A stretch of DNA of 64,000 bases from Flavobacteriales bacterium. GTDB taxonomy: Bacteria; Bacteroidota; Bacteroidia; Flavobacteriales_D; Sanyastnellaceae. The DNA lies in contig JAIXWX010000033.1 in NCBI GenBank assembly GCA_027491075.1, positions 1 through 64,000 of the forward strand, written 5' to 3'. Made by a program: the position numbers and the translations under genes. Within the stretch, counting starts at the first letter, position 1. Each line of letters begins with the position of its first letter. Positions 1 through 64,000 of the stretch are shown here, in pieces. The notes under the pieces are model-generated. The model was given only the letters and a program-made list of their open reading frames with translations. It was not told the origin of the DNA and did not search any database.

Positions 1-239
1 ATTCTTTTCGCAATAAGTGAAAGCGTTTAGTTTTCATGGATTAAGGAATTTGATTAAGGTGAACCGAATGTAAATATTTTCAATTCTCAAAACAAGAAAA
101 TATTGGATTTTAACAGATTGCACTTACCTCTCAAATAATGACACATCTGATCTGCCTTAATTGTTTGCTTGTATTTCGAAGAACCCATCGCCATTTTTTT
201 CCTTACTTTCAGCCCCGTATTGCATACGACTACGACTAA

Positions 240-572
240 ATGAAATGTTTACTTTCCGTTCTTTTCTTGATTCCATTGCTATCCTTTGGCTCAGGCATCA
301 GCGACTCCACGTTTACCCTCCACTCGGAAGGCATGGCGCCTGTTGGCAATAAACTGGTCGTGAAATTTAGCAATCGAAAGGTAGGTGACTTGATCATTCG
401 CATCCACAATGAAGACGGAACCCTCTTAAGGGAGTTCTTGGACTCATCCGTAGACCCAGGATTTCACCAAACTTTAATATCGTTGAATGGTTTAGAATCA
501 GGCCGCTATTCGTTGACCATGATTCTCAACAATGAACATCGCAAGGCTCTATTTTACAAAGAAGAACAATGA
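240..572 (+). CDS. Small secreted protein; signal peptide followed by a T9SS sorting-domain-like beta fold
   Basis: ORF of 110 aa; hydrophobic N-terminus MKCLLSVLFLIPLLSFGSG; C-terminal pattern LIIRIHNEDGTLLREF...LISLNGLESGRYSLTMIL resembles type A CTDs. Confidence 0.6.
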   Translation: MKCLLSVLFLIPLLSFGSGISDSTFTLHSEGMAPVGNKLVVKFSNRKVGDLIIRIHNEDGTLLREFLDSSVDPGFHQTLISLNGLESGRYSLTMILNNEHRKALFYKEEQ

Positions 573-916
573 GTAAGGTATTATACAACGTCACTGTGAG
601 CATCGACATTGATGCAGAAAAAGATTGGCTACAATGGATGATGGAAACCCACATCCCTGAAGTAATGGCTACTGGCTTTTTTCTTGAAAATAGAATTTGT
701 AAAGTCATTGATGAACATGAAGAAGGTGGAAAAACTTACGCCATACAGTACACGTGCAGTTCTATGCAAGACTTAATAGAATATCAGCGCGATTGCGCTC
801 CCGCGCTCCAAGCAGATCATCAAAATAAATTCGGTGGAAAATTCGCCGCATTTCGCACCATTTTGGAAATCATCCAAGAAAGTCCGCACGTCTTTAAAGA
901 TATCAGCGCCAACTAA
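569..916 (+). CDS. DUF4286 family protein
   Basis: 115 aa ORF MSKVLYNVTVSIDIDAEKDWLQWMMETHIPEVMATGFF..., typical of the family; start overlaps the upstream stop. Confidence 0.75.
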   Translation: MSKVLYNVTVSIDIDAEKDWLQWMMETHIPEVMATGFFLENRICKVIDEHEEGGKTYAIQYTCSSMQDLIEYQRDCAPALQADHQNKFGGKFAAFRTILEIIQESPHVFKDISAN

Positions 917-952
917 TGTTTTATTACCTTTGAAACCATAAAATTCTCCAAT

Positions 953-1408
953 ATGATTACAGGACTTGTACACCTCCATTCCACCTTGCGTTGGGTTGTT
1001 CTTATTCTTTTAGTCGCAACCATCGTAGATAGCCTTCTTAGAATGTATAGACCATTCAATGAAACCGATAGAAAATTGGCCTTATTCACCTTGATATCGG
1101 TACACACTCAGGTATTGATCGGGCTTGTTTTGTATTTCGCTGGCGGACATGTGATGAATATGATTTCTGAAGGTGACGTCATGAAAAATAGTGTAAGCCG
1201 CTTTTGGGTGGTAGAACACTTTGCAGGGATGATCATCGCTGCGATATTCATCACTGTTGGATACTCGCGCGCAAAGCGCATGTCGGAGAAATGGGCAAAG
1301 CACCGTATGATTCTCGTGTATTACTCTGTGGGTTTGTTGTTGATTCTCCTTTCTATTCCATGGCCTTGGAGAGAAGCTGCAAAGGCCTTAAACGTGGGTT
1401 GGTTTTAA
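953..1408 (+). CDS. Integral membrane protein, cytochrome-b/CopD-like 4-TM
   Basis: 151 aa, four hydrophobic segments with conserved-looking His residues; directly followed by a cytochrome c gene. Confidence 0.55.
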   Translation: MITGLVHLHSTLRWVVLILLVATIVDSLLRMYRPFNETDRKLALFTLISVHTQVLIGLVLYFAGGHVMNMISEGDVMKNSVSRFWVVEHFAGMIIAAIFITVGYSRAKRMSEKWAKHRMILVYYSVGLLLILLSIPWPWREAAKALNVGWF

Positions 1409-1409
1409 T

Positions 1410-1733
1410 ATGAGATATGTATTGATAGTTATAGCATCCGTGTCTATCCTGATCGCGGCATGCGGAAATCAAGATCAAAACAGTGCCTCCACCACGGGTG
1501 CGGTAGATGGTAAAGATTTGTACAATAAAAAATGTGGTATTTGTCATGGCCGCGACGGAAAGTTAATGGCCTCCGGTGCTCCAGATTTGACCGTTTCTAA
1601 AATGGAAAAACAAGGCATCGTACAAATCATTACGATGGGCAAGGGAAATATGCCTCCGCATAAAGAAACCCTCACTACCACCGAAATTGCTGCTATTGCA
1701 GATCACGTGATTACTCTTCGCTCACCGCAATGA
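1410..1733 (+). CDS. c-type cytochrome, predicted lipoprotein
   Basis: Lipobox-like IAACGNQ and haem motif CGICH, plus a downstream Met ligand region (GNMPPH). Confidence 0.85.
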   Translation: MRYVLIVIASVSILIAACGNQDQNSASTTGAVDGKDLYNKKCGICHGRDGKLMASGAPDLTVSKMEKQGIVQIITMGKGNMPPHKETLTTTEIAAIADHVITLRSPQ

Positions 1734-2947
1734 AAAGTCCTATGATCGAAACCGCACCAAAACAAGAAACCTGTGTTTTGGTCGGTATCATAACGCGTCA
1801 ACAGTCGAGGGAACTCTTGGAAGAGTATCTGGATGAACTTGCTTTTTTGGCAGAAACAGCCAATGCCATTTGTTTAAAACGATTTACCCAAAACCTCGAT
1901 CATCCCGACTCGCGAACTTTTGTGGGCAGCGGAAAACTAGCAGAAATAAAATCTTTTGTAGAAGAAAACAAACCCAACATGATCATCTTCGATGATGAGT
2001 TGGCGCCTTCACAACTCCGCAATCTGGAAAAAGAATTTAAAGAACTCGAGGTAAAAATTCTCGATCGGAATAACTTGATTCTCGACATTTTTGCTGGAAG
2101 AGCAAGAACCGCGCACGCCAAAACACAAGTAGAGTTGGCACAATACGAATACATGCTCCCACGCCTTACACGCATGTGGACACACTTGGAAAAACAGCGT
2201 GGTGGCATAGGAATGCGTGGTCCGGGTGAACAAGAAATTGAGACCGACCGAAGGATCGTTCGGGATCGTATTTCGAAGTTGAAAAAGGAATTGCAAGAAA
2301 TTGATCGTCAAAAAGCCATACAACGTTCTAATAGAGGAGCATTGGTTCGCGTCGCATTGGTAGGGTATACCAACGTAGGAAAAAGCACCTTAATGAATGT
2401 TCTGAGCAAATCGGATGTATTTGCAGAAAATAAGCTATTCGCAACATTGGATACGACAGTGAGAAAAGTAGTGTTAAAGAATCTGCCATTTCTCCTCAGC
2501 GATACGGTGGGATTTATACGCAAGCTGCCACATCAATTGATTGAGTCATTCAAGTCCACATTGGATGAAACGAGAGAAGCAGACTTGTTGCTGCATGTAG
2601 TAGATATTTCGCATCCTCAATTTGAGGATCATTTCAATGTGGTAAATACTACTTTAAAAGAAATTGGAAGTGGCGACAAACCGACAGTCATTGTATTCAA
2701 TAAAATTGATGCTTACCGTCACACTCCCAAAGACGAGGATGATCTCACGCCTGCCACGAGGGAAAATATTACTTTGGGCGAGTTGAAAAAAACTTGGATG
2801 GCGCGATTGGGTGAAAAGGATGTCGTTTTCATCAGTGCTCAAGAAAAGTCGAACCTCGAGGAATTCCGCGACTTATTGTACGAACGCATTCGCGAGATTC
2901 ACGTCACGCGCTTTCCTTACAACGACTTTCTATTCGATTTAGAATAA
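1730..2947 (+). CDS. hflX: GTPase HflX
   Basis: 405 aa; GxGKLAEI, RGPGEQEIETDRR, G1 VGYTNVGKST, DTVGFIRKLPHQLIESFKSTL. Confidence 0.95.
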   Translation: MKSPMIETAPKQETCVLVGIITRQQSRELLEEYLDELAFLAETANAICLKRFTQNLDHPDSRTFVGSGKLAEIKSFVEENKPNMIIFDDELAPSQLRNLEKEFKELEVKILDRNNLILDIFAGRARTAHAKTQVELAQYEYMLPRLTRMWTHLEKQRGGIGMRGPGEQEIETDRRIVRDRISKLKKELQEIDRQKAIQRSNRGALVRVALVGYTNVGKSTLMNVLSKSDVFAENKLFATLDTTVRKVVLKNLPFLLSDTVGFIRKLPHQLIESFKSTLDETREADLLLHVVDISHPQFEDHFNVVNTTLKEIGSGDKPTVIVFNKIDAYRHTPKDEDDLTPATRENITLGELKKTWMARLGEKDVVFISAQEKSNLEEFRDLLYERIREIHVTRFPYNDFLFDLE

Positions 2948-2955
2948 GGATAATT

Positions 2956-4044
2956 CTATACCCACTCCTCTCCTTTCTGGATCTTGATATCGTTCACGAA
3001 TTGCTTTATCTTCTGTTCGTCTTCTTTCTTACAAATCAGTAAAGTGTGTCCACTGTCCACTACGATATATCCATTGAGACCGTGAAGAACAACGAGCTTT
3101 TCATTGGGCACATTCACCACATTGTCTGCGCAATTGTAGAGCATCACATTCTTACCCACCACGCCGTTGGATCTCGCGTCTTGGGCCAGGTGTGTGTGAA
3201 GAGAACCCCATGTTCCCAAGTCACTCCATCCGAAATCAGAAAGGATCACATTGACGTTCTTTGCTTTCTCCATGATGCCATAATCGATAGAGATATTGTC
3301 GCAAGAGCCGTATGTTTTTTCGATGAATGCTTCTTCTTGATCTGTACCATACAATCCGGCTCCTTCTTGAAAGGCCTTAAACATTTCTGGCAGATGCTTT
3401 TGAAATGCGCCTAGAATAGCGGGAAGAGACCAAACAAAAATTCCGGAGTTCCAATAAAAGTCGCCACTTTCAAGAAAGTCTTTTGCCAATTCTATATCAG
3501 GCTTTTCAGTGAAGGTTTTAGCTTTTTTCACTTTGGAATCAAATGCTCCAGGAACATCGGCCCATTGAATGTAGCCGTATCCTGTATCAGGGCGCGTCGG
3601 TTTAATACCTAAAGTTACCAAGTTACCACTTTCATTCGCTTGACGGATACTGATTTCAATGACTTTCAAGAACTCGTTTCCATTCAGAATCAAATGATCA
3701 CTTGGAGCGACCATGATGTTGGCTTCTGGTTCTTTCTCACCAATTTTAAAAGAAGCGTAGGCCACACAAGGTGCGGTATTTCGCATGTAAGGCTCACACA
3801 GTACTTGGTCCGGCTTTAAATCAGGAAGTTGTTCCAATACCAAATCTTTATATCTGCTATTAGTAACTACCAAAATATTCTCTTTCGGCACGATGGGAAG
3901 AAAACGATCGTAGGTCATTTGGATCAAGGTTCTGCCCACACCAAGTATATCATGAAACTGCTTGGGAAACGCTGTTTTACTCATAGGCCAAAAACGCGAT
4001 CCTATCCCGCCTGCCATGATGATACAATAATTCTTCGAATTCAT
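2956..4044 (-). CDS. manC: Mannose-1-phosphate guanylyltransferase
   Basis: MAGGIGSRFWPMSKTAFPKQF nucleotidyltransferase signature, FTEKPD, DFGWSDLGTW. Confidence 0.9.
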   Translation of the reverse strand: MNSKNYCIIMAGGIGSRFWPMSKTAFPKQFHDILGVGRTLIQMTYDRFLPIVPKENILVVTNSRYKDLVLEQLPDLKPDQVLCEPYMRNTAPCVAYASFKIGEKEPEANIMVAPSDHLILNGNEFLKVIEISIRQANESGNLVTLGIKPTRPDTGYGYIQWADVPGAFDSKVKKAKTFTEKPDIELAKDFLESGDFYWNSGIFVWSLPAILGAFQKHLPEMFKAFQEGAGLYGTDQEEAFIEKTYGSCDNISIDYGIMEKAKNVNVILSDFGWSDLGTWGSLHTHLAQDARSNGVVGKNVMLYNCADNVVNVPNEKLVVLHGLNGYIVVDSGHTLLICKKEDEQKIKQFVNDIKIQKGEEWV

Positions 4045-4057
4045 TTTCTGGTAGTGA

Positions 4058-5344
4058 TTATGATAATTTTTTCAATGCTGCTCTCAAACTCTCAATGGAT
4101 TGGTGCACATCTCCCACAGAAGCAGTGCCTACAGACAGTCGATACCAGTTGCTGGTCTTTGCCGCGCCAAAAGCATAGAAAGGGACAACAGCCAACTTGG
4201 CTTCAGAAAGAAGGTAACCCGTTACCTTCTCCGTGCTATCCAGTAATTCTCCAGAAGAAGTTTTCTTCCCGTTCAAATCGAACTGCACGGTTAAGTATAT
4301 AGCTGCCATAGGTGCAATCGCATCCACCGCAAAACCTTCTTGCTTCAATGTTTGAATGCCGTTGTAAAAACCACGAAGTCGCTCTTCTAATTCTCCTTTA
4401 AATTGAGAAAGAAAGTGCTTCACCGCATCGTCGTTTTGTATGAATCGCGCAGAAGCTATTTGTTCCGCTTTTGGAGACCAAGCGCCAACATGCCCCAGTA
4501 TGCTTTTCATTTTATCAATGACCTTTCTCGGACCGAAAGCCCAACCCACACGCACGCCGGTGGCTGCCATGCTCTTGGAGATACCATCCACAAAAATGGT
4601 AAACGGACGAAGCTCTGGATATAAACTCACCGGGTCATAGTGAACGGTTTCACCATACGTCAAGGTCCAATAGATTTGATCGTACATTACGTACAATGGC
4701 TTTCTATCTGCACCTCTTCTCGCATTCTCAGCAATCACTAGTTGACAAATACTATCCAACTGTTCTTTAGAAAACACTGTACCTGTTGGGTTCAATGGTG
4801 AACAAAGCGCAAGCAGCGATGCATCGCCAATCAAATCTTTCAACTCACCTGCGGTTGGCATAAAGTTGTTTTCTGCAGAAGTTTCTACAAACACTTGTTG
4901 TCCATGAGAAAGGTGGGTATAGTGGTTGTTGTTCCAACTTGGAACAGGGAACAACACTTTCTCTCCTGGATCAACGATAGCTTGGTAAATAGCATAGATG
5001 ATAGGACGAGCCCCGCCGGCAATTAGAATTTCATTTTCTGCATACTCCAATCCTTGCCAATCTCTAATCTGTTTCGCAACTGCCTTTCTCAATTCGGCCA
5101 TGCCATCGGCAGCAGGATAATTGGTTTCATCCTCTTGATACGCGCGAATGATTTCTTCCTTCAACGTGGTCGGAATCGGAAAAATTTTAGGATCAAAATC
5201 ACCAATGGTAAAATTATAAATCTTCTCCCCTTTACTAATCAACTCACGTATTTCACCGGCCAATTTGATGATTTCAGAACCTATCAAGTTTTCAGCCATG
5301 GCCGAAACGCGATAGTTTTCTTGCTGGGTTGGAGTATTGCTCAT
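4058..5344 (-). CDS. Pyridoxal phosphate-dependent aminotransferase, class I/II
   Basis: SPLNPTGTVFSKEQL, YDQIYW, DGISKSMAATGVRVGW; start placed at MSNTPTQQ rather than the longest ORF, which overlaps fumC. Confidence 0.88.
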   Translation of the reverse strand: MSNTPTQQENYRVSAMAENLIGSEIIKLAGEIRELISKGEKIYNFTIGDFDPKIFPIPTTLKEEIIRAYQEDETNYPAADGMAELRKAVAKQIRDWQGLEYAENEILIAGGARPIIYAIYQAIVDPGEKVLFPVPSWNNNHYTHLSHGQQVFVETSAENNFMPTAGELKDLIGDASLLALCSPLNPTGTVFSKEQLDSICQLVIAENARRGADRKPLYVMYDQIYWTLTYGETVHYDPVSLYPELRPFTIFVDGISKSMAATGVRVGWAFGPRKVIDKMKSILGHVGAWSPKAEQIASARFIQNDDAVKHFLSQFKGELEERLRGFYNGIQTLKQEGFAVDAIAPMAAIYLTVQFDLNGKKTSSGELLDSTEKVTGYLLSEAKLAVVPFYAFGAAKTSNWYRLSVGTASVGDVHQSIESLRAALKKLS

Positions 5345-5369
5345 TTGAAAAAGTATTCCTGCTATTCTT

Positions 5370-6770
5370 TTATTTTGGAAGTTCACCTACCATTTTAGAA
5401 GGCACTACGATTTGATCGTATTCTTCTTCGCTCACATAGCCCAAACGAATTGCCTCTTCACGAAGCGTCGTACCATTTTTATGAGCGGTTTTAGCAATTT
5501 CTGCTGCTTTATAATATCCAATTTTTGTATTCAAAGAAGTAACCAACATCAATGAATTGTTCACCAATTCGTTGATACGTGTATGATTGGGTTCAATCCC
5601 TACGGCGCAATGTTCGTCAAAGGAAACACAAGCATCACCAATAAGGGTAGCACTTTGCAAGAAGTTGTACGCCATCATGGGTTTGAAAACATTCAATTCA
5701 TAATGTCCTTGCGTACCACCTACGGTAATGGCTACGTCATTTCCCATCACTTGCGCACACACCATGGTAAGTGCTTCGCATTGTGTGGGATTTACTTTTC
5801 CTGGCATAATACTCGATCCAGGTTCATTTTCGGGAATAAATATTTCGCCGATTCCACTTCGGGGACCACTCGCCATCATGCGAATATCATTGGCGATTTT
5901 ATTTAATGACACGGCTAATTGTTTCAGCGCTCCGTGTGTTTCTACTATACCATCATGAGCTGCAAGCGCTTCAAATTTATTGGGCGCAGTGACAAATGGA
6001 AGTCCAGAAAACGATGCAATCTTCTGTGCTACGAGTTCCGAGTATCCTTTAGGAGTATTGATTCCTGTGCCCACCGCGGTTCCTCCCAAAGCCAATTCCT
6101 TTAAGTGAGGAAGTGTATTCTTGAGTGCTCTTAAGCCGTGATCCAATTGTGCAACATATCCACTGAGTTCTTGACCCAATGTGATCGGAGTAGCGTCCAT
6201 CAAGTGGGTGCGTCCGATCTTCACCACGTTCATAAACTCTTGCGATTTTTTATCCAAGGTGTTGCGAAGACGTTCAACTCCAGGGATGGTGATCTCCACA
6301 ACCGCTTTGTATGCTGCAATATGCATGGCAGTAGGATAAGTATCGTTCGATGACTGTGATTTGTTGACGTCATCGTTGGGGTTGAGCAGCATTGTGCCCT
6401 CTCCCAACTTTCCACCAAGCTTCACGTGTGCGCGGTTTGCCACCACCTCATTCAAATTCATATTGCTTTGCGTACCCGAGCCTGTTTGCCAAATCACCAA
6501 TGGAAATTGATCATCCAGTTCTCCGTTGAGAATTTCATCACAAACCGCGGAGATGGCGTCTCTTTTCTCCATGGGTAAAACACCCAAGTCATGATTTGCG
6601 TGTGCCGCAGCTTTTTTCAAAATAGCAAACGCCCTGATAATTTCTTTAGGCATGGAAGCCTCAGGTCCTATTTTAAAGTTATTGCGTGAGCGTTCTGTCT
6701 GTGCTCCCCAATACACATGAGCGGGTACCTTTACATCGCCCATGGTGTCTTTCTCAATGCGGTATTCCAT
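5370..6770 (-). CDS. fumC: Class II fumarate hydratase
   Basis: 466 aa; [16 protein letters not shown] signature; [14 protein letters not shown]. Confidence 0.96.
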
Positions 6771-6783
6771 ATACTTTTATTTT

Positions 6784-7888
6784 CTATTCTACTGAAGTTG
6801 CTTTTCCTTGTGCCATAAGGAAGGCTTTCAAAAAATCATCTATATCTCCATTCATCACACCATCCACGTCACTTGTTTCCATGCCTGTTCTTACATCCTT
6901 CACCAACTTGTATGGTTGCATCACATAGTTGCGGATTTGTGAGCCCCATTCGATTTTCTTCTTCCCTGCTTCAATTTCGTCGCGCGCAGCATTTCGCTTG
7001 GCCAATTCCATTTCATACAATTGAGACTTCAAAAGTTGCATTGCCTTTTCTTTATTCTGCAATTGCGAGCGCGTTTCTGTATTATCAATGACAATTCCAG
7101 AAGGTTTGTGGCGCAGACGCACACCCGTTTCGACCTTGTTTACATTTTGTCCTCCCGCACCTCCACTTCTGAATGTATCCCAAGTGATATCCGATGGATT
7201 AATATCAATATCGATGGTATCATCCACCAATGGATAGACGTAAACAGAAACGAAGCTTGTATGTCTTCTCGCATTGCTATCGAAAGGAGAGATTCGAACC
7301 AAACGGTGAACCCCATTTTCTCCTTTGAGCATTCCAAATGCAAATTCCCCTGAAAACTCCAAGGTGCATTGTTTGACACCAGCAACATCCCCTTCTTGCA
7401 TGTCGAGCTCCTTAACAGTGTAACCCGCTTTCTCTCCCCACATGATGTACATTCTCATGAGCATCCCCGCCCAATCACAACTCTCGGTACCTCCTGCACC
7501 TGCGGTGATTTGCAGCACAGCACTCAGGCCGTCTTCCTCGGCGCTGAGCATGTTTTTAAACTCAAGATCTTCTATTCTTTTTACTGCCAAAGCATATTGG
7601 CTATCTACCTCTTCTTCCTCTGCTGCGCCTTCTTTGAAGAAATCATAAAGCACAGCAAGATCGTCCACCCCTGCTTGGCAGTCTTTAAAAGCATCCGTCC
7701 ACATTTTCTTGTTACGGATTTGCTTCATGACCAATTCTGCTTTCTTGGGGTCGTCCCAAAATCCCGGATCTTGTGTGTGTTTTTCGTCTTCTGCGATCTG
7801 CATCAACTTGACATCCACGTCAAAGGTACCTCCTGAGTGCCACTAGGCGCTCATTCAGTTCTGAGATTGCCTCATTATTTATGGCCAT
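6784..7888 (-). CDS. prfB: Peptide chain release factor 2, with programmed +1 frameshift at about 7820-7825
   Basis: ORF 6784-7818 carries [18 protein letters not shown]. Upstream on the minus strand, ATG at 7888 encodes [22 protein letters not shown] then TGA; context AGG AGG TAC CTT TGA C matches the RF2 frameshift site and restores L-D-V-D-V-K. Confidence 0.93.
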
Positions 7889-7975
7889 TCTTCTACTGAA
7901 TTAAAATTGGCCGCAAATGTAAGGTTTTCAGACCTTCGGAAGACATAACTTTAGCCAAATCATAATAATTCGTAC

Positions 7976-8473
7976 TCAACAACCAATGTCATCGGAATCC
8001 TCAGTACCCATTTGTAGGATAGTCCACACCAGCGATGGTTCATATCCTCTGCGAATGAGGTATTGCGCGGTCTTTTGACTCTTTACTCTCTTTGAATCTC
8101 CTTTTATGGACGCAAGTTTCTTGGTTGCCAGCTCTTTCAGTTCTAATTTATAGGCACGGGGATCAATCCTCTTCAATGCATCAGCGATGTTTCGATCACT
8201 TACTCCTTTGCTTTTCAAAGCGCTTTTGATTCTAGCGATACCCCATTTATTAAATCGAAATTTGTCATTTACAAATGCAGACGCATAGCGCGACTCGTTG
8301 AGAAGGTCCTCTGAAATTAACACTCCGATAATATGCTCTCTATCCTTAAATCCTACGCCCCAATTCACTAACTTTCTCCTTACATCCGCGTGAGCGCGCT
8401 CAGCCTTGTCACAATACTTTCTGGCCTTTAACAAGGCCATTTCCATCGTTAATATGCGCCTGGCGGTATTCAT
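7976..8473 (-). CDS. recX: Regulatory protein RecX
   Basis: RecX repeats: LVNWGV...IIGVLISEDLLNESRYASAFVNDKFRFNKWGIARIKSALKSKGVSDRNIADAL. Confidence 0.88.
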   Translation of the reverse strand: MNTARRILTMEMALLKARKYCDKAERAHADVRRKLVNWGVGFKDREHIIGVLISEDLLNESRYASAFVNDKFRFNKWGIARIKSALKSKGVSDRNIADALKRIDPRAYKLELKELATKKLASIKGDSKRVKSQKTAQYLIRRGYEPSLVWTILQMGTEDSDDIGC

Positions 8474-8552
8474 CCTGCCAAAGGTAAGGTTCCGATAGTG
8501 TAAAATTCAACCGAACTTATGCTAAGTGTATGCTTGACACATTCACAATATT

Positions 8553-8582
8553 TTTGCGAATATCTTGCTTTGACTACTTTTG
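8553..8582 (+). promoter_or_regulatory. Bacteroidota-type promoter for the DUF349 gene
   Basis: TTTG (8553-8556), 18-nt spacer, TACTTTTG (8575-8582), matching TTTG-N~19-TAnnTTTG. Confidence 0.6.
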
Positions 8583-8633
8583 CAATATGTAAGGCGTGGA
8601 CATTGAAGATGTACCTGCCTTATTAAACACTTT

Positions 8634-10337
8634 TTGATGAAAGCTACATTGATTGAAAATCTGCGCGGATTGCTTCAGGCCGAATCGGTTATGAGCGTTC
8701 GTGATGCGGTGAGAGACATTCGCAACGACTGGAAAGCCGAAACCGCAAAAGAAAGACAGCTCCAGATGGAAGCATGGAAGGCATTGGTCCCCGAGGAAGG
8801 CACCGAAAAGCCTGAATTCGTATACGTTCCTGATGAACTGGAACAGGTATTTCAAGATCTACTAAAGCAATACGAAGACCGTATTGAAGAAGAAGGAAAG
8901 CGACTCGCTCAAGAACGTCAAAAAAACCTAGAGATGAAAGAGTCTCTTTTGAAGGAATTTGAGACCATGATCACCAGCGAGGAGAACATAGGAAAGGCTT
9001 TTGCATCCCACAAGACTGTAAAAGAAAAATGGGACTCCATCGGAGATGTACCGGGGGATAAATACCACGACATTCAAGAAAAATGGCAAAAGCTAAATCA
9101 TAGTTTTTTCTATAATATCAATATTTATAAGTCGCTCCAAGATCACGACTTAAAGATCAATCTGAAGAAAAAAGAAGAGTTGATCGAAGAAGTTAAGTCC
9201 CTTTCTTCGGTAGAGCAAATCACAGATCTTGAAGTTTTAGTAAAAAAATTCCAAAGAGAATGGATGAATATTGGTCCTTCTCCAAGGGAAAACTTCAAAG
9301 AATTGGGCGATACGTTTTTTGGACTTCTTCGCGATGCCCAAAATAAAATTCAAGCCCACTACGATCAATTGCACGCTCACAGCGACGAAAACCTACAGAA
9401 GAAAAAAGCACTCGTAGAGAAAATGAAAGATATACTGGGGATGGAAATCACCAATGCATCTACATGGAATCGTTGGACTGATGAGGTGCTAAAATTGCAA
9501 GAAGAGTGGAGAGGAATTGGCTGGGCAAGAAAGAAAGAAAACGAAGAGGTATGGCAAGAATTCAGAGGATTGTGTGACCTGTTTTTTGCAAAAAGAAAAG
9601 AACAATTCGATCAAAAGCGCTCGCTTTACAAAGAGCACAGAGATAAGAAGGAAGCGCTTATTGCTAAAGCAAAGGAGCTTCAAGACAGCGCCGACTGGAA
9701 GACCGCAACAGAAGGTCTAAAAAAATTACAAGAGCAGTGGAAGGCTGTTGGTTCGGCAGATCCACGTGACGAACAGAAACTATGGCAGCGCTTTAGAAGT
9801 GCGTGTGATATTTTCTTTCAAAGAAAAAAAGAACACTTCGGAGAGATGGCGTCTCAACAAGAAGAAAACCTCCGTCAAAAAAATGCACTTCTCGAAGAAA
9901 TAGAAGCAAAGGAATTAACGGGCAACAAGGGCACCGATCTAGCATTTTTAAAAGAATTCAGCGAGCGTTGGCATGCTGTCGGTTTCGTTCCAAAAGAACA
10001 AATCAAAGCCACTATGGACCGATACAATGCAGCTTTAGATAAACTCTATGGTCAAATAAACGCTGAAAGAGAGGAGCGTGAAATGTCCATGTTTAGAAAT
10101 CGTGTAGAAAACATCAAGAGCGGATCTTCAGGAGATAATGCTGTGCGCAAAGAAAAATTTGCGCTAAAAGACCGACTAGATCGATTACAAGCGCAGATCA
10201 AGCAATATGAAAACAACATGGGATTCTTCACTGGTAAAGGTGCTGAAGCCATGCGCAAGGAAATAGAAAAGAAGATTAAGGCCACGGAAAGAGAAATGGA
10301 AGAGGTGCGCAAGAAAATGGCCATGCTCAGTGAATAA
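8634..10337 (+). CDS. DUF349 domain-containing coiled-coil protein
   Basis: 567 aa with repeated WK.vG..p.....LW.rFr..cd.FF..r..... units. Confidence 0.9.
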   Translation: MMKATLIENLRGLLQAESVMSVRDAVRDIRNDWKAETAKERQLQMEAWKALVPEEGTEKPEFVYVPDELEQVFQDLLKQYEDRIEEEGKRLAQERQKNLEMKESLLKEFETMITSEENIGKAFASHKTVKEKWDSIGDVPGDKYHDIQEKWQKLNHSFFYNINIYKSLQDHDLKINLKKKEELIEEVKSLSSVEQITDLEVLVKKFQREWMNIGPSPRENFKELGDTFFGLLRDAQNKIQAHYDQLHAHSDENLQKKKALVEKMKDILGMEITNASTWNRWTDEVLKLQEEWRGIGWARKKENEEVWQEFRGLCDLFFAKRKEQFDQKRSLYKEHRDKKEALIAKAKELQDSADWKTATEGLKKLQEQWKAVGSADPRDEQKLWQRFRSACDIFFQRKKEHFGEMASQQEENLRQKNALLEEIEAKELTGNKGTDLAFLKEFSERWHAVGFVPKEQIKATMDRYNAALDKLYGQINAEREEREMSMFRNRVENIKSGSSGDNAVRKEKFALKDRLDRLQAQIKQYENNMGFFTGKGAEAMRKEIEKKIKATEREMEEVRKKMAMLSE

Positions 10338-10442
10338 CACTTCTTTTTCGAGTAATTTTTTCAGGTAATTTCTTTCTTTGAGTAGGGGATTTTAGTTTTT
10401 CTAAGTACTTTTAGACACACTTTAATTAACCAATAACTCAGG

Positions 10443-12386
10443 ATGAAAAAAATCTTTACCTTCTTCAGCGCACTTAGTCTGGGCTTGCTTGCACAATCCC
10501 AAGAAGCACCACGTCCAGTGGGCAACGAAGAAATCATATTTGCCAACACCCGCACATCTGCTGCACCTATTCGAAGCAACAGAGGGTCTGAATTTTTCTG
10601 TGAAGACTTTTCCAATGGATTAATAGGTAACAATCCCGTAGGAGAATGGACCACAGGTGGTCAAAACGCCAGTGTATGGGCCATGGCTGATGCCAATAGC
10701 CCAGCAGGTTTCTATTCCAGCAATCTTGCTGCGATGGCTTCCCCTACTGCAGATAATGGATGGCTCATTTTTGATGCCGACTTCGCGCAAGATGGGGCCA
10801 TCTCCACAAGCAATCCCGTGGAAGTTATGTCTGGATGGGTTCAAGCTCCAGAGCTCAACATGAGCGAACTAGAAAATGTCAAGGTAGAATTCAATCAATA
10901 CTTCAGATATTGCTGCCAGCAGTTGTCACCATTGTCTGTGGAAGTTTCTATCGATGGAGGAGACACTTGGACTGTGTTCAATGCTACAGGAATTTTAGTA
11001 ACCTCGGCCAATCAACTTTCAGCAAATCCCTTGTTGACAGTAATCGACATTTCATGTGTAGCAGCAAACCAACCTTCGGTGTTGATACGCTGGTTTTATA
11101 ACCGCTCTCAAAACTCAGCCTACAGTCATTATTTCTGGGGCTTAGATGATATCTGCATTTATGAGACTGTGGAAGAAAATGATTTGGAAATTACTCAGGT
11201 TACCAATGGCAATATTGTGACTGTTTGGGAATATACCGTAACTCCACTCGAGCAAGCCATCACTGAAGCCAACGACGGTATGGTAGCTGGCGTTATTTTC
11301 AGAAATAATGGACGCCAAGATCAAACCAATTGTCAAATCACGATTGAAATATTGGACGAGGCAGGCAGTACAGTGCTCAACACCACCAGCATTCCAGCAT
11401 TCGATATGGTAGCTCCTGCAAACGAAGAAATTTGTCCTGCACCTGTTTTGGATACCATCTTCGTATCTACTGGCTTCTTCCCACCGTCCATCGGCACCTA
11501 CATATTAAGAGCCTCTATTACCAGCGATCAAACGGATGAGATTCCTGATAATAATGTGATTGACAGAACCATTTACTATACCACCAATGAATACGGTCAC
11601 AACGATTCTACCTTGACTACAGGAGAACTTCGTGGACAAGCAGATCCAGATAATCCAGATCTATTCTTGCAATTTGGAACAGGTAATATTTTTCAGTTTC
11701 CAAATGAAGGCAGCACTGTATACGGCTTAACTGTCGATTTTGGCGCCAATACAGCAGCAAACGCAAGTGTAATTGGAGTGATGTATAGCGATCAAAGTAC
11801 TGCTCAAGCTCAAAACTTTGCTTTGGAAGGATTCAATTACTACACAACTACAGCAACGAGCGGATCCGAAGGACCAATCTATATCGCCTTTGAAGAGCCT
11901 GTAGAACCTCTTACAGATGAAGTATATCTGGTAGCTGTAGAAACGGAAGACATTCTTGTAGAAGAAGTAACCGTTATGGCTCAACCCAATAGCGACACGG
12001 ACAACTCTACCGCTAGAAAATCATTAAACAGCGCGGGTACTCTCGTTTGGTTCTTCAGAAACAACTATTCACCAGCTATCCGAGCCATCCTTACAGACGG
12101 TGTCGGTGTTTCAGAGGCAGACAATTTGAAGATCAATTTCAATATGATGCCAAACCCGGCTTCAGAAAACGTACGTGTAGAATTCACTACCGACGCCGCT
12201 CAGAATGTAGCTTACGAAATCCGTGACATCAACGGAAAGCTAGTGAAGACATCCAACTTGGGAAATCAAGCTCAAGGAAAGGTTAGCTTCGAAGTAAATG
12301 TTCGCGATCTCAGCGCAGGAACATATATGATGAATATCATTGCTGGTAGCCGCATGGTTGGTAGCGATCAATTGATCATCAAATAA
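10443..12386 (+). CDS. Secreted T9SS type A sorting-domain protein with jelly-roll-like N-terminal region
   Basis: Signal peptide MKKIFTFFSALSLGLLAQSQ; C-terminus NMMPNPASENVRVEF...LSAGTYMMNIIAGSRMVGSDQLIIK. Confidence 0.88.
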   Translation: MKKIFTFFSALSLGLLAQSQEAPRPVGNEEIIFANTRTSAAPIRSNRGSEFFCEDFSNGLIGNNPVGEWTTGGQNASVWAMADANSPAGFYSSNLAAMASPTADNGWLIFDADFAQDGAISTSNPVEVMSGWVQAPELNMSELENVKVEFNQYFRYCCQQLSPLSVEVSIDGGDTWTVFNATGILVTSANQLSANPLLTVIDISCVAANQPSVLIRWFYNRSQNSAYSHYFWGLDDICIYETVEENDLEITQVTNGNIVTVWEYTVTPLEQAITEANDGMVAGVIFRNNGRQDQTNCQITIEILDEAGSTVLNTTSIPAFDMVAPANEEICPAPVLDTIFVSTGFFPPSIGTYILRASITSDQTDEIPDNNVIDRTIYYTTNEYGHNDSTLTTGELRGQADPDNPDLFLQFGTGNIFQFPNEGSTVYGLTVDFGANTAANASVIGVMYSDQSTAQAQNFALEGFNYYTTTATSGSEGPIYIAFEEPVEPLTDEVYLVAVETEDILVEEVTVMAQPNSDTDNSTARKSLNSAGTLVWFFRNNYSPAIRAILTDGVGVSEADNLKINFNMMPNPASENVRVEFTTDAAQNVAYEIRDINGKLVKTSNLGNQAQGKVSFEVNVRDLSAGTYMMNIIAGSRMVGSDQLIIK

Positions 12387-12409
12387 ACTATTTCATATAA
12401 AGATGCATG

Positions 12410-12445
12410 CAGGGGCTGCCAAATGGCAGCCCCTGTTTATTTTTG
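12410..12445 (+). terminator. Rho-independent terminator after the 10443-12386 gene
   Basis: CAGGGGCTGCC-AAAT-GGCAGCCCCTG followed by TTTATTTTTG. Confidence 0.9.
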
Positions 12446-12465
12446 TCTGCTTCAAATTTCCAATT

Positions 12466-13392
12466 GTGATTATACACACCGATTTCTCAGGATTTAAAGA
12501 CCTCGAAACAGCCGTTACCATCGGCACTTTCGACGGTGTTCACTTGGGGCATCGAGCCATCCTCTCCCGCTTGCTTCGTGAAGCACAAATGGATGGCTTT
12601 CAAAGTGTGATACTCACATTCTATCCGCATCCGCGCATGGTGCTTCATCCAGAGGATCATGCTCTTCAGTTGCTCTCAACACCAGAGGAAAAAGCCGAAC
12701 TCCTCAAAGAACTGGGTATTGATCACCTTATGGTGTACCCTTTTTCTGAAGAATTCAGCCGTATATCTGCTTTTGATTATGTCAGAAATCTATTGGTCAA
12801 TGGGCTGAATGCGAAAAAAATAATTGTTGGATACGACCATCGCTTTGGAAGAAATCGAGAAGGAGATTTTAGTACGCTTTCTGAATGGTCTGAAATACTT
12901 CAATACAAATCACTCGAAATCCCTGCGGAGGAAATTGATAACGTCAATATTTCTTCTACAAAAATCAGAAAGTACTTATTGGATGGCAATGTGTCGCAGG
13001 CTGCCACTTATTTGGGCTACCCCTATGCTTTGACAGGGAAAATTGTCCACGGAAATAAAATGGGGCGCACTCTCGGTTTTCCTACAGCCAACATGTCTGT
13101 GAACTATCCCTATAAACTTATCCCAGCTAATGGGGTGTATGCAGTGGAATGTAAAACAGAGAAAGGTAGTTTAAAGGGTGTGATGAATATTGGCGTTAGA
13201 CCTACCGTAGATTCTACACCAGTACGTCACATTGAAGCCCATCTACTGGACTTTGAAGGGGATCTCTATGGCCAAAATCTTACCGTTCGTTTCATTCAAA
13301 AAATAAGAGAAGAGAAAAAATTTGGCTCGATTGATGAACTTAAAAATCAAATTCACGTAGACGTTCAAACCACGCGCACCCTGTTTCAATGA
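12466..13392 (+). CDS. ribF: Bifunctional riboflavin kinase/FAD synthetase
   Basis: TIGTFDGVHLGH, GYDHRFG, TGKIVHGNKMGRTLGFPTANM. Longest ORF starts at 12403, inside the terminator region, so the in-frame GTG at 12466 is the likely start. Confidence 0.92.
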   Translation: MIIHTDFSGFKDLETAVTIGTFDGVHLGHRAILSRLLREAQMDGFQSVILTFYPHPRMVLHPEDHALQLLSTPEEKAELLKELGIDHLMVYPFSEEFSRISAFDYVRNLLVNGLNAKKIIVGYDHRFGRNREGDFSTLSEWSEILQYKSLEIPAEEIDNVNISSTKIRKYLLDGNVSQAATYLGYPYALTGKIVHGNKMGRTLGFPTANMSVNYPYKLIPANGVYAVECKTEKGSLKGVMNIGVRPTVDSTPVRHIEAHLLDFEGDLYGQNLTVRFIQKIREEKKFGSIDELKNQIHVDVQTTRTLFQ

Positions 13393-13991
13393 AGCAACTA
13401 CTTATCTATATCTTTTTCGCTTTAATCTCCACGAGCAGTTTTTCGCAATCTTTTCCATTGGAGAATTATGACTCCTTGAAGGTTTTTACTTCTCTCGAAA
13501 AAGCGCTTCAGGCGCCCGACTCGGTATTTCGATTGGATCTTTCTAAGAAAAAACTCACCGAAATTCCAACGGAGGTCTTCGATTTCAAAAATCTACATGA
13601 ACTCATTTTAGATAAAAATAAAATCGAAGTTATCCCAGGAGAGATTATAAAGTTAAAATACCTTCAACACTTGAGTCTCCAACACAATAAGGTATCAGAA
13701 ATTCCAACCGCGCTGTTGCGCCTTCAATCATTGAAAAAACTCAACCTAGCCGATAATTTCATCTTGCGCATACCCGAAGACATTGAGAAATTGAAAGAAC
13801 TTAGATTTTTGATTTTATGGGATAATCCAATCAATTATTATCCCAACTCTTTAGGACTTTTGGAGAATTTAGAAGTCCTTGATCTATTGCACAATCAGAT
13901 GAACATCGACACCCAGTCGCGTCTTCGAAATATACTACCGAAAGCGCGCATTATCATGTCTGCCCCGTGTCGATGCCAAGATGGTGAATGA
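13389..13991 (+). CDS. Secreted leucine-rich repeat protein
   Basis: Signal peptide followed by LxxLxLxxNxIxxIPxxIxxL repeats. Confidence 0.85.
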   Translation: MKQLLIYIFFALISTSSFSQSFPLENYDSLKVFTSLEKALQAPDSVFRLDLSKKKLTEIPTEVFDFKNLHELILDKNKIEVIPGEIIKLKYLQHLSLQHNKVSEIPTALLRLQSLKKLNLADNFILRIPEDIEKLKELRFLILWDNPINYYPNSLGLLENLEVLDLLHNQMNIDTQSRLRNILPKARIIMSAPCRCQDGE

Positions 13992-13993
13992 TG

Positions 13994-14665
13994 TTATTCT
14001 TTGCCTCCAATCACTACCACAAACTCGCCTCTCGGTTCATGTTGGGTAAAATGTAGAAGTACTTCAGAGGCCGATCCTCTGACTGTTTCTTCAAATTTTT
14101 TAGAAAGCTCTCTGCTGACGCTCACCTTGCGCCCTTCCCCGCAAAAAGTAACAATCTGTTGAAGTGTTTTTATCAAGCGATGCGGTGATTCATAAAGCAC
14201 TGTTGTTTTTTCTTCTTCCGCAATGGCTTTAAAGCGCGTTTCCCTTCCTTTTTTATGCGGTAAAAAACCTTCGTACACAAATTTCTCACACGGTAATCCA
14301 CTTTGAACAATCGCTGGAACAAAGGCTGTCGGACCTGGCAAAGCCATCACCTCAATCTGATTTTCAATACACGCTCGTACCAATAAAAATCCAGGGTCTG
14401 ATATTCCTGGAGTTCCTGCATCCGAAACCAATGCCACTGCGTTGGCGGCTGCAATCCTTTCTGCAAGATTTTTTACTACTTGATGTTCGTTGTTTAGGTG
14501 ATAGGAAACACAGGGCTTATCGATAGAAAAATGCTGTAGTAGTTTTTTCGTTTCACGAGTATCCTCGGCAATAATAAAATCACACTCCTTCAATATTCGA
14601 ATCGCCCTCAGAGTGATATCTTCAAGGTTTCCAATAGGCGTGGGAACTAAATAGAGGTGTGCCAA
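13994..14665 (-). CDS. rsmI: 16S rRNA (cytidine(1402)-2'-O)-methyltransferase
   Basis: LYLVPTPIGNLEDITLRAIRILKECDFIIAEDTRETKKLL; VSDAGTPGISDPG. Confidence 0.95.
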   Translation of the reverse strand: MAHLYLVPTPIGNLEDITLRAIRILKECDFIIAEDTRETKKLLQHFSIDKPCVSYHLNNEHQVVKNLAERIAAANAVALVSDAGTPGISDPGFLLVRACIENQIEVMALPGPTAFVPAIVQSGLPCEKFVYEGFLPHKKGRETRFKAIAEEEKTTVLYESPHRLIKTLQQIVTFCGEGRKVSVSRELSKKFEETVRGSASEVLLHFTQHEPRGEFVVVIGGKE

Positions 14666-14668
14666 TGT

Positions 14669-15394
14669 TTATCCCAGATGTCTTCGTTCAATAAGCTCCA
14701 CAAAATCCTGTGTTACTTGGGCATCATTGTTCCAACTATACTTCGATTTTAAAGCATCCAAATGTCTTAGTGCCTCGTCTCTATTATTTGCATTTAGCTT
14801 TTCAATGGCTACTTCATACTCTTGATTGTTTCCTTTAAATAATTCCCTTGAAAATTGGAATCGTTGGTTCAGAGTTATGGCCTTTTTCAAATCTGGAATC
14901 GGACTGTGCTCCAGCTTTTGAGCGAGGCTACCTGTAGCCGCAGACTTGCTCAATCGATCGTTTAAGGATTCTGTACGCATTTGTCCCAAAACATGATTGA
15001 GATCTCCGCTTGGAATCACTTCGTGCTTGTGCTCCATCGATGCTGAGGGAACGGGTTCATTGAAAGCAATCGGCTGCTCAGAAACCGGTTCAGTGGATTC
15101 TATTTCTTCAATAACATCCAATAACGTCACCTGATTGGTAGCAGGAGGCACTTCAATGCGGAAAGGCGTTTGAAACTCCTCTGACTCCTGGACGCTTTCT
15201 TTTGTGCTTCCCTTTAATGAATCATCGTATGCCTTGTATCTCAATACGACCACTCGTTCAAATAATTCTCTGCTATCTTCAGTGAGTGCTTCCAAATCCT
15301 GCAAGGAGAGTTGTCCTCCATTGAGCAAGGCTACCGACTCGCGAATAGCGTCCGCAAGTTCCGAGAGATTTCTGAAATTCTTTGGTGCGTTCAT
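14669..15394 (-). CDS. Hypothetical protein
   Basis: 241 aa ORF; conserved-looking C-terminal part RFQFSRELFKGNNQEYEVAIEKLN. Confidence 0.7.
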   Translation of the reverse strand: MNAPKNFRNLSELADAIRESVALLNGGQLSLQDLEALTEDSRELFERVVVLRYKAYDDSLKGSTKESVQESEEFQTPFRIEVPPATNQVTLLDVIEEIESTEPVSEQPIAFNEPVPSASMEHKHEVIPSGDLNHVLGQMRTESLNDRLSKSAATGSLAQKLEHSPIPDLKKAITLNQRFQFSRELFKGNNQEYEVAIEKLNANNRDEALRHLDALKSKYSWNNDAQVTQDFVELIERRHLG

Positions 15395-15470
15395 GAGGTG
15401 AAATTAGAAAGTTCTGAAATTGTATTCAGGGAGAGCTAAAAGACTTATTAACCAAAATAATCAACGAAAA

Positions 15471-15815
15471 TTACAAATTTTCTCTGACCTTTTTAGGCAG
15501 CGCATTTCGAATAAGTTCGTAGCTATGATCTATTAGTTCTAAAAATAGTTCTGGAGGTACTGAACCGTCGGCAGCAACGGTATTCCAATGGGTTTTGTTC
15601 ATGTGATATCCAGGAATAATCCCAGGGTATCTTTCTCTCAAGTCCACTGCCCTTTCTGGATCACATTTAAGATTCATGCTTTCGAATCGGGTGATGTCGC
15701 ACAGGGCAAAGATTTTTCCAGCGACACGAAACACCAACGTTTCCTCATCAAACGGCAAGTCCTCTGTCGTGCCTGGCTTGTTCAAACAATACTCTCTGAT
15801 TTGTTCTAAATCCAT
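15471..15815 (-). CDS. MmcQ/YjbR family protein
   Basis: DLEQIREYCLNKPGTTEDLPFDEETLVFRVAGKIFAL...HWNTV. Confidence 0.88.
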   Translation of the reverse strand: MDLEQIREYCLNKPGTTEDLPFDEETLVFRVAGKIFALCDITRFESMNLKCDPERAVDLRERYPGIIPGYHMNKTHWNTVAADGSVPPELFLELIDHSYELIRNALPKKVRENL

Positions 15816-15818
15816 GTA

Positions 15819-16745
15819 TTAATCGTATGCTGCGCACCTGATATGGCCTTCGGAATCACCCCCACAAGCTCGAATGCCGAGAATAATTTCGTGTGTTGGG
15901 CCTCCATCAAAACGCATTTTGGATAAGGTAAGGTCGTATGCATAAGCCATGGTAAGAAACCCGAGAAAATCTACTTTAAGAAGGGCTGACAAACCTGAAC
16001 CGCTTCGACCTCCCAAACCAAAAGCCACTTTCTCCTTATAACTCAAGATGGCCTGACCCTCCAAACTCATTGGAGCTCCGGATACGAGATTAAGCAAAAA
16101 TGCCGGCTTAAAACTCAATTGATCACTCATTTTAATCGACTTTCCATAGGCCAATGTCCAGTGGTTGACCAATTCACCTTGATTGATTCCTTCTATACGT
16201 GAACGGTTCAATTGGCGCATGGAAACTCCGTAAAACCGATCGTTTTTATAAAGCCAAAGACCAAAATGAACCACAGGAAAAACAAAATCACTTGCAGAAG
16301 CTGTTATCACTGGATCAATATCTTGTTGCTCCATAAGAATATCCGCGAAATTGACCCTAAACTGTTTGAATCCTATGCCGAGTCCCGAACTTAAATAATA
16401 GCCCTTTCTCATCCGCATGTGGTAGGCGTAGTTGATATTGACGCCAGTATAGGAAAACGGGCCTACCCGATCGTTTTCAACCACTGCCCCTATTCCATGA
16501 AAATTAAATTTCTTTTTACCAAATTTTCCATGCACGCTCGCAAAGCCCGTGGACGGCGCTCCATCGATGCCATTCCATTGGCGACGCACTCCCAATCTCA
16601 AGTTAAGGCACTCCGCATTTCCAGTAACTGCGGGGTTGTATTGAATGTAGTTATAGGTAAACCATGAAAACTGCGGAAGCTGCTGTGCATTGGCTTCAGA
16701 GCAGAATGCCAACACAAGGATTAATATGATTCTGATGTTCTTCAT
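15819..16745 (-). CDS. PorP/SprF family type IX secretion membrane protein
   Basis: QQLPQFSWFTYNYIQYNPAVTGNAECLNLRLGVRRQWNGIDGAPSTGFASVHG. Confidence 0.92.
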   Translation of the reverse strand: MKNIRIILILVLAFCSEANAQQLPQFSWFTYNYIQYNPAVTGNAECLNLRLGVRRQWNGIDGAPSTGFASVHGKFGKKKFNFHGIGAVVENDRVGPFSYTGVNINYAYHMRMRKGYYLSSGLGIGFKQFRVNFADILMEQQDIDPVITASASDFVFPVVHFGLWLYKNDRFYGVSMRQLNRSRIEGINQGELVNHWTLAYGKSIKMSDQLSFKPAFLLNLVSGAPMSLEGQAILSYKEKVAFGLGGRSGSGLSALLKVDFLGFLTMAYAYDLTLSKMRFDGGPTHEIILGIRACGGDSEGHIRCAAYD

Positions 16746-17716
16746 TTCAGAATCGATATTACACCCGTGATAGGTGGTATCTCCACCTCAAACGAATTGA
16801 GTTCGATCACATAGAAATACGCTCCCATAGGAAGTGCATTGCCCTTATTGGTACCATCCCAAGGTTGGGCGTACCCTGTAGATCGGAATACACGCTGACC
16901 CCAACGGTCATATACCGTCACCACACTTGCATCGAAGCGTTGAATTCCTGAAATGATCCAAGTATCGTTTACTCCATCTCCGTTCGGTGTGATCCCTTCA
17001 TAAATAATCAATGGAGGTCCTACTGTAACCGTTGCTTGTCCAGTAACCACGCACCCTCCCACTTCTCCAGTCGCATTATAGGTAGTGGAAATCTCTGGAG
17101 TACTTTCAACGGTGTTACCTGTGCTCTGATTCAAATATGTATCAGGACTCCAGGTCACATTATTAGCGTTGAAAGCGGTTATCTCAGAAGTTCCCCCTAA
17201 AAAAATCAAAAAGGGAGATACCGAAGTAGAAAGGTCCACTGCGCTCCCTGCTATCTCCATGGAAAACTCACATGGACCATAGTTGGGCAAATGATCCGAT
17301 CCTAAGATCACCAGATATGTAGTGTTTGCTTCAAGATTATTGACTTGATGCGTAAATGCGGCGGCAGAGCTATTGCAAGGACCAATTCCGGTATAAGAAG
17401 CTGTATTGCAATAATCGCCTGCTGGATTGACGCTATACACCGCGATAGTAAATGTATTTGGCCCTGTAAAATCGTCGCAATCACCTGGAGTAACAGAAAA
17501 TTGAGCATTTCCACCCGCTGAAGACCCCGTTTGAAAGGTAGCGTAATACGTCATGTTCACATTCATGCAGCCCAAATTCAAGGGCACATTGATTAGACTA
17601 TCTTCCAATGGCGTCGCCTCAGCGCACAATTGATTTGCGTCTGCGCTCGAACAATCCTGTGCTCGAAACGACAGGGCAACTTGCAAGATGAGTACAAAGA
17701 GAATCCAACGCTTCAT
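16742..17716 (-). CDS. Secreted protein with gliding motility-associated C-terminal (T9SS type B) domain
   Basis: Signal peptide MKRWILFVLILQVALSFRAQ; C-terminus YEGITPNGDGVNDTWIISGIQRFDASVVTVYDRWGQRVFRS...WDGTNKGNALPMGAYFYVIEL. Confidence 0.92.
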   Translation of the reverse strand: MKRWILFVLILQVALSFRAQDCSSADANQLCAEATPLEDSLINVPLNLGCMNVNMTYYATFQTGSSAGGNAQFSVTPGDCDDFTGPNTFTIAVYSVNPAGDYCNTASYTGIGPCNSSAAAFTHQVNNLEANTTYLVILGSDHLPNYGPCEFSMEIAGSAVDLSTSVSPFLIFLGGTSEITAFNANNVTWSPDTYLNQSTGNTVESTPEISTTYNATGEVGGCVVTGQATVTVGPPLIIYEGITPNGDGVNDTWIISGIQRFDASVVTVYDRWGQRVFRSTGYAQPWDGTNKGNALPMGAYFYVIELNSFEVEIPPITGVISILK

Positions 17717-17831
17717 GTAAGGGCAAAATTCAATGGATAAATCTTTCAAAAAGGAAGCCCTCAGCAATATTTTAAACATTCACATGTTTAGGAGGGCAAT
17801 TTTTTCAACGAAGAAAATCAGAGATTGTTGC

Positions 17832-18335
17832 CTACTGAAACTCAAGGAGTACGGCATTTTTCTCTACCGCGTTTCCCTTTACAACTGAAACTTTCTTCAC
17901 TACCCCTGCTACTGGACTTTTTATTACATTTTCCATTTTCATGGCCTCTAAAATAACAAGTGCTTGATCCTTCTCCACCGCAGTTCCTTCTTCCACAAGT
18001 ATGTTTAAGACCATGCCTGGCATAGGCGCTTTGATATCTTTCACCTTCTTTACTCCAGCACCTTCCATTCCTAGGCTTTTAAGTAAGTCATCAAAACGAT
18101 CTTTCAGGCGAATTTCGTAATCGTTTTGATTCACTTTCAACGTCACCACTTTGTTCTCAGTATCAATGGCTACCACTTCAGCACTATAGCTTTTGTCATT
18201 CCATAAAATGTGCAAGCCCTTTCCAGCGCTCACTACATCCAATTCATAATCACGTCCATCTATTGTACCTTTCATGCCCGAAGAAGCAGGACGAATATCA
18301 AATGTGATCCCATTATTGACGGTTGCGTGGTACAT
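17832..18335 (-). CDS. Biotin/lipoyl-containing carboxyl carrier protein subunit
   Basis: Biotinylation motif EAMKMEN and APMPGMV; start placed at MYHATVNNG. Confidence 0.88.
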   Translation of the reverse strand: MYHATVNNGITFDIRPASSGMKGTIDGRDYELDVVSAGKGLHILWNDKSYSAEVVAIDTENKVVTLKVNQNDYEIRLKDRFDDLLKSLGMEGAGVKKVKDIKAPMPGMVLNILVEEGTAVEKDQALVILEAMKMENVIKSPVAGVVKKVSVVKGNAVEKNAVLLEFQ

Positions 18336-18371
18336 TGTTCTTTTTTTTGCGAAGCTAAATAAATATTTCAA

Positions 18372-19520
18372 TTGGCAGGAATCTATATCCATATCCCTTT
18401 TTGTAAACAAGCTTGTCACTACTGCGATTTTCATTTCTCTACTTCCCTTTTGAGAAAGCCAGATATGATGGCAGCCATGAGACAGGAGCTAACATCGCGA
18501 TCCGTAGAACTCGAGAACGAAAAGATTCAAACTGTCTATTTTGGGGGTGGTACTCCTTCATTGTTGTCTTATGAGGAAATCATGCAGTTCTTTGAAGTTC
18601 TGCAAAAGCACTACAATCTGGATCATTTGGAAGAAATTACCCTCGAGGCCAATCCCGACGATTTCTCCCAGGACTTCATATATGCCATTGAAAAGTCACC
18701 TATCAATCGATTGAGCATTGGGATTCAAAGTTTTTTTGATGAAGACTTAGCTTTTATGAATCGTGTTCACTCTGCTTCCCAGGCAGACCGATGCGTTAAG
18801 CTCGCACAGGATAAGGGAATTGACAACATTACCATCGACCTCATTTATGCAATTCCTTCAAGCAACATGGAGCGTTGGAAAAAGAACGTAGCACAAGGCA
18901 TAAGCCTCCATGTGCCGCACATCAGCTCCTATTGCATGACCATAGAAGAAAAAACCACTTTTGGAAACTGGGAGAGAAAAGGAAGGCTAGTGCAAGTACC
19001 TGATGAAAAAGCATCCTCTCAATACCTATACTTGGTTTCTGCATTAGAAGATGCAAACATCCATCAATACGAGATTTCCAATTTTGCGAAATCTGGTTTT
19101 GAAAGCAAGCACAACAGCAACTATTGGACAGGCATACCATATCTGGGAGTTGGACCCTCCGCTCACAGTTTCAACGGAAAGAATTCACGAAGGTGGAACG
19201 TCTCTAATAACATCAGCTATATGAAAAAAATGATGGCTGGAGAACACTATCATCAAGAAGAGGTTCTCACCCCACGTGACCGATACAATGAAACCATAAT
19301 GACCTCGCTTCGCACCAAAAAGGGAGTTTCTCTAGAATACATAAAAAAAGAATTTCACCTCGACCTATATACCTCATTTCAAGAGTCAATAGAGGAGCAC
19401 ATGCGACACGGTCTTGCGCTTTTGGAAAATAAGTACCTTCGACTCACTCCGCAAGGACTCTTTGTAGCAGATAAAATTGCTTCCGATCTTTTTTTACTTG
19501 AAGAAAAAAATGAACATTGA
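18372..19520 (+). CDS. hemW: Radical SAM HemW (coproporphyrinogen III oxidase-like)
   Basis: AGIYIHIPFCKQACHYCDFHF (CxxxCxxC), YFGGGTPSLL; apparent TTG start. Confidence 0.92.
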   Translation: MAGIYIHIPFCKQACHYCDFHFSTSLLRKPDMMAAMRQELTSRSVELENEKIQTVYFGGGTPSLLSYEEIMQFFEVLQKHYNLDHLEEITLEANPDDFSQDFIYAIEKSPINRLSIGIQSFFDEDLAFMNRVHSASQADRCVKLAQDKGIDNITIDLIYAIPSSNMERWKKNVAQGISLHVPHISSYCMTIEEKTTFGNWERKGRLVQVPDEKASSQYLYLVSALEDANIHQYEISNFAKSGFESKHNSNYWTGIPYLGVGPSAHSFNGKNSRRWNVSNNISYMKKMMAGEHYHQEEVLTPRDRYNETIMTSLRTKKGVSLEYIKKEFHLDLYTSFQESIEEHMRHGLALLENKYLRLTPQGLFVADKIASDLFLLEEKNEH

Positions 19521-20286
19521 AATACGCCTCGACGAAAAAGTGTATGCAGTAGATCTGCAAAATGGAAAGGACATATCCATTCCTTTACATTCTGACGGAC
19601 CCCGTGCTTGGTACGTTGACCGAATGAATATTCGGCCCGTTGAAACAGACTCTTTCATCGGCAGTGTAGCACACGGAGGAAGCGTCAATTTCAGAGAAAT
19701 TACTTTCAATCCACATGGACATGGTACGCACACTGAAACATTCGAGCACATCAGTGAAGAGCGTATTTCAGTATATCAAGCATTGTCGCTTCATCATTTT
19801 CTTGCATCCGTCATTACCGTCACTCCTTCGATAGTAGATACTACATCAGAATGGATGAAAGCAGGTGATCTCATTATTCATAGAGAAGACCTCCTTCCAT
19901 TTAAAGAGTGGATTCAAAAATCGAAAGCACTTGTTATTAGAACCGTGCCGAATCATCCAGATAAAAAATTTCGCAATTACTCCAATACCAATTTCCCTTA
20001 CGTGCACGCCGATGCAATGCACTACATCGTAGAGTGCGGAATTGAGCATTTATTGATAGACCTTCCCTCCGTTGACAGAGAAGAAGACGGAGGATTGCTC
20101 CTTGCACACCATGCGTTTTGGGGAGAAACGGCCTACCGCAGACAGCATTGCACCATCACAGAGTTCATTTTCGTAGATGATTCCATCTTAGATGGAAGAT
20201 ATCTTTTGAATTTACAAGTGGCTCCATTTGTTAATGACGCCACTCCTTCGAGACCCATCCTTTACCCACTACACCCATTAAGTTAG
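19510..20286 (+). CDS. Cyclase family protein (kynurenine formamidase-like)
   Basis: HGHGTHTETFEHI metal-binding motif; ATG at 19510 (MNIEIRLDEKVYAV). Confidence 0.8.
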   Translation: MNIEIRLDEKVYAVDLQNGKDISIPLHSDGPRAWYVDRMNIRPVETDSFIGSVAHGGSVNFREITFNPHGHGTHTETFEHISEERISVYQALSLHHFLASVITVTPSIVDTTSEWMKAGDLIIHREDLLPFKEWIQKSKALVIRTVPNHPDKKFRNYSNTNFPYVHADAMHYIVECGIEHLLIDLPSVDREEDGGLLLAHHAFWGETAYRRQHCTITEFIFVDDSILDGRYLLNLQVAPFVNDATPSRPILYPLHPLS

Positions 20287-21083
20287 TCAGGGCAAGCTTG
20301 GATAAAAACCTCTTGATTTGGAAATGAGAGAGTACTAAAAACGCTTAATTGTTTTATCAAAGTTGGACTCTTCCAATGATCACCCTCAAAAAGTCTTACC
20401 ACGAGTAATCGTGGGCTGCTATTTTCGATGAAATACTCTTTAATAACACCCAACCTTTTCCACTCTTCTAAATAATTGGTTTCCTTGCTTAGATCCGAAA
20501 CGTTCGAATCGATGTACATAGAGAAAGCATTCCCTATGGCTCTATAAACACCCCTGTTCAATGGAAAAATAAAACATCCGTATGCTTGTTTCGACCCGAT
20601 ATAGTATTTAACATCTGATGGAGATTGATTTCTCTTTACCCCTAGAGCCCCAGGATCGCCACTACCACACGGATAGAATAATTCATCAAATAGAATAGGA
20701 CCGTTGTTATCTTTTATGGGAAAAAGAAGGGTGTTCTTTTCGTAGCGACATGGCATCGGGTTCGTGCTATACAAAGTGTCTTCACCGGGACGGAATAAAT
20801 AGAGTATATTCAAAAGATACATTGATCCTTTGATGGGTAAGTAACCTTCGGCATTGCATTCAACAACGACCTTATTGGGTTGGTTGCCCGGTTTAGCTTG
20901 GATATAAGAAAGTGGAATTAGATAGGATGAACTAGTGGAATCAAATGGAAAGAATACGGAATCTACTTTGAGTTGAGCATTTTTAATGGGTTTAAAATCT
21001 CCGTCATATAACGAGATACTATACTGAGAAAGAACATTCGTGGAAATATTCAGGAATAAAAACAAAAACAAAATGACTTTCAT
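20283..21083 (-). CDS. Secreted hypothetical protein
   Basis: Signal peptide MKVILFLFLFLNISTNVLSQ at the internal ATG; no family recognised. Confidence 0.65.
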   Translation of the reverse strand: MKVILFLFLFLNISTNVLSQYSISLYDGDFKPIKNAQLKVDSVFFPFDSTSSSYLIPLSYIQAKPGNQPNKVVVECNAEGYLPIKGSMYLLNILYLFRPGEDTLYSTNPMPCRYEKNTLLFPIKDNNGPILFDELFYPCGSGDPGALGVKRNQSPSDVKYYIGSKQAYGCFIFPLNRGVYRAIGNAFSMYIDSNVSDLSKETNYLEEWKRLGVIKEYFIENSSPRLLVVRLFEGDHWKSPTLIKQLSVFSTLSFPNQEVFIQACPD

Positions 21084-21130
21084 TTGAACCCTTCTTAAAG
21101 TGACCTGTAAAGCTACTAAAACAAACAAAC

Positions 21131-22174
21131 ATGAAAAAGATTCTCTTCTACTTTGGTTGCTTGCTCCTTGCTTACAACAACCCCGCCACATCACAATCGC
21201 TTGGTAATTATTTCTATAATACCACAGAAACTGCGGCATCCGATTTTCACATTCCTGTCAATTACTCTCAAGGAAATACCATACGGCTTAAAGCGGATAT
21301 ATTAATGAACGTTCCGGCTTCCTCTTACACCGCAATCTTCAGTATTTCTCAATCTGGTCAGAGTGTTCCTCTTGTTGACTCCCTCATGTCAGATCGATTG
21401 AGAGAAATAAAGCGAAACCTAGTACGATTGGGAGTTGAAGAAAAAAACATACACGTAGACGCCGTATCATCCGTTCCTATCTACTCGTATGTCCTTGAAG
21501 AAAAAAAATTCTCCAAACGAGCCATAGAAATTCCAGCTGGCTTCGAAACAAAAAAGAACATTCACATTCTTTTTAACGAGCACTCTATACTAGACAATAT
21601 CATATCAATAATGGCCCTCGAAGATGTTTACGACCTTATAAAGGTAGAATACAATGTTGGCGGATCACAAGCATTCTATGATGAACTGCGCAATGCTGCG
21701 CTTGGGGTTATTCAAACCAAATCTAAAACTTACGAGGCCTTGAACATGCACTTAGACATTGTGAACCTCGCAGACGGATTCAGTTGTATTTACCCCATGG
21801 AGCGGTATAAATCATTCACCGCCTACAACAGTGGGTCGACGATTTATGAAGTGACGGCGGCTAGGCAGAACAACATTGAAATCAACGGAGGTAGAAATAC
21901 CATCAACTTGGACAAATCAAAGTCAACTACGCCTTACTTTCTTGAAAACACAGCAAAGAAAAGCTCTATTTTCTATGACCGTATTGCGTATAATCAATTT
22001 GATAAAATCATCAATCCCGACTTCGAAGAACCCTCTATTCAGTACATGTATACGCTAGAAGTAACCTTCACTGTGATGAAAAAAACAGATCACGAGCGGC
22101 TACAAAATTTAAACAAACCCGAAACCTTACAGCCCATTGATGATAAAAAAAGAAAGAGAAAAAGAAACCAATAA
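21131..22174 (+). CDS. Secreted protein with SIMPL/DUF541-like fold
   Basis: Signal peptide; L..LGVEEKNIHVDAVSSVPIYSY...KKNIHILFNEHSILDNIISIMALEDVYDLIKVEY...FYDELRNAALGVIQTKSKTYEAL resembles SIMPL. Confidence 0.5.
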   Translation: MKKILFYFGCLLLAYNNPATSQSLGNYFYNTTETAASDFHIPVNYSQGNTIRLKADILMNVPASSYTAIFSISQSGQSVPLVDSLMSDRLREIKRNLVRLGVEEKNIHVDAVSSVPIYSYVLEEKKFSKRAIEIPAGFETKKNIHILFNEHSILDNIISIMALEDVYDLIKVEYNVGGSQAFYDELRNAALGVIQTKSKTYEALNMHLDIVNLADGFSCIYPMERYKSFTAYNSGSTIYEVTAARQNNIEINGGRNTINLDKSKSTTPYFLENTAKKSSIFYDRIAYNQFDKIINPDFEEPSIQYMYTLEVTFTVMKKTDHERLQNLNKPETLQPIDDKKRKRKRNQ

Positions 22175-22180
22175 TGAATT

Positions 22181-22213
22181 AAAAAGTGTGGAGCGATGCT
22201 CCACACTTTTTCT
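22181..22213 (+). terminator. Rho-independent terminator
   Basis: AAAAAGTGTGGAGC-GAT-GCTCCACACTTTTT followed by CTT. Confidence 0.88.
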
Positions 22214-22242
22214 TACATTCGATTACAAGAAATTAGTTCATA

Positions 22243-23130
22243 TTGAACAGGAAGAAATTCATATCAACACTTGCTCTCTTACCTCTAATACCTTCTGCAT
22301 TGAAGCTAAACGAATTGTATAGTTTATCGCATTCTTGGGATCCAACACCTGAGATGCCGCTTCTATTTCTCGGACACGGCTCACCGATGAATGCTATCGA
22401 GGAGAATGAGTTTGTTCAAGGGTTTCGTGAAATTGCCAAAAAGCTCCCCAAACCACAAGCTATTCTTTGCATTTCGGCACACTGGGAAACGAAAGGAACC
22501 TTTGTTACTGCAATGGAGAAACCCCGCACCATTCATGACTTTGGAGGTTTCCCAAAAGAACTCTTTGAGGTTCAATATCCAGCGCCGGGTAGTCCGATAT
22601 TAGCAAAGGAAGTTAAAGAAATAATGGTCCCGACCTTGGTAGGCGAAGATCTCGATTGGGGACTCGACCACGGAGCCTGGAGTGTGTTAAAGCATTTGTA
22701 CCCTCAAGCAGACGTTCCTATTATTCAAATGAGCCTAGACTATAATGCCACTCCCGATCGACATTTTGAATTGGGACGAATGCTTTCCTCTTTAAGAAAA
22801 AAAGGCATCCTCATCGTTGGAAGTGGAAATATGATCCATAATCTTCGCATGGTAGCATGGGACAAATTCCACGAGAAAGATTATGCCTACGACTGGACAA
22901 GAGAAGTTTCTATACAAATGAAAGAGTTTATGCTTAACGGAAATTTCCAAGCCTTGGTTAAATACTCCGCGAATGGAAAAAACTGGAACATGGCTATACC
23001 GACACCAGAGCACTATTTACCCCTTCTATATATTCTTGCATTGAAAGGAGATAAAGAAAAAATATCATTTTTCAACGACAAGGCCGTGGCGGGATCTCTG
23101 ACAATGACCAGTATTATGATTAGCGCTTAG
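22243..23130 (+). CDS. DODA-type extradiol aromatic ring-opening dioxygenase (YgiD-like)
   Basis: LFLGHGSPMNAIEENEFVQGFREIAKKLPKPQAILCISAHWETKGTFVTA...DHGAWSVL...GSGNMIHNLR. Confidence 0.92.
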   Translation: MNRKKFISTLALLPLIPSALKLNELYSLSHSWDPTPEMPLLFLGHGSPMNAIEENEFVQGFREIAKKLPKPQAILCISAHWETKGTFVTAMEKPRTIHDFGGFPKELFEVQYPAPGSPILAKEVKEIMVPTLVGEDLDWGLDHGAWSVLKHLYPQADVPIIQMSLDYNATPDRHFELGRMLSSLRKKGILIVGSGNMIHNLRMVAWDKFHEKDYAYDWTREVSIQMKEFMLNGNFQALVKYSANGKNWNMAIPTPEHYLPLLYILALKGDKEKISFFNDKAVAGSLTMTSIMISA

Positions 23131-24574
23131 AAACTGCGTCAAACATCAAATAAAATGAAGCGCCTTTCTGGGGCTTAGACCAAAAAAATACGTCTCCTCC
23201 TGATTGCGTCATAATATTTTTAACCATCGCCAAGCCTAGTCCCGTGCCGGTTGACTTCGTAGTAAAATTTGGAACGAAAATTTTCGATTTATCACTCACC
23301 CCAGTTCCGTTATCATTTACCCGAATGATTATTCGGTTTTTAAAACCACGTATTGCAAGATCTATTTTTCCCCTTTTATCAGAGGGTATAGCTTGAATCG
23401 CATTGGTGATAAGGTTGTTGAAGACCCGAATGGTTTGATCTCTATCCGCTGAAATCATTGCGGTTTTCAGAGCATAGATTCGGAGTTGGATGTCAACTTG
23501 TTCGTCTCTTTTAAAAATTTCTATAACATTCTTTGCCAACTCCGAAACATCAAATTCTTCGAGGTTAGACTTAGGCATTTTTGCAAAATTTGAAAACTCA
23601 TTAGCAATATGAGAGAGTGTATCAATCTGTTCACTCATGCTTACTACAAAGGCCTTCAGTCTGTTTTCAAAATCGGGAGTCTTATCGTCCCAACTTCGAA
23701 GCAAATGCTGTACACGTAGCTTCATTGGAGTAAGTGGATTCTTGATCTCGTGCGCCACTTGTTTTGCCATTTCCCTCCATGCACTTTCTCTTTCTTCTCT
23801 AGCAATAATGCTAGCCGAACGTTCTAACTCCTTTAGCATTATATTATACTCTTTCACTAGCGCTCCGATTTCATCATCGCTGTTCCATTTTAAAGGTTCG
23901 TTGGAAGTTCCAAGCTGCACGCTACGCATCTTTTCTTCCACTTCTTGAAGTGACTTTGTTATATACGTGCTCAAGAGATATGCGAGCAATGCGGCAAGCA
24001 AGAAGAGGAGAATATAACTTTGCCCAAGTTCTACTAAGAACTTAAAAATATCTTTTCCTTCAATAGCAGAATTTTCATAGACCACAGAGGTGATCGCGAT
24101 GGGTTTATTTTCGATGTCTTTGAATCGCCAATAGGCGTACGCAAAATTGCGGTCACCCACATTCTTTTTTATCACCGCTCGATCGCTCCCTGTGCTCAAT
24201 TGCTTAAGGATGGTGTAATTTACTTGATAGGGAGCTTGAAGACTGTCCATTCGATCGCTGTTTGCGGAAATCAAATAATTGCCGCTTAAATCATACATCA
24301 CAATGAACAAGTCATGAACATCGCTCAACTCGCACACCTTATCGCTAAATGCATATAGAAGAGAATCAGAACTTAAATATCCGCCGTGTTGGTTTAGGAA
24401 GTAGTCAAGAGATGCCTTTACTGCGCGCTCCTTTCTTTCAAGACGTTGCTCGTTGTACTTCTCACTTTGTTCGTAATGATCATAGAGTGCGATACCGCCT
24501 GTAACAAGGAAGCTGACCAAAATAATAGCCAACATAGATAGATAAATCCTTGTGCGAAGGGTAAAGCGAAACAT
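23120..24574 (-). CDS. Sensor histidine kinase, HAMP + HisKA + HATPase
   Basis: Two TM segments, WREMAKQVAHEIKNPLTPMKL H-box, NNLITNAIQAIP N-box, DNGTGV, GTGLGLAM. Confidence 0.93.
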   Translation of the reverse strand: MFRFTLRTRIYLSMLAIILVSFLVTGGIALYDHYEQSEKYNEQRLERKERAVKASLDYFLNQHGGYLSSDSLLYAFSDKVCELSDVHDLFIVMYDLSGNYLISANSDRMDSLQAPYQVNYTILKQLSTGSDRAVIKKNVGDRNFAYAYWRFKDIENKPIAITSVVYENSAIEGKDIFKFLVELGQSYILLFLLAALLAYLLSTYITKSLQEVEEKMRSVQLGTSNEPLKWNSDDEIGALVKEYNIMLKELERSASIIAREERESAWREMAKQVAHEIKNPLTPMKLRVQHLLRSWDDKTPDFENRLKAFVVSMSEQIDTLSHIANEFSNFAKMPKSNLEEFDVSELAKNVIEIFKRDEQVDIQLRIYALKTAMISADRDQTIRVFNNLITNAIQAIPSDKRGKIDLAIRGFKNRIIIRVNDNGTGVSDKSKIFVPNFTTKSTGTGLGLAMVKNIMTQSGGDVFFWSKPQKGASFYLMFDAVSKR

Positions 24575-24640
24575 GATTCAAAGGTCGCAAATTTCGAGCC
24601 ACCTAAGGTATGAATTCCAATAAATGAAGAAGGACGAAGA

Positions 24641-25513
24641 TTAGCCGTTTAAGGCATCAGCACCCGCAACGATCTCGAGGATTTCGTTGGTAATTGCCGC
24701 CTGACGCGCTTTGTTATAATTGATCTTCAGCTCTTTTACCAAGGCGCCTGCATTGTCTGTTGCCTTGTGCATTGCGGTCATTCGAGCACCGTGCTCTGCA
24801 GCATTGCTGTCCAGCAAGGCTTTGAATAGTTGAATCTTCAATGATCTTGGGATAAGATCCTCAAGGATTTGTTCTTTGGTCGGTTCATAGATGTATTCCA
24901 CCTTGGAGGCAGAGGCTCCACCTGTTTGGACCACTGGCAGATACTGTTCTAACTTCACTTGCTGCATTGCAGCGTTTTTAAAGCTATTGTATGCAATCAC
25001 CACCTTATCAAATTTGCCTTTGGCAAATTGATTCATGATTTCGTTAGCAATTTTCGATACGTTTTCAAAAGTCAACTTATCGAAAATGGTGTATGGCGTT
25101 TCTCCAAAACCATCTGTGTAGTGCATATTTGTTTTGCGATATACATCAGCGGCTTTCTTTCCAAGAGACAATACCTTTACGTTGGCGCCAGCATATTGCG
25201 TGCGCAACGAATTTCTTAGCTCTTTCAATACGTTATTGTTGAAGCCACCACAGAGACCTCTGTTGGATGTGATGGCCACAACAAGAACGTTTTTCACATC
25301 TGATTCACGGCTGTAAACACCTTCACTCGCGTCGAGCGTTGAGCTCACGTTTGAAAGAATTTCTTGAAGCTTCTCAGAGTAAGGGCGCATGCGAGTTACA
25401 GCATCCTGTGCACGCTTAAGTTTGGCGGCAGACACCATTTTCATGGCAGAAGTAATCTGCATGGTGGAGTTTACCGAAGCAATTCTTATTCGTATTTCTT
25501 TCAGGTTTGCCAT
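24641..25513 (-). CDS. atpG: ATP synthase F1 subunit gamma
   Basis: MANLKEIRIRIASVNSTMQITSAMKMVSAAKLKRAQ; C-terminal NKARQAAITNEILEIVAGA. Confidence 0.97.
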   Translation of the reverse strand: MANLKEIRIRIASVNSTMQITSAMKMVSAAKLKRAQDAVTRMRPYSEKLQEILSNVSSTLDASEGVYSRESDVKNVLVVAITSNRGLCGGFNNNVLKELRNSLRTQYAGANVKVLSLGKKAADVYRKTNMHYTDGFGETPYTIFDKLTFENVSKIANEIMNQFAKGKFDKVVIAYNSFKNAAMQQVKLEQYLPVVQTGGASASKVEYIYEPTKEQILEDLIPRSLKIQLFKALLDSNAAEHGARMTAMHKATDNAGALVKELKINYNKARQAAITNEILEIVAGADALNG

Positions 25514-25534
25514 GTCGCCTTTGCCCCTTTGATA

Positions 25535-27112
25535 TTATTTGTACTTAGCAGTCATTTCTTTAGCCACGCTCTCTAGCGTATTGGTGATTTCGTCAGTCAA
25601 CTGACCTGCACGAAGTCCATCCAAAACATTGCGGTGTTTCATATCCATTACCATTAAGAAATCTTCCTCGAAAGCCTTAATCTTATCTACTGGTACCTTT
25701 GACAAAAGGCCCTTTGTACCAAGATAGATAATTGCGATTTGCTTTTCTACCGACATCGGATTATTCTGCCCTTGCTTAAGGATTTCCAAGTTACGCTTTC
25801 CTTTTTCGATAACGAATTTGGTTGCTTCATCGAGGTCAGATCCAAACTTTGCAAACGCTTCCAATTCGCGGTATTGCGCTTGGTCGAGTTTCAATGTACC
25901 AGCTACCTTCTTCATCGATTTGATCTGAGCAGATCCACCCACGCGGCTAACGCTGATACCTACGTTGATCGCAGGACGAATACCGGCGTTGAAAAGGTTC
26001 GATTCAAGGAATATTTGACCGTCTGTGATCGAAATAACGTTTGTCGGAATATACGCAGATACGTCTCCTGCTTGTGTCTCGATAATTGGAAGAGCAGTCA
26101 AAGAACCACCCCCTTTCACCTTTCCTTGCAGGCTCGCTGGTAAGTCATTCATCTTCTCCGCAACACTCTGTGTCGCATTCACTTTCGCAGCTCTTTCTAG
26201 AAGTCTGCTGTGCAAGTAGAATACGTCTCCAGGGTATGCTTCACGTCCTGGAGGGCGACGAAGAAGAAGTGATACCTCGCGGTAAGCAACTGCTTGTTTT
26301 GATAAGTCATCATAAACAATCAATGCTGGACGTCCCGTGTCACGAAAATATTCTCCAATAGCACAACCTGCGAAAGGAGCATAGAACTGAAGTGGAGCCG
26401 GCTCAGAAGCAGTAGCAGCTACTACAACTGTATAAGCCATTGCACCCGCATCTTCCAAAGTTTTAACTGTTCCTGCTACAGTAGAACCCTTTTGACCAAT
26501 AGCGACATATATACAGAATACAGGTTCGCCTTTATCATAGAATTCTTTTTGGTTAATGATCGTATCGATCGCAACAGTAGTTTTTCCTGTTTGACGGTCG
26601 CCGATGATCAACTCACGCTGACCCCTACCGATTGGAATCATCGCGTCAATAGCCTTGATACCCGTTTGAAGAGGTTCATTTACTGGTTGACGATAAATGA
26701 CCCCAGGAGCTTTGCGCTCTAGAGGCATTTCATACAAGTCACCATTTATAGGACCTTTACCATCGATGGGTTCACCTAGCGTATTTACAACACGACCGAG
26801 CATTCCCTCACCTGCGCGAATGGATGCGATACGGTTTGTACGTTTTACAGTAGAACCTTCCTTCAACTCGCCCGAGGGCCCGAGTAATACGGCACCAACG
26901 TTATCTTCTTCTAGGTTAAGCGCGATACCACGCACACCATTCTCGAACTCGATCAACTCACCAGATTGCACATTCGACAATCCGTAGATACGAGCGATAC
27001 CATCACCCACTTGGAGGATGGAGCCCACTTCTTGGAGTTCGGCTTCTGATTTGAAACCGGCCAGTTGCTCACGCAAGATGGCTGATACTTCTGCAGGTTT
27101 AACTTCTGCCAT
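25535..27112 (-). CDS. atpA: ATP synthase F1 subunit alpha
   Basis: [47 protein letters not shown]; 525 aa. Confidence 0.98.
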
Positions 27113-27147
27113 GGTCAGAATAATTTTTTATGTATAAAAGCCGGAAT

Positions 27148-27708
27148 TTAAAATCCCGGGATGAAGAGATTCTTTTCGAATTCTCTTCTTAAACTCTTTA
27201 TTTCACCAGAAACGGAGGCATCTACTTGTTGATCTCCCACTTTAAGGATGAAACCACCAATTAGATCTTCGTTCACAAGCTCGTCCAACTCTATGCTTTT
27301 TCCACCCGCGAGTTTCGTGGCGAGATCAGAAATGATAGAACGTGACTGGCTATCTAAAACAGAGGCACTTACTACATGCGCGGTAATTACTTTCTTGTAC
27401 TCTTTCACTTGTTCAACAAAAGAGGCAGAAATTTCACCCAGCATACTTTCTCTTCCCTTATTAGTAAGAAGGCGAATAAAAGCACCTGTAATCTCATTCA
27501 CTTGAGAACTAAAAAGCATGTCCAATACCTTATTCTTCGTATCCGGTTTAATGACCGGACTAGAAAGCATTACTTTCAAATCTCTGCTTCCTTTTATGGT
27601 GTTTGCAACGAGCTGCATGTCATTATAGACATCATCCAGCTTTTGCTTTTCCAAACTGAGGATCAGCAGGGACTTCGCGTATCGGGTAGCTATTCTAACT
27701 CCTTTCAT
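27148..27708 (-). CDS. atpH: ATP synthase F1 subunit delta
   Basis: ATRYAKSLLILSLEKQKLDDVYNDM...LDELVNEDLIGGFILKVGDQQVDASVSGEIKSLRREF. Confidence 0.94.
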   Translation of the reverse strand: MKGVRIATRYAKSLLILSLEKQKLDDVYNDMQLVANTIKGSRDLKVMLSSPVIKPDTKNKVLDMLFSSQVNEITGAFIRLLTNKGRESMLGEISASFVEQVKEYKKVITAHVVSASVLDSQSRSIISDLATKLAGGKSIELDELVNEDLIGGFILKVGDQQVDASVSGEIKSLRREFEKNLFIPGF

Positions 27709-27712
27709 GATC

Positions 27713-28210
27713 TTAGTTAGCGCTGATATCAGCAGCCATTGCTTGGTTCAATGCTTTTTGCTTATCAGAGTCGGAGAGTTTCTCTCTCACCAATTTCTCT
27801 GCAATATCAATAGAAAGAGTAGCTACGCTGTTTTTAAGTTCAGTGATAGCTGCTTTCTTTTGAGTTTCGATTTCTGCTTTGGCGGCAGCAATCATACGAT
27901 CAGCGTCGGCTTGTGTTTTGGCGACTGCTTCAGCGCGCAGCTTCTCAGCCACTGCTTTTGCGTCTTTGAGGATTTGATCCCTTTCTTCGCGCGCCTCTTT
28001 GAGCAGTTGCTCATTGCCAGCTTGCAACTTCTGCATTTCCAAACGTGCGCGGTCCGCTTCATTTAAAGCGTTGGCAATACCCTCTTCACGCTCTTTAAGA
28101 GACTGAACGATGGGCTTCCAAGCGAATTTGGAGAGCAAAAACAAAACGATAAGGAACGATATACTCGCCCAAAAAACTGTACCTACTGATACACTAAGCA
28201 AACCTTCCAT
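27713..28210 (-). CDS. atpF: ATP synthase F0 subunit b
   Basis: One TM plus long coiled coil: FLLSKFAWKPIVQSLKEREEGIANALNEADRARLEMQKL. Confidence 0.95.
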   Translation of the reverse strand: MEGLLSVSVGTVFWASISFLIVLFLLSKFAWKPIVQSLKEREEGIANALNEADRARLEMQKLQAGNEQLLKEAREERDQILKDAKAVAEKLRAEAVAKTQADADRMIAAAKAEIETQKKAAITELKNSVATLSIDIAEKLVREKLSDSDKQKALNQAMAADISAN

Positions 28211-28246
28211 TTCCTGAGGTTTTCTTTGTTAAAATAGACGTTTCGA

Positions 28247-28492
28247 TTATCCTAGAGCTACGAGCAAGCACACGATCACTGCGAAAAGAGCAACACCTTC
28301 TACAAGTGCAGCAGCTACGATCATGTTAGCACGGAGGTCTCCGGTTGATTCAGGCTGACGAGCCATAGACTCGAGCGCAGTGCCACCGATACGGCCTACA
28401 CCGATACCAGCACCTACTGCAGCTAGACCTGCACCGATACCTGCTAAACCTTGGTTCATCATTGTGTCCAAAAGAACTGTAAGGAATTCCAT
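28247..28492 (-). CDS. atpE: ATP synthase F0 subunit c
   Basis: 81 aa; GAGLAAVGAGIGVGRIGGTALESMARQPE...AAALVEGVALFAVIVCLL. Confidence 0.96.
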   Translation of the reverse strand: MEFLTVLLDTMMNQGLAGIGAGLAAVGAGIGVGRIGGTALESMARQPESTGDLRANMIVAAALVEGVALFAVIVCLLVALG

Positions 28493-28522
28493 TGTGTTAT
28501 GGTTTTAATTATTGCGTTTTAA

Positions 28523-29749
28523 TTAATGATGTGCTTCTTCGTGATGATGTTCCTGCGTAGCATCTCCAAAATAAAGGGCCGCAAGCAACGTAAATACGTA
28601 AGCCTGCAGGAATGCTACTAAAAGTTCTATAAAGAACATGAACACCATGAAAATTACTGCCCCAATTCCCACGCTATATCCAGCCACTGCACTGCTCTGT
28701 CCAAACAACAATACCAGACCAACAAAGGCCAGGATGATAATGTGACCTGCGGTGATATTGGCAGTAAGACGTATCATCAATACAGTAGGCTTGATGAATA
28801 TGCTGAGAATTTCAATAGGAACAAGGATGAGTTTAATTCCAAACGGAATACCTGGAGGCCAGAATATGTGTCCCCAATAATGGCCGTTTCCAGAAAAAGA
28901 TGTGATCACAAAAACAATCATTGCAAGTACCAAAGTGATACTCATCGTTCCTGTTATGTTGAATCCTCCTAAGAAAGGAATTAGACCCAACAGATTACAC
29001 ATCCAAATAAAGAAGAAAACGGTCAGCAAGAAAGGAACGTAACGATCTGCCTTTTTCTTTCCAATGGAGGGAACTGCAACTTCATTTCTTACGAAAAGAA
29101 TAAATGGCTCTAACAAGTTCTGTAAACCTTTGGGAGCTTGACCCTTTCTCTGCTTGTAGGTTTTTGCCACATTCAGAAATATGATCACCATCAATACTAG
29201 AATGAAGAGCATTCCAGCTACAGACTTGGTGATACTAAAGTCCAGTGCTTTGTGACCATGAGCGGCATGAGTGTCTTCCACAGGAGCAGTTACTACAGCT
29301 AAACTATCCGTTGCATGCGCCGAGCTGTCCACTAGGACTTCGTGACCTACTTGCGCATAGGCCAATGGCTCGTGATGGGCCTGCTCTCCTTCAGAAATGT
29401 AGATTATTTCGTGATGATTCTCATAAGTAGTACCGCTTGATGCTGTGTACGGCTTGAATTGCAACTCACCGTGAGCATCGAACCCATTCCAAAAGTTGCT
29501 AGACATAAACATGTCCAAATGTCCATGGTTATAAATAATAACAGGAAGGGGAATGTAAATACGTCCAACAATATGAATTTGATGTGCATCCGAGATATGG
29601 TGCATGATCATATCTCCCGGGCGGAACTTTTCTTCTCCGGCATGATCAGTACCGCTTGCAACGGCTACAGTCGTACCGAAAACAGACAACAAGCAAATAA
29701 CGAATGTTTTTGCAATGTTGGTTTTAAAATTTTCAAGCAGATTTGGCAT
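28523..29749 (-). CDS. atpB: ATP synthase F0 subunit a with long His-rich N-terminal extension
   Basis: LIPIEILSIFIKPTVLMIRLTANITAGHIII; 408 aa with signal-like N-terminus and about 170 residues before the core. Confidence 0.95.
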   Translation of the reverse strand: MPNLLENFKTNIAKTFVICLLSVFGTTVAVASGTDHAGEEKFRPGDMIMHHISDAHQIHIVGRIYIPLPVIIYNHGHLDMFMSSNFWNGFDAHGELQFKPYTASSGTTYENHHEIIYISEGEQAHHEPLAYAQVGHEVLVDSSAHATDSLAVVTAPVEDTHAAHGHKALDFSITKSVAGMLFILVLMVIIFLNVAKTYKQRKGQAPKGLQNLLEPFILFVRNEVAVPSIGKKKADRYVPFLLTVFFFIWMCNLLGLIPFLGGFNITGTMSITLVLAMIVFVITSFSGNGHYWGHIFWPPGIPFGIKLILVPIEILSIFIKPTVLMIRLTANITAGHIIILAFVGLVLLFGQSSAVAGYSVGIGAVIFMVFMFFIELLVAFLQAYVFTLLAALYFGDATQEHHHEEAHH

Positions 29750-29777
29750 AGCTCTTTACCCCTTTGAAAATGCGCGG

Positions 29778-29785
29778 CAAAAGTA
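29778..29785 (-). promoter_or_regulatory. Putative -7 box of the atpBEFHAG operon
   Basis: Minus strand TACTTTTG, about 29 nt upstream of the atpB start; no clear -33 TTG seen. Confidence 0.45.
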
Positions 29786-30007
29786 GGCACGTAATTGATA
29801 GAAAAAAGCATAACGTTAAAAAAATCTTTATTTTTCATAAAAAACCTTTACCAGACAAGGGATTGGAGATAAAAAAAACATATTAACCGCATGTTCATTC
29901 ATGGAATCAGGCAGCCGCCCACTCGAATTGGTATCCACTGGTGTAAGAGTTCTTTGATTGAACCAAGGGCTTTAGGCTACCTTTACAGCATTATTTAGGA
30001 AAATATA

Positions 30008-30799
30008 ATGAGAACGAACCATGACATTGATTACCGCATTTTCGGAGAAGAAATGCAGTGTGTAGAAATTGAACTCGATCCACAGGAAACCGTTATTGCT
30101 GAGTCCGGCGCCTTCATGTACATGACCGATGGCGTACAAATGGCCACCATTTTTGGGGATGGTAGCAAATCCAACGGAGGATTTTTCGATAAGCTACTTG
30201 GCGCGGGTAAACGACTTTTAACGGGAGAAAGTCTATTCATGACTGCGTTTACTCATCAGGCCGCAGGAAAGGCAAAAGTCGCTTTTGCTTCTCCGTACCC
30301 CGGAAAAATCATCCCTTTGGACTTATCCCTTTTGGGAGGCAAAATCGTTTGTCAAAAAGATAGTTTCCTTTGCGCAGCAAAAGGGGTTTCCGTTGGCATA
30401 GAATGGCAGCGAAAGCTCGGCACGGGACTTTTTGGAGGTGAAGGCTTTATCATGCAAAAAATCGAAGGTGATGGACTAGCCTTTTGCCATGCGGGCGGAC
30501 ATATCATCGAGCGGGAATTGCAACCTGGTGAAACATTGAGAATCGACACGGGATGCGTTGTTGCATTCACTAGAGAGGTGGATTTTGATGTTCAATTCAT
30601 CGGAGGAATTCGAAATACTTTCTTTGGCGGTGAAGGAGTTTTCTTCGCCGTGTTAAAAGGGCCTGGAAAAGTATGGTTACAAACCCTGCCTATTTCCCGA
30701 TTGGCTTCTCGAGTGCTTTCGTATGGCACAGGAGCTAGAAAAGAAGAAGGAAGCATATTGGGTGGATTGGGCAACTTGCTCGACGGCGATGGTCGATAA
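30008..30799 (+). CDS. TIGR00266/AIM24 family protein
   Basis: DIDYRIFGEEMQCVEIELDPQETVIAESGAFMYM...GGEGVFFAVLKGPGKVWLQTLPISRLA. Confidence 0.92.
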   Translation: MRTNHDIDYRIFGEEMQCVEIELDPQETVIAESGAFMYMTDGVQMATIFGDGSKSNGGFFDKLLGAGKRLLTGESLFMTAFTHQAAGKAKVAFASPYPGKIIPLDLSLLGGKIVCQKDSFLCAAKGVSVGIEWQRKLGTGLFGGEGFIMQKIEGDGLAFCHAGGHIIERELQPGETLRIDTGCVVAFTREVDFDVQFIGGIRNTFFGGEGVFFAVLKGPGKVWLQTLPISRLASRVLSYGTGARKEEGSILGGLGNLLDGDGR

Positions 30800-31850
30800 A
30801 TCATATAAAATAAATACTTCAGAATTTTTAGAGCTCGCTTCAGAAGCGGGCTCTTGCATTTTTGATGTGCGAAGTGAGTCTGAATTCGTTCAAGGACATA
30901 TTCCAAATTCCATTTCTCTTCCTCTTCTCAACAACGAGCAGCGCCAAAAAATTGGTCTGTGCTATAAAACGGATGGACAGCAAGCGGCTGTCGATCTCGG
31001 GTTTCAGCTGGTTGGACCTTCCTTTTACAACATTATCCAGCGCGCACGCCAGTTGTCCAACAATAAAAAAATACTTCTTTATTGTTGGCGTGGTGGATTG
31101 CGGAGCAACATTATGACTTGGCTTTTGCGGACGGCCGGTCTCGAAGTCTACCTGCTCGAAGGCGGCTACAAGTCATTTCGAAAAGCGGCACTCGAATGCT
31201 ACTCCCAACAACGAAACTACCTTTGTCTCTCGGGGAAAACGGGCACAGGAAAAACACAGCTATTGGAAAAGCTGAAAGAAAATGGTCAAGAAATTCTTCA
31301 TTTAGAAGCATTGGCCTCTCATAAAGGCTCGGCGTTTGGAGGCATAGAAATGCCTGATCAGCCAACGCAAGAACAATTCGAAAACAATATTGCAGATATA
31401 CTTCTAAGGATACCGACCAATCATTCGGTTTGGTTTGAACATGAGAGCAGAATGATCGGAAAAGTGCGGATTCCAGACGCTCTTTATGACAAACTTTGTG
31501 AAAGCGCCGTTGTAGAAATTCAAATGGATCGCACACTTCGGATCGAGAGAATACTCTCCGAGTATGGACACTTCAACAAAGACATTCTCAAGGAAAAAAC
31601 TCTGATTCTTCAGAAAAGAATGGGTCCGGAACAAAATAAGAATGCACTTATATGCCTTGAAGAAGGCGACACGCATGGCTGGGCTGCAACACTTTTAGAA
31701 TACTACGACAAAGCTTATACCTTCTCTAATGAGCGCGAAGGAAAAAGATCGAAAATGGAACTTGAATACAATGGCAACAATCAAAAAGAAGTGATGGAGC
31801 AACTGCTTATCTTCGCCTCTCATCAAGACTATGGAAGAAGCAAATATTAA
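30789..31850 (+). CDS. mnmH: tRNA 2-selenouridine synthase
   Basis: Rhodanese active site LLYCWRGGLRSNIMTWLL, P-loop GKTGTGKTQLLEKL, E.ESR.IG motif; start placed at the internal ATG (MVDKSYKI). Confidence 0.93.
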   Translation: MVDKSYKINTSEFLELASEAGSCIFDVRSESEFVQGHIPNSISLPLLNNEQRQKIGLCYKTDGQQAAVDLGFQLVGPSFYNIIQRARQLSNNKKILLYCWRGGLRSNIMTWLLRTAGLEVYLLEGGYKSFRKAALECYSQQRNYLCLSGKTGTGKTQLLEKLKENGQEILHLEALASHKGSAFGGIEMPDQPTQEQFENNIADILLRIPTNHSVWFEHESRMIGKVRIPDALYDKLCESAVVEIQMDRTLRIERILSEYGHFNKDILKEKTLILQKRMGPEQNKNALICLEEGDTHGWAATLLEYYDKAYTFSNEREGKRSKMELEYNGNNQKEVMEQLLIFASHQDYGRSKY

Positions 31851-32877
31851 GTTAACCTCTTTCAGTAAAGGAAGCGGGTGCGGGTGTAAAGTAGCTTCGG
31901 ATGTGCTCAAGAGAATACTTCACAGCACAGAAGAGCTTCCGACTCCCTCTTCGTTACTAATTGGCAACGAGCACAGCGATGATGCAGCGGTGTTACAAAT
32001 CAATGAGCAAGAATGCCTGATCAGTACCACCGACTTTTTTACACCCATCGTTGACGATCCTTATGATTATGGAAAGATTGCAGCAACCAATGCGTTGAGC
32101 GATGTATATGCAATGGGAGGAAAACCTGTACTAGCCTTAGCTGTTCTTGCCTGGCCAACTGACAAGCTAAGTCCAGAAATTGCTTCCAGAGTTTTGGAAG
32201 GCGCTCGCTTTATATGCAGGATGGCGGGTATTGCCCTCGCGGGCGGCCATACCATTGAATCCACCGAGCCTATATTCGGCTTAGCGGTGAATGGCTTGAT
32301 TCACCCGAAGCACATCAAACGAAACAATACTCCGAAAGAAGGCGATTTGTTATTCTTGACCAAACCTCTCGGAGCAGGAATATTTAGCGCTGCATTAAAA
32401 AAGAACATACTTAAGTCAAATGACTACGATACCATGTTGCGATACATGTGCCGCCTGAATGATGTTGGTTCAGCATTGGGTGAGCTAAAAGGTGTAAGCG
32501 CTATGACAGACATTACAGGTTTTGGCTTATTGGGTCACCTCGCAGAAATGCGGGGAGAAAATAAATTAAGTGCGCGAATTTACTTCGACAGAATGCCTCT
32601 TTATCCGGGGCTACAGAAGTACTTGGATCAATTTGTTTATCCTGACATTACTACCAAAAACTTCAATGCAATATCATCCAAGACAAGTACATTGAATGCT
32701 ACTCAACTCTTCACCTTGTGCGATCCTCAAACTTCTGGAGGGCTTTTAGTCAGCCTCCAACCTGCTGAGTTCGAAAAATACAGACAGATAGTTCAGGATT
32801 ACAACTTAGGAGATTTTGCACTCACTCCTATTGGTGAGTGGTCCAAATCAGGTTCCAAACCAATAGAAATTCAATAA
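31831..32877 (+). CDS. selD: Selenide, water dikinase
   Basis: SGCGCK active-site region, DDAAVLQINEQECLISTTDFFTPIVDDPYDYGKIAATNALSDVYAMGGKP. Confidence 0.96.
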   Translation: MEEANIKLTSFSKGSGCGCKVASDVLKRILHSTEELPTPSSLLIGNEHSDDAAVLQINEQECLISTTDFFTPIVDDPYDYGKIAATNALSDVYAMGGKPVLALAVLAWPTDKLSPEIASRVLEGARFICRMAGIALAGGHTIESTEPIFGLAVNGLIHPKHIKRNNTPKEGDLLFLTKPLGAGIFSAALKKNILKSNDYDTMLRYMCRLNDVGSALGELKGVSAMTDITGFGLLGHLAEMRGENKLSARIYFDRMPLYPGLQKYLDQFVYPDITTKNFNAISSKTSTLNATQLFTLCDPQTSGGLLVSLQPAEFEKYRQIVQDYNLGDFALTPIGEWSKSGSKPIEIQ

Positions 32878-34247
32878 TGGCTTCACACAGCTTCGATGAA
32901 CTTAATAAACATGTTCGGGATCGTTTGATTCACACTGATTGTTATATTGGGGAGAATCATAGCTTCTTCAAGATTTTTCAGCATGGTGTGGTCTACGATA
33001 AGAATAAATCTAAAAACAAAACATTTCGGACATATTTTCATCTTCCGCTTTGGATCCAACAATTGTATTGGTTTTTACGTGCGCTAAAATTTATTTCTAA
33101 GAAAAAAGTACTTCTTAAAAATTACTTGTTGTTGGACCCTGGAAGAGGCATTTCCGCTGACTCTGGAGTCGTAAGTAAATCATATTTCTTCCATAAAATA
33201 AAATCAACAAAACCGAATGATCATTCTGTAATTTTTATAGAAAAAGAAAAAAAGCAACACATTACCCATGACGCGGCTTGGAGTGAGATCAATGGGATGC
33301 ATCTTTTCATGACTACCAAAGAGAAAAAGATGTTTGGTCAAGTCGCTAAAGTTGCTAAACAACTCATAGATTCCAATTACTTTTCAAGTTCAGAGAAGGC
33401 TTACATCTTAAGCGCGCTGCATAACTTTTTTCACACCTACCGACAATACAGTTTTATTCTTGAAGGAAATGATGTTAAACGGTGCTACTTCATAGCGCAC
33501 TATCACAATGAGGGAATCATAGCGGCATTAAAAGACCACGGAATAGAAGCCATAGAACTTCAGCACGGGCTTATCAGCACCAACGATCTGTACTACGTGT
33601 ATGATTCATCACTGAAAGATAAATTGAAAAATGGATTTTTCCCAGATAGAATCATTGTATTCGGTCCATATTGGAAGAGCGTGCTTTTACAAGGCTGTGA
33701 GTTCGATGAAAATCAGATTGCCATTGGAGGAAATTTTGTTCTTTCTCCCGACATGCCACCATCCAGTTTCTTAGAGAAGAAAAACATCGTCTTGGTTGCT
33801 GCCCAAAAAAAAATGAGTTCCGTTTACGCCGAACTTCTAGAAACGCTGCAAAGACATCTTCAAAAACATCCAGAATGGGAATTGGTTGTGAAACTTCATC
33901 CTTTAGAGCAAGAGTTGGAGTTGTATGAATCATGCATCAAAACCCCTTCTCGAATCGCTCCATTGGAGAGCAGTATTTCAGAGTGGTTGACCTTATCAAA
34001 GATTCAGATCTCCGTTTATAGCACCACTTTTTATGATGCCGCGGGTTATGAAATCATGAATTTTGCATGGCAAAAAAAAGGACTGGGAAGCGATTATGCT
34101 TTGTCAATGGTAGAAAGTCGCATCGCAGAAGGCTGGGAACCAGACGAAGATCCAATTGCACTTTATAACAAGAAAATCAGTGAAGGATACTCCTTTCCTC
34201 AACGGACTGATATTTATGCGGCCTTCAACCCCCTTGTTTTTGAGTAG
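32877..34247 (+). CDS. GT-B-like glycosyltransferase / surface polysaccharide biosynthesis protein
   Basis: ATG overlaps the selD stop; IEAIELQHGLIS...RIIVFGPYWKSVLL...ELVVKLHPLE...EWLTLSKIQISVYSTTFYDAAGYE. Confidence 0.6.
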   Translation: MASHSFDELNKHVRDRLIHTDCYIGENHSFFKIFQHGVVYDKNKSKNKTFRTYFHLPLWIQQLYWFLRALKFISKKKVLLKNYLLLDPGRGISADSGVVSKSYFFHKIKSTKPNDHSVIFIEKEKKQHITHDAAWSEINGMHLFMTTKEKKMFGQVAKVAKQLIDSNYFSSSEKAYILSALHNFFHTYRQYSFILEGNDVKRCYFIAHYHNEGIIAALKDHGIEAIELQHGLISTNDLYYVYDSSLKDKLKNGFFPDRIIVFGPYWKSVLLQGCEFDENQIAIGGNFVLSPDMPPSSFLEKKNIVLVAAQKKMSSVYAELLETLQRHLQKHPEWELVVKLHPLEQELELYESCIKTPSRIAPLESSISEWLTLSKIQISVYSTTFYDAAGYEIMNFAWQKKGLGSDYALSMVESRIAEGWEPDEDPIALYNKKISEGYSFPQRTDIYAAFNPLVFE

Positions 34248-34248
34248 G

Positions 34249-34282
34249 TTGCTCTGTTTAAGTCGATTTTTTCTTATATTTG
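34249..34282 (+). promoter_or_regulatory. Putative promoter of the 34304 gene
   Basis: TTG at 34249-34251, 23-nt spacer, TATATTTG at 34275-34282. Confidence 0.5.
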
Positions 34283-34303
34283 GAGTCCTTAATTGTTCAG
34301 AGC

Positions 34304-36103
34304 ATGAAATCACTTTACAGTATATTCATATTCTTATTTTTCGTTTCGTCCGCTGCATGGAGCCAAGGCACTTCTGGAACCGCAACATTGATTACTCCAA
34401 CAGCCTATTTCGACGCTACGCCGACCGTACCAACATTGACTACTTACAGCTTGGTAAGCTCCAGCGCACAGGTTTTTCCATCGTGTGCGGGAAGTCAAAC
34501 CGTATATTGGTTAAGATTTAACATTCCACTTCCAACCTTGATCGAGGACCAAACGAGAGCAGTGAAAATCACCGTGAATCCAACTGGCTTTACACCGGTA
34601 ATTGACTTCTTCGACAGTTCTGTTACGTGGAGGGAATGCGTAACTGGTAATATCCTACGTACCAATGCCACTACCAATACCATCTCACACGGGGTAAACT
34701 ATTTTGTACGCATTAGTTCCACAACCCCTGCAGCGGGAGCTTCATTTCAAATAGGCATAGAATGGTATCCAGTAGCGGTTCTCAGAGACAGCAACAGTCC
34801 ATTTCCTTTTGGGGATACGGACGGGTATAATTTCTGCGATCCCATTCGCCGAAACAACCTGCCTGCTTCCATACAGGCGCACCGCTGGCACTTTACCCCA
34901 GTTACTACACCCAATTCAGGCTCTTGCACTTTCTTGCAGAATGGAAATACGACGCTCACTCCTTCCATTACCTCTTTGAACTGCATTTGTTATGGCATTA
35001 CATACAACGTGCAGGCGGAAGTACAGGTAGACAATCATTGGTGCGGCATTGGCCCCCCAAGACCCTTGACGATGCAAGCTGGACCTACGACGAATATTAT
35101 TACTGCTACAAACTCGATACTGCCAATGTCTGGGCAAATCCAAGCCAGCAACAACTGTAGCGGTGCCTCCTATCAATGGGAATTTTCTTCTCAAAACGGA
35201 ACCACATTAACAGCCACCACGACTTCTCCTGCAGTGATTTTAGAGAACGTGCCTTGTATTCGATTCAACCGCATTTATCAAGTGCGAGTGCGTGTTACAC
35301 AGTGCAATACTGTTGGCCCTTGGTGCGGAATAGCAGGTGCCAACTCTGCTCCGTTGATTCTATTCACACAGCAAATCCCAGTAATTCCAGTACCGGATTT
35401 CAACGGCACCCCCAACGACTTCTGTTGGGCTCAACGAACAACTTCAGCATTTGTGGATGTCGATTTCTACCCTGGAGTTTCCAATTACATCTTCCAGTTT
35501 ACCCGCGTGCAAGGGTCATCACCATTCACTCCAATAGCGAATCCAAAAATTGTATACTCTACCACTTCGGGTTGTCTGTTGAGCTTCGCACAAGTTTCTA
35601 CAAATTCGTATTTTAGAATAGGGATAAAAGCAGGGATCGGATATTCGAGCACGGGTGCAGTTTCCAACCCCTTAAATTGCCCAGAGCCACAACAAAGCGG
35701 TGACTGGTGTCCTTGGTGTTATTTCTCCACTTCACCAGCGCCCGCGCCTATTCAATCTATGGCCTTAGCTCCAAATGAATTTATCCGCAACCCAGATGAT
35801 ACAGAAGCTACCATCAGAGAAGAAATCATCGCTGAAGATGGTACCTCCATTGAAGTCTACGGAAGAGGTGATCAGCGCTACTTGTTAATGGATCTTCAAG
35901 AAAAAACACTCTCCAATAATGCCATGTTGCAACTCTATAACTTAAATGGTCAAATGGTTTTCGATCATTATATGGGCGGTGTTGAAGGAGTAAGTGCACT
36001 GCAGATAGAACTGCCAGCCTACCTTCCAACAGGAGTCTATGTAGCCAAGATCGCTGCAGAGAACACCATCAAAACACACAAGTTTTTCTTGCCAAGAGAT
36101 TAA
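34304..36103 (+). CDS. Secreted T9SS type A sorting-domain protein
   Basis: Signal peptide MKSLYSIFIFLFFVSSAAWSQ; C-terminus LQLYNLNGQMVFDHYMGG...LPAYLPTGVYVAKIAAENTIKTHKFFLPRD. The ORF-track start at 34280 lies on the -7 box. Confidence 0.87.
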   Translation: MKSLYSIFIFLFFVSSAAWSQGTSGTATLITPTAYFDATPTVPTLTTYSLVSSSAQVFPSCAGSQTVYWLRFNIPLPTLIEDQTRAVKITVNPTGFTPVIDFFDSSVTWRECVTGNILRTNATTNTISHGVNYFVRISSTTPAAGASFQIGIEWYPVAVLRDSNSPFPFGDTDGYNFCDPIRRNNLPASIQAHRWHFTPVTTPNSGSCTFLQNGNTTLTPSITSLNCICYGITYNVQAEVQVDNHWCGIGPPRPLTMQAGPTTNIITATNSILPMSGQIQASNNCSGASYQWEFSSQNGTTLTATTTSPAVILENVPCIRFNRIYQVRVRVTQCNTVGPWCGIAGANSAPLILFTQQIPVIPVPDFNGTPNDFCWAQRTTSAFVDVDFYPGVSNYIFQFTRVQGSSPFTPIANPKIVYSTTSGCLLSFAQVSTNSYFRIGIKAGIGYSSTGAVSNPLNCPEPQQSGDWCPWCYFSTSPAPAPIQSMALAPNEFIRNPDDTEATIREEIIAEDGTSIEVYGRGDQRYLLMDLQEKTLSNNAMLQLYNLNGQMVFDHYMGGVEGVSALQIELPAYLPTGVYVAKIAAENTIKTHKFFLPRD

Positions 36104-36702
36104 AATTCCAAGGATAATTGATCCGGCACCAGTGTAAAAGTCATTCGATGATGAACACAAGGGCCGGATTTTTTTATGGCCAATCGATGGTCTTTTGTTG
36201 GATAACCTTTGTTTTTATTCCAACAATACTCTGGAAACTCTTCATGCAACTTCATCATCCATTCATCGCGGTGTGTCTTAGCCAATACCGAAGCGGCTGC
36301 AATATTCATGAATCGGCCATCTCCCTTGATGGCGCATGCATGAGAAATACCAGGATATGGATGAAAAGCATTCCCGTCTATGGCGATGAACTCTGGTCTA
36401 ATCTTCAACTGGTCAAGTGCGCGATGCATTCCTAAAAAGGACGCATTGCGAATGTTGATTTCTTCGATTTCCCTTGGCGTGATGAATGAGACGGCCCAGG
36501 CAATTGCCTCCTGTTCGATGATGGGGCGCAATAAGTTCCTGTGCTTCTCTGTCATCTTCTTAGAATCGTTGAGCAGAGGGTGTGTAAAATCAGATGGCAA
36601 TATGACCGCGGCAGCTACAACCGGACCTGCCAAGCAGCCACGGCCCGCTTCATCACAGCCGGCCTCTAGCGATACATCAGAGAATTGTCGTTGAAGATAC
36701 AT
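36100..36702 (-). CDS. rnhB: Ribonuclease HII
   Basis: EAGCDEAGRGCLAGPVVAAAVILP; NDSKKM; ASVLAKTHRDEWM. Confidence 0.96.
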   Translation of the reverse strand: MYLQRQFSDVSLEAGCDEAGRGCLAGPVVAAAVILPSDFTHPLLNDSKKMTEKHRNLLRPIIEQEAIAWAVSFITPREIEEINIRNASFLGMHRALDQLKIRPEFIAIDGNAFHPYPGISHACAIKGDGRFMNIAAASVLAKTHRDEWMMKLHEEFPEYCWNKNKGYPTKDHRLAIKKSGPCVHHRMTFTLVPDQLSLEF

Positions 36703-37830
36703 TTATGAGTTTTGACAACGCAAGATAGACTCCCACATGGCATCCGCACTGCGATCCCAAGTAAAGATTTTGCCTCTTTCCAATCCCCGAGCAATGAGTG
36801 TCTTTCTCAAGTCTGCATCTTGATCCATACGCTTCAAGGCTTCGGCAATACTGTCTATAGAAAATGGATCTACTAACAAAGCAGCATCACTGGCTACTTC
36901 TGGCATCGAAGTAACATTCGAAGTAATGACAGGTACTCCCAGTTTGAAACCCTCTACAATAGGAATTCCAAAGCCTTCAAAATAGCTCACGTATACATTT
37001 GCTTTCGCCGCTCCCACGGCCATCTTCAAGTTTCTTGCATCCAGTCTACCCGGAAAAATAACTTCTGGATCGTTCTTGAATCTTTCCATGATTTGACCTA
37101 ATTCACCGTCTTTCCAGAATGTATTTCCAACAATGACCAATCGAGTTTCGCTCTTGGTTTCTTGTTTGAATCTTTCAAACGCAGGCAACAAACGCTGTAG
37201 ATTCTTTCGGGGGTGAATAGACCCGACAAAAATGAAATACTCTTTTCCTCCCGTTAACGACTGTCTTGCTTGTTCTTTTTCGCGGTCTGTCAACGGTATG
37301 AAATCATCGTTTGCACCATTTGGAATGATGTCCAGCTTGTCATCCGCTACGTGATAATGCTTTTGAATATCCGATGCTGAATAATGCGAAACAGTAGCTA
37401 CCCTCTGGGCCTTTTGGCAAAATAGAGGCGACTTTCGTTTTAGAAATTTCGTATAGATGGCTGGAATATCTTGAGGATAGTGCTCAAAGTTGATGTCGTG
37501 AATGACCACCAGCTGCGGAATCTCGGTTCTGAGTGAACATTGAGCATCTGGTGAGATGAACAAATCAGGCTTTATTTTCTTCAATACACTTGGTACTGCA
37601 TAATCATACCACCATGTCATCAACCACGGGTGTCTAGCGGGAGGGAATATCACATGCGGAATTACATTGTCCGCAAAAATGAACTCTTGGTTGAACTTTC
37701 TGTCGAATAAAAAATGAAATTCTACCTCCGGATGTCGCTTTACCAGTCTTTTAAAAATCTCAAAGGTAAACCACCCCATTCCGTCCATTCGGTGGTGCAA
37801 GAGATGTCTGGTATTTACAGCGATTTTCAT
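36703..37830 (-). CDS. Glycosyltransferase family 1/4
   Basis: FIFVGSIHPRKNLQRLLPAF, VSYFEGFGIPIVEGFKLGVPVITSNVTSMPEVASDAALLVDP. Confidence 0.93.
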   Translation of the reverse strand: MKIAVNTRHLLHHRMDGMGWFTFEIFKRLVKRHPEVEFHFLFDRKFNQEFIFADNVIPHVIFPPARHPWLMTWWYDYAVPSVLKKIKPDLFISPDAQCSLRTEIPQLVVIHDINFEHYPQDIPAIYTKFLKRKSPLFCQKAQRVATVSHYSASDIQKHYHVADDKLDIIPNGANDDFIPLTDREKEQARQSLTGGKEYFIFVGSIHPRKNLQRLLPAFERFKQETKSETRLVIVGNTFWKDGELGQIMERFKNDPEVIFPGRLDARNLKMAVGAAKANVYVSYFEGFGIPIVEGFKLGVPVITSNVTSMPEVASDAALLVDPFSIDSIAEALKRMDQDADLRKTLIARGLERGKIFTWDRSADAMWESILRCQNS

Positions 37831-37832
37831 TC

Positions 37833-37867
37833 TAAAAAAAAAGCTGCTCGGAAAACCACGAGCAGCT
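37833..37867 (-). terminator. Rho-independent terminator of rpmH
   Basis: Minus strand AGCTGCTCG-TGGTTTTC-CGAGCAGCT followed by TTTTTTTT. Confidence 0.9.
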
Positions 37868-37888
37868 CACTATCGTTGATGTGATCAA

Positions 37889-38059
37889 TTACAGACGAAC
37901 GATCCCTTTGTGACGTCTTTCGTCAGAAACAGAGAGTTTCTTACGGCCTTTGCGGCGACGTGAAGCCAATACGGCGCGCCCTTTAACAGATGACATGCGC
38001 TTACGAAAACCATGCTTGTTTCTGCGCTTTGTATTGGAGGGTTGGTAGGTACGTTTCAT
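37889..38059 (-). CDS. rpmH: 50S ribosomal protein L34
   Basis: My translation: [56 protein letters not shown]. 56 aa, below the ORF-track cutoff. Confidence 0.96.
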
Positions 38060-38104
38060 TTCTTTCGGGTTTTAATCGAATTGTTTATTCCTTAAAAAGG
38101 GTTG

Positions 38105-38134
38105 CAAATATACGCTAATTTTCTTGCTGACCAA
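38105..38134 (-). promoter_or_regulatory. Promoter of rpmH
   Basis: Minus strand TTG (38132-38134), 19-nt spacer, TATATTTG (38105-38112). Confidence 0.7.
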
Positions 38135-38158
38135 CGGTTTATTGGTTTTTTTCTATGG

Positions 38159-38620
38159 TCAAAGACCAAAATCCGCTTTCGACATTTTTTCTGTCACTTG
38201 AATGTCAATTTTCTTATTGATTAACAGCGCCTTACCTCTGACATAGCCCTTGGCTTCCAGTTTTAATTCATCCGTAAAAAAAAGCTTGATAGCATTCCCA
38301 AGAAGTGACTGCAGCACGTCAGGCTTGGCGGTAACCCGCAGCACTTGGCTGGTAGAGCTGTTCTTTGGAATAACGATCTCTTCAAACTGATCAATAGTTC
38401 CGAAGAAGGTATTCTCAACAAAGACGTCAATCTTCGACTCTTTCAATTTCAAGCTATACCAATTGGGATTATCAATCGTAAAATAGATCTGCAAAACAAT
38501 TCCATCGTCATTGATCTCTCCTACCACCACGTCTTGCACATCGCTCACCTTCACCTCTTCATACATGGAGCATGAAGAAAGCGCTAGAACAAAGGCAATA
38601 AAGAAGAAAACGCGTTTCAT
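38159..38620 (-). CDS. LEA type 2-like lipoprotein
   Basis: Lipobox LSSCS; IDNPNWYSLKLKESKIDVFVENTFFGT. Confidence 0.75.
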   Translation of the reverse strand: MKRVFFFIAFVLALSSCSMYEEVKVSDVQDVVVGEINDDGIVLQIYFTIDNPNWYSLKLKESKIDVFVENTFFGTIDQFEEIVIPKNSSTSQVLRVTAKPDVLQSLLGNAIKLFFTDELKLEAKGYVRGKALLINKKIDIQVTEKMSKADFGL

Positions 38621-40000
38621 TTATTCTGAAAAATATTTATGAAAGAAAGGAATGGTTTCAATGCCTTTGAAGTAATTGAATACTCCATAGTGTTCATTAG
38701 GTGAGTGAAGTGCATCGCTATCTAAACCAAATCCCATGAGAACTGACTTGAGTCCCAATTCTCTTTCGAAAAGCGCTACAATTGGAATTGAACCTCCTCC
38801 TCTTGTTGGAATAGGCTTCTTACCAAAAGTGGTCTCCATTGCTTTGCTAGCCGCGAGATATGCTTTACTATCGGTAGGTGTTACTACAGGTTCGCCGCCG
38901 TGATGTGGACGAACATCTACCTTCACGCCCTTTGGAGCCACGCTCTCAAAATAATTCTTGAAGAGTGTAGTGATCTTTTCAGAGCTCTGATTAGGGACAA
39001 GGCGCATCGATATTTTAGCAAAAGCCTTCGAAGGCAAGACTGTCTTAGCTCCTTCTCCAATATATCCTCCCCAAATTCCATTGCAGTCGAGTGTTGGACG
39101 CGTACCGGTGCGCTCAAGAGTGGTATATCCTTTTTCACCATGCACCGCATCGATGTTTAAGTCCTTTTTATAGGCTTCTTCATCAAAAGGAGCTTTATTC
39201 AGTTCAGTTCTTTCTTCTGAAGAAAGCTCTACTACATCATTATAAAATCCAGGGATGGTAATATGATTGTTTTCGTCGTGCATGCCTGCAATCATTTTAG
39301 CCAATGCATTGATTGGATTGTAAACCGCTCCGCCGTATACACCGCTATGAAGGTCTCTGTTGGGTCCCGTTACTTCTACTTCTATATAGCTTAATCCGCG
39401 CAAACCGCAGTCGATACTCGGAGTATCGTTGGCAATCATCGAAGTATCCGAGATTAGCACCACATCCGCTTTGAGGCGTTCTTTGTTGGCAATACAGAAA
39501 GGTCCAAGATTGTTGCTTCCTACTTCTTCCTCCCCCTCGATCATGAACTTCACATTGCACGGAAGTTCTCCTGATTTCCACATGGCTTCAAATGCTTTAA
39601 CATGCATAAACATTTGGCCTTTATCATCACAAGCACCACGAGCAAAGATGGCACCTTCTGGATGAATATCGGTTTTTTTGATCACGGGTTCGAAGGGTGG
39701 TGAAGTCCATAAATCCAACGGATCTGGAGGTTGTACATCGTAGTGACCGTATACCAACACGGTTGGTTTGCTTGGATCGATGAGCTTTTCTCCGTAGACG
39801 ATGGGATAACCATCCGTAGGACAAAGCTCCACATTATCTGCACCTGCATTTTGTAGAAATGCAGCCACTTTTTCGGCTGTATTTAGAACATCCTTTTTGT
39901 AAGCTGGATCGGCGCTAACGCTTGGAATGCGCAATAACTCTAGCAATTCGTCAAGGAATCGCTGTTTATTTTCTTGAATATAGGCTTGTACTTTTTCCAT
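38621..40000 (-). CDS. M20-family dipeptidase
   Basis: VYGHYDVQPPDPLDLWTSPPFEP, DDKGQMFMHVKAFEAM, EGEEEVGS; start placed at MEKVQAYI. Confidence 0.93.
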   Translation of the reverse strand: MEKVQAYIQENKQRFLDELLELLRIPSVSADPAYKKDVLNTAEKVAAFLQNAGADNVELCPTDGYPIVYGEKLIDPSKPTVLVYGHYDVQPPDPLDLWTSPPFEPVIKKTDIHPEGAIFARGACDDKGQMFMHVKAFEAMWKSGELPCNVKFMIEGEEEVGSNNLGPFCIANKERLKADVVLISDTSMIANDTPSIDCGLRGLSYIEVEVTGPNRDLHSGVYGGAVYNPINALAKMIAGMHDENNHITIPGFYNDVVELSSEERTELNKAPFDEEAYKKDLNIDAVHGEKGYTTLERTGTRPTLDCNGIWGGYIGEGAKTVLPSKAFAKISMRLVPNQSSEKITTLFKNYFESVAPKGVKVDVRPHHGGEPVVTPTDSKAYLAASKAMETTFGKKPIPTRGGGSIPIVALFERELGLKSVLMGFGLDSDALHSPNEHYGVFNYFKGIETIPFFHKYFSE

Positions 40001-40015
40001 ACTGCGAATATAATG

Positions 40016-40047
40016 GTAAAAAAAATCCCCCGCCATGGCGGGGGATT
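40016..40047 (-). terminator. Rho-independent terminator of tig
   Basis: ATCCCCCGCCATGGCGGGGGAT palindrome followed on the minus strand by TTTTTTTTACC. Confidence 0.9.
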
Positions 40048-40054
40048 TACTTCG

Positions 40055-41404
40055 TTAATGTTGCACTTTATGAACGAATTCGTCGTAGCTCAATTTCTTC
40101 ACGTTTATGGTACATTTCTCACGTACGATTTTCGCTACTTTATCTTCATAAAGAAAATCATATATGTTTTGAACCTCTTCACGATTGGAGAGTGATTTCT
40201 TCGCTAACTCCTCTAATTGTTCATCCTCCAAGCTCATGCCGTATTGCGCATAGCGCTCAGCAAGGATGGACTTCACGTGTGACTTGGCCTCATCCATGGT
40301 CACCTTAATTTCGTTGTCGCGGATGATTTTGCTTTGAATGAGCTGCCATTTCAAACCTCCTGCGTAGCTGGGGTATTCCTTCTCTATTGCCTCTTCTTCA
40401 ATGGGTTTTTCATTGGTCATAATGATCCATCTCTTCAAAAATGCGTCAGGCAATGTTGGGTTTACCTTATCTACGATGGTTTTTACAAATTCTCTTTTGA
40501 ACAACCATTCACTGTCTTTCTCAAACATCTTCTCCAAATCTTCTTTCACACGGTCCTTCATTTCCGCTTCTGAAGTCACTTTGTTTTCACTGAACAATTT
40601 ATCAAAGAGTTCTTGGTTGAGCTCCGCTGGTTCCATTCTCTTGATCTCTGTTACGGTGAGCTGAAACAAACCCGACAGGTGATGTACTTGATCGTGAGTG
40701 ATTCCTAGCATGCGTGCAAGATCCTCGTGATTGGTAGAAAGCAAATGAGGATTCACCTTCACTACATCGTCTTTTTTAAGTCCGATAAGGTTCTTTTTGG
40801 TGTCTTCATCCTTAATATACTCAATAGAAACGGTTGTTTTACTTTGAATTCCTCCTTCTAGATTGTTTCCATCGGCATCCAGTTGGGCGAGGTCAGCCAT
40901 AAGCATATCTTCCGCATCGCTGGTTTCAGGAGAAGAAAGCTTTCCGTATCTTCTAGCAAGGTCTTTCATTTGACGCCCGATAAGCTCCTCATTAACGTCC
41001 ACTCTATAGAAATCGAACATCATAGCGCTATCAAGAGCAACAGTCACTTCTGGAGCAATTCCCAATTGATAGGTAAATTGGAAATCTGAAGGATTGTCCC
41101 AATTTCCCAAATCATTATCAGTATCCACGGGAAGTGGATTTCCCAAAACATTGATATTGTTTTCAGAAATATGCTTATAGATAGCATCCTGAAGCATTTT
41201 ATTGATTTGCTCTGCGAGAATAGACTTTCCGAAGCGTTGCTTCACAAGACCCACAGGCACGTGGCCAGGTCTAAAGCCGGGCATATTTACATTTTTACGA
41301 TAGTCCTTTATGGCTTTCTCGTATGTTTCGTTGTAGTCCGTTGGCTCAAGTCTGATAGTTAGTTCAGCGTTGAGGGCATCAATGTTTTTTTGTGTGATAT
41401 TCAT
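40055..41404 (-). CDS. tig: Trigger factor
   Basis: MNITQKNIDALNAELTIRLEPTDYNETYEKAIKDYRKNVNMPGFRPGHVPVGLVKQRFGKSILAEQIN. Confidence 0.93.
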   Translation of the reverse strand: MNITQKNIDALNAELTIRLEPTDYNETYEKAIKDYRKNVNMPGFRPGHVPVGLVKQRFGKSILAEQINKMLQDAIYKHISENNINVLGNPLPVDTDNDLGNWDNPSDFQFTYQLGIAPEVTVALDSAMMFDFYRVDVNEELIGRQMKDLARRYGKLSSPETSDAEDMLMADLAQLDADGNNLEGGIQSKTTVSIEYIKDEDTKKNLIGLKKDDVVKVNPHLLSTNHEDLARMLGITHDQVHHLSGLFQLTVTEIKRMEPAELNQELFDKLFSENKVTSEAEMKDRVKEDLEKMFEKDSEWLFKREFVKTIVDKVNPTLPDAFLKRWIIMTNEKPIEEEAIEKEYPSYAGGLKWQLIQSKIIRDNEIKVTMDEAKSHVKSILAERYAQYGMSLEDEQLEELAKKSLSNREEVQNIYDFLYEDKVAKIVREKCTINVKKLSYDEFVHKVQH

Positions 41405-41448
41405 GACCTAAAAAAAAGGGGTGCAAAGATAGTTAAAGGAGATGAGTC

Positions 41449-41475
41449 TTGGATTGATTAAGTTTATTATATTTG
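41449..41475 (+). promoter_or_regulatory. Putative promoter of tRNA-Leu
   Basis: TTG (41449-41451), 16-nt spacer, TATATTTG (41468-41475), about 11 nt before the tRNA 5' end. Confidence 0.55.
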
Positions 41476-41485
41476 CACCCTCAAT

Positions 41486-41567
41486 GCGGGCGTGGCGAAA
41501 TTGGTAGACGCACTAGACTTAGGATCTAGCGCTTCACGGCATGGGGGTTCGAGTCCCTCCGCCCGCA
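41486..41567 (+). tRNA. tRNA-Leu, anticodon TAG
   Basis: Acceptor GCGGGCG...CGCCCGC-A; anticodon arm CTAGA-CTTAGGA-TCTAG; T-arm GGGGGTTCGAGTCCCTC; variable arm GCGCTTCACGGCAT. Confidence 0.97.
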
Positions 41568-41776
41568 CTTCTCAAGAAGTCAAAGGGGTTGATTCGCTAC
41601 AGAAATTTACGCAGCCTCATAAAATTCAAGATAATTTTTTTCTCTAAATTTTTATTCCCACTGGTATCTTGACATCATCACCCATGTATCAAGACATCTT
41701 AAGCTTTCTTACCAAAATAAGTAGCCTCCTTCCATTCTTTTGAAACCATCCTATCGAGGATTGATACATATACAAT

Positions 41777-41812
41777 AAAAAAGCCCCTTGCTGATGGCAA
41801 GGGGCTTTTCTT
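41777..41812 (-). terminator. Rho-independent terminator downstream of the metalloprotease gene
   Basis: AAAAGCCCCTTGC-TGATG-GCAAGGGGCTTTT. Confidence 0.9.
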
Positions 41813-41828
41813 ATAAAGCTTTTTGCAA

Positions 41829-44477
41829 TTACTGCTTCATGATACGTGTGCTGGCTTTGTTCTCTCCATGGTACAACACCACAGTGTAATAACCACTGGC
41901 ATAATTCATCATATCCAGGGTAACAATGTTCACTCCTTCAATGGTAGTAAACTTGGTATTGTGTACCTCACGTCCCATCGCATCAATAACGATCATTCCA
42001 ACTTGTGCTTCCGCTCCACTGACAAAGGTCAAATCCACATTGCCCTCTGTCGGATTGGGGAACGCATTCAGTTTTTCAAAATTAGGAAGTACTTCTACTT
42101 CAATTTCGAATTCTTCATCAGCCACTTCTTGACCTTCACGGAAGGCGGTACCGCTTCTGCTTGCTCTAAGTGTATAGCATAGGGTAGAGTTGAACGCCCC
42201 TTGGAAACCATATACTTCCACACGATAGGTTCCAACCGGACCATTATTGAAGATGATGGCTTCGTTGGCTGTTCCGCTATTCTGAGAAATTCCAACCTGT
42301 ACATTGCTCGGATTCAATAGACGTACATCATAGTCCGCAGGAAGGTTGGTCATATCAATGCGAATATTGCGATTGCTCGTGGTGTTGCTAAAGCGGAACC
42401 AGTCGCGGTCAGTGGCAGTACCAATGCGCGCTGTAATATTCGTATTTACAGAAATAGATTTCGCTTGGCTGCTGCTATTGTTTGTTTCATAAATATCGGA
42501 ACATGCGGTCGCCGCTGTTGTGGTAAAGTTGATTGCTGCGCTGAACGCTGAAGTTCCTGCGCTGCAATTGGTGCGTACACGTGCGTTATAAGCCGTACCT
42601 GCAGTAAGACCGGTTAATACCAATGAATTGGTGGTTGCGTTTGCAGCGGTCCAAACAGTGGCTGTATTAAGCTTGTATTCTACGGTGTAAGAAACAGCTC
42701 CACTCACTGCTGTCCAGTTCAATGTAGCCCCCGTCGTTGTAATAGCAGAAGCAGCAAGTCCAGTTGGTACGTTGCAGCTAACTCCTTGAACGATCGTAAT
42801 GAAGTAATCTTCAACTTCTCCATATTGGAAAGTTTCACAAGCAGTTGGAGCCGCATTGTACTTCATTGCAACACGCATTCTTGTAGTTCCTAAAACTGCA
42901 GTAGAAGGAACAGTGAATGATCCACTCACAGCAGTGGTGCTTCCTGTTGTATTACCGAATACTTGCTCTCCTGCATCGAGGAAATCTAAATCGCCATTGT
43001 AGTCAATCCAAACTCTCCAAAACTCAGAGAAAGCAGTACCTGTATAACCTGGGGTTCCAGTAAATGTGTAAGAAGTATTGGTAGCCAAAGTAGTTCCCAA
43101 GGTTGCGCTAAAGTTTGCATAACCATTGTTGTTACCACTGGTGTTGCTAAGCGTGTTCAAAGAAACATTGTTTATCCATTCATCCACGGTGCTTTGTCCT
43201 GCTGACGCGCAGTATGTTGGCACGCAGCCAGTGGTTGTGAATGTAGAAGAGGCGCTAAAGTTACCAGAGCTTGTTGCAGAACAAACTGTTTGTACTTGCC
43301 ATTCGTAGCTTGTACACGTGTTCAATGCACTAAATGCAAAGGTGGTAGCTGTGAGTCCTGTCACGTTCGTCCAAGTGGTTGTTGAAGTTGGTCTCCAACG
43401 CAAGTTGTAGCTTTGTGCACCATTGACCGCAGCCCAAGTAGCTGTAGCACTTGAGGCAGTGAGAGATCCAGAAGTCAACCCCGTTGGTGTTGCGCAGATA
43501 CTCCCCACAGGACCGCATGCTGTGCTATTCAATAATGCTGCACGGAAACCTCCAGTAGCAAATAGTGCTTGCATTCTTGAAATTTGTCCATTGCTAAACA
43601 TATACATACACGCATCATCAGAGTAGTCCATGTAGTTCATGAACATGTCGCCGTTTGGTCCGTTGGTGCAAGACACTTTAGGGAAAACTGGACAGCCATA
43701 GTTAGGTCCGCCTGCATTCGGTGTATCACTCACTTGGTCAGAACCCGTGCAGCCTGTGCCATCGTCTCCCCAAATGTGAAACAAGTTGAGCCAGTGTCCT
43801 ACTTCGTGAGTAGCAGTGCGGCCCTTGTTGAAAGGAGCCGTAGCAGTGCCAATGGTTCCGAAGTATTGAAAGTCGCATACAACACCGTCAGTGCTTGCAG
43901 CACCACCAGGGAATTGAGCGTACCCCAAAATTCCACCACTGATATCGCATACCCAAATGTTGAGGTATTGATCACGTGACCATGCGTTTACTCCTCCAGT
44001 AGAAGAAGACTTCACTTGGTCGTTGGTACCAAACGCGGTAACAGAAGTTTGTGTTCTTGTGATACCCGTAGTAGGATTTCCGTTCGGGTCGATGGTTGCC
44101 AAGCAAAACTCGATATTGGCATCCCCTGCAAGGCTTGCAAATGCTGCAGGCACGTTTGCAACGTCCGCATTGAGTTTTCTGAAATCGGCATTGAGCACAT
44201 CGATTTGTGATTGAATCTGTGCATCAGAAATGTTCTCCGCTGTTGTATTCCAAACCACGTGCACGACCACTGGAATGGTAACTAGAGCGCGATCGAGACC
44301 ACCGCCCTGTTGAATAAAATCGTTGGTGAAATTTTCTATTTCCTGACGACGCAGTTCGAACTTGCTGTCGTTGGCTTTTTGATATTCAAAAGCCTCTTGA
44401 GTGCCGCACACTCTTTGAGCGAATGATGCTTGAAAAAGCATGGCCATTGCGCCCACTAAAAGTAAAACTTTCTTCAT
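41829..44477 (-). CDS. M43 (pappalysin/cytophagalysin-like) zinc metalloprotease with FN3, GEVED, PPC-like and T9SS type A domains
   Basis: Signal peptide, [15 protein letters not shown], two FN3-like modules, [12 protein letters not shown]-terminal [16 protein letters not shown]...[26 protein letters not shown]. Confidence 0.92.
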
Positions 44478-44635
44478 GTTTGATTTTTGGAGTTATTTGT
44501 GGCTAAATAAACGACGACGAATTTAACACAATTTGTTATTCACACATACAATTTCACCACCCTTCTGTACCCCATATAAGTCATTTTATAAACCAAATTC
44601 GTACTCTTGCGTCTAATGAGCTTTTTTAACAAGAA

Positions 44636-45196
44636 ATGATCGCCGAAAAATCAAATTATAAAGACCAAACACTGGAATTAATCGCTGTAACTTCAAATCT
44701 GCTGTTTACTTTCCTTTATATAAAACAATCTTCATGGGCTTTCTTTTTTGGAGTTCTTGGACCATTGCTTTTGGCCCTCGTACTAAGAAAAAAAAGATTG
44801 ATAGCAGAAACAGCGCTTCAAGGAGCGTATATAGTTTTAACCTTTCTTGGACTGGCCAACACTTCCATGGGTTGGAATATTTCAAGCCTGAATGTTTTGG
44901 ATCATTTTTGCATTGTTGTTAGTGGCGTTGGATCTGTATTGATATTAGGCTTTTTACTAAAAAAATACAGCAACGCTGATCTTCCCTATTTAGATAGTTT
45001 TACCACTGTATTTGCGTTGATTGCTACTTTTCTTATGATGTGTTTGATTCACGAGGCATGGCTTTATTGGATCATCATCAATGGAGTTTCAGTTGTTTTA
45101 TACTTAAATAAAAAACTCTATTTTGGAGTATTGATGTTTTTGATTTACTTATTCATGAGTGTAGATGCCTACTTTCGTTTTGGAATACTTACATGA
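44636..45196 (+). CDS. pnuC: PnuC-like nicotinamide mononucleotide/riboside transporter
   Basis: 186 aa multi-TM; paired with a NadR-type kinase gene; overall topology PnuC-like. Confidence 0.75.
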   Translation: MIAEKSNYKDQTLELIAVTSNLLFTFLYIKQSSWAFFFGVLGPLLLALVLRKKRLIAETALQGAYIVLTFLGLANTSMGWNISSLNVLDHFCIVVSGVGSVLILGFLLKKYSNADLPYLDSFTTVFALIATFLMMCLIHEAWLYWIIINGVSVVLYLNKKLYFGVLMFLIYLFMSVDAYFRFGILT

Positions 45197-45741
45197 AGAT
45201 TATTCACATAACTGGTCCAGAAAGCACAGGAAAGTCAACGCTCTCCGAATACCTAGTTCATTCTTTGCCCCATGCTATTCTTGTTAAAGAGTATGCACGT
45301 TTTTGGCTCGAGTCGAGGAAACAAGAAAGTTACACAGAGCAGGAGGTGTTAGAAATGTTTCATGGCCAATGCGCTTGGTGGAGAAATGCCAAAAGTGTAG
45401 ATTCATCCTACCTTATCTGTGACACGGACACTTTAGTATATGCTGTTTGGATGAGTTTTGTTTATCACCACGTGCATCCAGAGGTTGTTCTTGGACATCA
45501 TGAGTTTGAGCCCGATATCAGTGTGCTATGTGCACCCGACATTCCTTGGGAATTTGATCCGCTGCGAAGCAATCCAGAGGATAGGCAAGCATTATTTCTG
45601 TTGTATCAAAAAGAGCTTGAAAAACTGTCAAGGCCTTATTTCATCTGCAAAGGAGAAGGCGAAGACCGAATGTCAAAAGTCCTGTCGGATATATTGACCT
45701 ACTTTTCCATAGATCATTCTAAAGAAAAAAATACCTATTAA
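45193..45741 (+). CDS. NadR-like ribosylnicotinamide kinase (P-loop)
   Basis: ITGPESTGKSTLSEYL; VKEYARFWLE; CDTDTLVYAVW. Confidence 0.85.
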   Translation: MKIIHITGPESTGKSTLSEYLVHSLPHAILVKEYARFWLESRKQESYTEQEVLEMFHGQCAWWRNAKSVDSSYLICDTDTLVYAVWMSFVYHHVHPEVVLGHHEFEPDISVLCAPDIPWEFDPLRSNPEDRQALFLLYQKELEKLSRPYFICKGEGEDRMSKVLSDILTYFSIDHSKEKNTY

Positions 45742-46080
45742 AGAGCCTGTAGCATTGGCTATCATATCGGAAGGATCACTCGTTCTGGAATTAAACCATT
45801 GCTGCTGGAAATACTCAAGTACCCCGCCATAGAGCAGGGAAAGAATAACCGCTACATAGAGTGCATTTTTATGAATGAAATAGAAGACGGATTGTTTTAT
45901 AAAACCGATAGCAAGCATCAAGGTCCAAAGCGCAAAAATCGATGCGTGCACTAGTTTATCGAAGCGTAGAAACGACCATGGATCATGGTACTCGATGTCG
46001 GAAGAAGGAAGCGAATACACTATAATAATAATGGCTGCCCATAGAATAGGAGCAGCCATATATCTGAAAGTACTTTTCAA
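45673..46080 (-). CDS. VanZ family protein
   Basis: YSLPSSDIEYHDPWSFLRFDKLVHASIFALWTLML...GGVLEYFQQQWFNSRTSDPSDMIANATGSLIG. Confidence 0.85.
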   Translation of the reverse strand: MKSTFRYMAAPILWAAIIIIVYSLPSSDIEYHDPWSFLRFDKLVHASIFALWTLMLAIGFIKQSVFYFIHKNALYVAVILSLLYGGVLEYFQQQWFNSRTSDPSDMIANATGSLIGIFFFRMIYGKVGQYIRQDF

Positions 46081-46082
46081 AA

Positions 46083-46457
46083 TTACCCCACTAGTTGCTT
46101 GTACGCATCAGCGCTCAATAAACCAGAAGTATCCTTATTACTCATCTTAATTTTTATCATCCAACCCGCTCCGTATGGATCTTCATTCACTGCCACGGGG
46201 TTGGCTTCTAGTTCAGGATTTACTTCCAATACTTCACCCGCCACAGGCATAAACAAGTCACTCACGGTTTTCACAGCTTCCACCGTTCCAAACACTTGAT
46301 GTTCTTCGAGCGTTTCACCTTTCGTTTCGATTTCAACGAAAACGATATCACCCAATTCGCCCTGAGCGAAATCAGTTATACCAATGGTAGCCACATCTCC
46401 ATCGATGCGAACCCATTCGTGATCTTTGGTATAAAGTAGTTCTGCGGGAATATTCAT
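46083..46457 (-). CDS. gcvH: Glycine cleavage system H protein
   Basis: [43 protein letters not shown]; lipoyl site [11 protein letters not shown]. Confidence 0.96.
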
Positions 46458-46538
46458 TGTATCCTCAATTTTTTTGTGTCGCCAAAAATAGGATAAAACC
46501 AATAAGCCTTACCTTTCGTCACAAAACAAATTTTTATC

Positions 46539-46925
46539 ATGACTACGGTTGACTTTTTAATGCTCATTACCATAGGTGTATTGGCGGGCCTCATGAGTGG
46601 TTTTGTTGGTGTTGGCGGAGGCATTCTCATTGTTCCTGGATTGGTTTTTCTTCTTGGAGCCTCCCAACTGCAAGCCCAAGGTACCAGCTTAGCGGTTATC
46701 ATGTTACCGGTAGGAATTTTTGGGGTGATCAACTACTATAAAGCCGGACATGTGAATGTTACATACGCCGCGGTCATTGCTGTTGCATTTGTCATAGGAA
46801 GCTATTTCGGTTCGAAATATGCTCTCAAAATACCTGAGCACAAAGTGAAGTTTTTCTTTGCATTGTTTCTCCTTTACGTAGGAATAAAAATGCTTTCTTC
46901 TTCTTGGGGAAAGATGTTTTCCTAG
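46539..46925 (+). CDS. TauE/SafE family sulfite exporter-like membrane protein
   Basis: GVLAGLMSGFVGVGGGILIVPGLVFLLGASQLQAQGTSLAVIMLP. Confidence 0.88.
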   Translation: MTTVDFLMLITIGVLAGLMSGFVGVGGGILIVPGLVFLLGASQLQAQGTSLAVIMLPVGIFGVINYYKAGHVNVTYAAVIAVAFVIGSYFGSKYALKIPEHKVKFFFALFLLYVGIKMLSSSWGKMFS

Positions 46926-48091
46926 GCCTTTTTTCTTCTTTCTCTTTCTTTGATAATTAGTGAAAGTTCTCTACCCGTTTGGCCTTTCACACTGGTGTTT
47001 TCCTTTGCTCTGCGTATGAGATAAGGAATTACTTCTTTGATTGGACCATAGGGAACATACTTCGCAACATTGTACCCCTCGTGTGCTAAATTAAAACTGA
47101 TGTGATCGCTCATTCCAAAGAGTTGCGCAAAGTAAACTCTACGATCGTTTCTTGCTATGCCTTTTTCATCGAGCAAACGTGCAAGTTTCGAGCTGCTGGC
47201 CTCATTGTGTGAACCGCAACAAATAGCAATATCTTCGATATGTTCTACGCAGTATTCCAATGCTAAGTCAAAGTCTCTATCGCTCGCTTCTTTGTTAGGT
47301 TGAATAGGATCTTGATAACCCTTCTCTAAAGCGCGAGCTCTTTCTTTTTCCATGTAGGCCCCACGTACCAACTTGAATGCTGATTTGTATCCGAGTTGAC
47401 GCGCGGTTTGATGCGACTTTTTGAGAAAATCCAAACGATCATGTCTATACAATTGAATGGTATTGTAGACAATGAATTCATCTCGATTGTATTTCTCCAT
47501 CATCTCGTTGGTCAGTCCATCAATCGCGTTCTGAATCCAACTGTCTTCTGCATCAATAAATACGGGCGTTCCCGTATCATGGGCAAGTGCACAAATTTCG
47601 TCCACTCTTGTTCTGACCCTTTGCCATTCCTCTACTTCAGCGTCTGATAAAGGAATTCCATCATTAACTTTTTCCAATAATGAAAAACGTGCAACACCCG
47701 TTACCTTGAATACACAGAAAGGAATATGTACATTGTTGTGAGCGGTTCGAATAGTACGAAGTGTTTCCTCTTTCGTAGCATCAAAATCCGCCTCTGACTC
47801 TTTTCCTTCTACAGAATAATCTAAGATGGTTCCGATTCCGCCCGCATCTAAAATTTTAGTCGCCCTCGCGCACTCAGAAATGGTTTCCCCTCCGCAGAAT
47901 TGTTTGAAGATGTTTCCTTTAATCGCCCAGCCGATGGGAATGCCCGCTCCGATAGCAAGGTTGGTCATAACATCGCCTACTTTAACTAAAAAAGGATTTC
48001 CTATTAACTTAAATAAATAATAGGCCCTATTCAACTCCGAATTGCTTTTCCCTTTGAAAGCGATTTCAGTATTATCAAAAGACAAATTCAT
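46922..48091 (-). CDS. Proline dehydrogenase family protein
   Basis: FKLVRGAYMEKERARA; LDYSVEGKE; RRVYFAQLFGMSDHISFNLA. Confidence 0.9.
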   Translation of the reverse strand: MNLSFDNTEIAFKGKSNSELNRAYYLFKLIGNPFLVKVGDVMTNLAIGAGIPIGWAIKGNIFKQFCGGETISECARATKILDAGGIGTILDYSVEGKESEADFDATKEETLRTIRTAHNNVHIPFCVFKVTGVARFSLLEKVNDGIPLSDAEVEEWQRVRTRVDEICALAHDTGTPVFIDAEDSWIQNAIDGLTNEMMEKYNRDEFIVYNTIQLYRHDRLDFLKKSHQTARQLGYKSAFKLVRGAYMEKERARALEKGYQDPIQPNKEASDRDFDLALEYCVEHIEDIAICCGSHNEASSSKLARLLDEKGIARNDRRVYFAQLFGMSDHISFNLAHEGYNVAKYVPYGPIKEVIPYLIRRAKENTSVKGQTGRELSLIIKERERRKKA

Positions 48092-48192
48092 GGTGGCAAA
48101 TATATGCACAGCAAGCAAAGCATAGCGAATGTCTGTTTTACAACGCTATGCTCTTTCTGAATAAAGAAATTTAACTCTCCTTCTTTCTAAAA

Positions 48193-51100
48193 CTAGTTTA
48201 CTATCATTTTAACGGTTTCGCTCTTATATCCAAATTTAACCTCGATACTGTATACTCCCGAGGTTAAAGTTTGTCTTGGTCGAATCATAAACGGACTCCT
48301 TGATTCAACGATATAATTGTTTTGCTCGACCAATTTGCCAAGCATATCAAAAACCGTGATTTGAATGTTTCCTGGATCCGGAGTTAAATAGAAAAACTCA
48401 CCTGAATTTGGATTTGGAAAAAGCATTTGTGCGCTTGTAACTTCTTCTGTTATCAAGGACTTTGAAATGGAAGGCATTCCAGCAGCCGCAGCAATGCAAA
48501 GTAGTTGGTATCCGGAGCTAAACTGTCCGGTGCTGGAACTGAAGACAGGTCTAACTCTTACTCGATAAAATTCACCTGGCCCAATTCCCGGCACGCTGCT
48601 TAATTGTATAAATCGCGATGGGTTGTTGACGTTGACAAGCATTGCACTCGCTCCTACAGGTAGATCATTGGCGCTTACTTCTAAGAACTCCCATTGCCAA
48701 CCTTGAGCCCCACAAACATTGATGTCTGTTGCTATAAAAGATGACAAAACCCTTGTTGTCGGGCACCTGTCTATGGATCTTAGCTGAGCTATTGGAGGAG
48801 AGCCAATGGTAATACTGTAGTTAGGACTTACCACATTCACTTGAGTTACATTTCCCGCCGCGTCTGGAAGATTGTATATACACGAGTATATAGTATTATA
48901 CGTTGTTGCATATTGCAATCCATTAAAAATTCCAAACGGAAACTGCGTTCCTGAAGATGTTGCCGAATAAACATTCGGTCCGTTGGTCAATGTAATTGTG
49001 TAATTGGAACAAGCAATCCATCTCGCCTTAAGAAATCCGCATAAAGAAGAAAAATTCAATCCATTATCTGGTTGAGATGCTCTCAAGTGTTGACAGCAGC
49101 AAGTCACTGTGCCATTGGAGTTAACCTGATTTCCACGGAGTGCAAAGAAATAGGTTTGCCCTACCACCAAGTTACCAAACACCAATATCTCTTGACCCGA
49201 GCTTGTCTCATTCTCCGAAGCCAACAAACTTGTACCAGAAGCATCTTGAAGTTCAATAAGTATATCCGAAGCCGATGAAGAGGCCTGAATTCTCACTCCG
49301 TTAGACTGTGCGACAAACCTATACCAAACATCCTTTCCGCCGCCTAGAGCCACTGAAGAAAGTGCTTCTGGAGAAACCGTGGCATTTGTTAAGTTTGCTG
49401 AGAAGGAGTTGCAGGCTGGATATAAACTTCCTGATATCAATGTTGCGTTGCTTCTATTATCATTCGCAACACAAGGAGAAACGGGGACGAAAATTTCATC
49501 ATACGCAGCGCATCCCGCTGCATTAGAAACTACAAGATCGACAGAAGTGCTATTTGAGGTAATCCACTGAATGGACGAATTGGTACTTCCGGAAGGGAAC
49601 CAAGAATAAGAAGTAGCACCTGGGGAATTAGCTGTCATAACAGCAGTTGAACCGCTACAATAAGAAGAAGCAGAGGGCGAAATGTCGGCAGTGATTGGTG
49701 CGTATGCCAAGTCCACAACATTAGAAAAAGTACTCAATCCTGTTTGGCCGCACGTGCATTTACAAATAAAAGATCGGTTTTCAGATAATTCGTTGACCCA
49801 TACTTGCTGACCGATACCGACTAAATCGTCGGGAGTGAGTCCCACTAATTGATCAAACAGATTGCATGCTCCGGTGCTGCAAGTAATATCATACCACTCA
49901 TATACAAGGTCAGCGAATTGATACGTCTGATGAATTGAAAGCATAGCGCTGTTAACAGATCCACAAAGCTCATCTGTTGGGGAGTAGGCCAATAAATCCG
50001 GCGGACTGCAATTGCACGGAGCAATTAGATTCACAAATAAAGTTTGTGTTACAGATTTGCTTTCAATAACTCCTGTTGCCATATGAAGCATGAGAACCGT
50101 CAGCGTAACTTCTTTTTCTCCGGCATTCGCATAATAATGGTCTATGGCTTGAGAATTAGTAACGGTGCCATCTCCAAGAGTCCATTCCCTTGATACAAAT
50201 TGATAGCCTTGTTGAAGAGGTGTTGCATCCGTTAGATTTACTTGCAATCCACTTGTGGAGGCTGTAATGCTCGGATTCCAACCCCATGGATTCGGATTGA
50301 TAAAAGCACATTTAACCCGTATTCTTTTACATATTGTAGTGATTAGTGCTCCATTGCAGTACACCTTCAAACAAACTTTGTAAGCACCGCTTCCAGCATA
50401 ACAAACAGTTGGGTTTTGTTGATTACTTGTAGTATTGTTTCCAAAGCTCCATGCGAAAAGTAGATTAGCTGCATTGCAATTGGAAGGTAAGGTTGGAATG
50501 AATGTGCGGCAACAGCTGGAAGCAAAAATTTGAAAATCCGTAGGAGCACAGCACGGAGGAGGACACACGACACTCACTGTTTTACAGACCGAAGTATAAT
50601 ATACTTGTCCGGAAATGAGATCTATACAGCAGTCATAATGACAAACAGTATAGGTGCCTGTTCCTGGAAACGTAAAGCTGGCGGCATCTGTCGAGAAACT
50701 AGTTCCATTTATGCCGAAAACCCAATACTCACAACCATTGGGATTACCTTCCGGGGTGAGATCATTGAAAGAAACGGTGCATCCACTTACGCTAAAACTA
50801 AAGTCTGCGGCCGATGGGGTGCAAGGCAGACAAGCAATCGTTAGAGTGTCGCAGAAATCGTCCCAACAACGCGCGATACCTGGAGGTTGAAAGCAATCTC
50901 TGTAACAGATCGAATAAGTACCGGGAGGCAACGTATTAAAACAAAAATTCAATGTATCGCCAATCCCTCCTCCTACTGTGTTATTCGACATATCCGTAAT
51001 AGTCCAAATATTGCAGGGACTTGCCGGCCCGTCCAAAGTCAAATCAATAAATGAATAACAGCAATTGCCATTATCCACAGTTTGAAATTGAGCATTTGAA

Positions 51101-52581
51101 GGACAAGGGGTAACGCATCCAAGGCTACTGGCATTAATCGAAGTCGGTGCCAAGGAAAGTGCGGTCGATGTTAGCGTGAACGAAGCCGTATCTACGGGAG
51201 AAATTACTGGCAAAAAAGGTGAAACCAAAACAGTATTCGAAACAAAGTAACAGGGTGATTGCATAAGACCATCAGCAGTGGTAAGATGCAATTCATCCAA
51301 AGTTGCGGCATCGTCATAACCCACTAAATAATGAATAGGCATGGCAGGAGGCCTCGTTCTTGCCATCATTTTAGGATAATAAATTCGAGGGTGCGTAGTG
51401 GTTGAGTAAGTATCAATTATATTACTTGATGGAGTATAGTTTACTGATTGTCGAGGATATTGAGCAGAAGCCAATACAGTGCTGCTAATAACATCGTAAT
51501 GAAAGAGAAAAGGAAAGGTTCCGGTACTCGTTGTAGATCCGGTGGTAATCGTTTTATTCAGCGCATAACCTGCAATAGAAAGAATACTCGCGTTGCAGAT
51601 TGCCTCAAAAGTGTAGGCATAATAATCTCCGGAAGAAACAGTCAGCGTTTTAGTAACAGAAAGATCGAAATTACCTGTTTGGTCATCCATTTTGATGATG
51701 GCCATATCCCTGTTATCCGACTTATTTACCAGTTGATAGATCGCCCTAATGGAAGCAGCATCATCATGTGCTGCATCAGCACTTACAATAGTCTCGCCCG
51801 TTAAGTTGTTCCCCTCATATAGCTTCTTCCATTGTAAAACACCATTATAGTCCACCATAGCGGCTAGCACGGCCTGATCTCCATCGGCGGAAGTCCCACT
51901 CCCACCTACGAAGTAACCCGTCACGGCACACGCTTGTACCACGCTTGAAGCCATATCCCAGTCATTGGGGTTTGATCCTAATGGAGAGTCAAAAAATTTC
52001 TGCCAAAGAACATTTAAGTTCACATCCAACTTAGCAATGTAGGAGGACTTAGAATCAGAAGGACTGTATCCATTGGCTAAAAATCCGCAGACAACATAAC
52101 CTTGCACAAAGTCATTGTTACAAGGGTTGTCTGTGGTTGATATAACATGAAGAGCCGGACTGTTTTTCGTGACAGACGATAGCGCGATTCGCCTCTGATT
52201 TGTGACGACCAATGAATTGTTGATGGTCATAACAAATCCCACATCAAACAAACCTTCCTTTCGTTGACCGCATATCACGTATCCATTGCCGTTGATACCC
52301 CTATTAATATGCAGTACTTTTTCATCGGCAGTAGATCCAACTACTGTCTCATTCAAGACAGTACCACTTTGATCCACCTCCATCAAATGGATTTGCCAAT
52401 TTCCACCTTGAAATATAGAACCTGCATAAACCACTCCAGTGGAGTCAAACTTATGGGCGCAGCTATAATGGTCGTGATCTAAGTTATGTGTGTAAGTGGA
52501 TTGAAATTGCGCATTTACAAAAAAACTATGAAGCAGCATAAATGCCATCAGGGCAGTTCCCCAGAGAGTATTGGTGTTCAT
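48193..52581 (-). CDS. Giant secreted T9SS type A protein with Cys-rich PKD-like repeats
   Basis: 1462 aa; signal peptide; WSFGNNTTSNQQNPTVCYAGSGAYKVCLKV and WTLGDGTVTNSQAIDHYYANAGEKEVTLTV PKD-like motifs; C-terminus MLFPNPNSGEFFYL...LTSGVYSIEVKFGYKSETVKMIVN. Confidence 0.9.
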   Translation of the reverse strand: MNTNTLWGTALMAFMLLHSFFVNAQFQSTYTHNLDHDHYSCAHKFDSTGVVYAGSIFQGGNWQIHLMEVDQSGTVLNETVVGSTADEKVLHINRGINGNGYVICGQRKEGLFDVGFVMTINNSLVVTNQRRIALSSVTKNSPALHVISTTDNPCNNDFVQGYVVCGFLANGYSPSDSKSSYIAKLDVNLNVLWQKFFDSPLGSNPNDWDMASSVVQACAVTGYFVGGSGTSADGDQAVLAAMVDYNGVLQWKKLYEGNNLTGETIVSADAAHDDAASIRAIYQLVNKSDNRDMAIIKMDDQTGNFDLSVTKTLTVSSGDYYAYTFEAICNASILSIAGYALNKTITTGSTTSTGTFPFLFHYDVISSTVLASAQYPRQSVNYTPSSNIIDTYSTTTHPRIYYPKMMARTRPPAMPIHYLVGYDDAATLDELHLTTADGLMQSPCYFVSNTVLVSPFLPVISPVDTASFTLTSTALSLAPTSINASSLGCVTPCPSNAQFQTVDNGNCCYSFIDLTLDGPASPCNIWTITDMSNNTVGGGIGDTLNFCFNTLPPGTYSICYRDCFQPPGIARCWDDFCDTLTIACLPCTPSAADFSFSVSGCTVSFNDLTPEGNPNGCEYWVFGINGTSFSTDAASFTFPGTGTYTVCHYDCCIDLISGQVYYTSVCKTVSVVCPPPCCAPTDFQIFASSCCRTFIPTLPSNCNAANLLFAWSFGNNTTSNQQNPTVCYAGSGAYKVCLKVYCNGALITTICKRIRVKCAFINPNPWGWNPSITASTSGLQVNLTDATPLQQGYQFVSREWTLGDGTVTNSQAIDHYYANAGEKEVTLTVLMLHMATGVIESKSVTQTLFVNLIAPCNCSPPDLLAYSPTDELCGSVNSAMLSIHQTYQFADLVYEWYDITCSTGACNLFDQLVGLTPDDLVGIGQQVWVNELSENRSFICKCTCGQTGLSTFSNVVDLAYAPITADISPSASSYCSGSTAVMTANSPGATSYSWFPSGSTNSSIQWITSNSTSVDLVVSNAAGCAAYDEIFVPVSPCVANDNRSNATLISGSLYPACNSFSANLTNATVSPEALSSVALGGGKDVWYRFVAQSNGVRIQASSSASDILIELQDASGTSLLASENETSSGQEILVFGNLVVGQTYFFALRGNQVNSNGTVTCCCQHLRASQPDNGLNFSSLCGFLKARWIACSNYTITLTNGPNVYSATSSGTQFPFGIFNGLQYATTYNTIYSCIYNLPDAAGNVTQVNVVSPNYSITIGSPPIAQLRSIDRCPTTRVLSSFIATDINVCGAQGWQWEFLEVSANDLPVGASAMLVNVNNPSRFIQLSSVPGIGPGEFYRVRVRPVFSSSTGQFSSGYQLLCIAAAAGMPSISKSLITEEVTSAQMLFPNPNSGEFFYLTPDPGNIQITVFDMLGKLVEQNNYIVESRSPFMIRPRQTLTSGVYSIEVKFGYKSETVKMIVN

Positions 52582-52655
52582 GGTAGTAAGGTTTAGTACT
52601 TGTCTATATCAACAAGCATATCAAATGTAGAAAATTTAACTTACCATAAATAAAA

Positions 52656-52683
52656 ATCCCCATTGCTTATTAACAATGGGGAT
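52656..52683 (-). terminator. Terminator downstream of the 1009-aa gene
   Basis: ATCCCCATTG-CTTATTAA-CAATGGGGAT followed on the minus strand by TTTTTA. Confidence 0.8.
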
Positions 52684-52706
52684 AACTTTATTCGAAATTT
52701 CTGCGA

Positions 52707-55700
52707 CTATTCCACGAACAACTTAAAAGAATCTCTTTGATAATCTTTTATCACTTCAATATGATAAACACCGGATTCAAGTTTTGTGTAAGGCGCGATA
52801 CTCACTAATTGCTCTCCTTCGCAGACAAATCTATTTTGATATACCACTCTTCCTAAGTTGTCATAGAATCGCACATCGTTCAAGCCATTTGGAAGCATCA
52901 GATGAATAAGTTCACCATTATTCGGATTAGGAAATACGTTTGCCGAGACGAACTCTTCTTTATTGATGGTGGTTTTTCGGTATTGCGCAAGCAGCTCGTC
53001 TTCGACAGTCATATTCGCACTTCCTGCGACACAAAGCAATCGATAATTGGAGTGAAATGCTCCGGGACCGGAACTAAATACAGGACGAACCCTCACTCTA
53101 TAATACCCCCCGGGAATAAGACCTGGTACGCTACTCAATCGAATAAATCGGCTGGTGCCGGTTGGAGCTATTACAACTTGTGGAGATAATACGTTGTCAT
53201 TTGCATCTACCTGTAAAAATTCCCACTCCCAACCTGTAATGCCACACACCACAATATCAGTCCCAACAAATGAACCCACTGAGCGAGTGGTTGGGCATCG
53301 GTCAATTGATCTTAATTCAACAAGTGGGTGCTGATTAATGATTACAGAATAAGGAGGACTGACAACAACTGCTTGAACAGGGTTTCCCGCAGCATCCGTT
53401 TGATTAAACGTACTCGAAAAAGTTACCTGATATGCTGTAGCATATTGAAGACCTGGAAGAGCGCTGAAAGGTATTTGAGTGCTCGATGAGCTAGCCGAAT
53501 AGGTGTTAATGCCATCACTGAAGCTAACCGAATAAACATTCGCTCCTGTCCATCTGGCCTTTATAAATCCGCACAAGGAAGAGAAAACATTTCCATTATC
53601 AGGTTGCGATGCTCTCAAATGTTGAATACAATAAGTAAAGCTTCCCACTGAGGAAGTACTAAAGTTTCTTACAGCAACAAAATATGTTTGTCCTGCAACC
53701 AAGTTGTTTGCAATTAATATTTCTGAGCCTGTTGTAGTCTCATTCTCAGATGCCATTAAAACGGTACCTGCTGCATTCTGAAGTTCTAATACAAGATCGC
53801 AGGCTGCGCTGGATGCTTGAATTCTTGCTCCATTCGTTTGTGCTATAAATCGATACCAGACATCTTGTCCTGCGCCTGTAGGCTCGAGGGTAAGAGCTTC
53901 AGGAGAGTTACCCGCATTAGAAAGCGAAGAGGACAAATTGGAGCAAATAGGAAAACCACTCGCCGAAACCAAAACGGCCGCCGCACGGCTATCATTAGGC
54001 GGTGCATTGGAAGTGCATCCTTCATCAATTGCCGAATCACAATCGTTGTCGATACCATTGCCACAAATCTCCTGCGCTCCGGGATAAACAAGATTATTGG
54101 AGTCGTTACAATCTCCCGATGCTGCAGACCAACCTATTTGCGGAATCTCACAAAACAATTCCGGGAAACCCGCACCGAATCCGTCATTATCTCCATCAAA
54201 ATAATAAGTTAATGTAGGAAATGTGCATGTCCCATCATCTGCATTCGCAATTGGATTGTAATTGCAAGCAGATATGTCGGTGCATCCAGGATCACAGAGC
54301 CCACATGCACTGAAGCATTGCACATCAATCGTTTGATCAGTTAATACACTTACAATTCTGTTATATCCACCGAAACCATCATTCACCCCACAAAAATTCG
54401 GAACTGTTTCTGCACCTGGCCAATCATTACCATTAATAAATTTATACTGATAAAACTGCGCTTCATTAAGAGATAAAGTCACTTCATAAACACCATCTGC
54501 ATCGATATCCGTCATGGGAATACCGTTTGGGCTCCATTCCGGAAGTCCAGCAATTCCAAAGCTCCCCGCTAAATGAACACCATTAGGGGAAACAGTCATG
54601 TAACTCATATCGACCTGAAATGTGACCTCCTTTTGAGGAACACAATTGGTACAACTTCCAAAGCATACTTGAGGAAGCGTCAATCCTGTGCTTGGGGCGG
54701 TGAAAAATCGATTGGTAGATCCGTTGAAGCAACTACCCGAAGAAGGTTCTACTGATGCCCAGCTATTGCCATTTATAAACTTGTACTCGTAGGTCTGACC
54801 AGGCATTAAATTAAGCTGTACTTGATATACGCCATCTAGATTGCCATCGCCCATTTGAATGCCATTTGGACTCCAATTGGGATATCCATCACTTCCAAAA
54901 TTACCAGCTAAGTGAACGCCATTAGGAGAAACGGTGGTATTGAGCATATTCACCAAGAAGGTTACCGTGACAGGTTGTTGAACGGGAACACAATTACCGC
55001 AACTGCTAAAGCAAACAGTGTCAAGCACCATGGGAGAAGTTCCCACCGTTATCAATCTATTTGCTCCATTTCCACAAGGAGCTCCAATATTGTCTTCAGC
55101 ACCCGCAAAAGAATTAGTAATCACATATTTGAATTCATAGGTATAGCCTTCGGGTAAAAACATGGTTCTCTCAAACACATCATCTTGACCCGAATAAGCC
55201 ATCAACAATTCCCCGGCTACCCAATTTGAATATGAAAATGGTGTCGGCACGAGACCAAAATTTCCGGCCAAATAAACCTCATTCCCTGAATAGTTTTCGT
55301 TTGTTATATCCACCTTAAAGGTAACGGGAATAAGTTGCGGATTCCCTGAACATACCGCACATTGCATCCAACAATAAGAAGGTAAAACTAAAAATTCATT
55401 GGTTGTCATCACTTGCCTATTTCCATTTACATTGCATTCTATTGGCAGTAAATTCTCGTCTTGTCCCCAGCTATTACCGTTTACGAATTTGTATTGATAA
55501 ATAGTTGATGGCGTTAAATTCAAATCAACTTCATAAATGTTATCCCCTTCCGGATCGTTCATTACTATCCCACCGGGATTCCAGTTGGGATATCCATCAT
55601 TCCCAAAAGAACCGGCCAAGTGCACCCCGTTTGGAGACACGATTTGCCCGGTCATATTTACACTGAACCTGACAATAGAGGCATGTGACAAATAAGAGAA

Positions 55701-55736
55701 TAGCACCAATGGTACTAAAAGAAGGATTTTTTTCAT
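52707..55736 (-). CDS. Secreted T9SS type A protein with four N-terminal CBM-like repeats and a MopE-like metal-binding motif
   Basis: 1009 aa; four VTFxVxM...PNGVHLAGxFG...YEYKFINGNxW...CFxxCxxC units; GDCNDSNNLVYPGAQEICGNGIDNDCDSAIDEGC; C-terminal VFPNPNNGELIHL...LESGVYHIEVIKDYQRDSFKLFVE. Confidence 0.92.
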   Translation of the reverse strand: MKKILLLVPLVLFSYLSHASIVRFSVNMTGQIVSPNGVHLAGSFGNDGYPNWNPGGIVMNDPEGDNIYEVDLNLTPSTIYQYKFVNGNSWGQDENLLPIECNVNGNRQVMTTNEFLVLPSYCWMQCAVCSGNPQLIPVTFKVDITNENYSGNEVYLAGNFGLVPTPFSYSNWVAGELLMAYSGQDDVFERTMFLPEGYTYEFKYVITNSFAGAEDNIGAPCGNGANRLITVGTSPMVLDTVCFSSCGNCVPVQQPVTVTFLVNMLNTTVSPNGVHLAGNFGSDGYPNWSPNGIQMGDGNLDGVYQVQLNLMPGQTYEYKFINGNSWASVEPSSGSCFNGSTNRFFTAPSTGLTLPQVCFGSCTNCVPQKEVTFQVDMSYMTVSPNGVHLAGSFGIAGLPEWSPNGIPMTDIDADGVYEVTLSLNEAQFYQYKFINGNDWPGAETVPNFCGVNDGFGGYNRIVSVLTDQTIDVQCFSACGLCDPGCTDISACNYNPIANADDGTCTFPTLTYYFDGDNDGFGAGFPELFCEIPQIGWSAASGDCNDSNNLVYPGAQEICGNGIDNDCDSAIDEGCTSNAPPNDSRAAAVLVSASGFPICSNLSSSLSNAGNSPEALTLEPTGAGQDVWYRFIAQTNGARIQASSAACDLVLELQNAAGTVLMASENETTTGSEILIANNLVAGQTYFVAVRNFSTSSVGSFTYCIQHLRASQPDNGNVFSSLCGFIKARWTGANVYSVSFSDGINTYSASSSSTQIPFSALPGLQYATAYQVTFSSTFNQTDAAGNPVQAVVVSPPYSVIINQHPLVELRSIDRCPTTRSVGSFVGTDIVVCGITGWEWEFLQVDANDNVLSPQVVIAPTGTSRFIRLSSVPGLIPGGYYRVRVRPVFSSGPGAFHSNYRLLCVAGSANMTVEDELLAQYRKTTINKEEFVSANVFPNPNNGELIHLMLPNGLNDVRFYDNLGRVVYQNRFVCEGEQLVSIAPYTKLESGVYHIEVIKDYQRDSFKLFVE
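54282..55676 (-). repeat. Four tandem protein-level repeats of about 115 aa (starch-binding/E-set-like fold)
   Basis: Aligned by eye at aa 21-136, 137-254, 255-369 and 370-485 of the 1009-aa protein. Confidence 0.85.
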
Positions 55737-55854
55737 GTTGGTTTCGGTTTGGTAAAGTTGAACTAAAATAATAACAATTTCTTTTGATCTATATTAATTC
55801 TCACATGATTCTTAAATGATTCCTTATTACTTTCACCACCTAAAACTTTAACCT

Positions 55855-56667
55855 TTGCGCGGCCATTTATTTTTTCTTTTTCTGATCGTTTCAGCCCTTT
55901 CTCAAGCACAAGTTGGCGAAGGAGCGCGCGCTTCCGCACTCGCTGGCACTTCAGTTTGTCTTTCTGATGGTTGGTCAGTATTTCATAATCAGGCAGGACT
56001 CGCCCAGATGAAGGGTTGGCAAGTCGGTGCCTTTTTTCAAAATAGATTTTTAGTGGAGAATTTGGGAGACCGAGGCATCTACGGCGCAGGAAAAGTAGGC
56101 GCTGGTGTTTTCGCTGGATCGTATCAAAGTTTTGGAGTTCCTGGATTTAATCAGTCTCGCCTAGGTATTGCTTATGCTATTCCGTTAAATGAAAAATTTT
56201 CTATCGGAGTGCAAACCAATTACCACAGTTTACGCATTGCGGAAGGCTATGGTATTTCGAGAAGTTTTTCAGCAGAAGGTGGAATTATTTATCGCTTAAA
56301 TAATGCACTCATTTTGGGAGCGCATATCGAAAACGTGAATAGGCCCAAATTGTCTGAATTCTCTAACGAACGCATGCCATCCACCATTCGAATAGGTGCT
56401 GGATATATCTTTTCTGAAAAAGTTAAGTTGCTGGGGCAGGTTCAGCAAGAATTGAATCAAAAGTTACAAGTCAGCTCTGGAATAGAATACGATGTAGCAG
56501 AGTCATTGGTGGTTCGGGTTGGAGCTGCTTCACAACCCGGTTTGTGGACCTTAGGGTTTGGTTGGAAGAGCAAGCACATTCGCGCGGATATATCTTCCAC
56601 TTATCACACAATTCTCGGATTCACGCCTCAAATTTCCTTGGCATATAGTTCCGCAGGATTTCAATGA
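55855..56667 (+). CDS. PorV/PorQ-like outer-membrane beta-barrel protein
   Basis: Signal peptide; GEGARASALAGTSVCLSDGWSVFHNQAGLA; alternating beta-strand pattern; apparent TTG start. Confidence 0.75.
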   Translation: MRGHLFFLFLIVSALSQAQVGEGARASALAGTSVCLSDGWSVFHNQAGLAQMKGWQVGAFFQNRFLVENLGDRGIYGAGKVGAGVFAGSYQSFGVPGFNQSRLGIAYAIPLNEKFSIGVQTNYHSLRIAEGYGISRSFSAEGGIIYRLNNALILGAHIENVNRPKLSEFSNERMPSTIRIGAGYIFSEKVKLLGQVQQELNQKLQVSSGIEYDVAESLVVRVGAASQPGLWTLGFGWKSKHIRADISSTYHTILGFTPQISLAYSSAGFQ

Positions 56668-58745
56668 GCATTCGGGTAAAAATACTTTTGTGTGTTCTTG
56701 CTATTTCGGCAGGCAACGCCATGTATGGTCAAAGAGAAGATTTAGAAGTTAGTAAGCAGAACATCATCGAACAACGCATTGAGTTGATTGCATCATTGGT
56801 AGATGAAAGTGTTGATCTGGATTACACCAATCTGCTTGAAGATTTCAGTTACTATTTCGAAAACCCTATTGATCTCAACAAAGGTGACTTCGATGCGCTT
56901 CGAGAACTTTACTTGGTAAACGAAGTACAGATCAATGCTCTTCAACGCCACTTAGAAATGTATGGTCCATTAAGGAGCATTTTCGAGCTGCAAAGTGTAA
57001 ATCACTTCGATTTAAATACCATTCGACTCATTCAACCATTCATTACCGTTGGAGCGCCCAATCTTTTAAGCACATTTTCATGGAGAGACTTATGGAAAGA
57101 GGGAAGCCATGATTTGTTTTTGAGATATAGGAGAACCATTCAACAACAAGCAGGTTATTTACCCGATCCTCAAACGAGTGAGGCTCCTGCCTTTCTTGGG
57201 AGTCCAGATTATCTTTTTACACGCTACCGATTTCAATACAAAAAGAACATCATCGCTGGTTTTACTTTAGAAAAAGATGCAGGAGAAAGTTTAGAAAGAG
57301 GGCCTGATTTTTACAGTGCACACCTGTTTATTCGCAACAATACACGTCTTAAAGCATTGGCCATAGGCGATTTTCAAGCACAATTCGGACAGGGACTCAC
57401 TTTTTGGAATGGCTTGGGGTTTGGCAAATCTCCTTTCGTGATGAATACCAAAAGAAACGCGAATGGACTCAGACCCTATACTTCCGTAAATGAAGCGCTT
57501 TTTTTAAGAGGCGGTGGAGCCACCATCAAGTTGGGAAAGTTTGAATTGACTGCATTATATAGCAATAAAAACATCGATGGAAATCGAGTAAACGCTGTAG
57601 ATTCTGCGGCGGTAGACGATGGTTTGGTTGTATCAAGTCTTCTATTAAGCGGTCTGCACCGTACGCCGAATGAATTAGCAGATAAGGGTGCCGTAAACGA
57701 ACAAGTTGGGGCAGGGAATATCAAGTATCAAACACGCACGTTTAGTGCTGGGCTTATTGCATCTCACACTGTATATAGTGCGGCGGTTACCCCAGATCAA
57801 GCGCTGTATCAGATCAATCGCTTTAGTGGAAAAACTGCAACAAACATTGGTCTTGATTATCAAAAGGTCTTTCGTAATTTCAACTTATTTGGTGAAACAT
57901 CGCGCAGTGCAAATGGTGGATTTGCCACATTGAATGGGATTGTTGGCTCTCTTCATCCACGTTTATCGGTGAGCGTCCTGCAACGTTGGTTTAGTGATGA
58001 TTTTCAAACGCGCTACTTCAATGTTTTTAGTGAGAATACCATTCCTCAAAATGAGAGAGGTGTTTTCGCAGGATTTGAAGCCAACATTGCAAAAGGCTGG
58101 AACTTGACTGCCTACACCGATCAGGTGCGTTTCCCATGGCTCAAATTTAGAATTGATGCTCCGAGTCGATTGAATGAGAATTTCATTCAATTGAATTATA
58201 AGCCCGACAAGAAGCAAGATTTCTACGTGCGATACCGCATCAGAGAGCGAAGCATCAATGCTGGAGATGAGATGTCACGTATCGACTTTACTATCCCAGA
58301 ACGCATTCAAGAAATTCGATTGAATGCCATCTATCAACCTCATCCCAATTTACAAATGCGTTCGCGTGCAGAATGGCGCATTTATCAGCGAGAAAATCAA
58401 GGTGTACAAAGGGGGTATCTCGTTTATCAAGATTTTATTTGGAAAAAACAAGGATCCAAAATCAGTTTCAATACCCGTTATGCCATCTTTAATTGTGCTG
58501 ACTTCAATACCAGAATTTGGGCGTATGAGTCGGACGTTTTATTTGCCTTTAGCATTCCCGCCCACAGTGGTTTGGGGACTAGAGCCTACGCCATGATCAA
58601 ATGGGACATCCGCAGAGGCATGGATTTGTGGGTTCGTTATGCCCAGTGGGTTTATACCGATCGTCAGGAAATAGGATCGGGAAATACATTAATTGAAGGG
58701 CAACGAAGAGGGGATTTGACCGTTCAGTTGCGCTATCAATTTTAA
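56664..58745 (+). CDS. Helix-hairpin-helix (ComEA-like) domain fused to a predicted outer-membrane beta-barrel
   Basis: NPIDLNKGDFDALRELYLVNEVQINALQRHLEMYGPLRSIFELQSVNHFDLNTIRLIQPFI, then amphipathic strands to a terminal aromatic residue (LTVQLRYQF). Confidence 0.8.
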   Translation: MSIRVKILLCVLAISAGNAMYGQREDLEVSKQNIIEQRIELIASLVDESVDLDYTNLLEDFSYYFENPIDLNKGDFDALRELYLVNEVQINALQRHLEMYGPLRSIFELQSVNHFDLNTIRLIQPFITVGAPNLLSTFSWRDLWKEGSHDLFLRYRRTIQQQAGYLPDPQTSEAPAFLGSPDYLFTRYRFQYKKNIIAGFTLEKDAGESLERGPDFYSAHLFIRNNTRLKALAIGDFQAQFGQGLTFWNGLGFGKSPFVMNTKRNANGLRPYTSVNEALFLRGGGATIKLGKFELTALYSNKNIDGNRVNAVDSAAVDDGLVVSSLLLSGLHRTPNELADKGAVNEQVGAGNIKYQTRTFSAGLIASHTVYSAAVTPDQALYQINRFSGKTATNIGLDYQKVFRNFNLFGETSRSANGGFATLNGIVGSLHPRLSVSVLQRWFSDDFQTRYFNVFSENTIPQNERGVFAGFEANIAKGWNLTAYTDQVRFPWLKFRIDAPSRLNENFIQLNYKPDKKQDFYVRYRIRERSINAGDEMSRIDFTIPERIQEIRLNAIYQPHPNLQMRSRAEWRIYQRENQGVQRGYLVYQDFIWKKQGSKISFNTRYAIFNCADFNTRIWAYESDVLFAFSIPAHSGLGTRAYAMIKWDIRRGMDLWVRYAQWVYTDRQEIGSGNTLIEGQRRGDLTVQLRYQF

Positions 58746-58750
58746 AAAAA

Positions 58751-58780
58751 AGAGAAGCCTGTCGTACGACAGGCTTCTCT
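58751..58780. terminator. Bidirectional terminator, perfect 30-bp palindrome between convergent genes
   Basis: AGAGAAGCCTGTCGTACGACAGGCTTCTCT flanked by an A-tract at left and GGATTTATTTG at right. Confidence 0.88.
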
Positions 58781-58816
58781 GGATTTATTTGGGTTAATTA
58801 ATATAGAATTTGACTT

Positions 58817-59155
58817 CTATGTCTTTTGAAATTTAATCGTCTTCACCTTTCCACTATCAGTGGTAATTTGTACAATGTAGATTCCTCGTCTCAAAGATTC
58901 GAGCATATCTAGACGCACCGCTGTGCATTCCTCCCCTCTGGTATCGGGTCTGAATTGCAATACCGTTTTTCCAGTCAAGTCTTTGACTACCAAATTAAAA
59001 CCTTCCGTCATTGGTTCCTCAAACGTAAGAAACGCTTTGGATTCAACTGGGTTCGGTGTAATGGATGCAGTAGTCACTGGATGGCCCGATTGAGCCATGA
59101 GTGCACCGCTTGTAATAAGGGTGGTAAATAAGAAAAGTAAAAGTTTTTCCTTCAT
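58817..59155 (-). CDS. Mini-protein: signal peptide plus T9SS type A sorting domain only
   Basis: 112 aa; MKEKLLLFLFTTLITSGALMAQ; ASITPNPVESKAFLTF...LVVKDLTGKTVLQF...LRRGIYIVQITTDSGKVKTIKFQKT. Confidence 0.85.
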   Translation of the reverse strand: MKEKLLLFLFTTLITSGALMAQSGHPVTTASITPNPVESKAFLTFEEPMTEGFNLVVKDLTGKTVLQFRPDTRGEECTAVRLDMLESLRRGIYIVQITTDSGKVKTIKFQKT

Positions 59156-59250
59156 ACCGTAGGTTGTTTCAAATGATCAGACAAATTTCTTGCCTTTATT
59201 TAAAACGGATAACAAATGTAATGGTTTCAATCGGAGAATTAAAATATTTG

Positions 59251-59676
59251 TCAGAACACTTTAACAACGGCGAATAGCAAGATTAACGCATAAATAGAAA
59301 TCGTGATAATCAATAGAATTCCATAAAATGTCATTAAACGATAAAAATATCTTATAGACACTTCCAGTTCATCCTTATCCATTGATTCAATGGCGTTCAT
59401 TCCCGTAGTGCTTGCCCTGTAGCCAAAGTACGCAGGTAGAAACCCCAAAAAAACAAACAATAACATTCCCAAAAACAGGATCAACCCTTCCAAATCATTT
59501 CCACGAATCCCTCTTAGAGAAAACAAGGCGCCGAGGACACTCAAGCCCAAAACAACAAATCCAGTAATTGCCATGAATCTCATCCAACGATAAGCTCCGA
59601 AAAGATCAGCTCTAGCATCTGGGGTAAGTTGTAAATTGGAGTTATCTGAAAAATTTTTGTCGAGTGTTTCTTCCAT
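59251..59676 (-). CDS. Integral membrane protein (DUF5362-like)
   Basis: 141 aa with four TM segments; the family assignment is a guess. Confidence 0.6.
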   Translation of the reverse strand: MEETLDKNFSDNSNLQLTPDARADLFGAYRWMRFMAITGFVVLGLSVLGALFSLRGIRGNDLEGLILFLGMLLFVFLGFLPAYFGYRASTTGMNAIESMDKDELEVSIRYFYRLMTFYGILLIITISIYALILLFAVVKVF

Positions 59677-59698
59677 ATTTCGTGTTTTTTTTAAGAGA

Positions 59699-60325
59699 TT
59701 AAGTTGTTTGTACCTGAACCTTTGCTAAAGGATCAAACAAATATACACTTCCGGTGCTTAGTTCGACGCACTGTATTCTCTTTCTAAGCTTGTTGCCCTT
59801 TTTAAAGGATCTCCTTTCTCTCCCATACTTGAATATGGTATTTGCGGGTAACTCATTCAAGATATGAACGTTGTCACTTCTTCGATCATACTTTGTGAGC
59901 GCTGCGAACAGATTGTAATCGCTGTGCGTTGTGGCTCCGGGATCTACTAGGTATCGCTTCAATGGACCCTCAATGTCTGAGGGAAAAACATCTTTTCCAA
60001 TAAAGGGCTTCATGGTGAAACGAAACGACTGCTTCCATTCTTCCCCGTGTGGTTTTATGCGATGACCAAATTCCAAATGTGCTACCAAATGCGCCAGCTC
60101 ATGCATTAAGGTTATCAAGAAAGCATACGGATTTAGATTACCATTTACAGAAATTTCGTGCATTTGTCCCTTCATTCCCGCACGAAAGTCGCCATGCTTC
60201 GTCGATCGAGGTTGTGTGATGGTGAGATGATGCGGATACTTACGCAGCAATTCACATGCGATATCCAAGGAGGATTCAGGCAAAAACCGCTTTAATGCAG
60301 ATTCTAAATCAGTTGATTTTTTCAC
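59699..60325 (-). CDS. SprT-like zinc-binding domain protein
   Basis: LMHELAHLVAHLEFGHRIKPHGEEWKQSFRFTM; GTG start. Confidence 0.88.
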   Translation of the reverse strand: MKKSTDLESALKRFLPESSLDIACELLRKYPHHLTITQPRSTKHGDFRAGMKGQMHEISVNGNLNPYAFLITLMHELAHLVAHLEFGHRIKPHGEEWKQSFRFTMKPFIGKDVFPSDIEGPLKRYLVDPGATTHSDYNLFAALTKYDRRSDNVHILNELPANTIFKYGRERRSFKKGNKLRKRIQCVELSTGSVYLFDPLAKVQVQTT

Positions 60326-60461
60326 TTGTCACCTCTCCAGTCCATTGGATTTGATCCTCCCATTTCGGGCAAGTATTGCATCTGTTTTTCTTGTTAGTTT
60401 TACAACCAACCCCCATAACAATACTGGCCAATAAGAGGCAAATAGTAAGAACTCTTTTCAT
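60309..60461 (-). CDS. 50-aa predicted lipoprotein
   Basis: My translation: MKRVLTICLLLASIVMGVGCKTNKKNRCNTCPKWEDQIQWTGEVTSEKIN*. Lipobox GVGC; stop overlaps the sprT-like start; below the ORF-track cutoff. Confidence 0.75.
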   Translation of the reverse strand: MKRVLTICLLLASIVMGVGCKTNKKNRCNTCPKWEDQIQWTGEVTSEKIN

Positions 60462-60479
60462 ACTTCAAAAATAACAAAA

Positions 60480-61244
60480 TCAACGAGACTCTCTCAAGGT
60501 ATCGCGTATTTCCTTCATGAACTCAGAGGGGAAAACAAAGTCATTCAATTCCTGGTTATTGGTGCGGAGAATTTCATTTTTATTACCACTCCACCAAAGT
60601 TGGCCTTGGTAAATAAAGTTGATGTAATCACCAATTTCAATGACCGAATTCATATCGTGAGAAACGACCACCGTAGTGATATTAAACTCATAAGTAATTT
60701 CTCGAATCAAGTTATCAATAACAATAGCTGTTTGCGGATCCAAACCAGAGTTCGGTTCATCGCAAAACAGGTACTTTGGATTCATGGCTATCGCCCTTGC
60801 AATACCCGTTCTCTTCTGCATTCCTCCACTGATTTCACTGGGGTACAGTTTATTCTTTCCCGTAAGATTTACCCGCTGCAAACAGAAGTCCACTCTGTCT
60901 TTTATCTCTGCGGGAGAAAGCTTACTAAACATCTTAAGCGGAAACATGATATTCTCTTCCACTGTCATGGAATCAAAGAGTGCACTTCCTTGAAAGAGCA
61001 TTCCCATTTCCTGTCTTACTGATCTTCTTGACCAACGATCCATGGAGGTGAAATTCCGTTCATCGAAGAGTATCTCCCCCTTATTCACTTCCATCAATCC
61101 AACGATGCATTTGGTCAGTACCGACTTCCCAGATCCTGATCTGCCAATGATGAAATTCACCTTTCCTGGATGAAAATTCACCGTGATGTCTTTCAATACA
61201 TCATTGCCATCAAAGCTTTTCGATATGTTATTTACTTGTATCAA
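60480..61244 (-). CDS. ABC transporter ATP-binding protein, MlaF-like
   Basis: Walker A IGRSGSGKSVLTK, EISGGMQKRTGIARAI, Walker B YLFCDEPNSGLDP. Confidence 0.93.
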   Translation of the reverse strand: MIQVNNISKSFDGNDVLKDITVNFHPGKVNFIIGRSGSGKSVLTKCIVGLMEVNKGEILFDERNFTSMDRWSRRSVRQEMGMLFQGSALFDSMTVEENIMFPLKMFSKLSPAEIKDRVDFCLQRVNLTGKNKLYPSEISGGMQKRTGIARAIAMNPKYLFCDEPNSGLDPQTAIVIDNLIREITYEFNITTVVVSHDMNSVIEIGDYINFIYQGQLWWSGNKNEILRTNNQELNDFVFPSEFMKEIRDTLRESR

Positions 61245-61984
61245 AGCAGTAGCAATTGGGTAATGACATAATTAGAGATCATAATGAGGACAATACTATA
61301 TACTACCGCACGCGTAGAACTTTGCCCAACTTCCAACGCCCCTCCCTTTGTATAGTATCCATGGTAGCTGCTTACAGAAGTTATGATGAATGCAAATACC
61401 ACAGACTTAATGAGGGTATAAGAAACTTGAAAGGGCTCGAAATAATATGTAAGACCATATTGATAATCCGTGAGGGAGATAACCCCTGTGCTAACACCTA
61501 TAGCCGCTCCCGCTGAAATCCCGCAGGCCATGGCCAAGATTACCATGAATGGAAAAATAAACATCGCAGCAACAATTTTGGGAAGTATTAGATAACTCGC
61601 TGAATTCACACCCATGATATCCATTGCATCTATCTGCTCTGTGATTCTCATTGTTCCAATTTCAGAAGCAATATTGGAGCCTACTTTCCCGCTTAAGATG
61701 AGACTGACTATCGTAGAACTAAACTCGAGGATCATGGTCTGTCGAGTGGTATAACCGATGGTCCATTTTGGAATCCATCCGCTGTCAATATTGGCAGCAG
61801 TTTGGAGTGTTACTACCGCTCCCATAAACAATGAGAGCAATGCCACAATTCCCAATGATTGAATACCAATTTTATCAATTTCCTCTACAATGAGTTTGCG
61901 ATAAACCTTACCCTTCTCGGGTCTGGTAAACACATTTACCATGAGAATATAGTATCGCCCAATATGTCTGTAGATAGAACTCAT
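61241..61984 (-). CDS. ABC transporter permease, MlaE-like
   Basis: GSNIASEIGTMRITEQIDAMDIMGVNSASYLILPKIVA signature of the MlaE family. Confidence 0.93.
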   Translation of the reverse strand: MSSIYRHIGRYYILMVNVFTRPEKGKVYRKLIVEEIDKIGIQSLGIVALLSLFMGAVVTLQTAANIDSGWIPKWTIGYTTRQTMILEFSSTIVSLILSGKVGSNIASEIGTMRITEQIDAMDIMGVNSASYLILPKIVAAMFIFPFMVILAMACGISAGAAIGVSTGVISLTDYQYGLTYYFEPFQVSYTLIKSVVFAFIITSVSSYHGYYTKGGALEVGQSSTRAVVYSIVLIMISNYVITQLLLL

Positions 61985-62007
61985 TCTGACAAATATAAGA
62001 AGTGCTT

Positions 62008-63333
62008 CTATCGAAAGATATTCAATCTTTCAGCATCGAGTCGTAGAAAAATAAAGAGCAACAGTGTGAACCCCATTAGAGAACTTCCACCGTAGCTGAA
62101 GAAAGGCAATGGAATCCCGATAATTGGAGCAAGACCTATGACCATTCCCACATTGATTAATAGGTGCATAAAGAAAATGCTTGCCACACAATAGCCATAA
62201 ACTCTAGAAAACTGAGAGCGCTGTCTTTCAGCCATATTGATAATACGAATAATGAGCAAAACGAAGGTGCCAATGAGCACCAAACTTCCAAAAAACCCCC
62301 ATTCTTCAGCCACCGCGGAAAAAATAAAGTCAGTCCATTGTTCTGGCACATAGTTGTTTTGTGTCATGGGACCTTGAAGATACCCTTGACCAAAAACTCC
62401 TCCAGATCCAACGGTGATTTTCGCCATTTGAGAGTTATAGTCCGCTCCTTCTCTTTCTACAGGCATGGAGAGCATTACATAAATACGCTCGCGGTGGTGT
62501 GATTCAAGAACATTTTCAACAATATAGCTGACAGAAAGAGAAAACAAAAGACTTGCAACAGTGCTTACTGCAATGATCCAGTAAAGCAATTTTCTATTCC
62601 TAGGAACAATAAAGTTTCGAACGAAAACAATTCCCAGAATAGCCAAAATGGTAACGATTACTACCAATAGATAAATTCCATTCTGCTCTCCGAAAAACGG
62701 AAAGTCGATGGTACCGGCGCCGCTCACAATACTTAGTACACCAAATACAATCGCTCCCAGTCCAATAATAAGAACGTTGCCTGATAATCCTTCCCGATAC
62801 ATCACAAAAATGAATGCAACAAATGTCAAAACCGAGCCCACGTCAGGCTGAATTAGAATCAACAAAGCTGGAAATCCGATGATGCCCGCTGCTACTAATC
62901 GTGTTTTCCAATTTTTAAATTTCGCACCTGTACTACTGATGTATTTTGATAAGAGCAATCCGACTCCTATTTTGGAGAACTCTGAAGGCTGAATACCAAA
63001 GGATCCAACTCCAAACCACGCTTTTGCACCGTTTACTTCTTTTCCAACCACCAATACTAAGGCCAATAGCAAGACAAAGAAGCCATAAATGAAAAGCGCG
63101 AGTTTATTGAAGAAATCGCCTTCCATATAAAGCATGACGAGCGCCAAAAAGAAAGAAATCAAGATGAACAAAAACTGACGTCCATATTCTTTAGAAAAGT
63201 CGAAAATGAAAGGATGAGATGCGTCGTATGCCGCGCTGTAAATATTCATCCAACCGAAAAGCACTAAAAAAATATAGATGGAAACCGTAGTCCAATCTAC
63301 CCGAGTCAATGTTATGTTTTGTTGATTCTTCAT
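62008..63333 (-). CDS. rodA: Rod shape-determining protein RodA (SEDS glycosyltransferase)
   Basis: Multi-TM; GAKAWFGVGSFGIQPSEFSKIGV; LPFFSYGGSSLMGF. Confidence 0.94.
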   Translation of the reverse strand: MKNQQNITLTRVDWTTVSIYIFLVLFGWMNIYSAAYDASHPFIFDFSKEYGRQFLFILISFFLALVMLYMEGDFFNKLALFIYGFFVLLLALVLVVGKEVNGAKAWFGVGSFGIQPSEFSKIGVGLLLSKYISSTGAKFKNWKTRLVAAGIIGFPALLILIQPDVGSVLTFVAFIFVMYREGLSGNVLIIGLGAIVFGVLSIVSGAGTIDFPFFGEQNGIYLLVVIVTILAILGIVFVRNFIVPRNRKLLYWIIAVSTVASLLFSLSVSYIVENVLESHHRERIYVMLSMPVEREGADYNSQMAKITVGSGGVFGQGYLQGPMTQNNYVPEQWTDFIFSAVAEEWGFFGSLVLIGTFVLLIIRIINMAERQRSQFSRVYGYCVASIFFMHLLINVGMVIGLAPIIGIPLPFFSYGGSSLMGFTLLLFIFLRLDAERLNIFR

Positions 63334-64000
63334 CGATCGAGAAAATTAGCTTCAAGAATTCTCTTTTCTTCGGCTTTATTGCTCACTGTATCTGTCAAGT
63401 ATTTCTCAATCATCATGCTGGCGATAGGTGCGGCCCAAGTACCACCAAATCCAGCGTTCTCCACATACACAGCCATTGCAATTTTGGGATCATCTTTGGG
63501 TGCAAAGCAAACAAACACAGCGTGATCTTCTTTCGGTTCGTTTTGAACTGTTCCTGTTTTTCCACAAATGACGATATCCTTGAGTTTGGCTCTATTGGCT
63601 GTTCCACCTGGCCCTACCACTTTCTCCATTGCATCAACCACCACTCTAAAATGTGCCGTATCAATTCCTGTATCATACCGCACTAAGAATTCATCTCTCG
63701 GCTTTCCACCGTTGCCAATTTGTTTAACGGTATGCGGAGAAACATACCATCCTCTATTCGCAATGACACAAGCCAAGTTGCACATTTGAATTGGCGTAAT
63801 GAGCATCTCTCCTTCACCAATACTCAATGAATATATGGTAGAGTAAGCCCATTGCAACTCTCCATACCACTTATCGTAATAGGAAACTCCAGGCACTAAT
63901 CCAGTTTTCACTCCAGGAATATCGGTTTTGAGATTACTTCCAAAACCAAAACGCTTGATATAGCCTTGCCAAATATCTAAACCTATTCGAGCGTCTTTAA
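63330..64000 (-). CDS. mrdA: Penicillin-binding protein 2, C-terminal part (truncated by window edge)
   Basis: SIGEGEMLITPIQMCNLACVIANRGWYVSPH; CGKTGT (KTG motif); frame stays open to position 64000 (KDARIGLDIWQGYIKRFGFGSNLKTDIPGVKTG). Confidence 0.92.
   Translation of the reverse strand, partial: KDARIGLDIWQGYIKRFGFGSNLKTDIPGVKTGLVPGVSYYDKWYGELQWAYSTIYSLSIGEGEMLITPIQMCNLACVIANRGWYVSPHTVKQIGNGGKPRDEFLVRYDTGIDTAHFRVVVDAMEKVVGPGGTANRAKLKDIVICGKTGTVQNEPKEDHAVFVCFAPKDDPKIAMAVYVENAGFGGTWAAPIASMMIEKYLTDTVSNKAEEKRILEANFLDR

Follow-up and report, generated by a model that had tools for sequence, protein, structure and literature searches.

In type IV pilus competence, DNA crosses the outer membrane by the secretin (PilQ/ComQ) route. 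P. gingivalis is naturally competent and requires ComEA, ComEC and ComF; how DNA enters its periplasm has been stated to be unclear, with neither a T2SS nor a T4SS identified and no part played by the conjugation pilus (PMC11532111). In Riemerella anatipestifer, RA0C_RS04915 and RA0C_RS04920, a receptor-like outer-membrane barrel and a DUF5689 protein, are essential for transformation (PMC8459023). The T9SS offers a further comparison: its PorV-type shuttles work with the large barrel SprA (PMC12618676, PMC10994853), and porD is another of its genes (PMC8754138).

Here we describe a two-gene unit, A-B, found in a window of 64,000 nucleotides, the whole stretch of DNA that was analysed. The step proposed for protein B, passage of DNA across the outer membrane, is identical to that of PilQ/ComQ, but the secretin is a ring whereas B would be a single-chain 24-strand barrel. 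Like RS04915/RS04920, A-B is a candidate outer-membrane DNA-uptake pair of the same phylum, and likely relatives of RS04915/RS04920 show a tendency to occur in its absence, although some genomes carry both. The two pairs nevertheless belong to different protein families; neither A nor B matches Plug/CarboxypepD_reg or DUF5689 (Pfam), and essentiality was demonstrated for the R. anatipestifer pair, whereas the role of A-B is proposed from sequence. The SprA-PorV translocon, like A-B, combines a large barrel with a PorV-type barrel; SprA, however, has ~2400 aa against 693 aa and 24 predicted strands for B, and B also occurs without T9SS. Finally, the N-terminal domain of B is homologous to, and in register with, ComEA / HHH_3 (PF12836). 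Unlike ComEA, it is fused to a predicted 24-strand barrel and has degenerate DNA-contact turns, and the genome encodes a separate ComEA-like protein. We found no description of A-B in the open-access literature, which was the scope of our search; one may exist in subscription papers or preprints.

Organization of the A-B unit

The features of the unit are collected in Table 1. A preliminary description had proposed two genes overlapping by 4 nt, and both open reading frames, with the ATGA that joins them, were recovered. The TTG of gene A is the earliest possible start downstream of an in-frame TAA at 55849-55851. Because the flanking genes on both sides run in the opposite direction, A-B is a free-standing two-gene unit. 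The hairpin downstream of B is terminator-like on both strands, which fits an intrinsic terminator closing the unit. Automatic annotation by family model would name neither gene from PF12836 or NF033709, since the scores of B (19.5 bits, PF12836) and A (58.7 bits, NF033709) both lie below their cut-offs.

Table 1. Features of the A-B unit (positions in the window)
Feature	Position	Strand	Basis or description
Gene A	55855..56667	+	ORF, 270 codons, TTG start; PorV/PorQ-superfamily outer-membrane protein
Gene B	56664..58745	+	ORF, 693 codons; signal peptide, degenerate HhH and predicted 24-strand barrel
ATGA overlap, A stop / B start	56664..56667	+	Read from sequence
ComEA-type HhH region of B, residues 67-128	56862..57047	+	PF12836; residue table; alignment with L142
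Predicted 24-strand barrel of B, residues 148-692	57105..58739	+	DSSP elements of AlphaFold model
Invariant motif GDFQAQFGQGL, B residues 235-245	57366..57398	+	Invariant alignment columns; lowest-entropy stretch
Hairpin of intrinsic-terminator type, 3' of A-B	58751..58780	.	-24 kcal/mol, z -6.4

Convergent with B at 58817-59155 (-) lies a gene for a 112-aa protein consisting of a signal-like start, a T9SS sorting domain (PF18962, 30.6 bits) and little else; a 111-aa relative sits downstream of B at another locus, L003. Upstream of A-B, three genes on the minus strand (41829-44477, 48193-52581 and 52707-55736) encode proteins of 882, 1462 and 1009 aa with PF18962 matches, that of the 1009-aa protein falling just under the cut-off. 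These three probably form a T9SS cargo cluster.

Protein A is a PorV-like barrel

Protein A has a signal-like start. Its AlphaFold2 model, built from an alignment of 56 relatives, has a pLDDT of 93.5 and predicts a 14-strand FadL/PorV-type barrel with an N-terminal plug. The best fold match in the PDB was chain F of the T9SS translocon entry 6h3i (TM 0.79 by query length), which we take to be PorV and which shares both the 14 strands and the plug; FadL-family barrels came next. The NF033709 (PorV/PorQ) model gave 58.7 bits (E 6.8e-16) against a curated cut-off of 90, which the match at locus L172 likewise failed to reach (53.5 bits), and the T9SS PorV equivalog model NF033710 gave 19.7 bits against a threshold of 250. 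The designation of A as PorV-like in the preliminary description is thus borne out by fold and family, though at a score short of the curated cut-off. PorV acts beside a far larger barrel, and A, with such a barrel encoded next door, would do likewise. Unlike PorV, A has only 270 aa, a sub-cut-off score outside the T9SS equivalog, and B in place of SprA as its partner. Membership of the BAM complex, whose subunit BamG is FadL-like, was considered but set aside, as BamG and BamH are described as separate subunits universal in Bacteroidota (PMC12611786).

Protein B is predicted to be a 24-strand barrel with a periplasmic HhH domain

Protein B begins with a signal-like start followed by the HhH stretch and ends in F, a residue conserved at the C terminus of 47 of 64 aligned relatives. 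In its AlphaFold2 model (alignment of 64 relatives, pLDDT 87.6), an N-terminal helix leads into the HhH bundle, and 24 strands, counted from DSSP, follow. Turns joining even to odd strands, on the predicted periplasmic side, have 2-5 residues, and the alternate loops on the other side have 3-40. Such an arrangement is typical of a barrel whose two ends are both periplasmic, with the HhH in the model placed beneath the pore, and the prediction supports the earlier proposal of a periplasmic HhH domain joined to an outer-membrane barrel. The best-conserved stretch, GDFQAQFGQGL, is predicted to lie at the outer end of strand 5, where the longest outer loop starts.

A sequence search of the PDB with B gave no match (best E 0.23), and a fold search gave no close one: the best barrel was MtrB (E 6e-13, TM 0.38), and the other leading matches included TonB-dependent receptors, BtuB and AlgE. 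At TM values of only ~0.25-0.40 we take these matches to mean 'barrel' and not kinship with MtrB, BtuB or AlgE. Apart from the weak HhH match and other hits below threshold, no Pfam or NCBIfam family model covers B; sub-threshold Pfam matches to DUF3383 and Endonuclease_NS within the barrel were dismissed as chance.

The HhH domain has ComEA ancestry and degenerate DNA-contact turns

The preliminary description had argued for DNA uptake from the DNA-binding properties of ComEA-type HhH domains. The HhH of window B does not reach the PF12836 gathering cut-off (19.5 bits against 27), while three relatives do (L105, L151 and L161); the deep members L105 and L161 score 56.9 and 56.4 bits, with a TIGR01259 match at E 1.8e-9, and judged by its sequence the HhH of such deep members is an ordinary ComEA-type domain. 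The GhG turns that contact DNA are another matter. Among 157 rows of the B-family alignment, a count that includes duplicate rows from a single genome, GhG was found in hairpin 1 of none and in hairpin 2 of 17, including some deep members; window B has it in neither hairpin, carrying YLVNE and NHFDL instead. Conservation of the HhH domain (mean entropy 2.11 bits) is about equal to that of the barrel (1.97-2.32 bits).

The B family is in register (E 0.0019) with a ComEA-like protein encoded elsewhere in the window's genome, L142 (G000:C14:193997). This HhH protein has 235 aa, a hydrophobic segment near its N terminus and LPWIGGKLA in hairpin 1; it scores 64 bits against PF12836 and is likely a true periplasmic DNA receptor. 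The argument from a DNA-binding HhH therefore fails on the contact residues, and is weakened further by the presence of L142. We infer that in the window's lineage a DNA-binding domain has turned into a docking domain.

A and B are paired across Bacteroidota

By sequence search B was detected in 152 of 198 Bacteroidota genomes, nearly always in single copy. By profile the figure is 176 at E 0.001, weak matches included, and by our count 150 at E<1e-25. B is absent or weakly matched in five families (f6, f5, f23, f19 and f28), and the same holds for some f4 genera and, within f3, for genus g19. Family f6 is probably Flavobacteriaceae, to judge from its DUF5689 pair.

In a hand tally of two profile searches, which left out the T9SS-less family f16, A (own profile, E<1e-20) was found in ~96 of 107 genomes with B as opposed to 2-3 of 42 without it. 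At 91 of 109 loci examined, A immediately precedes B in the same orientation, an adjacency far beyond chance, and 36 of these 91 pairs have the 4-nt overlap seen in the window. A and B thus co-vary across the phylum, and their pairing is real and wider than the preliminary description had it. One genome in which B was undetected, G066, carries an A-like gene (C77:91328-92077) whose reading frame contains a TAG, possibly an A decaying after loss of B.

A-B precedes comEC throughout one family

In family f3 we searched 121 genomes for comEC, assigned by PF03772 and DUF4131, and inspected the DNA upstream of 70 loci. In 59 of these, comEC follows B immediately and in the same orientation; in 6 others B is within ~1.3 kb upstream (or its ORF was called over-long), and in 5 B was not seen. 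The arrangement recurs in 20 of 21 genera, in the order A-B-comEC with genes touching or overlapping (B-comEC gaps are typically -4, -1 or +2 to +6 nt), even though ComEC identity within the family falls as low as ~30%. In the exceptional genus, g19, comEC adjoins a gene of 113 aa that in genus g17 sits upstream of A-B. Both A and B are missing between this gene and comEC in g19, most simply through joint loss.

Beyond family f3, the B flanks scanned, up to ~6 kb, contained no comEC. Operonic linkage of A-B to a natural-transformation gene is accordingly a feature of 20 f3 genera and of none elsewhere scanned and, being confined to one family, represents a single long-kept linkage and not repeated evidence. 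DprA, ComF, RecA and ComM occurred near B only as isolated cases among the loci scanned; three of the scanned B flanks contain ComM (YifB) and one contains recA (L005, L051, L027, L160). Co-occurrence of B with comEC, which the preliminary description had put forward as a check, was determined and is uninformative, as comEC is near-universal (197 of 198 genomes). DNA uptake itself, the conclusion of that description, is favoured by the f3 operons; the HhH-based reasoning that led to it is not.

Neighbouring genes in other lineages

Where porD was found near A-B, it lay divergently upstream in 17 of 18 loci, from many families, including distant lineages (L149-L163, L178-L182). The assignment rests on a DUF4835 protein that scores 292.7 bits against NF052317 (T9SS_PorD; cut-off 170), and one promoter region may serve both porD and A-B. 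In the window's relatives the neighbours gave no functional lead, being mostly PurE, PurK, Lgt, proline dehydrogenase and NAD synthetase. At three f4 loci (L176, L177, L189), B is followed on the same strand by genes for a TonB-receptor-like protein (1007-1089 aa) and a protein of 469-494 aa, both homologous between L176 and L177; these are possible extra parts of the system.

Partial complementarity with the DUF5689 pair

In most DUF5689 loci examined, the DUF5689 protein stands beside a protein of 850-960 aa, and this pair appears to be the counterpart of R. anatipestifer RS04915/RS04920. In the phylum sample it was present in nearly all class members lacking B. A larger sample of the class, tallied by hand, placed it in ~39 of 197 genomes with B and 25 of 49 without, and the many genomes with both weaken any strict mutual exclusion. 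Mapped on a tree of ComEC from 56 genomes, the state of B changes 7 times and that of the DUF5689 pair 8 times; independent contrasts averaged 2.6 in opposite directions and 0 in the same direction (p 0.25, with few contrasts). Complementarity is therefore suggestive only, partial and not significant. Some genomes, those of genus g19 among them, keep comEC with neither A-B nor the DUF5689 pair.

Discussion

With moderate confidence, we propose A-B as a candidate outer-membrane DNA-uptake channel for pilus-independent competence in Bacteroidota. The two-barrel unit would carry DNA over the outer membrane during natural transformation, replacing the pilus/secretin route. B, as a wide 24-strand barrel, would form the pore. 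Its periplasmic HhH would descend from a ComEA-type DNA-binding domain and, in the window's lineage, would more likely dock the pore to periplasmic partners (the ComEA-like protein, ComEC) than bind DNA. A would serve as the membrane partner of B, whether as gate, as assembly partner, or as holder of a surface receptor in the way that PorV serves SprA. Several observations point in this direction: the A-B-comEC operon has been kept through f3 despite the divergence of ComEC; A and B are jointly absent beside comEC in g19; deep members have a ComEA-like HhH, and the B family is in register with the genome's ComEA-like protein; A and B co-vary, and the DUF5689 pair tends to occur where they are missing; and the outer-membrane step is unexplained in competent P. 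gingivalis (PMC11532111). Against it stand the restriction of comEC linkage to one family, the loss of most GhG turns, the partial nature of the DUF5689 complementarity, the retention of comEC without either system in g19 and others, and the divergent T9SS gene porD that usually adjoins A-B in other lineages. Most A-B carriers, moreover, have no known competence.

One alternative is a different cargo. A-B might move a polysaccharide or lipid, or form an MtrB-like electron conduit, with the HhH as a structural docking element and the comEC operon a bystander. Loss of the HhH DNA contacts would fit, as would the identity of the best PDB barrels (MtrB, TonB-dependent receptors, AlgE), and so widely kept a gene could be housekeeping. 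The fold similarities, however, are too low to establish homology, partner genes from such pathways do not recur consistently near A-B (neighbours identified outside f3 are mostly unrelated housekeeping genes), and a bystander fits poorly with an operon retained over 20 genera; we regard this reading as unlikely. Still less probable, in our estimation, is direct binding of incoming DNA by the HhH where the pore opens into the periplasm, in the manner of ComEA. Its ancestry, the PF12836 matches and the residual GhG in hairpin 2 speak for such a role, but hairpin 1 has lost the turn in every row of the family, both turns are gone in the window and its lineage, and the genome encodes a further ComEA-like protein (64 bits against PF12836).

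The porD neighbour and the PorV-like fold of A raise the question of whether A-B is instead a satellite of the T9SS, in which A would act like PorV, as a shuttle or carrier, and B would be a second translocon or docking barrel for T9SS cargo, given that shuttles of this type partner a large barrel in SprA. Consistent with this, A is not adjacent to B in the five members examined of the T9SS-less family f16, nor in the T9SS-less genome G002. On the other hand, neither the 43 f16 genomes nor G002 have SprA, yet all of them keep B, and SprA is kept without A-B in f6, f5 and f3 genus g19. Since each occurs alone, neither B nor the T9SS needs the other, and A-B does not show the pattern of a T9SS component, which would be found only and always with SprA/Sov. 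Strict tracking of the T9SS by A is likewise weakened by at least eight f16 genomes that retain an A-like gene elsewhere. A could serve T9SS cargo, but we consider the satellite role of the unit as a whole improbable.

The passage of DNA over the outer membrane in Bacteroidota is an acknowledged gap, for which the phylum-wide, usually single-copy A-B supplies a specific candidate gene. More tentatively, A-B is possibly a general outer-membrane DNA translocon of Bacteroidota, a PorV-like-gated barrel with an HhH docking adaptor that has been replaced by the receptor/DUF5689 pair in Flavobacteriaceae-like lines. If the proposed function is correct, A-B would represent a new DNA-import architecture and a route for the spread of genes in gut, oral and aquatic bacteria.
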